Assembly (NCBI GenBank): GCA_030038365.1
Contig: JASHPA010000023.1
Location: 1-32,033, forward strand
Direction of reading: 5' to 3'
Source of the DNA: Nitrososphaerales archaeon
GTDB lineage: Archaea; Thermoproteota; Nitrososphaeria; Nitrososphaerales; Gagatemarchaeaceae
Length of the DNA: 32,033 nucleotides
Under the pieces are notes generated by a model. It worked only from the letters and a program-made list of their open reading frames with translations, was not told where the DNA came from and searched no databases. Of the stretch, positions 1 through 32,033 are shown piece by piece; positions within the stretch are counted from its first letter, which is position 1, and each line of letters opens with the position of its first letter. Position numbers and translations under genes: made by a program.

Positions 1-1
1 G

Positions 2-928
2 ACGGATGTTCACGGGCCTGACAGGTGTTTCCGGAAGTTCGTAAACGCCGGGAAGTTCTACAACGCCAGCATTCTCGTTCTCGGGGGCGATATCACGGGC
101 AAGATGATAGTACCCGTGGTAAAGCAGCCCGACGGCAGCCACAAGGCCGAGTTCGGCGGGACCCAGTACGTCCTCAAGTCGCCAGAGCAGCTGGCAGAGA
201 CGATCAAGAACATCAAGGACTCTGGATTCTATCCATATGTCGCTGAGCCGAAGGACGTCGAAGAGCTGTCGGCCAAACCGGAGCTCGTCCATCAGCTTTT
301 CCTGAAGCTCATGAAGGAGAGCATCACTGGATGGATGCAGCTCGCCGAGGAGAGACTGAAGGGTACGGGAATCAAGTGCTACGTCTCGCCCGGGAACGAT
401 GACTATTTCGAGATTGATCAGGCGCTAGACTCGGCGGCCTACGTGATAAATCCCGAGGAGAAGACCGTTGACATAGACGGCGAGCACGAGATGATTACAC
501 TCGGCTATGCCAACCACACCCCATGGAACAGTCCACGTGAGGTAGACGAGGACGTCCTAGCACAGAAGATAGACAGGATGGCGTCTCAGGTCAAGGACAT
601 GAAGACCGCCTTGTTTAATCTGCATGTTCCCCCAATCAACACGGTGATAGACCAGGCCCCGAAGCTCGACGAAAACCTCAAGCCGGTGGTCTCGGGCGGG
701 AGCATTGTCATGATCTCCGCAGGCAGTACCGCTGTGAGGGCGAGCGTAGAAAAGTATCAGCCACTCGCCGGTATACATGGCCACATCCATGAGTCCAGGG
801 GCATGGTGAAGATAGGTCAGACAGTCTGCTTCAATCCCGGAAGCGAATACAACTCGGGCATCCTGAAGGGACTGCTGTGCGACCTCGACAAGGACAAAGT
901 GAAGTCGTACATGCTGACCTCTGGGTAG
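2..928 (+). CDS. Metallophosphoesterase (calcineurin-like), 5' end outside the window
   Basis: The reading frame is open from base 2, so the N-terminus lies beyond the left edge. The first ATG at 104 is internal to the domain and is not the real start. The frame shows the metallophosphoesterase motifs in order: DVHG at the very edge, GGD about 28 residues later, a GND variant in SPGNDDYFE, a lone His in LHVPP, and GHIH near the C-terminus. These would bind two metal ions and hydrolyse a phosphoester. The GND triplet replaces the more usual GNH, as in some archaeal members. The substrate cannot be told from sequence. It is the only gene before the tRNA-Thr, which follows 69 nt downstream on the same strand. 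The family call is firm and the function is not. Confidence 0.85.
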   Translation, partial: TDVHGPDRCFRKFVNAGKFYNASILVLGGDITGKMIVPVVKQPDGSHKAEFGGTQYVLKSPEQLAETIKNIKDSGFYPYVAEPKDVEELSAKPELVHQLFLKLMKESITGWMQLAEERLKGTGIKCYVSPGNDDYFEIDQALDSAAYVINPEEKTVDIDGEHEMITLGYANHTPWNSPREVDEDVLAQKIDRMASQVKDMKTALFNLHVPPINTVIDQAPKLDENLKPVVSGGSIVMISAGSTAVRASVEKYQPLAGIHGHIHESRGMVKIGQTVCFNPGSEYNSGILKGLLCDLDKDKVKSYMLTSG

Positions 929-997
929 ACCGGACACCCTCGCTATGAAACTTCCGGGAAAAGTGATAAGGCGACCTCAGGCTGGAGAGTGGCGCCT

Positions 998-1071
998 GCC
1001 ACAGTAGCTCAGCCTGGTAGAGCACCTGCCTTGTAAGCAGGTGGTCCCGTGTTCAAATCACGGCTGTGGCT
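998..1071 (+). tRNA. tRNA-Thr(TGT), no intron
   Basis: The acceptor stem pairs GCCACAG with CTGTGGC. The anticodon stem CCTGC/GCAGG encloses loop CTTGTAA, giving anticodon TGT. The T-loop is TTCAAAT and the discriminator base is T at 1071. CCA is not encoded. The AT-rich stretch at 960-970 (AAAAGTGATAAG) is a weak promoter candidate. The stop codon of the convergent SWIM gene lies inside its 3' part. Confidence 0.95.
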
Positions 1072-1468
1072 CTGCTTCATCATCGCGTCGACTGCCTGAC
1101 CGGGTCAGGAGGTCTAATGAGAGCAACCTCAGAAAGGGACGGAACTCCTCGTCGTGGAACTGAATCTTGACGAAGCGGTTCGTCTCGGTAGCTATCGCTT
1201 CGGCAAGAAGATGGTAGCAGTTTTGGTCTCTGTTCCCGAGAACCCGGAAGAAGAAATGCTCACATGAGCAAAATGGTTTTTCGGGGTCCACAAACTCATC
1301 ACCATTCCTGCCGACGACCGTATGAATCATGCGCTCGCTTGGCATGAATACGTGTCTCTTGACACGACCCTCGAGGACTGCGTCGACGGCGCGCTCGAGG
1401 TACTTGCGGCTTGAGGAACGGTGCGTGTATCGGGTGATTATTTCCTCTCTTTCACTCAGCTCCAGCAT
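1058..1468 (-). CDS. SWIM zinc-finger protein
   Basis: This is a 136-residue protein with a SWIM-type zinc site: Cys67-x-Cys69, a 14-residue spacer, then Cys84-x-His86. SWIM domains bind nucleic acids or proteins, and archaeal and eukaryotic members are linked to recombination and repair complexes. It begins 9 nt after the dinB stop on the same strand, so the two are very probably cotranscribed, which points to DNA damage tolerance. Its last four codons and stop are read from the opposite strand of the tRNA-Thr 3' end (overlap 1058-1071). That overlap is unusual and could mean the C-terminal tail is unimportant. The repair role is inference from the zinc motif and the neighbour. Confidence 0.75.
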   Translation of the reverse strand: MLELSEREEIITRYTHRSSSRKYLERAVDAVLEGRVKRHVFMPSERMIHTVVGRNGDEFVDPEKPFCSCEHFFFRVLGNRDQNCYHLLAEAIATETNRFVKIQFHDEEFRPFLRLLSLDLLTRSGSRRDDEAEPQP

Positions 1469-1477
1469 CCGATGAAT

Positions 1478-2581
1478 TCACCCGAGATATTCCGAAAGGA
1501 AGCTTTGATTTTTCGCTTCCGAGAAGTCGCTCACTCTCGCTCCGACCCGTCTCAACTCAACGCCCTCGCCGAGGAGGGCGACAAGGAGTTCGTTAATCGC
1601 CTTCTTGAGCGATAGTAGATCGTTGCCAGGGACTTCCACGGTCTTGGTCCTGGTCTTGATTGAGAGATCTGTCAGTATGCCAATCACTGAAACTGAACGA
1701 AAAAAGACGCCTTTCTCGATGACTTTTCTGTGCAGATCCTCGATTGCAGGGGAGAGCTGGGCGACTATGGCTTGGGAATCGCCAGAGTCCTGTTTTAGGG
1801 TTATTATCCTGCTAATCTGTTTGGCCTCGATATAACTCACCACCGGTTCATCGTCGAAGCCGTTGGCGGCATTGTGGAGATAGACTGAGAACTTACGGTC
1901 GAAGACGCGCTCGAGGGATTCCAAGTCCTTCCTCCCGAGGTCGCCGATTGTCATGACTCCGAGCTCCTTCAAGATCTGAGTGTTTTTTGGGCCCACACCA
2001 TAGAGCTTCTCTACGGGCATCGGGTCCATGAATGCCTTGAGATTCTCCGGCAAGATTACGGTCAGCCCGTCGGGTTTCTTGAAGTCAGAGGCGAGCTTCG
2101 CGGCGACTTTGTTGGGGGCGATACCCACCGAGCAGGTCAGCTTCTCGCGTTCAAAGACGGTCAGTTTGATGTCTTTGACCATGGCGGTCGCAGCTGCATA
2201 GTCTTCTTCCGACTTCCTAGTTATGTCGAAGAATGTCTCGTCTATCCCAGTCTGCTCCATCACGTCAACGTACTCTTTGATTATATCCATCACCTGGTTT
2301 GAGTACGCCTCGTACTTTGCGCGGTCCATGCGTATGAACTTGGCTTCGGTACCCTCCAATCGCCTCTTGGCAACCGCGATTGGCATGCTCGACCGAACCC
2401 CCATCTTCCTCGCTCTGTAGTTGGCGGTGCTCACCACGCCACTGGTCTCCGTCCGTCCCGAGAATACGCACACGACCAGCGGAACGTTCTTCACAGATGG
2501 GTCCCCAATCTCCTCGACCTGGGCGTAGAAATAGTCGAGGTCGAGATGACCGATGACGCGTGTCAATATTGCGCGAATCAC
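1478..2581 (-). CDS. dinB: Y-family DNA polymerase IV (Dpo4/DinB)
   Basis: This is a translesion DNA polymerase of 367 residues; Sulfolobus Dpo4 has 352. The N-terminal LDLDYFYAQVEE motif supplies the first catalytic Asp (D14) and the aromatic steric gate (Y19). The second catalytic pair is D114-E115 in GIDETFFDIT. The STANYRARKMG fingers motif and a helix-hairpin-helix-like stretch around GVGPKNTQILKELG are present, followed by the little-finger domain. The start is GTG at 2581. An in-frame TTG at 2566 would give an N-terminus closer to Dpo4, so the exact start is open. It heads a two-gene operon with the SWIM protein. An AT-rich element on the minus strand around 2593-2602 may be its promoter. 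Confidence 0.95.
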   Translation of the reverse strand: MIRAILTRVIGHLDLDYFYAQVEEIGDPSVKNVPLVVCVFSGRTETSGVVSTANYRARKMGVRSSMPIAVAKRRLEGTEAKFIRMDRAKYEAYSNQVMDIIKEYVDVMEQTGIDETFFDITRKSEEDYAAATAMVKDIKLTVFEREKLTCSVGIAPNKVAAKLASDFKKPDGLTVILPENLKAFMDPMPVEKLYGVGPKNTQILKELGVMTIGDLGRKDLESLERVFDRKFSVYLHNAANGFDDEPVVSYIEAKQISRIITLKQDSGDSQAIVAQLSPAIEDLHRKVIEKGVFFRSVSVIGILTDLSIKTRTKTVEVPGNDLLSLKKAINELLVALLGEGVELRRVGARVSDFSEAKNQSFLSEYLG

Positions 2582-2680
2582 CCACTTTTCAAGGCTATTA
2601 GCATTGTCGATGAGGATTGAGCATACCGAATCGGTATCTCGGGTGTCCAGGCCCAGAACTTTCTTCCGAGTATTGGATCA

Positions 2681-2983
2681 GTGAACTTCTCCATAGCTTA
2701 TGAGACTCCCGGAATATCATATCCTAAGATTCGGATGGGACCTAAGAAAATGGATTTGGTATTCGAGCAGGAAGCAAGGTCAGGGCTGGAAAATGCAGGT
2801 AATAGGGTGTGGGTTCGCGTTAACGAATCAGTCAAGAAGACGAGAGAAGCAATCCAGAGGCGTCCGCTGACAGCGGTCGGCGTCGCTACTGCTGCGTCTG
2901 TGGTCGTCGGGATTGTTCCCGGAGTTGCACCGGTCAAAAAGACGAACGTTAGGAAGAAGCGGGACACCTGCGGGGAGAATTAG
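2681..2983 (+). CDS. Small protein with one membrane segment, unknown function
   Basis: I do not recognise this 100-residue protein. A hydrophobic stretch at about residues 62-82 (TAVGVATAASVVVGIVPG) could be one membrane helix. Before it lies a charged segment and after it a lysine/arginine-rich tail (KKTNVRKKR). An internal ATG at 2738 (MGPKKMD) is an alternative start and would remove the least protein-like residues. The stop codon TAG is followed directly by the ATG of the next small gene, so the two are probably translated together. The opposite-strand frame is also open here, so confidence is moderate. Confidence 0.5.
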   Translation: MNFSIAYETPGISYPKIRMGPKKMDLVFEQEARSGLENAGNRVWVRVNESVKKTREAIQRRPLTAVGVATAASVVVGIVPGVAPVKKTNVRKKRDTCGEN

Positions 2984-3208
2984 ATGTCCGAATCCGATAT
3001 TGAGGAAGACGAAGATTCCGATAAGACGCTGGAGGGAATTGGTAGCCAGCTAAGCATTTTTGAGAGGCAGTTCAGGAAACAACTCCAGAACCTGAACACC
3101 AAGATAGAATCCTATCATTTCTCAATCCAGAAGGAAGGGGAAGGGATAACCGTCGACTTCGCCCTTCGTACAACAATCAGAATGAAGCAGAAGGATGTCG
3201 AAGAGTGA
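2984..3208 (+). CDS. Small acidic/charged protein, unknown function
   Basis: This 74-residue protein starts directly after the stop of the preceding small gene. An acidic N-terminus (ESDIEEDEDSDK) leads into a likely amphipathic helix with Gln, Phe and Lys (SIFERQFRKQLQNLNTKIES) and a possible beta segment (GITVDFALRTTIRMKQ). It has no cysteines, membrane segments or recognised motifs. Tight coupling to the upstream membrane-segment protein suggests they work together. I cannot assign a function. Confidence 0.5.
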   Translation: MSESDIEEDEDSDKTLEGIGSQLSIFERQFRKQLQNLNTKIESYHFSIQKEGEGITVDFALRTTIRMKQKDVEE

Positions 3209-3249
3209 GCGAACTATGGCTAGTCCAGGCGAACTTGGAATCCGAGTGG

Positions 3250-3366
3250 TGGGGTCGGCCGGATTTGAACCGGCGGTCTCAAGCGCCCGAGGCATCTTCC
3301 GATTTTTCTTTGAAGCCTAGACCAGACTAGCCCTGCACCCTATGCTGCAGCCTAGCCGACGACCCC
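3250..3366 (-). tRNA. tRNA-Pro(CGG) with two introns (D-loop and anticodon stem)
   Basis: The acceptor stem GGGGTCG/CGACCCC, T-arm GCCGG-TTCAAAT-CCGGC and discriminator A are clear, and CCA is encoded at 3247-3249. The gene is 117 nt. Removing 25 nt at 3327-3351 and 16 nt at 3294-3309 leaves a 76-nt tRNA with anticodon arm CAAGC-CTCGGGC-GCTTG, a perfect 5-bp stem with anticodon CGG. The 16-nt intron sits in a textbook BHB: helix CTTC/GAAG with cuts AA|A and AT|G, at position 29/30. The 25-nt intron is flanked by a GGCTAG direct repeat, has its own stem CTGCA/TGCAG, and fits a BHB with helix GGCT/GGCT that includes two G-T pairs. Confidence 0.88.
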
Positions 3367-3390
3367 GCTCGTGCCCGGACGTAAACGGAT

Positions 3391-3400
3391 GGTTATATCA
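3391..3400 (-). promoter_or_regulatory. TATA-like box of tRNA-Pro
   Basis: On the minus strand TGATATAACC lies 25-34 nt before the first base of tRNA-Pro, the spacing expected for an archaeal TATA box. Confidence 0.55.
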
Positions 3401-3439
3401 ATCTGTGGTAACCAAGCAGAAATTCAGTACTGCGTAGGC

Positions 3440-3448
3440 GTTATAAGC
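3440..3448 (+). promoter_or_regulatory. TATA-like box of alba
   Basis: GTTATAAGC is centred about 27 nt before the ATG at 3471. This spacing predicts a leaderless mRNA and favours that ATG over the one at 3462. Confidence 0.5.
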
Positions 3449-3470
3449 AGGGCCGTTCCGTATGTCCGGC

Positions 3471-3770
3471 ATGCCGGAAGCTACGAAAACCGTAATCGTC
3501 GGTCAGTCCAAACCACTCCTGAACTATGTCACCGCCTGCATAACCATGTTTAACAGCGGCGCAGACCATGTTGTCCTTCGCTCGAGGGGCGAGGCGATAA
3601 ATATGGCCGTGGATGTAGCGCAGCTTCTCAGGAAGAGATTCTTCAGCCAAGTCCAGATTTCGAAGATCCAGATAGATGGTGAGAGCGTTGTCTCCAGAGA
3701 CGGCAGACAACTCAGCCTCCCGGTGCTGGAGATTGAATTATCAATGCCGAAGGCGCAGACGACAACCTAG
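3471..3770 (+). CDS. alba: Alba chromatin/RNA-binding protein
   Basis: This is a 99-residue Alba-fold protein. The N-terminal KTVIVGQSKPLLNYV segment has the conserved VxxGxKPxxNYV-like pattern with Gln in place of the residue before Ser-Lys. The RSRGEAINMAVDVAQLLRKRF helix and the closing beta-hairpin (SLPVLEIELS) follow. Alba dimers coat DNA and bind RNA in archaea. Two in-frame ATGs exist, at 3462 and 3471; the second is preferred because of its TATA spacing. It lies between tRNA-Pro, on the opposite strand, and the RPA-like gene 100 nt downstream on the same strand. Confidence 0.93.
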   Translation: MPEATKTVIVGQSKPLLNYVTACITMFNSGADHVVLRSRGEAINMAVDVAQLLRKRFFSQVQISKIQIDGESVVSRDGRQLSLPVLEIELSMPKAQTTT

Positions 3771-3871
3771 ACTTCGGATGTGCGTCACTGGCAATCGATG
3801 TCCTCATTCGGTATGCTCAAGCATTAAGTCTAGGCAAGCTGTATCGTAGCAAAGGCGGATGGTGCTCGGCG

Positions 3872-4729
3872 ATGTATGATTTCGATTCGTTGATGGATGA
3901 GGTCCTCAGGAACAGGTCCGAGCTCACGAGGGAGGAAGTCATGAGCATGATCGAAGAGAAGAAGCGGACCGTGGGCGCGGGTTTCCTCACAGACCAGGGC
4001 GCTCTGTTTCTCATAGCCGGAGAACTCGGCGTCCAGCTGCAGCATATGACCACCACCGACCTAACCATCAAGGACCTCTATGTGGGCGCGAATGACATCA
4101 CGATAGTGGCGAGGGTCTTGGCTGTCTACCCTGTTTCTGAGTACAAGAGGAAGAAGGATGGAGAAACGGGCAGGTACAGGCGGCTCGTTCTCTTCGACAG
4201 GAGCGGGACGTCGAAGCTCACGATATGGGATGACAACCCCGAGGCGATAAATCTGACCGAGATATCCGTCGACACCCCGGTAAGAGTGCTGAATGGCTAT
4301 GTCAGGCAGGGATTCGATGGAAAACCGAACTTGAATCTGGGAAGGAAGGGGAAAATCGAGGTCTTGAAGGAGGAGAAGCTCGTTTCGAGAATGCCTCCGA
4401 TTTCGAGCTTGTCGAAGAGTCTCCTCGAGATTGGGGGACTACGTGAGCTTGTTGCTGTGGAGGGCCTGGTACTTAGCGAGAGCAGGAGTTCCACCTTCAC
4501 AAGACAAGACGGCTCGGGTGGATCGTTGACGCAGTTTGACCTAGGTGATTCTTCTGCGAAGGAGAAGGTGAGAATAGTCATCTGGAACGCCATCGGCATT
4601 GACGCCAAGCCTGGTCAGAGGGTTCTCGTCACGAACCTAAGGTTGAAGACAAGTGTGAATGGTGGGCACGAACTGCACGGAGACAGTGGGAGCTCGGTGA
4701 GAATCTGGAATGAAAAGTCGCGGGCTTAG
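3872..4729 (+). CDS. Archaeal RPA-like single-stranded DNA-binding protein
   Basis: This 285-residue protein has the N-terminal helical module typical of archaeal replication protein A. It reads VGAGFLTDQGALFLIAGELGV at residues 35-55, ahead of two OB folds at about residues 65-170 and 185-280. The first OB fold contains RRLVLFDRSGTSKLTIWDD and the second LTQFDLGDSSAKEKVRIVIWN, both typical strand patterns. No zinc finger is seen. It should coat single-stranded DNA in replication and repair, in keeping with PolD, Cdc6 and Dpo4 in the same window. Its last 4 nt overlap the stop of a small convergent membrane-protein gene. Confidence 0.88.
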   Translation: MYDFDSLMDEVLRNRSELTREEVMSMIEEKKRTVGAGFLTDQGALFLIAGELGVQLQHMTTTDLTIKDLYVGANDITIVARVLAVYPVSEYKRKKDGETGRYRRLVLFDRSGTSKLTIWDDNPEAINLTEISVDTPVRVLNGYVRQGFDGKPNLNLGRKGKIEVLKEEKLVSRMPPISSLSKSLLEIGGLRELVAVEGLVLSESRSSTFTRQDGSGGSLTQFDLGDSSAKEKVRIVIWNAIGIDAKPGQRVLVTNLRLKTSVNGGHELHGDSGSSVRIWNEKSRA

Positions 4730-4860
4730 CCTTGGTTCTTCGGTCTTCTGAGTACCTCGTATTCGTACACGAAGATTACGGCAAGGGTGATGACGAACAG
4801 TGTTATCATGGTCCCGCTAAGGAAGTTGTAGTAGCTGGTAGTGCTCAGTAGTGGAATCAT
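4726..4860 (-). CDS. Small single-helix membrane protein (44 aa)
   Basis: The frame continues upstream into the tRNA-Met gene, so I take the ATG at 4858-4860 as the start. The product is 44 residues with one clear membrane helix (MITLFVITLAVIFVYEYEVL) and a basic tail (RRPKNQG). A TATA-like element, CCTTATACC on the minus strand, lies about 30 nt upstream between the tRNA and the ATG. The stop overlaps the RPA-like gene by 4 nt, tail to tail. The function is unknown. Confidence 0.5.
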   Translation of the reverse strand: MIPLLSTTSYYNFLSGTMITLFVITLAVIFVYEYEVLRRPKNQG

Positions 4861-4906
4861 GTACGACTGCGCCCGTCCACGACTCGTGGGTATAAGGTTT
4901 CTGAAG

Positions 4907-5041
4907 TGCCGGGGGCGGGATTCTCGTCTGTTCCTTCTTTCGAGCCCGCGACCTCCGGATATCGCATCTCGCTTGGGATTATGAGTTTCGCCCACCTAAG
5001 GGTCGTGCCCGGCGCAATAAGCCAAGCTATGCTACCCCGGC
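4907..5041 (-). tRNA. Elongator tRNA-Met(CAT) with three introns
   Basis: The 135-nt gene has acceptor GCCGGGG/CCCCGGC, discriminator A, and T-stem GCGGG/CCCGC. Three insertions must go. (1) 4987-5008, 22 nt, BHB helix CGCC/GGCG, cuts GG|G and AA|A, position 30/31. (2) 4961-4979, 19 nt, canonical 37/38, ambiguous by 4 nt and with one mismatch in the central helix. (3) 4921-4938, 18 nt, in the T-loop at 59/60, BHB helix CTCG/CGAG, cuts AA|A and AA|T. The product is 76 nt with perfect anticodon arm CCGGA-CTCATAA-TCCGG. The GCCGGGG acceptor suits the elongator; the CAT anticodon alone does not exclude tRNA-Ile2. T-loop base 54 is C instead of T. Confidence 0.87.
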
Positions 5042-5065
5042 ACGTGCCGGCCGGCGTTGTATTGT

Positions 5066-5073
5066 CTTTTAAA
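5066..5073 (-). promoter_or_regulatory. TATA-like box of tRNA-Met
   Basis: ATTTAAAAG on the minus strand lies 25-32 nt upstream of the first base of tRNA-Met. Confidence 0.6.
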
Positions 5074-5148
5074 TCAGCCTAGTCGCCCGTAGATGGCGTG
5101 GGGTGAGGATGAGAGTCGCACAAGCGAACAGCTTCCAAACACCAAACA

Positions 5149-5158
5149 CTAAAAAATC
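5149..5158 (+). promoter_or_regulatory. TATA-like box of tRNA-Thr(GGT)
   Basis: CTAAAAAATC lies 26-35 nt upstream of the tRNA start at 5184, the expected spacing. Confidence 0.5.
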
Positions 5159-5183
5159 GCACATATTGGCGTCTGTCCACCTC

Positions 5184-5269
5184 GCCTCGGTAGCTCAGCC
5201 TGGTAGAGCACTGCCTTGGTAATGAATCCAAATAGGCAGGGGTCCCGGGATCAAATCCCGGCCGAGGCT
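5184..5269 (+). tRNA. tRNA-Thr(GGT) with one canonical intron
   Basis: The acceptor stem is GCCTCGG/CCGAGGC and the discriminator is T. The anticodon stem CTGCC/GGCAG holds loop TTGGTAA once a 12-nt intron (5222-5233, ATGAATCCAAAT) is removed. The intron is at the standard 37/38 site, with a perfect central helix TTGG/CCAA. The mature length is 74 nt. It is the only interrupted tRNA in the window with just a single conventional intron. Confidence 0.95.
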
Positions 5270-5300
5270 CTTCAATCGCATGAGAACGTTTCTTCTGCGC

Positions 5301-5310
5301 TCATAAAGTT
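5301..5310 (+). promoter_or_regulatory. TATA-like box of the DUF3175 gene
   Basis: TCATAAAGTT is centred about 26 nt before the ATG at 5331, predicting a leaderless transcript. The more AT-rich AAATATATTT at 5321-5330 is too close to the ATG to act for this start. Confidence 0.4.
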
Positions 5311-5330
5311 GCGGTTCGGAAAATATATTT

Positions 5331-5594
5331 ATGGCCGGATGGTCGAAGAAGGTTAACGAGACTAGTAACACGTTAGACCTTGAGCGTGGGGTCTTTACCT
5401 ACAAGAGCCCGTCAAGGATAGCTGAGTCGTTGAAACAATCTGCCGAAAGGAGCTCAAGACGCAAGACCACCCCTTTCCAGTCTACGATGAGCATGTTGAA
5501 CTTCTACATCAATCGCGCTGGCAGGAGTCTCCAGGAAGAAAGAAGGAAGGTCTTGGAGCAAGCCAAGGTCGAATTAAGGAGACTCCATAGGTGA
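5331..5594 (+). CDS. DUF3175 family protein
   Basis: This 87-residue protein matches the DUF3175 pattern from memory: a W-S-K/Q start, then NTLDLERGVF, IAESLKQSAERSSRRK, FQSTMSMLNFYINRAG and ERRKVLEQAKVELRRL. The full family length appears present. I know the family mainly from bacteria, and its function is unknown. The strong Arg/Lys content and helical character suggest a nucleic-acid-associated or structural role, but nothing proves it. It sits alone between two tRNA genes on the same strand, a typical landing place for transferred genes. Confidence 0.85.
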   Translation: MAGWSKKVNETSNTLDLERGVFTYKSPSRIAESLKQSAERSSRRKTTPFQSTMSMLNFYINRAGRSLQEERRKVLEQAKVELRRLHR

Positions 5595-5598
5595 AGGA

Positions 5599-5607
5599 CT
5601 TTAAAAC
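5599..5607 (+). promoter_or_regulatory. TATA-like box of tRNA-Leu
   Basis: CTTTAAAAC lies 26-34 nt upstream of the first base of tRNA-Leu and just after the DUF3175 stop. Confidence 0.65.
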
Positions 5608-5632
5608 CACTTTTCCAGGCGAAGCGATATCC

Positions 5633-5717
5633 GCGGGGGTCGCCCAGCCTGGTCAACGGCGCGAGGCTCAGGACCTCGTCCCTTAGGGGTTCGTGGGTTC
5701 AAATCCCACCCCCCGCA
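5633..5717 (+). tRNA. tRNA-Leu(CAG), no intron
   Basis: The acceptor stem GCGGGGG/CCCCCGC, anticodon arm CGAGG-CTCAGGA-CCTCG (anticodon CAG), a long variable arm and T-arm GTGGG-TTCAAAT-CCCAC identify a class II tRNA-Leu of 85 nt. The discriminator is A. The stop codon of the convergent winged-helix gene begins at the very next base. Confidence 0.95.
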
Positions 5718-6002
5718 CTAGAGCCCACTAGCGATAGATACGCCTGATTGTGTCAGCCTGTATTTGCCAGGCTCCCCGAACGGCTGTACCTCGAACTCGA
5801 TGATGTCCAAGGCTATTAGCTCACGCAACTCCCAGAACGCCACCCATTGAGAAGCCGTCCCGAGGAGCGAATCTATCTCAGCGTTCGAGAGTCCGATCGA
5901 CTGATCCCGTAGAACCTTGAGTATCTGGACGACTCGAGGCGTCATGAGTTTGGTCAGCGCGTCTCCTTTTCCGTCTTTTGACGACAGCCAGACTCCTTTC
6001 AT
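5718..6002 (-). CDS. Predicted winged-helix DNA-binding protein
   Basis: This is a 94-residue protein. The segment TPRVVQILKVLRDQSIGLSNAEIDSLL looks like helices 1-2 of a winged helix, and QWVAFWELRELIALDIIEFE is a recognition helix leading to a wing. It ends GKYRLTQSGVSIASGL, the typical wing-strand-helix close of small archaeal regulators. It is probably a transcription regulator with an unknown target. A TATA-like ATCTTATC on the minus strand near 6030 would give a leaderless start at 6002. Its stop abuts the 3' end of tRNA-Leu. Confidence 0.65.
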   Translation of the reverse strand: MKGVWLSSKDGKGDALTKLMTPRVVQILKVLRDQSIGLSNAEIDSLLGTASQWVAFWELRELIALDIIEFEVQPFGEPGKYRLTQSGVSIASGL

Positions 6003-6128
6003 CCGGAGATAGGGTCATCTCGGCGTTGATAAGATTTCGGTGTGATTGAAAGGGTTTAACGATTGTATCAATTGTTTTGCGTCTGGTCGGTGAAATCGTT
6101 TTCGTCGTAATCTCGTGTTTGGTCTTCG

Positions 6129-6383
6129 ATGGAAGTAGTTACCCAATATGTTGACCGCAAGACAGAGCTTGAGGGGCATATCGCAGCGCTGGAAGCAGAA
6201 CAGGCATCCCTGATCAGCGATATTTCAGCCCTGAAGGAGAAGTTGACGACGCTGGAGATGGAAAGACACGCGTCTTCCCTAGCCAGCGAAGTCGAGGCCC
6301 TTCGGACGGAGAAAGCTGTGCTGGAGGAGAAAATCTCTTCCTACTCGGTCGAATCCGTGGCGAGCGAAGGTTACCAAGTTTAA
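6129..6383 (+). CDS. Coiled-coil protein, unknown function
   Basis: This 84-residue protein is almost entirely heptad-like (KTELEGHIAALEAEQ, LKEKLTTLEMERH, EVEALRTEKAVLEEKI), so it should form a coiled coil of about 65 residues. It has no catalytic motif. It overlaps by 4 nt, tail to tail, the next gene, whose product is also a long coiled coil. The pairing may mean that the two proteins interact, but that is only inference. I do not recognise the family. Confidence 0.6.
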   Translation: MEVVTQYVDRKTELEGHIAALEAEQASLISDISALKEKLTTLEMERHASSLASEVEALRTEKAVLEEKISSYSVESVASEGYQV

Positions 6384-6805
6384 CGGAACTTGGATACCTT
6401 CTCCTCTAGCTCTCCCTTCTCTTTTCTGAGATAGGAGACTTGGTTCTCGAGCGCTTGGAGCTTCACTTCCAGCTGTTTCATCTGGGACTCCTTTTCCCTG
6501 CTCTTGAGGAGCTCGTGCAGTTCCTCTTGGTTTCTCTTCAGCCCTTCTATTGTTCGCTCCAAGTCTTCGTTGCTCTTCCTTAGGTCCTTGACGTCGCTCT
6601 GTATCTTCTTAAGCTGATCCTCCGCCATGACAAGGTATTTCTGTCGGCTGATAATAATCGGGAACTTCGAACCGCACTTCGGGCACTGATACATGCCGAC
6701 CTTTCGCTGGGTCAGGCCTCTTTCACCCTCCCCCGGCTCGACTATTACGGAGAAGACCTTCGTGGGTGTGTCGGTAGAGGTTCCGCAGTTGGGGCAGACC
6801 GGCAA
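6380..6805 (-). CDS. Zinc-ribbon coiled-coil protein
   Basis: This is a 141-residue protein. The N-terminal 45 residues form a zinc ribbon with two CxxC knuckles (CPNCG at residues 4-8 and CPKCG at about 41-45). From about residue 60 to the C-terminus there is an uninterrupted coiled coil rich in Lys and Glu (LKKIQSDVKDLRKSNEDLE and onward). Proteins of this build are common in TACK archaea and are usually left as hypothetical; roles as nucleic-acid or scaffold proteins are possible. It converges with the other coiled-coil gene, overlapping it by 4 nt. Confidence 0.7.
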   Translation of the reverse strand: MPVCPNCGTSTDTPTKVFSVIVEPGEGERGLTQRKVGMYQCPKCGSKFPIIISRQKYLVMAEDQLKKIQSDVKDLRKSNEDLERTIEGLKRNQEELHELLKSREKESQMKQLEVKLQALENQVSYLRKEKGELEEKVSKFR

Positions 6806-6842
6806 CTATCGTCGTCGTCGCATGGAAGCTTGTTAAGTGTTG

Positions 6843-7214
6843 CTACTCGCGTATGGATTCGAGTTCGGAGACAGCAGACCAGAGAGTGACACGGGCGAAG
6901 GACGGCATGTTGGGATCTTGAGCCACCTCGTCGAGCATGCTTATCGCGTTCGCTGCCCTGACGGCAACGCTCAGCTTTGTGTCCTGGAGAACGGCTATGG
7001 AGTCCTTTACAATCTTTCGTATGTTCCTCGGGGTGATGTTGGAATCGGCTATCTGCTGGAGGCTGGCAGACGCCTTGACAAGCTTACCATCGTTCTCTTG
7101 CTGCTTCTTTGATTTGCTGCTCAAATTATGGACACCTGTAGCCAAAGTGGATTCTTCAGGCTCCCTTGGGAGGCATATTTGGTTTTCTCTTTTGAGTTTC
7201 AGTACCGTCAGCAT
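6843..7214 (-). CDS. UPF0147 family protein with N-terminal extension
   Basis: The C-terminal 80 residues match UPF0147: ASLQQIADSNITPRNIRKIVKD, then LSVAVRAANAISMLDEVAQDPNMP and ARVTLWSAVSELESI. This is a small all-helical archaeal family of unknown function. Family members are usually 85-90 residues; this one reads 123 because the only ATG lies 40-45 codons upstream. That extra segment is polar and poorly ordered (SSKSKKQQENDGK), so a non-ATG start further in is possible, for example the TTG of NLSSKSK. It is a single-gene unit on the minus strand. Confidence 0.8.
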   Translation of the reverse strand: MLTVLKLKRENQICLPREPEESTLATGVHNLSSKSKKQQENDGKLVKASASLQQIADSNITPRNIRKIVKDSIAVLQDTKLSVAVRAANAISMLDEVAQDPNMPSFARVTLWSAVSELESIRE

Positions 7215-7300
7215 GGCGTGATGGTTTAACTGTCAACCTGGTTTGTGATGAACTTGTGTTCTTCAAGGTTCTTCCTTCGCCTTCGAGCCACAAGTCTCGT

Positions 7301-7386
7301 AGATTGTCCACCCGCTGCCGGCAATCTGTCCCATCGACGGGCTCTTGACTGACAATGGTTGATTAGCTCACCCATTGTCAGATTTT
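7301..7386 (+). other. Three consecutive hairpins ending in a T-run; candidate small RNA
   Basis: AGATTG/CAATCT (7301-7306 with 7322-7327) is followed by CCC/GGG (7330-7332 with 7339-7341). Next is a perfect 10-bp inverted repeat, CTGACAATGG with CCATTGTCAG (7349-7358 and 7372-7381), and then ATTTTT. A stem followed by T residues resembles a 3' end of a plus-strand transcript. No clear TATA box was found upstream. The 10-bp repeat could equally be an operator. Confidence 0.35.
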
Positions 7387-7484
7387 TCATCTTGGGTATT
7401 CCTTAATCTTTAGCGCAGTAGCGCCCTTACTATCAGAACAGGCAGTCTTTCTCAGGCGTTGATGGTACGATTTCCAAGCCCAAT

Positions 7485-7494
7485 GATTAATTAG
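7485..7494 (+). promoter_or_regulatory. TATA-like box of the UPF0148-like gene
   Basis: GATTAATTAG is centred about 32 nt before the ATG at 7521. Confidence 0.45.
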
Positions 7495-7520
7495 GGACAT
7501 AGGCGGCGAAAGCCATCCTG

Positions 7521-7853
7521 ATGAGCAAGCCTAGGGAGAAGATGCAGCTCACGGTGGAGCTGATGAGACGCGGCGCCGTCATGATGAAAGAACCCTGTCC
7601 TATTGACAATGGGGTTCAACTCAGATACAAGGGGAAGGTTCTGTGCACCACGCATGACGACCTTGATGCCGCGCTGTCAAGTAAAGAAATCACATATGCC
7701 GACGTTGCTCTGAGCCTTAAGGATCTGATAGTCGTAAAACTGAAGGAGAACGCGGCGCTTCTGGAGAATGAGAAGGACCCGAAGAAACAGATTGAGATAG
7801 TGTCGCTCATCACAGATTGCGTGGACCTGATGAGCAAGCTCGAGGTATCGTAA
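7521..7853 (+). CDS. UPF0148 / Sjogren autoantigen p27-like protein with altered zinc knuckle
   Basis: This is a 110-residue protein. The N-terminal ELMRRGAVMMKEPCPIDNGVQ resembles the archaeal UPF0148 family, which starts with a helix (LxxGxxMLxxxC) followed by a four-cysteine zinc ribbon. Here the first knuckle is C-P-I-D and the second is C-T-T-H, so only two of four cysteines remain; the other two positions are Asp and His. Zinc binding may be lost or use mixed ligands. The rest is helical (DDLDAALSSKEITYADVALSL, and a Lys/Glu-rich helix). The gene is followed after 33 nt by the peroxiredoxin on the same strand. Confidence 0.6.
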   Translation: MSKPREKMQLTVELMRRGAVMMKEPCPIDNGVQLRYKGKVLCTTHDDLDAALSSKEITYADVALSLKDLIVVKLKENAALLENEKDPKKQIEIVSLITDCVDLMSKLEVS

Positions 7854-7855
7854 AA

Positions 7856-7866
7856 GACTTAAGATT
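7856..7866 (+). promoter_or_regulatory. TATA-like box of the peroxiredoxin gene
   Basis: GACTTAAGATT is centred about 26 nt before the GTG at 7887. It supports that GTG as a leaderless start rather than the TTG at 7878. Confidence 0.45.
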
Positions 7867-7886
7867 CCAGCGTAGTCTTGACTGTC

Positions 7887-8360
7887 GTGGTCCTGAGAAT
7901 CGGCCAGAAGGTCCCAGACTTTTCTCTCTTCGACTCTGAAGGTAAAGAAAGGAAGCTCTCGGAATTCATCCAGAAAGGACCTGTGACAGTGCTCTTCTTC
8001 CCCTTCGCGTTTTCGGGAGTCTGTGACAGGGAAATGTGTGTGTTCAGGGACAGCGTCGGAGCCGGGCAGCGGATGGGCAACGTCACCGGGATAAGCACGG
8101 ACAGCATCTTCACCTTGAAGGTGTTCGCCGAAACCTATAATCTGGGATTCCCCCTGTTGAGCGACTACAACAGGAAGGTCATCAAGATGTTCGCTGTCGT
8201 TCAGGACCCTTGGGTCGGGTTCGGTTACAAAGGGGTGGCGAAGCGGGCCGCATTCGTAATCGACCGCAAGGGAATACTGCGCTATCGCTGGATAAGCGAC
8301 GACCCAGGTCAGGAGCCCCCCTATAACGAGATTGCAGAGGTGGTAGCGAAGCTGAGCTAG
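7887..8360 (+). CDS. Peroxiredoxin (AhpC/TSA family)
   Basis: This thioredoxin-fold peroxidase of about 157 residues reduces hydrogen peroxide and organic peroxides. The N-terminal VLRIGQKVPDFSLFDSEG is typical. The active site reads FPFAFSGVCDREMC, where the first Cys is the peroxidatic residue in a PxxxSxxC context (Ser for Thr) and a second Cys follows four residues later. A conserved Arg appears in KRAAFVIDRKG. The overall pattern is closest to AhpE/BCP-like members. The GTG start at 7887 is favoured by TATA spacing. A peroxidase fits an organism with a heme-copper oxidase, that is, exposure to oxygen. The Fe-S carrier follows 39 nt later. Confidence 0.9.
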   Translation: MVLRIGQKVPDFSLFDSEGKERKLSEFIQKGPVTVLFFPFAFSGVCDREMCVFRDSVGAGQRMGNVTGISTDSIFTLKVFAETYNLGFPLLSDYNRKVIKMFAVVQDPWVGFGYKGVAKRAAFVIDRKGILRYRWISDDPGQEPPYNEIAEVVAKLS

Positions 8361-8367
8361 AAGTTGG

Positions 8368-8376
8368 TTTTTATAG
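8368..8376 (+). promoter_or_regulatory. TATA-like box of the Fe-S carrier gene
   Basis: TTTTTATAG is centred about 27 nt before the ATG at 8400, supporting a leaderless start there. Confidence 0.6.
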
Positions 8377-8399
8377 AGGCCGGAGGACGACGGAAATGG

Positions 8400-8759
8400 A
8401 TGTCCCAAGAAGCCAAGGAGATTAAACCCGTAGTTGCCATCACTGAAGAGGCAGCCCGGGAGCTCAATATCTACCTTGAGAAGCAGGGTAAGCCAGGGGC
8501 AGGACTCCGGGTCTTTGTGTCGGCAGGCGGCTGCTCCGGCCTTTCTTACGGTATGGTGCCCGAGGACAAGTCGAACGACGACGACTATGTCATCGTCCAG
8601 TATGGGGCGAAGCTGATAGTGGACAAGTCGAGCATGCCTTTCATAGCGGGTTCGCTGATTGACTTCCAGTCCGACAAGCTTATGGGAGGCGGGTTCGTGG
8701 TCAAGAACCCTAACGCAATCTCCACCTGCGGATGCGGCGAATCCTTCAAGACGGCGTAG
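8400..8759 (+). CDS. A-type iron-sulfur cluster carrier (IscA/ErpA/HesB)
   Basis: This 119-residue protein has the three family cysteines: Cys45 in SAGGCSGLSYG and Cys109-x-Cys111 in STCGCGES. Together they bind and pass on Fe-S clusters. The other conserved segment, FVVKNPNA, is present. The frame is open upstream to 8364, but the ATG at 8400 fits both the family N-terminus and the TATA box at 8368-8376. It lies downstream of the peroxiredoxin but with its own promoter. It is followed by the intron-rich tRNA-Ser on the opposite strand. Confidence 0.95.
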   Translation: MSQEAKEIKPVVAITEEAARELNIYLEKQGKPGAGLRVFVSAGGCSGLSYGMVPEDKSNDDDYVIVQYGAKLIVDKSSMPFIAGSLIDFQSDKLMGGGFVVKNPNAISTCGCGESFKTA

Positions 8760-8788
8760 GACAAAGACCGATTTTCATATATCTGAAG

Positions 8789-8944
8789 CGCCGGGGGTGG
8801 GACTTCCACTCGGCGTACCTGCGTTCCGAGCTTTGAACCCACATGACCTTTCGATCACGGGCTGACTAGTCGACTGGATCTCGAGTTGCGGATTCGCTCA
8901 ACAAGCGAGTTGCCCGCGCGTTAACCAGACTCCGCCACCCCGGC
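8789..8944 (-). tRNA. tRNA-Ser(CGA) with three introns
   Basis: The 156-nt gene has acceptor GCCGGGG/CCCCGGC, discriminator G, variable arm TGATC-GAAA-GGTCA and T-stem GTGGG/CCCAC. Introns: (1) 8886-8911, 26 nt, position 31/32, perfect BHB helix GCGG/CCGC, cuts GC|A and AA|C. (2) 8864-8879, 16 nt, canonical 37/38 with one mismatch in the helix. (3) 8803-8831, 29 nt, T-loop position 59/60, helix TTCA/TGGA, cuts AA|G and AG|T, with an internal stem CTCGG/CCGAG. The spliced tRNA is 85 nt with anticodon arm CGGGC-CTCGAGA-GCCCG and normal T-loop TTCAAAT. The anticodon is CGA (Ser). Confidence 0.87.
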
Positions 8945-8981
8945 GAGCCACCTACCAGTAATGTGCTCTTATCCTTTAGCG

Positions 8982-9776
8982 TCAGACCTTGACGAACTTC
9001 GGACGCCAGCTCCGCGTCTTGTCGGGGAGGTTGGTGTAGGTGAAATCTGCATAGATTAGCGGAAATTTCCTCTTCATGAGGCGGGCAATCTTATCGAAGA
9101 CGTAGCGGATCTCCGCCTCTGCAGATTCCGCCGTTCGCATCGATATAACGTGTCGTATGGTGCGGTGGTTGGCGGTCCAAATGATTGAAGTCGCCATGCC
9201 ATCCGGCATGATACGTCTGAGACCCGAGGTTATCTTCTTCTTTGCGTCGAAGTTCATGCCCTTCCAGTCATAGCTCGCCTCCAAGTCCTTGTAGTCTTTT
9301 TCGATTCGCTCCACTATGGCTTTGATCTGGACCTCCTTCTTACGGAGCTCTGGAGGTAGCCACAGGCCGATATCTGTAGGGCGGACGTATCGGAACGATT
9401 CCTGGCTTATCGCCACTCCCGCCCTATGTCTAACCAGCTCGTGCGTGAAGACTCTGCTCACATTCAGGAAGGCGAAGGTACATGAGGCATGCTCGAATAT
9501 GGACCCGTCACCCTTCGAGAGCGTGTTCTGGATGTAGTCTTCCGAGCTTTGGCGTATCTTCGTCACGTTCGGATTGAGCCCAACGCCGAAGCTCTTGTAA
9601 CAAATCCTCCCTGCAACCTCTGTAAGGAGCTCCCCGTGGGAGCGTGAGTTTGGGAGGGTCTTCGATAGCCAGTCTAGAGCCGTCTCGCCTCCAAGGGCCC
9701 CGAGCATCTTTCTTGTCTGGTCAAGGTGGACCGTCGTCTCGCCTATCAAGTAGACTTGGGGCTCGACAAATTTCAT
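8982..9776 (-). CDS. thyX: Flavin-dependent thymidylate synthase ThyX
   Basis: ThyX makes dTMP from dUMP using FAD, methylenetetrahydrofolate and NAD(P)H. The 264-residue protein carries the signature as RHRAGVAISQESFRY, with one residue more between RHR and SxRY than the common RHRx7S form; this variant occurs in known ThyX subfamilies. FEHASCTFAFLNVSR precedes it, and NHRTIRHVISMRTAESAEAEIR near the C-terminus holds the conserved folate/FAD-site Arg and His. A TATA-like GTTAATTAATG at 9799-9809 would give a leaderless start at 9776. It is divergent from the phosphomutase gene. Confidence 0.96.
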   Translation of the reverse strand: MKFVEPQVYLIGETTVHLDQTRKMLGALGGETALDWLSKTLPNSRSHGELLTEVAGRICYKSFGVGLNPNVTKIRQSSEDYIQNTLSKGDGSIFEHASCTFAFLNVSRVFTHELVRHRAGVAISQESFRYVRPTDIGLWLPPELRKKEVQIKAIVERIEKDYKDLEASYDWKGMNFDAKKKITSGLRRIMPDGMATSIIWTANHRTIRHVISMRTAESAEAEIRYVFDKIARLMKRKFPLIYADFTYTNLPDKTRSWRPKFVKV

Positions 9777-9798
9777 TCAATCACGGTCTGGCTGTTAC

Positions 9799-9809
9799 AT
9801 TAATTAACG
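9799..9809 (-). promoter_or_regulatory. TATA-like box of thyX
   Basis: GTTAATTAATG on the minus strand is centred about 27 nt from the ATG at 9776. Confidence 0.55.
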
Positions 9810-9907
9810 TGTGGTTGACATTCGGCCCGACGCGTCGTGGTGGGCTGGGTCCCTAAGTTCTTGTGCACCTCTGTTTCATCCCGACGTGCACCTGAGGTCA
9901 ACTCCAT

Positions 9908-11248
9908 CTGAAGGCCTTTGGCACTGCTGGAGTAAGGGGGATATTCAATGTCGGTCAGACACCCGAGCAGGTCTACGACCTCGCCCTGAGCTCGTCTTTC
10001 ACGTTCGGCCGGGGTAGGTACGGCGTCGGATGGGACGGGCGCAAGAGTTCGGCTGTCTTGTCACGCGTGGCGTCGGCAGCCATCACGGCGGCGGGCAGTG
10101 AGACATTGTCATTTGGTCTCGTTCCTACCCCTGTGACTGCATATGGAGCGCGTCAGAGCGGCTGCAAGCTTGGCTTTTCGGTTACTGCTTCGCACAACCC
10201 TCCGGAGTATTCCGGCCTGAAGGTCTTCGATAGCAGGGGCATGGAGCTTTCGAAGCAGGACGAGGCGAAGATTGAGAGGGTGATGGTCGTGAAGCCGCGG
10301 ATGGAGTCGAGGGATTTTGGGAGGGTGACTCAAGGACGTGCGTTGGAATCTTATCTCGAGTCGATGCAGGCTAGGTTTGGTCCTGTCGATAACGGATTGA
10401 GAATCCTAGTAGACTGCTCGAATGGACCTGCCAGCTTCGTGACTCCGAAGATGCTGGGTGACCTTGGCCACCGGGTGACGCCATTGAACGCGCAGACATC
10501 GTGGCGCTTCACCGCAAGACTGCCGGAGCCGACAGCACAGAATCTTTCCGAGACAGCGTCGATAGTGCGCGCCTTGGGTTTGGATTTGGGATTCGCGCAT
10601 GACGGCGATGCGGACAGGCTCGTTATGATTAGCTCGGCAGGTCAGGTCCTTCCTGACTCTCTCACCTCGATAATGGTCATGAAGGCTGTGTTGAAGCAGC
10701 GCGGGGTCGTCGTGCTTTCTGAGAACACCTCCTCTGCCGTGGAGGAAGAAGCCATTGCGTTAGGCGCGAGGATCGTCAGGAGCAGGATAGGGAAGACGTT
10801 CGCTGAGGTAGAAAAAGAAGGCGCGGTCTTCGCGACAGAGCCGAGCAAGGTAGTCGACCCTTCGTGGGGTATGTGGGAAGACGGAATGTACGCCGCGGTA
10901 ATGATAGCGGATGCTGTGGCGCGGGACCGGAGCCTGCTCAATCTCCTGAACTCAGAGCCGAGATGGCATTACAAGCAGGTAAACGTGGCGCGCCTGGTGG
11001 GCTTTGAGAAACTAGCGCAAAGTGCGGAGAGCGCGTTTGCTCGCTTCAGGATTTCTGAGATAAGGAGATTGGATGGTGTCAAGCTCGTTTTCAAGGACGG
11101 CTCGTGGATTATGTTCCGGCCTTCGGGGACAGAGCCCAAGACGCGCATCTACTGTGAGTCGCTCGATGAGATAAGAATCGAGGAGCTGATCGTCATCGGC
11201 CGGCAGCTTATCGAAGCTGCCGCAATCTTCGGGCGGGAGGCTCGTTGA
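9908..11248 (+). CDS. Phosphohexomutase (phosphomannomutase / phosphoglucosamine mutase family)
   Basis: This enzyme moves phosphate between the 1 and 6 positions of a hexose or hexosamine phosphate, feeding polysaccharide and glycan synthesis. The catalytic-serine motif TASHNP (Ser at about residue 95), metal site HDGDADR and phosphate-binding RPSGTEPKTRIY are all present. Homology begins at KAFGTAGVRGIFN, well upstream of any ATG. The only plausible start in frame after the TGA at 9893 is CTG at 9908, preceded by TGAGGTC as a ribosome-binding site. An annotation starting at the TTG at 10058 would lose 50 conserved residues. The stop is 1 nt before the PolD subunit start, so the two are cotranscribed. 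Substrate specificity is unresolved. Confidence 0.93.
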   Translation: MKAFGTAGVRGIFNVGQTPEQVYDLALSSSFTFGRGRYGVGWDGRKSSAVLSRVASAAITAAGSETLSFGLVPTPVTAYGARQSGCKLGFSVTASHNPPEYSGLKVFDSRGMELSKQDEAKIERVMVVKPRMESRDFGRVTQGRALESYLESMQARFGPVDNGLRILVDCSNGPASFVTPKMLGDLGHRVTPLNAQTSWRFTARLPEPTAQNLSETASIVRALGLDLGFAHDGDADRLVMISSAGQVLPDSLTSIMVMKAVLKQRGVVVLSENTSSAVEEEAIALGARIVRSRIGKTFAEVEKEGAVFATEPSKVVDPSWGMWEDGMYAAVMIADAVARDRSLLNLLNSEPRWHYKQVNVARLVGFEKLAQSAESAFARFRISEIRRLDGVKLVFKDGSWIMFRPSGTEPKTRIYCESLDEIRIEELIVIGRQLIEAAAIFGREAR

Positions 11249-11249
11249 T

Positions 11250-12731
11250 ATGTCGACCGATGTTCTAAGGGCTGTCTCGAGGGCGCTTTCCGAAGGGTAC
11301 CAGATAGACGGAGAGGCGTTCGAGCTGATTTCGAAGCTCCCCTCTGACATGGACGCCGAGTCTCTCGTAAACCATGTGATTCGCAGGAAGGCAGAACGAG
11401 GTGAGCGGGTAGTCACGAAGGTTGACATCGAGGAACTGATACCCAAAGAGGTCCTGCCTGGTGGCGAGGATGTTCCCCGCGCGCCTGCAGAACTTGGCGA
11501 ACTAGAGGTTCTGAGCGACCCAACGACGCACATCGCCCCGGTCGCGGCCGACATCGGGTTCAAGAAACTCTTCCAGGATAGGTACTGGAGGCTTCTGGGG
11601 GTCGCTAGAAAGAGACCGGACTCAAAGAACTTGATGACCGTCGAGACTGCGAAGGCACAGAAGGGAGAGAAAGTTAGGATTGGTGGCCTTCTATCGTCGA
11701 AGGACAGCAAACGAGGAAACGTTGAGCTGATAATCGACGATCCCACGGGAAGCATCAGGATGCAGTGCAGGGAGGAGAATGCGGATATCGCAGCAAGAAT
11801 ACCGCTCGACAGCTTTGTCCTTGCGGACGTAGGCTGGGGACGCAATGGACAGCCATTTGTCAAGTCGCTGACCATGCCCGACGTACCTAGCCACAAGGGT
11901 GTCACTTCGTCTCATCGGGGATACGCGGTTCTGCTCTCGGACCTCCATATTGGGAGCAAGATGTTCCTTCATGATGATTTCGCGCGCTTCATCCTATGGT
12001 TGAACGGGAAGCTGGGTGACCTCGACGTTGTAAGCCGGGTGAAGTACGTTGTGATCGCGGGGGATGTGGTCGATGGGATAGGTGTCTACCCGGGTCAGGA
12101 GAACCAGCTGATTGAAAGGGACCTGAAGAGACAGTACTCGCTAGCCGCGAAGCTGATAGCACAAATTCCGAAACACGTCAAGGTCGTCGTTTCTCCTGGG
12201 AACCATGACCCCGTGAGGCAGGCCTTGCCGCAGCCCGCCGTGCCAATGGACGTCGCCGGCGAACTCTACTCTTTGGGGAATGTTAAGAGCGTGGGCAATC
12301 CCTCGTACGTGAGGCTCGATGGGGTGAACTTCCTGGTGTATCATGGCAGGAGTCTTGACGACATCATCGCGACGATTCCCGACCTGAGTTACAGCAGGCC
12401 CGGGGCTGCTATGCAGATTCTCCTCAGGTCGAGGCACCTTGCGCCTATGTACGGCAAACGGACCGCCTTGTCGCCCGAAACTAGAGACATGCTGGTAATC
12501 GATCCCGTGCCCGATGTTTTTCACGCAGGTCATGTACATGCCATCGACGTGCTAGACTACAGAGGTACGCTGATAGTGAATTCCGGGACATTTCAGGCGC
12601 AGACGCCGTTCCAGGCCAACATGGGCATGGAGCCGACCGTCTCAATCGCTCCGATAGTGGACCTGTCAACTCTGCAGGTAATCAAGCGGAGCTTTACAAA
12701 GCAGGTATATGGCACGTTGGCATCAGATTAG
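11250..12731 (+). CDS. DNA polymerase D (PolD) small subunit DP1, 3'-5' exonuclease
   Basis: DP1 is the proofreading exonuclease subunit of the archaeal replicative polymerase PolD. The 493-residue protein has an N-terminal helical region, an OB-fold region at about residues 120-215 (EKVRIGGLLSSKDSKRGN, VELIIDDPTGSIRMQ), then the calcineurin-like domain. Its metal motifs are LLSDLHIGS, VIAGDVVDGIG, VVSPGNHDPVRQ, YHGRS and GHVHAIDV, all with active-site residues intact. It starts 1 nt after the phosphohexomutase and overlaps the convergent cdc6 gene by 9 nt at its 3' end. The large subunit DP2 is not in the window. Confidence 0.96.
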   Translation: MSTDVLRAVSRALSEGYQIDGEAFELISKLPSDMDAESLVNHVIRRKAERGERVVTKVDIEELIPKEVLPGGEDVPRAPAELGELEVLSDPTTHIAPVAADIGFKKLFQDRYWRLLGVARKRPDSKNLMTVETAKAQKGEKVRIGGLLSSKDSKRGNVELIIDDPTGSIRMQCREENADIAARIPLDSFVLADVGWGRNGQPFVKSLTMPDVPSHKGVTSSHRGYAVLLSDLHIGSKMFLHDDFARFILWLNGKLGDLDVVSRVKYVVIAGDVVDGIGVYPGQENQLIERDLKRQYSLAAKLIAQIPKHVKVVVSPGNHDPVRQALPQPAVPMDVAGELYSLGNVKSVGNPSYVRLDGVNFLVYHGRSLDDIIATIPDLSYSRPGAAMQILLRSRHLAPMYGKRTALSPETRDMLVIDPVPDVFHAGHVHAIDVLDYRGTLIVNSGTFQAQTPFQANMGMEPTVSIAPIVDLSTLQVIKRSFTKQVYGTLASD

Positions 12732-13976
12732 GTCAAGCAAGCGGGCATCCTCGCCTATAACGCGACCGAGGGTGTCGTTGTCCACCAGGAGCTTTATGTG
12801 CTTCGTCCTTCCCTTCCGCCCCTTGCTCACCACGGCGGCCTCGATGAGGCCGAGCACGTCGAGTTCAGCTATTATTCCGCTGACCCTCCTCTGAGTGAGC
12901 ACCTCCACTCCTGACTTTTTCGCGAGGTTGGTGTAGGCGAGATAGAGTTCACCAGTGTTGGTCCCGCTTAGGAACTTTGAGGTCGCGATGATGATTATCT
13001 TCGCCTGTAGCGGGAGCGAGGGAAGAGCCTTCTCCACGACGTCGCGCTCGATCTTATCCGAGGCTTTCCTGATGCTCTCCTCGTCCACACTCTGACGGCC
13101 TTCGCGTTCGGCGACTTCGCCTGCGACTCTAAGCATGTCGATGGCCCTTCTTGCGTCCCCGTGCTCTGAAGCGGCAAGAGCTGCACAGAGATTGATCGTG
13201 GATTCTGGCACCACACCCAACCTGAAGGCAATCTTTGCCCTCGCGGTCAGGATTGAACGGAGCTCTGCTGTAGTGTACGGGGGGAAGACAATCTCCTCTT
13301 CGCCGAGGCTACTCAAGACCCTTGCATTGAGGCGCTCCTTAAATCTCAGGTCGTTCGAGATTCCCACTATGGTAAGGAATCCTGGCGCCGTGTCCTCACC
13401 CGACCTCGTGAACTTGTAGAGGGTATCGTCGTTCGTGTTGACGAGATAATCGATTTCGTCGAGGATGAGTATCAGATGAATCTTTTCTTTGGAAATTGTC
13501 TTGAAAATTCTGTTTGCGACCTCGCTCAGTGACAGTCCCGTGAGGGGGATTCGCTTGTCCTTATCCATGGGAAGAGCTTCGCTTATCCTAGCGAGAGTGA
13601 GATATTCGGTGCCCGCTAGCCTGCAGTTCACGTATGCCGTGAGGATTTGCCTTGTGTCATCTTGGGAGAGCAATTTACGAATGACGAGGGTGGCGACGGC
13701 CGTCTTTCCAGTGCCGGTCTTGCCATAGAGCAGAAGATTCGAGGGTTTGGAGCCCAGCAGCGCTGGTGCCAGCACCTCCGCTACGTTTTCGGTCTGCGCC
13801 TCCCTGAAGGGAAGGTTGTCCGGGACGAATTCTGTGGACAGGGCGTTCCTATCTTGGAACAGGAGCCTTCCCTTCTTCGTTTTTGCGAATATCGCGTCGA
13901 CCGTATCTGTCAAGGGCCGTGGAGTGGAAACACTGGTTAGATAAGCGCTTATGGCATCCAAACCGCCTTTCCTCAT
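12723..13976 (-). CDS. cdc6: Orc1/Cdc6 replication initiator
   Basis: This AAA+ initiator binds origin recognition boxes and loads MCM. With the ATG at 13974-13976 (MRKGGLDAIS) the protein has 417 residues. It shows Walker A GKTGTGKT (residues 85-92), Walker B LILILDEID (D173, E174), a sensor 1 region (TIVGISNDLRFKERLN), sensor 2 region GDARRAIDML, and a C-terminal winged helix (GVEVLTQRRVSGIIAELDVLG). The frame is open to 14060 but would overlap the M48 gene. A TATA-like CCATAATCGC near 14003 supports the shorter start. Its 3' end overlaps DP1 by 9 nt. The ORB cluster I see is about 13 kb away, not next to this gene. Confidence 0.95.
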   Translation of the reverse strand: MRKGGLDAISAYLTSVSTPRPLTDTVDAIFAKTKKGRLLFQDRNALSTEFVPDNLPFREAQTENVAEVLAPALLGSKPSNLLLYGKTGTGKTAVATLVIRKLLSQDDTRQILTAYVNCRLAGTEYLTLARISEALPMDKDKRIPLTGLSLSEVANRIFKTISKEKIHLILILDEIDYLVNTNDDTLYKFTRSGEDTAPGFLTIVGISNDLRFKERLNARVLSSLGEEEIVFPPYTTAELRSILTARAKIAFRLGVVPESTINLCAALAASEHGDARRAIDMLRVAGEVAEREGRQSVDEESIRKASDKIERDVVEKALPSLPLQAKIIIIATSKFLSGTNTGELYLAYTNLAKKSGVEVLTQRRVSGIIAELDVLGLIEAAVVSKGRKGRTKHIKLLVDNDTLGRVIGEDARLLDLI

Positions 13977-14004
13977 TGAGTTTTTCCGACACCATCCATT
14001 GCGA

Positions 14005-14658
14005 TTATGGATGAATGTTGTTCTCCGTAGCTGCCCTAATCGCTTGAGTCCGCTCAGCAAGTGTCGGGTAGAATCTCGACAGAATTCTGTATCTTATCGT
14101 CTTCTTCACCTTCTCGCTTATGGCACCCTCCCATAAAGAAAGAGTGTGTATCAGGTCCTCGCCATTGGTGTACTTCGAAGCATCGATATCACAGCGTATC
14201 TCCATCGACCGCCTCCAACCCGCATTAATCGAACCCAAGATTATGAAAGAGCACACAAAAGTAAGTACAGTACCGAGGGCTAAACCTGGCAGGGCGAATA
14301 TCGCTATGGAGGGACCGTACACCAGCATCGAAGAAACCGCTAACATGATCACGAGTGTGACAACGAGAGACGGTACGGCGATACGCCAGAATCTCCTAAT
14401 CATATCGCTTGACCTTATGTGGGAGAACTCGTGAGCCGCTATGGCCATTCGCTCGCCGTCCTCAAGGCTGTTCCAGTACCAACTCCCGAACGCGACTCCC
14501 CCGGGAAAACTGAAGGCTGAGTAGGTACGCCTGGAGAGAAAATATCGCTGCTTCCTGTTCAGGCGACTGAGCACGCCCATGCGCCTAGCGAGCTCATCCA
14601 GTTGCGGTGACTCGAACGGCTCCAGCCTACGGCTGAACCTGATGTATCGATAAGTCAT
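14005..14658 (-). CDS. M48 family (HtpX-like) membrane metallopeptidase
   Basis: The zinc motif HEFSH (about residues 76-80) lies in MAIAAHEFSHIRSSD, and a later EIRCDIDAS supplies the probable third ligand Glu. Two strongly hydrophobic segments follow the motif (VPSLVVTLVIMLAVSSMLVYG and ALGTVLTFVCSFIILG). Membrane M48 peptidases degrade misfolded membrane proteins. The protein is short (about 217 residues) and lacks the N-terminal pair of helices of bacterial HtpX. A GTG at 14667 is an alternative start. It ends 28 nt before the cdc6 ATG on the same strand. Confidence 0.85.
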   Translation of the reverse strand: MTYRYIRFSRRLEPFESPQLDELARRMGVLSRLNRKQRYFLSRRTYSAFSFPGGVAFGSWYWNSLEDGERMAIAAHEFSHIRSSDMIRRFWRIAVPSLVVTLVIMLAVSSMLVYGPSIAIFALPGLALGTVLTFVCSFIILGSINAGWRRSMEIRCDIDASKYTNGEDLIHTLSLWEGAISEKVKKTIRYRILSRFYPTLAERTQAIRAATENNIHP

Positions 14659-14667
14659 GAAGCTCAC

Positions 14668-15376
14668 GCCCGTCGACCGCGGGAATGTTCTCCCAGTAGT
14701 TAATCAACATAGAGAACGGAGGACGCCGTGACAGGAAAATCCTAGAAGAGGATTTGTCTTGAGCTTTTATGTTAGAGTTGCAAGCTGTGGTCACGAACAA
14801 GTATCTGGCAGTAGCGTGATGTTAGCGTCCCTCCCGGATACTGGAGTTCAGACACTATGACTGCTCAGTGAGCTGTGTCCAGGCATCGCGGGTACGACTT
14901 GACCATGATACCGATGAGAGGACTCATCAGAGCTACACGAGCCCGTGACCATGGTCCCCGGTGCAATGACCGACTCGGGTGGATCTCTGAATCTGTCTAC
15001 TTTAATGAGTTCTTGAAGCTCACGCAGCTTTGTCGGTGTAGTTTCAGCTACATATCTGCCACGACAGGAGGTGGCTCCTGATTTGCCGGGCGGGATAACG
15101 ACAGGAACGTACTGGTCTTCGGTGCTGATCGTCGACTATAATCAAGAGATGGGCGTCGTCACGCCTTCGATGGAGACTCTCGCCTATGCCAAGGCAAATG
15201 CGCAGACCTGAATTTCAACGGCGCAGGCTGCGATGTCACTTGCCGTGACTCCGGCTTTTGTCTACGCAGAGAAGTCGGTGTTTTTGAAAATCTGAGAGGA
15301 TGGACAATAGGGCACCGACAAGAGCCGAGATGATCTAGATAGCGGTGCCGAACTATCTTATAGCGGTTCAGGGTTG
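14668..15376. other. 700-bp stretch without an intact gene
   Basis: No frame here looks fully coding. A plus-strand segment at 15017-15211 reads like the end of a protein and is listed as a possible pseudogene. No tRNA, ORB or clear repeat was found. The AT-rich TTGATTAAC at 14699-14707 (minus) may serve the M48 gene. Confidence 0.5.
15017..15211 (+). pseudogene. Possible remnant of a dehydrogenase C-terminus
   Basis: The plus-strand frame from 15017 to the TGA at 15209-15211 has no start codon of its own and reads protein-like in its second half (TYWSSVLIVDYNQEMGVVTP, then SMETLAYAKANAQT). GVxTPxxETL near a C-terminus recalls 2-dehydropantoate 2-reductase and related dehydrogenases, where G-x-P-T-P is common. 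The upstream part of the gene is absent or destroyed. The resemblance is short and from memory, so this is tentative. Confidence 0.25.
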
Positions 15377-16171
15377 TCAGCCGGTGTCGTTCAGGTCGCA
15401 GGTGAGATCGCTGCATTCAAGAGGAATCACTATGACACCTTTGACGGCGTAGATAGCCGAGGAGATTTCTCCCCCAGACGGAGTGCAGTTGCTCGAGCCA
15501 GCCGGAATAGGGAAGTATGAACCTGAATCGTTCGCTTGTGTGAAGACGTAGCCGACGCTCAAACGGAACTCGTCGTTGCATGCCTCAGGGGCTATGGCAC
15601 CGACATTCAGGAAGTAGAACCCCTTGGTTGAGTCGGCCCTTATGGTGTAAGCGACCTCGATGGAGGGAGGGTCAGGGCCTCCAACTGTAATCTTGGTCTG
15701 ATTTGGAGAAATCTCTATTCCCTTCGCCGGCAAGAAGGGATGCTCCACCGTTCCGTTGGGGTACAGGGTAGTGCTGAAGGTTCCAATCGTGACGCCGGTC
15801 GTCAGATTCATCGTCACGTTCATGTTTGGCATTGTAGCGGATAGGGAGTAGGTGATGCAGATCTCCGCTGTCCCGTTTAATGGAATCGCGAAGATAGGGA
15901 AGGTGAGGGTGGCATTATGGGCGGGGTCGGCAGAATCGAGACCGCTGTATTTCATGGCTCCTACGCAGGGTCCTGGCGTCATTATGGTTGAGGTGTTCAA
16001 CGAGACCAACTTAGTCGAAGTAGTGTTCTGGGACGTCTGTGTTTGGGTGACAGGTGCGGGAGACTGAAGTCCGAACACCAGCACAGAGCCAATGAGTATT
16101 GGGATTAGGATGCCTATCACTAGCATAGCGCCTATCGTGAACCTACTGGGACGGCTATAACTGGTTCTCAT
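15377..16171 (-). CDS. Membrane-anchored extracellular protein in the oxidase operon
   Basis: This is a 264-residue protein. A basic N-terminus (MRTSYSRPSRF) precedes one hydrophobic helix at about residues 12-34 (IGAMLVIGILIPILIGSVLV), then a Thr/Ser/Asn-rich linker and a beta-rich domain. Several N-x-S/T sites (NTT, NTS, NAT, NGT, NVT, NLT, NQT) suggest heavy N-glycosylation outside the cell. Cysteines are few (about seven), five of them after residue 190, and could form disulfides. It starts 1 nt after the stop of the small three-helix gene, so it is the last gene of the respiratory operon. No heme (CxxCH) or copper motif is visible, so an accessory or assembly role is only a guess. Confidence 0.6.
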   Translation of the reverse strand: MRTSYSRPSRFTIGAMLVIGILIPILIGSVLVFGLQSPAPVTQTQTSQNTTSTKLVSLNTSTIMTPGPCVGAMKYSGLDSADPAHNATLTFPIFAIPLNGTAEICITYSLSATMPNMNVTMNLTTGVTIGTFSTTLYPNGTVEHPFLPAKGIEISPNQTKITVGGPDPPSIEVAYTIRADSTKGFYFLNVGAIAPEACNDEFRLSVGYVFTQANDSGSYFPIPAGSSNCTPSGGEISSAIYAVKGVIVIPLECSDLTCDLNDTG

Positions 16172-16172
16172 C

Positions 16173-16448
16173 TCAGAAGTTCACCGGATAGGCGAAAAGC
16201 ATCGAGACCGCCAAGACGGTCACCAGTGCCACGGGTATGAGAATCATGAACCTGAGCGACATGTCTTCGTCCTTCAAGGACATTGAGAATGTCGCCGTCG
16301 TGATGGCGCCAGCCGTAGCGATAAGTCCTATCGCGGTCTCCGTCGCGTAGCCTCCGGGATTAGTGTAGTAAACAACAGTCTCGGCAGTGACGCCTGCGAC
16401 CAAGAGCAGCCACACGGCTACGATAGAGGTAGTCTTCATCGCAATCAT
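16173..16448 (-). CDS. Small three-helix membrane protein, possible oxidase subunit IV
   Basis: The 91-residue protein has three hydrophobic helices: about residues 8-26, 38-55 and 66-86 (FMILIPVALVTVLAVSMLFA). Its start follows the stop of the fused oxidase subunit I+III with no gap, and the next gene starts 1 nt after its stop. A small two- or three-helix subunit IV is common right after subunits I and III in aa3-type oxidases, so that is the likely role. The sequence itself carries no diagnostic motif. ATG at 16439 is an alternative start. Confidence 0.6.
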   Translation of the reverse strand: MIAMKTTSIVAVWLLLVAGVTAETVVYYTNPGGYATETAIGLIATAGAITTATFSMSLKDEDMSLRFMILIPVALVTVLAVSMLFAYPVNF

Positions 16449-18767
16449 CTATGAAAGATAGAACATCGGGAAAATGAAGAGCCAGACGAGGTCGATGAAC
16501 AGCCAGAAAAGTACGAAGTTCTGGACACCTAAATAGTCGCTCTTGGAATAGGCACCCTTCCTCGTGCGATAGAGGAGGTAGCCGATGATTATCATCCCTG
16601 CAAGTACGTGCGTGGAGTGGAGTCCAACGGTGAAGAAATACGTGCTTCCAGGAAGACCACTGGACCATGTGAAGGGTGGGCTCCTGGATATCAGGGTGTA
16701 CCATTCGTAAGCGTGGGTGACGATGAAGACACCACCTAGCGCGAAAGTGGCGACAAGCCACCGTACCATGCCTTTCCTGTTGTCAGATTTTATCGATTGC
16801 AAGGAAAGGAGTGCTGTGGCTCCGCTGGTGAGCAGGACGACAGTACTCCAGTAGGCGACGGGGATGTTTTGCACTGAGATTGCAAGGGGCCAGACGGCAG
16901 TGTAGACGCGGATGTAGATGTCAGTAGAAAGTATCGCGCCGAAGATGAATACCTCAGTGGCGATGAATATCCACATCCCGAGCCGCATCTTGGTGATATG
17001 GTTGAACGGCCAAGTTTCTGTCGGTCCTTCCTCCGGCATGTGGATACCACCCCGGGAGTTGTCCCGAGCCCAGCCTATGCCGCCGTAGCAGACTACTGCT
17101 GCCCCGAGGGTGAACAACAACCATCCCCACGAATAGAACCCAACGAGAGCAATCCCCAGAAACGCAACACCCGTGCCGATGGATAACTCAAGCGGCCGCG
17201 AGCTTAGATGGTCGTGATGGGACTCGCCAATGTGCGTCGGTTCAAGCTCCGGCGAGGCACCCATTATTGTGGGAGTCCATTCGAGGGAGGTGACGCCCCA
17301 CGGGTTCGGAGGAGAGAGGCGACCCCACCATGTTGTCCGGACGAGGTTGATTACGAGTAGTACCTGGGCCAGCGCGAAGATGAAAGCCCCCACTGTTGCT
17401 ATCGAGTTCAGGAGGCCCCAATCGGGAAGATTCTGGTAAGTGTAGATTCTTCTGGGCATCTCGTAGAGGAAGAACATGGGAAAGTAGAGGATATTGAAAC
17501 CGATGAACGACACAAGGAAGTGGAGTCTCGCGAGTCCCTCGTGATACATTCTTCCCGTCAACCTCGGGAGATAGAAGTAGAGACCCCCGAAGAGCCCGAA
17601 TATGGCCGCTCCTACCATGACGTAATGGAAGTGGGCAACCACGAAGTACGTCCCTCGGAAGACGACGTCCAGCACGAAGGAGGAGAGGAAGATTCCTGCG
17701 ACGCCGCCAATTATAAACAGGACTATCGAACCGATGGCGAAGAGCATAGGTACTGTGAGACTTATTGTGGCCTTGGTTAGCGTCTTCAGGAAGGAGAGGA
17801 TGATTATGTCGAAAGGTATGGAGATCAGCAGCGTTGAGATGCTGAAGGCCTCGTCCTCACTCAGGTCTATTCCGGTGATGAACATGTGGTGCTCCCAGAC
17901 CAGGTAGCTCAGAGGTACGACGACGGCACCGGTCGCTAGGAGAATCAAATTTCTCTCAGATATTGGTCTCCCCGAGAAGACCGGGAGGATCTCCGCCACC
18001 ATCCCGAAGGCCGGGAGTAGCACGACGTATACCTCCGGATGGCCGAAGAACCAGAAGAGGTCGTCCCAAAGGATATAGCCACCCGAGGATGAAGCGAAAA
18101 AGAAGGTCCCAAGTACCCTGTCAGACTCGAGGAGAAGCAGGGCAGCGAGGAGAGAAGGGAAAGCAAAGAGCGCTTGGAGAAGCATGAACGCGATGAACCA
18201 GGTGAGCATCGGGACCTTTCTCCAAGTCATGCCTGGCGCGCGAGAGTAGGCAATCGTGAGCAAGATGTTGATGCTGCTCATCGTTATCGAAACCCCTAAC
18301 ATGATGAGGCCAGCGAACGCCAGAGTAGGTCCCGGACCCGGGCTGTACTGCGAGTTTGAGACCGGCACGTACATCGTCCAGCCGGTCGAGACATTGCCTC
18401 CTGGGAGGAAGAACCCTATGATGGCTAGCATGCCACCGACCAGATACATCCAGTAGCTGAAGGCATTCACGCGCGGAAGCGCCATGTCCCTCGCTCCTAT
18501 CTGGAGCGGGACGAAGTAATTCGCAAAAGCCAGACCGAAAGGAGAGAGAAACCAAAGAATCATCAGGAGGCCGTGCAGAGTCATTGCCTGGTCGTAGGCT
18601 GCAGCGGTCAGGAAGTAGTTGTTGGGAATGGATAGTTGTACGCGCATAAAGACAGCGAGGAGAGCTCCGATTAACCCGAAGAAGGCAGCCCCGAGGAAGT
18701 ACAGGATGCCTATGTCCTTGTGGTTGGTGGTAGTCAGCCACCCGCGCAGCCACCCGTTCGAGCTCAT
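16449..18767 (-). CDS. Heme-copper oxidase subunits I and III fused (A-type)
   Basis: The 772-residue fusion reduces oxygen to water and pumps protons. Subunit I (1-520) has heme-a ligand His65 (TLHG), the GHPEVY motif with CuB ligand His243, Glu245 and cross-linked Tyr247, CuB His293-His294 (WEHHMF), and HFHYVM with His379 and His381. The D-channel entry Asp94 (GARDMALPRVNAFSYW) is kept, but the usual K-channel Lys in PTGxKxFSW is Ile322 in IPFDIIILSF. Subunit III occupies about 575-772 (KMRLGMWIFIATEVFIFGAI to the end). The fusion is known from Thermus caa3 and archaeal SoxM. It overlaps subunit II by 4 nt (ATGA). Confidence 0.96.
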   Translation of the reverse strand: MSSNGWLRGWLTTTNHKDIGILYFLGAAFFGLIGALLAVFMRVQLSIPNNYFLTAAAYDQAMTLHGLLMILWFLSPFGLAFANYFVPLQIGARDMALPRVNAFSYWMYLVGGMLAIIGFFLPGGNVSTGWTMYVPVSNSQYSPGPGPTLAFAGLIMLGVSITMSSINILLTIAYSRAPGMTWRKVPMLTWFIAFMLLQALFAFPSLLAALLLLESDRVLGTFFFASSSGGYILWDDLFWFFGHPEVYVVLLPAFGMVAEILPVFSGRPISERNLILLATGAVVVPLSYLVWEHHMFITGIDLSEDEAFSISTLLISIPFDIIILSFLKTLTKATISLTVPMLFAIGSIVLFIIGGVAGIFLSSFVLDVVFRGTYFVVAHFHYVMVGAAIFGLFGGLYFYLPRLTGRMYHEGLARLHFLVSFIGFNILYFPMFFLYEMPRRIYTYQNLPDWGLLNSIATVGAFIFALAQVLLVINLVRTTWWGRLSPPNPWGVTSLEWTPTIMGASPELEPTHIGESHHDHLSSRPLELSIGTGVAFLGIALVGFYSWGWLLFTLGAAVVCYGGIGWARDNSRGGIHMPEEGPTETWPFNHITKMRLGMWIFIATEVFIFGAILSTDIYIRVYTAVWPLAISVQNIPVAYWSTVVLLTSGATALLSLQSIKSDNRKGMVRWLVATFALGGVFIVTHAYEWYTLISRSPPFTWSSGLPGSTYFFTVGLHSTHVLAGMIIIGYLLYRTRKGAYSKSDYLGVQNFVLFWLFIDLVWLFIFPMFYLS

Positions 18768-19501
18768 TCACCCACCTGGCTGGTCGAGACTTGGAAGGTC
18801 GCTGCGGTCGTGTCGTTCTTGGCCGAGGAGATGGTGACCACGATATTTGGGCTAGCAGTGTTCAGTGATGCGTACCACTGGTTGTATGAGGCTGGAGGCA
18901 CCACATATAGGGTGGCCGTCATCAGCGCGTGTCCGATTCCGCAGAATTCCTTACAAATTATCTCGTAGGAACCGGGCTGTGTCGCGTTGAACCACAGGGT
19001 ATTGTAGTGGCCCGGGACAGCGTCTTTGGCCACGCTGAGAGCGGGGATTGCGAAGGAATGGACGACATCGATGGAGGTTACGTTGAGGATTATGTTGACG
19101 CCCTCGGGTACGGTGAGGTTGCCCACGACCTGTATGCCATTTGGATAGACAAAAATCCAATCCCATTGGCGCCCGATGACACCAATCTGTATGGGGCCAC
19201 CGTTTTTCGGGGAGGTGATGAGTCCCGTCGACGCGAACGTCTCGTACTCCACGAAGGCGAGCACACTCCCGGTGATTAACAGTATCAGCAGGACGCCTTT
19301 CCAGTTGCCCCACTCGCCTTCATGCTTCTGGAAGGCGTGTTGCTTCTTTTCCGCACCATTCCTTTTTCGGTTGTGTTCCACGTTGTAAGTCATCCAGCTA
19401 AGGACGATAGTAGCCGCAGCAAACCCGAGGAAGAGGTAATAGTGCAGCAGACTCCACCAGATTTCATTGGTGGGCGCGATGACGAATGAGGTCGAAATCA
19501 A
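18764..19501 (-). CDS. coxB: Heme-copper oxidase subunit II with CuA site
   Basis: The 245-residue protein has two N-terminal membrane helices (about residues 17-37 and 68-85) and an extracellular cupredoxin domain. All CuA ligands are present: His148, Cys183, Glu185, Cys187, His191 and Met194 in CKEFCGIGHALM. It receives electrons from a cytochrome c or a blue-copper protein and passes them to heme a. The aromatic electron-entry segment RQWDWIFVYPNG is present. The C-terminal tail is Thr/Ser-rich. It starts 15 nt after the GMC dehydrogenase and overlaps the I+III fusion by 4 nt. Confidence 0.96.
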   Translation of the reverse strand: MISTSFVIAPTNEIWWSLLHYYLFLGFAAATIVLSWMTYNVEHNRKRNGAEKKQHAFQKHEGEWGNWKGVLLILLITGSVLAFVEYETFASTGLITSPKNGGPIQIGVIGRQWDWIFVYPNGIQVVGNLTVPEGVNIILNVTSIDVVHSFAIPALSVAKDAVPGHYNTLWFNATQPGSYEIICKEFCGIGHALMTATLYVVPPASYNQWYASLNTASPNIVVTISSAKNDTTAATFQVSTSQVGE

Positions 19502-19516
19502 ATGTCATCGAGCCTC

Positions 19517-21331
19517 CTAGACCAGAGGTCCCGGACTCTCGAGGTACTTCTTGACGCCCTCCGCGTGGACGTAGAGTGCTGCGCCCATCGGATGCGTGCC
19601 CCCAATTGTGGTGTTGTCGCCCGTCGTATCAGTAATCTCGCCACCGCAGAAGAGGTTCTCGCACGTCCAGAGCTGGCCATACATGTTCATGACAGAGGTC
19701 GAGGAGTTGGAGCCCATTCTGCATCCGCCCCTGATGTGGGCGGGGAATGTGTCCATCGGTAGCTGTCCTGGTGAGACCCCGGCGCTGAGCGTGATGTCTG
19801 AGCAGCCCATCTTCTGTAGTATCGTCGCGGCAGGGCCCGACAGACTCCCCGAAAGATAAGTGGCGCAATTATAGGCATTGGTCCCGAAATCATAGGTCCA
19901 CCGAGTTAACGGATCCCCGTAGATGTCATAATGATGAGGGTCGAGGTCTATGTTCCACTTCGTGTCGGGAAGCTCCGGGCCGTCCATCGAAAGGGTGACA
20001 GGGAGAGCTTGCGGAAGGTAGTAGTTCTTGATTGAGGCCTTGAAGTTGCTCCCCATACTGGTCGGCCCGACACTCGCGGCGATGGTCAGGTTCGCCGGCC
20101 CAGATCCAGGATAGACACCCATCCTCAGCATGCCTCCACCAATGAAGTTCAGCTCTTTGTGGTCGAAATTGTCATCAGCGAGGTCGAGGATGTCGATTCC
20201 GCCACCCTCGGCGTTCCCGGCTGGGTACATGTTTCCGCCGACATTGTTGAGCTTGCCGGTGACACTGGCAACGGTAGGGGGTGGCACGCCGTATTGCGTA
20301 CCTCGGCCTAAGGAACCGGTCACAGTCGTCGGGTTATACGGGACTCCGATGCCCGAGAGAGAAAGCAGGCGTACGAGGTTAAGGCCCCAGAGACCGTTAT
20401 AGAATACCTTGGCCGGCTGGACATGGATGTTCCCCGCCGGGTCGTAGTAGCGGACGTCTATCACCGTATTCGTCGAAGGGTCGACGTCGAGCCTGAACAC
20501 GAAGGAGTTCAGTACAAGCGTAAGATTCCCCGTCTTGAGGGCCGCTGGTATTGTCCTGAATGCGGTGTTCGCCTTGGCACCTACCTCGCAGACGAAGTTG
20601 CATGGCTCTCCACACCAGCCGTCGTAGACGCATGCGTTGGCAGTGACTCCGTACTGGTTCGTATATGCCTGCGAGGCGAGGGCTGTAGGAGTCGGATATG
20701 GGTGGTACCCCATGTTCTCAAGTACAGGACGGGCTACATTGCTCACGTTTGAGTACGGATGCGGCGGTAGAGGGAAGTTCTTGCTTTGGGGCTGGAAGGG
20801 TCCTTGGTTGATACCAGTGATTCCCCAAGCGGTCTCCCACTGTACGTAGTATGGGTCGTAGTCCGTGTACGTCATGGGCCAGTCCTCGATGTCGTTGCTT
20901 GGGTCCACGTTGTTCAGGAAGTTAGTTCCGTACCTGCTGGCAGTCTCCGACTGCATCTGGTAGACCCACGGGCCGAACCGACCCATCAGCCCGGCGTAAT
21001 GCTGCGCCATGCCACCGACCCCATGTCCCGGAGCTATGTACTGGTCCATGGTGTACCGTCTGACAGGAAGGGCCAGCTGCTGCGAGTTGTTCCTGAGAGT
21101 GTAGGTGAAGATTCGGAGCGGGTGGTCGAACTTCCTGAGGATCATTATGCCCCACTCGTCGTACTTGGTGAGCGCGAAGTCCGTCTCGTACTCCCAGTAG
21201 GGGCCTTTGTCGATGCCTACCACGCTGTATCCGGCCGTCGCCAGTTCGGTGCCCAGTATCCCTCCCGCTACCCCCATACCGAGAAGACACACGTCGGTCT
21301 CCGGCTCTTGGATGACTTCGGACTGGCTCAT
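19517..21331 (-). CDS. GMC-type FAD dehydrogenase (gluconate/fructose dehydrogenase large-subunit-like)
   Basis: This is a 604-residue flavoprotein from the ATG at 21331; the open frame upstream runs into the preceding gene. The FAD-binding LLGMGVAGGILGTELA is at the N-terminus, and GHGVGGMAQHYAGLMGRFGPW is the GMC signature region. A cysteine cluster, CVYDGWCGEPCNFVCEVGAKA, recalls the CxxCxxC regions of membrane sugar dehydrogenases. The C-terminal GGCRMGSN and GGEITDTTGDNTTIGGTHPMGAA hold the FAD/substrate site. It probably oxidises a sugar, sugar acid or alcohol. It starts 10 nt after its small-subunit gene and is followed 15 nt later by oxidase subunit II. The substrate is unknown. Confidence 0.9.
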   Translation of the reverse strand: MSQSEVIQEPETDVCLLGMGVAGGILGTELATAGYSVVGIDKGPYWEYETDFALTKYDEWGIMILRKFDHPLRIFTYTLRNNSQQLALPVRRYTMDQYIAPGHGVGGMAQHYAGLMGRFGPWVYQMQSETASRYGTNFLNNVDPSNDIEDWPMTYTDYDPYYVQWETAWGITGINQGPFQPQSKNFPLPPHPYSNVSNVARPVLENMGYHPYPTPTALASQAYTNQYGVTANACVYDGWCGEPCNFVCEVGAKANTAFRTIPAALKTGNLTLVLNSFVFRLDVDPSTNTVIDVRYYDPAGNIHVQPAKVFYNGLWGLNLVRLLSLSGIGVPYNPTTVTGSLGRGTQYGVPPPTVASVTGKLNNVGGNMYPAGNAEGGGIDILDLADDNFDHKELNFIGGGMLRMGVYPGSGPANLTIAASVGPTSMGSNFKASIKNYYLPQALPVTLSMDGPELPDTKWNIDLDPHHYDIYGDPLTRWTYDFGTNAYNCATYLSGSLSGPAATILQKMGCSDITLSAGVSPGQLPMDTFPAHIRGGCRMGSNSSTSVMNMYGQLWTCENLFCGGEITDTTGDNTTIGGTHPMGAALYVHAEGVKKYLESPGPLV

Positions 21332-21341
21332 CTCAATCCCC

Positions 21342-22319
21342 TCAGAGGGTAGCGCTCGACTGCTGGAATTGGGCAAGGCTTGCTGGGTTAAGAGGAATAG
21401 GCGTAGGTGAGAGAGCGAGTTCAAGAGGAGTGTGTCCTTCGCCGTAGAAGTTCCCCTGGTTGGTTCCATTGAAGCCCACGAGCGCCCAGCCAACCATGTT
21501 CCGATTCCCGCCGTAGAGAGGGTCCGTGAGAAACCCCGCCCAAGTCATGAAGAACAACTCCCAAGCAAAGTCCGAGGGGACGATACCGTTGAACGAGGTC
21601 GGTTTGTTCGCCCAGATATCAGTAAGGACGCTGGTCTGGTCCGCCGCTGAGAGAGACTCGAAATTGTTACCGTAGACGGAGTTGGCGTAGTCCTGCAGCG
21701 CCTCCAGACCCCACTTCCAGAAGAAGCGCGGGCTCATCGCGTATTGATAGTGCGTACCCGCCGTGACGCTCTGCTCCGGCGTGCCGTTCGGATAGGTCAC
21801 CGTGCCGACCGTGACGGGACTCTGTTGCCCCGAAAGGACGAACGGTCCTTCCATGTACATGATACCACCTGAACCATAATCGCTCCCGAGCTGTCTGTCG
21901 ATGAAGTAGATGACTCCCGCCGTCTTGGCGCCGGGCCCGTTGCTGTCAGTGGGGATTATCGTCTCAACGATGGCCTCGAGCATAGTCTGCTCGTCGGCAC
22001 CAAGCACGAGGAAGCCGGTCGTCGTGTTAAGCTCCGTCTGGAGACTGCTCGACTGCGACGCAAGTTGTGAGACCTGCCCCTGTAACGAACTGATTTGCGC
22101 CTGACTTTGCTGCATGGAAGCGACCTGCTGCTGAAGCTCAGCAATCTTCTGGTCCTTCTGGTAGTTGAGGTTCGTATAATACGGGACACCTACGACAGTC
22201 GCGAAAGCGCCACCCACGGCGACGCCCAGCCCCACTTTCAGGAACTGCCGCCGCGATTGAGCCACCGCTGATTGCTCGTCCGACATCCGTGGTAGACCGA
22301 CCCGGACCTTAAGGGCCAT
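21342..22319 (-). CDS. Gluconate 2-dehydrogenase subunit 3-like protein with Tat signal
   Basis: This 325-residue protein opens with a twin-arginine signal (SRRQFLKVGLGVAVGGAFA), so the folded complex is exported. A predicted coiled coil (KIAELQQQVASMQQSQAQI) leads into the subunit-3 domain (QTMLEAIVETIIPTDSNGPGA, FIDRQLGSDYG, DYANSVYGNNFESLS). In known enzymes this small subunit partners with a GMC flavoprotein, here the next gene; the GMC protein has no signal and would be carried along by this one. ATG at 22286 is an alternative start. The TATA-like box at 22338-22344 heads the whole operon. Confidence 0.85.
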   Translation of the reverse strand: MALKVRVGLPRMSDEQSAVAQSRRQFLKVGLGVAVGGAFATVVGVPYYTNLNYQKDQKIAELQQQVASMQQSQAQISSLQGQVSQLASQSSSLQTELNTTTGFLVLGADEQTMLEAIVETIIPTDSNGPGAKTAGVIYFIDRQLGSDYGSGGIMYMEGPFVLSGQQSPVTVGTVTYPNGTPEQSVTAGTHYQYAMSPRFFWKWGLEALQDYANSVYGNNFESLSAADQTSVLTDIWANKPTSFNGIVPSDFAWELFFMTWAGFLTDPLYGGNRNMVGWALVGFNGTNQGNFYGEGHTPLELALSPTPIPLNPASLAQFQQSSATL

Positions 22320-22787
22320 GCTAGATTATTCACATAACTTATAGATGGAAGGGTAGGACATTAGAATCACTCATCATGGATTAGGCGTCGAAAAATTGTC
22401 CTAATCGGGTAATGATGCCAGCAATAAGTACCTGATAGGTGTAGGTCCTGAGGAAGGAGCAGTGAACGACGCTCTTGTCCGTTGTAATATTGAGCTTTTT
22501 CCTAACTTTAGTATCGAACAAACAAAAACGTAAGTAGAAGGTGAAATTCTATTTCAATGATTAGGATGACCGTAAGCGTCCCTCAGCTCGTACTAGGGTG
22601 CTGGCTAGGGATGCTTTCAAACGCGAAGACGGTGGGCATCCTTGCCGAGTCGGTAGCTCCTTCGCCTCAGGAGCAATTTGAGGATTCTGGAAGATAGGTG
22701 AAGCCTTCTTCGGCATGAAAAAGAGAGGGGGGCAACTGAGGCTGATTACCAGAATCGACGAGAAGAAACATCACCTATTGTAAGGAA
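22320..22787. other. Intergenic region before a kinase remnant
   Basis: The stretch holds the operon promoter at its left end. A short plus-strand frame from the ATG at 22557 (46 codons, no recognisable features) is the only other thing I see. The sequence is AT-richer than its neighbours. I cannot support a gene here. Confidence 0.4.
22338..22344 (-). promoter_or_regulatory. TATA-like box of the dehydrogenase-oxidase operon
   Basis: CTATAAG on the minus strand is centred about 22 nt before the ATG at 22319, near the usual 26-nt distance. It suggests a leaderless or nearly leaderless operon mRNA. Confidence 0.5.
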
Positions 22788-23241
22788 ATGGAGACTAGCC
22801 ACCTCGACGACGCGAAGGGAAACTTCGCAGTCGGCGACAAGGAGCATGCGTCCTCGCCGGGCAGTGCGACATTTCAGCCAAGTTCGATGGTCATTGTCAT
22901 CTACAGCAACGAAGCACCTCTGATTGAGCAGAATAAGGGCGTCTTTGAGAGATCGTGGAACAGGGACGACCCCGTGGAACAACGAATCGGAGAGATTGAG
23001 GAAGATATCATTTCACCGAAGATGGAAGTGATTCAGGACCCCACATGTATTCAAAGAAACTTTCCTCGACCTGATTTTCCAAGCAAGGAGGAAATACCAT
23101 CATCCTGCCCACCGCTAATGCGCTCTATTCGTGCAGGCACAGTCTTGCCATGTATTCGAGCATGTCTCCAGGACGAGTGCCGAGACGCTTGGTGAGAGTA
23201 TCGAAGTCAGCGTGAAGGAACTCAACGAGGTTGTGACATGA
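22788..23241 (+). pseudogene. Decayed sensor kinase / transcription-regulator fragment
   Basis: The frame from 22788 encodes a middle piece of an archaeal sensor-kinase-like protein: VIVIYSNEAPLIEQNKGVF, DPVEQRIGEIEED and KMEVIQDPTCIQ, followed by SKEEI. At about 23098-23101 one base appears to be missing. The next expected residues, IILPTANALYS, continue in another frame, and a third piece (SAETLGESIEVSVKELNEVV) ends at the TGA at 23239-23241. The intact family reads about SAKxEILIILPTANALYR. The 5' sensor part and the 3' kinase part are missing. A stand-alone response regulator lies next to it on the opposite strand and may be a leftover partner. Confidence 0.65.
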
Positions 23242-23315
23242 TTGGCGCCCTAAGCTCGCGACTGGTCATGTGGGATTAGGGATTAATGTAGTGATATTCG
23301 TAGTTGGCTAGAATA

Positions 23316-23702
23316 TCAACTAGGCTGTGCAATGTCGGGTTGTTTTCGACTCACACTTTCAATCATGTTGATTATTGTCGCTATAGACGCAGGTTTCTCC
23401 AAGTGGAGTGCCGTGCGGATATCGGGGTGCTTGCTGAGGTCGAAGTCTTCGGTGTTAAAACTGGAAAAGAAGCATGCTTCGACATTCGGATCCGTGGATT
23501 TGATTCTACGGTAGACCTCGAAGCCGTCGAGGACTGGCATCCTGATGTCCACGAGTACGAAGTCATAAGAATTCGGCTTGAAATCTGCGACTGCATTGAC
23601 CGGATTAGTGTACACGTCGACTGAATATCCATGACGACGTAGCCCAATCTGGACAGAAATTCCGACATCCGGGTTATCATCTACGATTAAGATTCTTTTC
23701 AT
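23316..23702 (-). CDS. Response regulator (CheY-like receiver, no output domain)
   Basis: The 128-residue receiver domain has acidic residues Asp8 and Asp9 (RILIVDDN), phospho-acceptor Asp52 (FVLVDIRMP), Ser80/Ser81 (ACFFSSF) at the Thr/Ser switch site, and Lys103 (HLEKPAS). All phosphorylation residues are intact. There is no DNA-binding domain, so it must act on another protein or by dimerisation. The neighbouring histidine-kinase-like gene is broken, which would make this an orphan regulator unless a kinase is encoded elsewhere. Confidence 0.93.
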   Translation of the reverse strand: MKRILIVDDNPDVGISVQIGLRRHGYSVDVYTNPVNAVADFKPNSYDFVLVDIRMPVLDGFEVYRRIKSTDPNVEACFFSSFNTEDFDLSKHPDIRTALHLEKPASIATIINMIESVSRKQPDIAQPS

Positions 23703-23962
23703 CTGACTTCGGCCTCAGAGCAAGCTTGGCGCACTCCAGAAGGCCGGATGGGGACTGAATCTGTCACTTGATTGTCACCGGCCATGTTCAGATAAATCAC
23801 GAGGATGATTATTAACATTCCGTGAGTTTACCAACTGAAATGAAGACTTGTGCTAATCACTATGCAGATTATATTCGTGGCCCTCCAGCGTGACTGATTA
23901 AAAAGGCTGTAACCGCTCTAAATATGAGGATAAACATAGCTTAAATGTGGCCGGAATGTCTG

Positions 23963-24109
23963 ATGGTAGGTGTAGAAAAAATCTCAATATTGGAGACGAC
24001 CGTGAGATTTCTGGTCAGTACGGAGCTTGAAGCAGACACCCGAGATGTGGTTAAGTTCTCCGAACGCTTGAGGAACACCTTATGGGAAAAGTATCTGTTT
24101 CCTGAATGA
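23963..24109 (+). CDS. Small predicted protein (48 aa), unknown
   Basis: The open frame from the ATG at 23963 to the TGA at 24107-24109 gives a protein-like product with an amphipathic pattern (ISILETTVRFLVSTELEADT, then VVKFSERLRNTLWEKY). A TATA-like GCTTAAATG lies about 25 nt upstream, fitting a leaderless mRNA. The surroundings (23703-23962) carry no other frame I can support. There is no known motif. Confidence 0.4.
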   Translation: MVGVEKISILETTVRFLVSTELEADTRDVVKFSERLRNTLWEKYLFPE

Positions 24110-24156
24110 GCGTACTAGGTGCCTAGATGTTGCATATTGCGTATCTAAGCAGGAAC

Positions 24157-24930
24157 CTAATCATCCATTAGTCTAGGTCTTATATGTTTAACCGCGTCTA
24201 TAATTGGCGCGAATTTCTTCTCGTATCCATCTGTCTGCAGTAGGTTTCCCACCACTATCATATCAGCCCCGGAACCGGCCGCCGCGGACGCACTTTCAGG
24301 CCGTGTTACCCCACCCCCCACAATGAGGAATCCTGGGTAGTATGCCCTGACGGCCTTGATCACCTCCGGGGAGATAGCCTTCTCTGAGCCGCTGCCTGCC
24401 TCGAGATAGAGCATCCGCATGCCCAAGTACCAGGCTGCCATTGCATACATAACGGCGATAGCAGGCTTGTTGAGAGGGATTGGCCTGACTTGACCGACGA
24501 AGCCTGTGGTGGACTGGTCCCCGAAAACGAGGTACCCCATGGGAATCGCTTCGAGTTTGCTTTTCATGACTTGGATGGAAGCTATTGACTGTGCGCCAAT
24601 CAAGAAGTAAGTATTCGTCGAATTCAAGAGAGAACTAAACAGGATTGCGTCCGCGTGACGTGATATTCCAGTGATGTTACCTGGGAACAAAAGGACAGGA
24701 AGTGTTACATCACGCTTTATTCGCATCACAACCTCGTCCAAGTGGCCTTGATCGGCGATTGTGGAGCCTCCTATGAAGATGCAACTGGCTCCGAGCTTCT
24801 GGACCTTCTTAGCTACGGTTCCGGCCTGTTCTACAGTAAAGTCTTCAGGGTCTATCAGCGCGGCGACCAAGGTTCCGGAGACCTTTGTCACGTCTAGAAG
24901 CTTGGTCTCCGTGGGCCCACGCCGGCTCAC
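24157..24930 (-). CDS. Geranylgeranylglyceryl phosphate synthase
   Basis: This enzyme joins geranylgeranyl diphosphate to glycerol-1-phosphate, the first committed step of archaeal ether lipids. The 257-residue TIM barrel shows LVAALIDPEDF (metal/substrate Asp), FIGGSTIADQGHL, LLFPGNITGIS, MLYLEAGSGSEKAIS, FLIVGGGVTRPE and MIVVGNLLQTDG, all phosphate- or substrate-binding loops of the family. Its start overlaps the stop of the Elf1-like gene by 4 nt (ATGA), so the pair is cotranscribed. Confidence 0.96.
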   Translation of the reverse strand: MSRRGPTETKLLDVTKVSGTLVAALIDPEDFTVEQAGTVAKKVQKLGASCIFIGGSTIADQGHLDEVVMRIKRDVTLPVLLFPGNITGISRHADAILFSSLLNSTNTYFLIGAQSIASIQVMKSKLEAIPMGYLVFGDQSTTGFVGQVRPIPLNKPAIAVMYAMAAWYLGMRMLYLEAGSGSEKAISPEVIKAVRAYYPGFLIVGGGVTRPESASAAAGSGADMIVVGNLLQTDGYEKKFAPIIDAVKHIRPRLMDD

Positions 24931-25187
24931 GCAGTCGCACCGGCTTTGACGAAGTCGTCTACGAATGTGTTGTAGACGTCGATGTCGGGCTTCTCCGAGG
25001 TGAATCTAAACTCTCTTCTGACCTTGCAGGCAGTATTTCCGCAAGCCACGACAGTGATGTAATCTTGTGATGCTTCGTCCTTCTGTGATGTGATTCGTAT
25101 GGCGACTACTCCGCACCGAGGACAAGCGAAGACCTTTGGCAGTGATCGCCTGTTGACACGCAGAACTTTTCTTCTCCTTCGTCCCAT
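24927..25187 (-). CDS. Elf1-type transcription elongation factor
   Basis: This is an 86-residue zinc protein with a basic N-terminus (MGRRRRKVLRVNRRSLPKVF) and a four-cysteine site: CPRCG and, about 24 residues on, CGNTAC. The C-terminal DVYNTFVDDF is the conserved Elf1/ELOF1 ending (DVYxxFVDxF). Elf1 travels with RNA polymerase through chromatin in eukaryotes, and archaeal homologues are presumed to bind RNA polymerase. A TATA-like TTTATTAAG on the minus strand near 25220-25228 is a candidate promoter. The gene leads an operon with GGGP synthase. Confidence 0.85.
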   Translation of the reverse strand: MGRRRRKVLRVNRRSLPKVFACPRCGVVAIRITSQKDEASQDYITVVACGNTACKVRREFRFTSEKPDIDVYNTFVDDFVKAGATA

Positions 25188-25370
25188 TTTTGCTCCGTCC
25201 AGTGCTCGCTTATGTGCTTAATAAAATGATTCTTTGAGCATGGCAATCTCCGAATGGTTCCCTGAAAATATCTGATTAATAGGGGGATTGACGTAAGAAA
25301 GCGGGAAAAATTCTACATCATAATTCGGTTTTGTGATTAATATGGCATTGCGTACATGACAAAAGCTAAT

Positions 25371-25380
25371 ACAATATTGT
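25371..25380 (+). promoter_or_regulatory. TATA-like palindrome before the next gene
   Basis: ACAATATTGT is a perfect 10-bp palindrome, framed by AATAC (25368-25372) and GTATT (25384-25388). It is centred about 25 nt before the ATG at 25401. It may be a TATA box that doubles as an operator. Confidence 0.45.
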
Positions 25381-25400
25381 AAGGTATTACATGGTCCAGC

Positions 25401-25763
25401 ATGATATCAGACCTTGATGGTTTCCTGGAGCGGCGTTCTTCGCTGACAAAGCGACAAATTGAATGCTTGAATCTGCAGATTTTAGCTAGAAATGCGGTGA
25501 AGGAAGGCCGAAAAAAAAAGAGATTTCAAGAAGCTAGTAGCGTGAGCGAGGGATCTTACTATCGCGTGCTGGGTCAGGCCAAGGATAACATAAATCAAGC
25601 GCTGTACACGGTGCTTCTGTGCTCAAGGATGGGCATAATCCAAAGTGGCGACTTCAACCGTCTGCTTAACCTGATGAGTCGGGCTCCCGCGGTAGTGGCC
25701 GGAGGTTCTGATGATGTGATTCCGCTGATTGATGCCCTTGTGAGAAAAATCGTGATGCTATGA
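25401..25763 (+). CDS. Predicted small helix-turn-helix protein
   Basis: This is a 120-residue protein. The segment SSLTKRQIECLNLQILARNAV, then KKKRFQEASSVSEGSYYRVL, reads as a sigma-like or winged helix-turn-helix, where SVSEGSYYRVLGQA looks like a recognition helix. The C-terminal half is helical and carries no motif. It is probably a DNA-binding regulator. The ATG at 25391 is out of place for the TATA spacing, so the one at 25401 is chosen. It is separated by 40 nt from the membrane-anchored winged-helix gene downstream, which has its own TATA-like box. Confidence 0.5.
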   Translation: MISDLDGFLERRSSLTKRQIECLNLQILARNAVKEGRKKKRFQEASSVSEGSYYRVLGQAKDNINQALYTVLLCSRMGIIQSGDFNRLLNLMSRAPAVVAGGSDDVIPLIDALVRKIVML

Positions 25764-25769
25764 TGTTAC

Positions 25770-25778
25770 GCTTAAATC
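25770..25778 (+). promoter_or_regulatory. TATA-like box of the membrane winged-helix gene
   Basis: GCTTAAATC is centred about 30 nt before the GTG at 25804. Confidence 0.45.
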
Positions 25779-25803
25779 TGCTCTAATCACAGCCGTCTAC
25801 GTC

Positions 25804-26421
25804 GTGGTGCTCCTCGATGACGTTGTTATAGCGCTAGGCGCGGGCATAGCAACCACGAGCCTCGTAATTCTATTGGCGTTGCTATCGAGGTATCAGAGGG
25901 CGGTAGAGGATGCTCAAAAGTCAAATGAACTGGCAAAGAATTTGTTCGACGCGCTAAATGCAAGGTTGATGGTGCAGGACGCACGTATTGTGGACCTTAT
26001 GGCCAGAGTGGAAGTTTACTCGACGGGAAAGACGCTGCCCTCGAGGCCTGTTGTAGCGTCTAAGGCTGCCACATCGGACTCTGTGATACAGAGTCCCTTT
26101 GTTCCTGTCATAGTATCACAGCCCGTCTCACGACAGATATCACATAGTTCCACTGCTTCGGTTCCTGCCACTGAGTCGGTGCGGTCGGTAAGGTCTGCTA
26201 ACACGACAGAATCGAGTATTCTGGAGACGCTCTTGGAGGGTCCCAAGGCGTCCAATAGCATCAGGGAAGTCATCCAAGTCACCCGCGAACACAACGCTAG
26301 GCTGCTGAAGGGGCTGTTCGACCGTGGCCTAGTATCCCGGAGCGAGGAGCACAAACCATACTTATATCAAATCACGGAAGCCGGGAAGGCTTACCTGAAG
26401 TCGGCGCAGTCGCCTGGGTGA
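25804..26421 (+). CDS. Membrane-anchored winged-helix regulator
   Basis: This is a 205-residue protein starting with GTG. One N-terminal membrane helix (VIALGAGIATTSLVILLALL, residues 8-27) precedes a short coiled coil (RAVEDAQKSNELAKNLFDAL), a Ser/Thr/Pro-rich linker of about 65 residues, and a C-terminal winged helix: ESSILETLLEGPKASNSIRE, a recognition helix in REHNARLLKGLFDRGLV, and wing YLYQITEAGKAYL. The layout suggests a membrane-bound transcription factor. No protease site or sensor domain is evident. The next gene is convergent and is also a winged-helix protein. Confidence 0.7.
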   Translation: MVLLDDVVIALGAGIATTSLVILLALLSRYQRAVEDAQKSNELAKNLFDALNARLMVQDARIVDLMARVEVYSTGKTLPSRPVVASKAATSDSVIQSPFVPVIVSQPVSRQISHSSTASVPATESVRSVRSANTTESSILETLLEGPKASNSIREVIQVTREHNARLLKGLFDRGLVSRSEEHKPYLYQITEAGKAYLKSAQSPG

Positions 26422-26438
26422 TATTTGGGAACCTAGAC

Positions 26439-26837
26439 TTATCTTAGACTTGCTTGATCAAGTGTAAGATGAGCTCGGCGGTACACCCATGAGTTGCCGA
26501 ACTTCTGCCTGTTGAGCATACCCCTCTCAGTCAACCTGGAGAGGTAGGTGGATATCGTGCTCAAGGCTATCGGTTCTCCGTGGCTTTCCTCATAGTCGTG
26601 GGCGATATCAGCTGTGGAGAACTCCCTCCCAGGGTATGAAGTGTCTATTATAGCGACCACGCGGCCGAACACGGTCGATTTGTCGACCGGAGGGGGCTGG
26701 AATCCGTGGTCCTCTTCGACGAGTTCCATAAGGTCCATAATCTTGAGGACCTTCTCACGAGAGATTCGTCCCTCTACGGCAAGGCTGTACTTGGTACCCG
26801 TATCGTCCCGGAACTCTACCTTTACCCGTTTCCTCAC
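26439..26837 (-). CDS. Winged-helix DNA-binding protein beside the origin
   Basis: This is a 132-residue protein. The N-terminal half has a small beta-rich segment (RVKVEFRDDTGTKYSLAVEG) and a helix (REKVLKIMDLMELVEED). The C-terminal half is a winged helix (FSTADIAHDYEESHGEPIAL, then STISTYLSRLTERGMLNRQK, wing SWVYRR). Proteins of this type are common in Thaumarchaeota and are usually annotated as transcription regulators. It reads away from the ORB-bearing region, so its promoter lies within or beside the origin. Confidence 0.65.
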   Translation of the reverse strand: MRKRVKVEFRDDTGTKYSLAVEGRISREKVLKIMDLMELVEEDHGFQPPPVDKSTVFGRVVAIIDTSYPGREFSTADIAHDYEESHGEPIALSTISTYLSRLTERGMLNRQKFGNSWVYRRAHLTLDQASLR

Positions 26838-26887
26838 GGTAACTCGCCTCGGACGCTAATGTGAGACGCTCATTTAGGCTTGACAGG

Positions 26888-26963
26888 TGTGAACTTGTGA
26901 ACTTGTTGCTAGCTGCTATTCACCAAAGGATGATACGCTGTGGATTGTTCACGGGGGTTCACA
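26888..26963. repeat. GTGAAC repeat array at the origin
   Basis: TGTGAACT occurs twice in tandem (26888-26895 and 26896-26903). GTTCAC, the reverse complement, occurs twice 10 bp apart (26947-26952 and 26957-26962). Similar TTCACA units recur at about 27103 and 27113. The spacing of one helical turn suggests binding sites for a dimeric or multimeric protein. Confidence 0.55.
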
Positions 26964-26995
26964 GGGCGGTCAGAACATTTTAGCAGTTCCACAGG

Positions 26996-27017
26996 CTCCA
27001 GTGGAAATGCAGGGGTC
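26996..27017 (+). repeat. Origin recognition box ORB1
   Basis: The site reads CTCCAGTGGAAATGCAGGGG plus two bases. Dyad TCCAGTGGA and a G-run 5 nt after the GGAAA agree with archaeal ORB sequences bound by Orc1/Cdc6. Confidence 0.78.
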
Positions 27018-27129
27018 AGTCTTTAGTGGCGATGTTTAATCGGGTCCGAAACTGCGTTCTTTTATCTGATTTAGTCTGATTATGGGGCTGAATCGTATTG
27101 GTATTCACAATGCTTCACAGGATCTCGGG

Positions 27130-27152
27130 TACCCCTTCATTTCCAATGGAAG
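27130..27152 (-). repeat. Origin recognition box ORB2 (minus strand)
   Basis: Read on the minus strand it is CTTCCATTGGAAATGAAGGG followed by GTA. It shares the core TGGAAATGAAGGGG exactly with ORB3. Confidence 0.8.
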
Positions 27153-27196
27153 TTGATTTGAGTTCGATTTTGCTTGCAGTGGAAGGATAGCTAGGT

Positions 27197-27290
27197 CGAA
27201 ATCGCCAAATATAGATGCTAAATTATATTCGTATAGAGCGGTATCCAAGAGCGGGCATCTTCTATTAACATCAAAAATCGTTTCCAATCC
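27197..27290. other. AT-rich segment between ORB2 and ORB3, candidate duplex-unwinding element
   Basis: The stretch includes AAATATAGATGCTAAATTAT and later CTATTAACATCAAAAATCG, clearly AT-richer than its surroundings, and lies between two divergently oriented ORBs. Confidence 0.5.
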
Positions 27291-27308
27291 ATCTAGCATC
27301 CTTTCTGA

Positions 27309-27330
27309 TTCTACTGGAAATGAAGGGGCC
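27309..27330 (+). repeat. Origin recognition box ORB3
   Basis: The site reads TTCTACTGGAAATGAAGGGG followed by CC. The core TGGAAATGAAGGGG (27315-27328) is identical to that of ORB2, in the opposite orientation. Confidence 0.8.
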
Positions 27331-27466
27331 ACAGTCCCATGAGCAAGTATAATTGGTATAAACAACCGGTTCCGGGTAGTCCTCAAGAGCTCCGGAAATC
27401 ATGATTAACTATACGTATTTTAGGGAGAGTAGACCTCCGTATATTCAGAGAATTCACGGACACTTA

Positions 27467-28321
27467 CTACCCGAGCATCAGTGTCACCCCATCCCGCGTA
27501 TAACCCGGTGCCATCGCGACCATCTTCACACGTCCAGCCTTTGCGCCCAGCTTGACCCTCATCTGACCCCATTTGGAGCCTGCCGGAATCGGGATATCGA
27601 ACTGGGGTACCATCTCGCTGTCTGAGGTCATCACAGTGACCAATATGCCCCGAGGCCCCGCCGGACAGCTGGTCGACACGCCGACGTCGATTTCGCTTCC
27701 GCTCTTGGCAAAACTGCCCTGAAGTATGACAGATAGTGCCGGATGCCTCCTTACCTCTAGGGTCAGGTCAGAGAACCCCTTCTGATCACCAGGTAACCAA
27801 GCCCGCCTCGTATAACTCTTGTTCCCGGCAACGAAGACGTTGAGCGAACCTTCGGCCCCGAATCCCTCGCCAACCAGACTTCCCTCTGAGATTATGGACA
27901 CCATCGAGCCAGTGGGAGCTCTCCAGGAGAGAGTTACCTGCTGACACGAGGAAGTCACGCTCAACGGATAGTCCCCATCTGCTTCGAACCTGTTATTCGC
28001 GTCCACTTCAGGTTCCAGTCTCACCTCGCTCAGAACCGAGTCTCCCTGGAAGCCTACAAAGGGCGGAGAAATCAAATCCGCCCGACCCAGCTCCAACGTC
28101 TCCGCCACGCTCTGGTCCGACTTGAGTAGCCGTAGAACGAACTTGTCGTCAGAGGGATCATTGGGCCACTCGAGCAGGAACCTTCCCCCACTGTCGGTTG
28201 TTGTCGAGCTTAGGAGCCGGCTGTCCGAACTTATCGTGACGATGTGTCTGCGTCGCTGTCTCCTAGAGGCCACGGTCTTCAACCTCCCGACGACATACAG
28301 CTTCTTTGGAGTAGCTTCCAC
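27467..28321 (-). CDS. Beta-sandwich (Ig/CarboxypepD-like) protein, unknown function
   Basis: This is a 284-residue protein. The N-terminal 90 residues look like a carboxypeptidase-regulatory-like or Ig-like domain (LYVVGRLKTVASRRQRRR, a strand pattern, then TTTDSGGRFLLEWP, the DxxGxF signature). Two further beta-rich segments follow (SVTSSCQQVTLSWRAPTGSM and GSEIDVGVSTSCPAGPRG). There is no signal peptide or membrane helix, so it may stay inside the cell or use an unknown route. The gene is divergent from the amino-acid permease, sharing a 169-bp intergenic region with an IR (TGGCCC-GTTT-GGGCCA, 28329-28344). Confidence 0.6.
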   Translation of the reverse strand: MEATPKKLYVVGRLKTVASRRQRRRHIVTISSDSRLLSSTTTDSGGRFLLEWPNDPSDDKFVLRLLKSDQSVAETLELGRADLISPPFVGFQGDSVLSEVRLEPEVDANNRFEADGDYPLSVTSSCQQVTLSWRAPTGSMVSIISEGSLVGEGFGAEGSLNVFVAGNKSYTRRAWLPGDQKGFSDLTLEVRRHPALSVILQGSFAKSGSEIDVGVSTSCPAGPRGILVTVMTSDSEMVPQFDIPIPAGSKWGQMRVKLGAKAGRVKMVAMAPGYTRDGVTLMLG

Positions 28322-28490
28322 GGATGCATGGCCCGTTTGGGCCAGAAGAATAGACTTTCTTCATTGTGGCTCCTCAAAAAGTCGTCCCAGAATAGCCATT
28401 CCAATATTACTATTGATATTTTATGAATTTGTAAGAAAAGAATATCCATTTCACGACATCTTATTATCGCATCGGCCGCCCATCATCCGA

Positions 28491-30077
28491 ATGGTATCGC
28501 AGACTACCTTCGTGCGGCAGTCAACCGGTCTGGTAAGGAGCTTGGGCTTCTTCGACCAGTTCATCATCTCGCAGTCAATAATCATCTTCCTGAACAGCTT
28601 CGTCCTGACATCGCTCTACGCACCCATCTTCTTTCCGGGAGCAGATCTTGTGGTCGTCTTCGCTCTCGGTTCCATCCCGGCGTTCGCGATGGCAGCCGTA
28701 TATTCCATCATGAGCGCCGCCATACCACGCAGCGGCGGAGATTACGTCTGGTCGACCCGAATCCTCGGACCGTTCTATGGTTCTGTCCAGTTCGTGTTCG
28801 TGCTTGTCACGGCAGTTATCGGTGGTCTCGCATACCCAACCTACTACGCGGTGAGCATCGCCCTCTCTCAGTTCGCTTTTTCACTGGGTGCGACGACCAA
28901 CAACACATCTTTAATCAACGATGCCTCTAACTTCAGCAAACCCAATATAGCCTTCGCCATATCGCTGGCCATCATCGCGATAGGCACAATAGTCGCACTT
29001 CTGGGTCTGCGCGTCTTCGCCTCATTCCAGAAAATAGCTACAGTGCTTTTCCTCGTCGTCGCTGCCGGGTTCCTCATCCTTCTGCTTGCAATCAAGCCTT
29101 CGAGCATCCCGGGCCTCGTCAACAATGCATTCTCTGTAGCGGGTTCTAACGTGACTTACTCGGGAATCATCCAGCAGGCGGGCTCTTCATCGGGCTTCAA
29201 CTGGACCAACACCCTTCTCGCATCAATTCCCTGGGGTTTCCTCGCCTTTACCGGCTTCAACTACGGCTCATACCTCTCTGGGGAGACACGCAACGCCAAG
29301 TCTTCCATCACGCGCGCCCTTTTCCTTTCAGTCATCGTCGCGACACTGCTCATGGTCCTCATGAGCGCCCTCTCTTACAACGATTTCGGCATCCAGTTCC
29401 TGAACTCAGTCAGCTATGTGGAGGCGAACAATGGTGGTTCCCTGCCAACTCTGCTGACGACTAGCCTCTTGGTCTCGCTCACCAGTCCAGCGGTGGCGGT
29501 GTTCATAGGCATCGGCCTCTTCGTGGGTTTCGTCGTCGTGAGCGTCTCCTATCTTGTGACAATCTCAAGGTTGCTCTTCGCCGCCTCCTTCGACAGGTTG
29601 CTCCCGGCAAGGATATCGGACGTGAACGACCGACTGCATTCACCCATCTATGCCGTCTCGATTCTCTCAGCACTGTGGGTAATCGTTACAGCAGTTCTCT
29701 GGTACGGCGGTTTCATCTCAACGCTGCTAAACACGTCCCTAATAGCACCAATCGGATACACATTGCCTCTCATCTCCACCCTCGTATTCTACTGGAGGAA
29801 GAGAGACCTCTTCAACAAGACCGTCTCCACGGTGGCGAAGCCTGCGACTCTCGTCCTATCTTCGGTCGTGGGAATAGTCGCCTTCCTATTCTACATATTC
29901 GCAGAGACCTTTCCGATAGTCAGCGGAACCTTCCTAGGCGCAAGCCTCTCCCTCGCCTACGAATTGGTTATCGTCTTCCTCGCAGTTGGAACAGTGATAT
30001 ACTTCGTGGCGCGGCTGAGATTGCGGGGGTTCGGAGACGAGCTATCGCGTATCTATGCCGAGGTTCCTCCGGAGTAA
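28491..30077 (+). CDS. APC superfamily permease (amino-acid or polyamine transporter)
   Basis: This is a 528-residue membrane protein with about 12-14 helices. It starts MVSQTTFVRQSTGLVRSLGF; the open frame further upstream overlaps the divergent gene and is not used. The helix 1 region (FFDQFIISQSIIIFLNSFVL) and PRSGGDYVWSTRILGP in helix 3 are typical APC features, as are GFLAFTGFNYGSYLSGETRN in the helix 6 region and FDRLLPARISDVNDRLHSPIYA in the cytoplasmic loop. It likely imports amino acids with protons or sodium. Specificity cannot be told. There is an AT-rich candidate promoter at about 28410-28430. Confidence 0.9.
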   Translation: MVSQTTFVRQSTGLVRSLGFFDQFIISQSIIIFLNSFVLTSLYAPIFFPGADLVVVFALGSIPAFAMAAVYSIMSAAIPRSGGDYVWSTRILGPFYGSVQFVFVLVTAVIGGLAYPTYYAVSIALSQFAFSLGATTNNTSLINDASNFSKPNIAFAISLAIIAIGTIVALLGLRVFASFQKIATVLFLVVAAGFLILLLAIKPSSIPGLVNNAFSVAGSNVTYSGIIQQAGSSSGFNWTNTLLASIPWGFLAFTGFNYGSYLSGETRNAKSSITRALFLSVIVATLLMVLMSALSYNDFGIQFLNSVSYVEANNGGSLPTLLTTSLLVSLTSPAVAVFIGIGLFVGFVVVSVSYLVTISRLLFAASFDRLLPARISDVNDRLHSPIYAVSILSALWVIVTAVLWYGGFISTLLNTSLIAPIGYTLPLISTLVFYWRKRDLFNKTVSTVAKPATLVLSSVVGIVAFLFYIFAETFPIVSGTFLGASLSLAYELVIVFLAVGTVIYFVARLRLRGFGDELSRIYAEVPPE

Positions 30078-31012
30078 GTTCCTAGTTTCAGTCGTCCCCG
30101 ACATACGGGATACATAACTAACTTGGTTGTTGGGAGTATCGGCGAAGCACATGTGATAGTTACAGAGGACAATGCCTGCATTTCATTCCTGTACGGGAGA
30201 CGACCTCAAAAAATTTTCTCCGATAGCAACATTCTCTCGCCCTGCAAAGATGAGCAACGGGTAAAGAAGGAAAAAGGAAGCGAAGAAGATTGAGTACAAA
30301 CCGAGCACGAAAAGAGGTCCGAGACAGGAAAGAAGGGTGCGGAAGCCCAGATGGGACAGAGGAACAGAAGACCAGCAGGAGTTTCAGACAGGTTTTCCTC
30401 GCGAGAGGATGCAGACATGTCCGATACCGGCTCCCGAGAGTCACACGCGAGAAGAGGCGGGGAAAATGGGCGAAACAAGGGGGCTACCAGTGAAGCTAAG
30501 CAAGAAGGACGAAGCGGAGAAGTAAGGCTTCTCGGGGAGATGATGTTTCTACCATCTCTATCCCTCGATTTTTTCCTTGGGCGCAATCCTCCTACTTCAA
30601 CACACGAGAACTCGTCACATCAAACAGCTCAGGGATTGGTGTAATTTTACAATCAACGTGAAGTTTTGGGCTATGGATGCCGCGACAATCGCCTACGAGT
30701 GAATTCGATAAGAAGAGATTCGACGAGAAATGTAACAAGTTAGAAGACTACGTCTACGAAGAGTTCAGTTGCACTCATTTTGTGTCATAAACGTCATTTG
30801 CGACGGCACTCTACCATTGTCGAACTGGCGACAGGCTAAGATTGCATAGAATCAATAAAGAGGAACGAATCGTTATTTGGACTTCAGTGAAGTCATAGCT
30901 TATTCCGGAGTGCGCCGGTCAACATCACCCACTGATTCGACCGGTATACCTTCGTTCCGCGTTTTAATCGGCCGTGGTACACCAAGATAATTGAGCCTGA
31001 TTCCCGATTATC
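30078..31012. other. Long stretch without a well-supported gene; purine-rich plus strand
   Basis: From about 30260 to 30530 the plus strand is strongly purine-rich, so overlapping frames on both strands stay open without looking like protein. A GNRA-type hairpin, CCTC-GCGA-GAGG (30397-30408), and GAGATG/CATCTC (about 30538-30559) are present. I could not match it to RNase P or SRP RNA. A 37-codon frame at 30677-30790 is listed separately. Confidence 0.4.
30677..30790 (+). CDS. Possible 37-residue protein
   Basis: The frame from the ATG at 30677 to the TAA at 30788-30790 encodes a charged helical peptide (SEFDKKRFDEKCNKLEDYVY). It may be a small protein or part of a decayed gene. There is no clear promoter, and the support is weak. 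Confidence 0.22.
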   Translation: MPRQSPTSEFDKKRFDEKCNKLEDYVYEEFSCTHFVS

Positions 31013-31930
31013 TCAGATAAACAGTCCAATGCAAAGACTCAGCAAAGGTGCAATTACCCAGCCAGCGGCTACCATCAGAAACGGCTTCATGGCCATGAAC
31101 CTGTCCTTATGTGAGAGGCCAGCGCCGAACACCGCAGATGAGAGAGTCTGGGTACTCGATAGAGGTATTCCTTCAGCGCTCGCGAACAAGATTAGGGCAG
31201 TCGATGCAAGAGTAGTCGCCAGCGCGCTCGAGTATCCGAGTAGGTACATCTCGGAGCCGACGCGCCTCATCTGACGCGAGCTCAAGAAGAACGATCCAAA
31301 CACCACCGCAACGATTGCCATCGCTACCTGTCCTGTACCGAATCCGCTGATGGCGACAATGAGAGCAAGAGAGTTTGCCCCTGCGGCATAGGCAGTAAGA
31401 AAGGCCGCAGCAACGGTGACATTCTTGTACATCTTCACTCTCTTCCAGATGTCCTTCGGCTTTGTTTTGGAGATTGTCCGCATGGAATAGAAAGCGACCG
31501 CAATGGACAATACAGGGGCGAGAGCCCAAACCGCTATGATGTAGCCGACGAATGCATAATCTACCGGCAGACCGCGTGATATCGAGATTCCAATCAGCAC
31601 TCCTGTCAGTGAAGATGTCACCGAGAACGGCACCCTCAGGAAGTTCCCGAGGACGAACACTACGACGGTCGAAAACAACACCTCCGAGGCTAAGGTCGCT
31701 CCTATGGGACTTGACAGAAGCGCGCTTGTCGAATGTATCATCACTCGTCCAAGGGTCAAAAGCCCAAGCACAAAACCCCCTGCACCTATCACGATGGCAA
31801 ACCTGCGACTAATAATTCGCGCTCCAACCGTCGTCCCTACACACGCAGCAAGGTTGTTGCCTGCGACGAGAGCGACGGAGAGGAAGAGAACAGGGAAAAG
31901 CAGTAGTGGGCTCGCCGCCATCACATTCAT
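31013..31930 (-). CDS. pit: PiT family inorganic phosphate transporter
   Basis: This is a 305-residue membrane protein with about ten helices. The PiT repeats are visible: VAGNNLAACVGTTVGARIIS near the N-terminus with AGNN, and AAGANSLALIVAISGFGTG in the second half. SVTSSLTGVLIGISISRG and PLSSTQTLSSAVFGAGLSHK are the usual T/S-x-S/T-x loops. It imports phosphate with a cation. The ATG at 31928-31930 overlaps the upstream stop as ATGA, so it is translated with the PhoU-like gene; the longer frame to 31981 is therefore not used. Confidence 0.93.
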   Translation of the reverse strand: MNVMAASPLLLFPVLFLSVALVAGNNLAACVGTTVGARIISRRFAIVIGAGGFVLGLLTLGRVMIHSTSALLSSPIGATLASEVLFSTVVVFVLGNFLRVPFSVTSSLTGVLIGISISRGLPVDYAFVGYIIAVWALAPVLSIAVAFYSMRTISKTKPKDIWKRVKMYKNVTVAAAFLTAYAAGANSLALIVAISGFGTGQVAMAIVAVVFGSFFLSSRQMRRVGSEMYLLGYSSALATTLASTALILFASAEGIPLSSTQTLSSAVFGAGLSHKDRFMAMKPFLMVAAGWVIAPLLSLCIGLFI

Positions 31931-32033
31931 TTCGAAATTGATGTCGTTATCGAGACGAGTCGGTCTGCAAAGTCCTCGCATGAATCAAGGATGTCGTCAA
32001 ACTTGTGCAGCAGCTCCGAAAGGTGGGCGAACT
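31927..32033 (-). CDS. PhoU-like (DUF47) protein, C-terminal end only
   Basis: The minus-strand frame entering from the right edge reads HLSELLHKFDDILDSCEDFA, DRLVSITTSISK, then the TGA at 31927-31929. The D-x-x-D-x-x-E-D-x-A-D-R-L pattern is the usual last helix of DUF47/PhoU-like proteins, which sit next to PiT transporters and regulate them. The stop overlaps the pit start. The rest of the gene is outside the window. Confidence 0.7.
   Translation of the reverse strand, partial: FAHLSELLHKFDDILDSCEDFADRLVSITTSISK

Follow-up and report, generated by a model that had tools for sequence, protein, structure and literature searches.

The window, a 32,033-nucleotide stretch of DNA from an archaeon of the Gagatemarchaeaceae, very probably contains a functional elongator tRNA-Met(CAU) gene whose three introns would be cut out by the tRNA splicing endonuclease. 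The family, formerly group I.1c, belongs to the Thaumarchaeota (PMC10640624); the main text of the cited paper never uses the word "intron". The genus of the window organism includes Ca. Gagatemarchaeum stordalenia bog_1369 (G001), and the source assembly is a draft with a completeness of 88% that totals 2.3 Mb across 216 contigs. It is established that an archaeal tRNA gene can have two or three introns, T-loop introns included (PMC4390854, PMC6379350, PMC3293823), and the tRNAscan-SE 2.0 survey gives up to three introns per archaeal gene and 107 non-canonical introns in the tRNAs of Thaumarchaeota (PMC8450103). As triple-intron archaeal tRNAs are already known, the window gene is not a new kind of gene. 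Together with its homologs, however, it forms a natural series in which one essential tRNA has from one to four introns in closely related soil and groundwater archaea, and such a series is useful for studying the gain and loss of introns, why tRNAs with several introns are kept, and the order of use of overlapping splice motifs.

Gene layout and identity

The gene lies on the minus strand in the order GCCGGGGTAGCATAGCTTGGCTTATTGCGCCGG-[22]-ACTCATA-[19]-ATCCGGAGGTCGCGGGCTCGAA-[18]-TCCCGCCCCCGGCA, where the bracketed numbers are intron lengths in nt (Table 1), and removal of the three introns gives a 76-nt tRNA with a CAU anticodon and a standard cloverleaf. A sequence-only reading had placed a tRNA-Met gene interrupted by three introns at exactly these coordinates, leaving the strand unstated; the solver, the stems and the homologs all support it, and the intron lengths, sites and product length that it gave were reproduced by both the parser and the generic solver. 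The perfect anticodon stem that it expected after intron removal is present, all five pairs being intact among the 20 of 20 stem pairs checked (acceptor 7, D 3, anticodon 5, T 5). It had also named an intact tRNA-Met elsewhere in the genome as an observation that would speak against it; a search with the mature sequence found an uninterrupted elongator copy neither in the window genome (88% complete) nor in any of nine relatives, the complete G013 included, and the window gene is thus the only elongator tRNA-Met gene found. Read on the plus strand, positions 4907-5041 formed a hairpin and no tRNA. The 5' end of the gene is overlapped by a perfect 14-bp palindrome, CCGGCACGTGCCGG (5037-5050).

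Table 1. Parts of the elongator tRNA-Met gene and the element upstream of it, in window positions
Feature	Positions	Strand	Details	Basis
Elongator tRNA-Met(CAU) gene	4907..5041	-	G1 = 5041, discriminator A73 = 4907	solver, comparison, homologs
TATA-box-like element	5066..5073	-	TTTAAAAG, 25-32 nt upstream of G1 (~28)	
Exon 1	5009..5041	-	tRNA positions 1-30	solver; separate BLAST piece
Intron 1	4987..5008	-	22 nt, at 30/31, GCACGACCCTTAGGTGGGCGAA, H helix CGCC/GGCG, h' CAC/GTG	parser, solver
Exon 2	4980..4986	-	positions 31-37, ACTCATA, anticodon CAT	solver
Intron 2	4961..4979	-	19 nt, at 37/38, ATCCCAAGCGAGATGCGAT, H helix CTCA/TGCG 3/4, outer helix = anticodon stem	parser, solver, folding costs
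Exon 3	4939..4960	-	positions 38-59	solver
Intron 3	4921..4938	-	18 nt, T-loop at 59/60, AGAAGGAACAGACGAGAA, H helix CTCG/CGAG, outer helix = T-stem	parser, solver, covariation
Exon 4	4907..4920	-	positions 60-73	solver

The generic solver for cloverleaf and BHB was given the gene ends alone, with no knowledge of tRNA-Met; it collects every candidate intron that has a BHB-like H helix and then scores the spliced cloverleaf. Its top solution was the same three introns, with a score of 21.05, and none of 2000 dinucleotide shuffles of the gene interior, with the acceptor stem kept, reached that value (mean 13.5, maximum 20.15). The folding energy of the whole precursor is unremarkable (z -0.6). 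Neither ARAGORN nor the Rfam tRNA model at its gathering cut-off detected the gene. Common tRNA finders can miss multi-intron genes, and tRNA-Met may therefore look absent from these genomes. An A+T box like TTTAAAAG is found at about equal distance in most relatives, despite the divergence of the remaining upstream DNA.

The anticodon letters are identical to those of tRNA-Ile2 (CAU, agmatidine-modified), and the gene could be taken for that tRNA, but the same genome has a separate Ile2-like CAU gene with a GGGCCCG acceptor (L166, G000:C14:2090-2430), which also parses with three introns, in the D-loop, at 37/38 and in the variable region. Furthermore, the exons of the window gene fit archaeal elongator tRNA-Met, with a GCCGGGG acceptor and a ACTCATAATC arm, and we regard tRNA-Ile2 as a very unlikely identity. 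Initiator-like tRNA genes are separate as well, in the relatives G001 and G017 (L232, L246). With Ile2 and initiator excluded, and given the general features of archaeal tRNA-Met, the window gene is assigned by its sequence to elongator tRNA-Met. A decaying pseudogene that merely resembles an intron-bearing tRNA would agree with the failure of ARAGORN and Rfam to find the gene, and with C54 standing in the T-loop in place of T54. C54 is however present also in intron-free homologs, and a decaying gene would hardly keep every checked stem pair intact once spliced, conserved exons, H helices that covary across diverged species and a promoter-like box, in a genome where, as in nine relatives, no other copy was found; such decay is highly improbable.

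A real gene with splice sites that are off by one or a few nucleotides, or with only two introns removed, is unlikely too. The repeats at the intron borders permit one-base shifts and in several relatives 38/39 fits better than 37/38, but border shifts of this kind leave the mature tRNA unchanged, and the two-intron alternatives for the window gene reach a cloverleaf score of only 23.4 vs 27.1 and do not have the CAT anticodon in place. Permuted and trans-split tRNA genes are known in some Archaea (PMC3218864), but here the exons follow one another in the usual order on a single strand, all of them within 135 nt and downstream of one TATA-like box, and a permuted or trans-split gene is so improbable as to be negligible. 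The most rational explanation thus continues to be an elongator tRNA-Met gene with three introns.

Splice motifs, endonuclease and order of splicing

Each of the three introns has a BHB motif, in which 3-nt bulges flank an H helix of four positions formed by exon and intron. The motif at 30/31 has the HBh' form, with an H helix of 4/4 (CGCC/GGCG), an h' of 3 bp and an outer helix of just 1 bp. That at 59/60 is of the hBH form without h', and its H helix, also 4/4 (CTCG/CGAG), stands on the 5-bp T-stem and includes C54. The motif at 37/38 takes the hBH form once the 30/31 intron is removed, when the 5-bp anticodon stem becomes available as its outer helix; its H helix is 3/4, with a T33-C mismatch that is retained in many relatives. 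The remark of the sequence-only reading that the T-loop C54 takes part in a 4-bp BHB helix was correct.

Between the homologs, H-helix bases on the exon side covary with those on the intron side. At 30/31 the variants are CGCC/GGCG, TGCC/GGCA and CACC/GGTG (exon/intron; swaps of C-G with T-A and of G-C with A-T), at 45/46, a further site used in relatives, CCGG/CCGG, CTGG/CCAG and CCGA/TCGG (a swap of C-G with T-A), and at 59/60 CTCG/CGAG, CTCA/TGAG, TGCG/CGCA and CGCG/CGCG. When the intron sides were dealt randomly among the genes, the observed pairing was reached in 0 of 2000 trials at each of these three sites, the related genes not being independent of each other. Intron ends were chosen partly by their BHB fit, which biases pairing percentages upward. 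The exon side at 37/38 (CTCA, in the anticodon loop) is invariant and uninformative for covariation. As the two sides covary at 30/31, 45/46 and 59/60, comparison of the sequences indicates that the BHB helices at these sites are real and under selection.

Endonucleases of the (αβ)2 type, found in Crenarchaeota and Thaumarchaeota, accompany relaxed motifs and multiple introns (PMC4090602), and a Lys in the Crenarchaea-specific loop is required for the broad substrate range (PMC6379350). Each of the seven relatives in the same genus has two or more PF01974 matches, and across the relatives in the family two genes are the rule. The alpha subunit of G010 aligns with Aeropyrum pernix EndA (3p1z_B) at 150 bits; it has the active-site His and Lys, and K44 (numbering read from the alignment) aligns in the loop. 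By homology, the relatives encode an (αβ)2-type endonuclease that keeps the crenarchaeal loop Lys, which would permit relaxed motifs. The window genome has a beta-like gene (L001) without the catalytic His, and a catalytic alpha gene was not found in its 88%-complete assembly; because two or more matches are present in every one of the seven congeneric relatives, we read this as a probable gap in the assembly.

For every partly spliced state we computed what it costs to form each motif at 25 C; the energies are approximate. The 59/60 motif costs ~0 kcal/mol in every state, and since it stands on the T-stem, the T-loop intron could be removed at any stage. With the 30/31 intron present, the 37/38 motif lacks an outer helix and costs 8.4 kcal/mol via a weak inner helix, against 3.8 kcal/mol after removal of that intron, and the 30/31 motif costs 4.8 kcal/mol in the full transcript vs 10.9 if the 37/38 intron is already gone. 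It had been suggested from the sequence that the BHBs of the first two introns form in sequence, and the modelled structures agree: as the 37/38 motif is without an outer helix until the 30/31 intron is removed, the 30/31 intron is probably excised before the 37/38 intron. In the four-intron gene of G010 the 37/38 motif costs 4.7 with 30/31 and 45/46 gone vs 13.5, while in G013 it is not clearly easier. We hypothesize that the transcript with its three introns would be cut by the tRNA splicing endonuclease, that loss of the 30/31 intron would let the anticodon stem form and serve as outer helix for the 37/38 motif, and that the 37/38 intron would then follow; the T-loop intron would be excised independently, and the exons would be joined to a normal 76-nt tRNA.

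Intron sets in the relatives

Relatives were parsed by a BHB-aware parser and cross-checked with the generic solver; the three-intron parses of L032 and L008 come from the Met-specific parser alone, and the parses of L141 and of the first copy of L076 were discarded for broken stems. A strict pattern matched the gene in 27 of 46 Gagatemarchaeaceae genomes. Intron positions are shared between the homologs and exons are conserved, while the introns themselves have diverged. The 30/31 intron is present in 107 parsed homologs, mostly of Thaumarchaeota and including almost all the thaumarchaeal homologs recovered; it is common to Nitrosopumilus and Nitrosotalea, and being so widespread it is therefore old. 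Most of the other thaumarchaeal homologs have it alone, whereas in the Gagatemarchaeaceae it is joined by different combinations of introns at 37/38 (or 38/39), 45/46 and 59/60: 30/31, 37/38 and 59/60 in the window gene, G001 and G003; 30/31, 38/39 and 45/46 in G008 and G016; two introns each in G009 and G011; and four, at 30/31, 37/38, 45/46 and 59/60, in G007, G010, G013 and L114 (NC_groundwater_1049). The G013 genome consists of one 1.5-Mb contig and is rated 100% complete; G007 (palsa_1368) is congeneric with the window organism. The 45/46 intron varies within this one genus, being present in G007 and absent from G000 (the window genome), G001 and G003, and it has therefore been gained or lost recently.

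Some parses are less clear-cut. For L011 the penalised solver slightly favours two introns (20.25 vs 19.85 for four), but the four-intron parse has the best cloverleaf (27.1 vs 24.5) and the right anticodon, and L009 shows the same pattern (solver 20.4 vs 19.3, cloverleaf 24.3 vs 26.7). An Asgard elongator tRNA-Met, in Odinarchaeia RPA3 (L071, about 7336-7514), parses with introns at 30/31, 37/38, ~45/46 and 59/60; its support is weaker, and judging from this parse it probably carries four introns.

Exon bases 40-43 take part in the 45/46 motif of the four-intron genes, and bases 25-28 in their 30/31 motif. Both motifs thereby compete with the anticodon stem needed by the 37/38 motif, which suggests that the 37/38 intron is spliced last. 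On balance we lean towards the view that the tRNA-Met genes of close relatives carry four introns, more than the three-intron maximum of the surveys compared, that they would follow a pathway with 37/38 last, and that the T-loop intron may hold or shift usually invariant letters of the T-loop (C54; G55 in G017 and G018).

Triple-intron tRNAs of Pyrobaculum, tRNA-Glu(UUC) of P. calidifontis and tRNA-Pro(UGG) of P. islandicum, resemble the window gene in having three BHB introns at both canonical and non-canonical positions, and their lineage likewise has an (αβ)2-type endonuclease (PMC4390854), but they are other tRNAs and belong to hyperthermophilic Crenarchaeota, whereas the window gene is from soil Thaumarchaeota. 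The tRNA-Thr(GGU) of Caldiarchaeum, with introns at 24/25 and 45/46, shares the multiple introns, the 45/46 site and a recent gain or loss between close relatives, but has only two introns and is linked to an integrated element (PMC3293823). Atabeyarchaeia and Freyarchaeia are soil archaea of the Asgard lineage, for which the main text of a 2024 study reports multiple, often non-canonical introns, with multiple introns in over half of the tRNA genes (PMC11291895). The comparison is with that main text, and as the per-gene intron numbers sit in its supplement, priority for the four-intron genes of the relatives is unproven.

G016 has two near-identical copies of the tRNA-Met gene (C191 and C211; L024, L007), with a compensated T-stem difference (GTGGG/CCCAC vs GCGGG/CCCGC). 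In G041 there are two different elongator-Met-like genes (C33 and C107; L208, L227), of GCCGGGG and GCCGAGG types, in what could be a mixed bin. U55 of the T-loop is nearly universal, and T-loop letters are usually invariant. The T-loops of L014, L015 and L019 (G017, G018, G021) read CGCGAAT or TGCGAAT, without U55; the odd loop is paired with the intron in L014 and L015, and it persists in L019, where the intron is absent.

Other tRNA loci and surroundings

The window genome is rich in introns: among its other tRNA loci, taken as Rfam hits, 16 of 24 parse with them. No intron similarity clearly above shuffles, as intron transposition among the tRNAs of the window genome would leave, was found; the best likeness, of intron 2 to the tRNA-Trp intron, was equalled in 31 of 500 shuffles. 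Two near-identical tRNA-Ile(GAT) genes in this assembly (L160 and L161; G000:C85 and C153) have the same D-loop intron and similar flanks. Beside the tRNA-Met gene, positions 5184-5269 (plus strand) give an Rfam tRNA match and no ARAGORN call, and are probably a tRNA-Thr(GGT) with a short intron. Directly downstream lies a 44-codon open reading frame for a small membrane protein (MITLFVITLAVIFVYEYEVLRRPK..., 4726-4860, minus strand), and a reading frame resembling it is found 3' of the tRNA in G009 and G008 as well.
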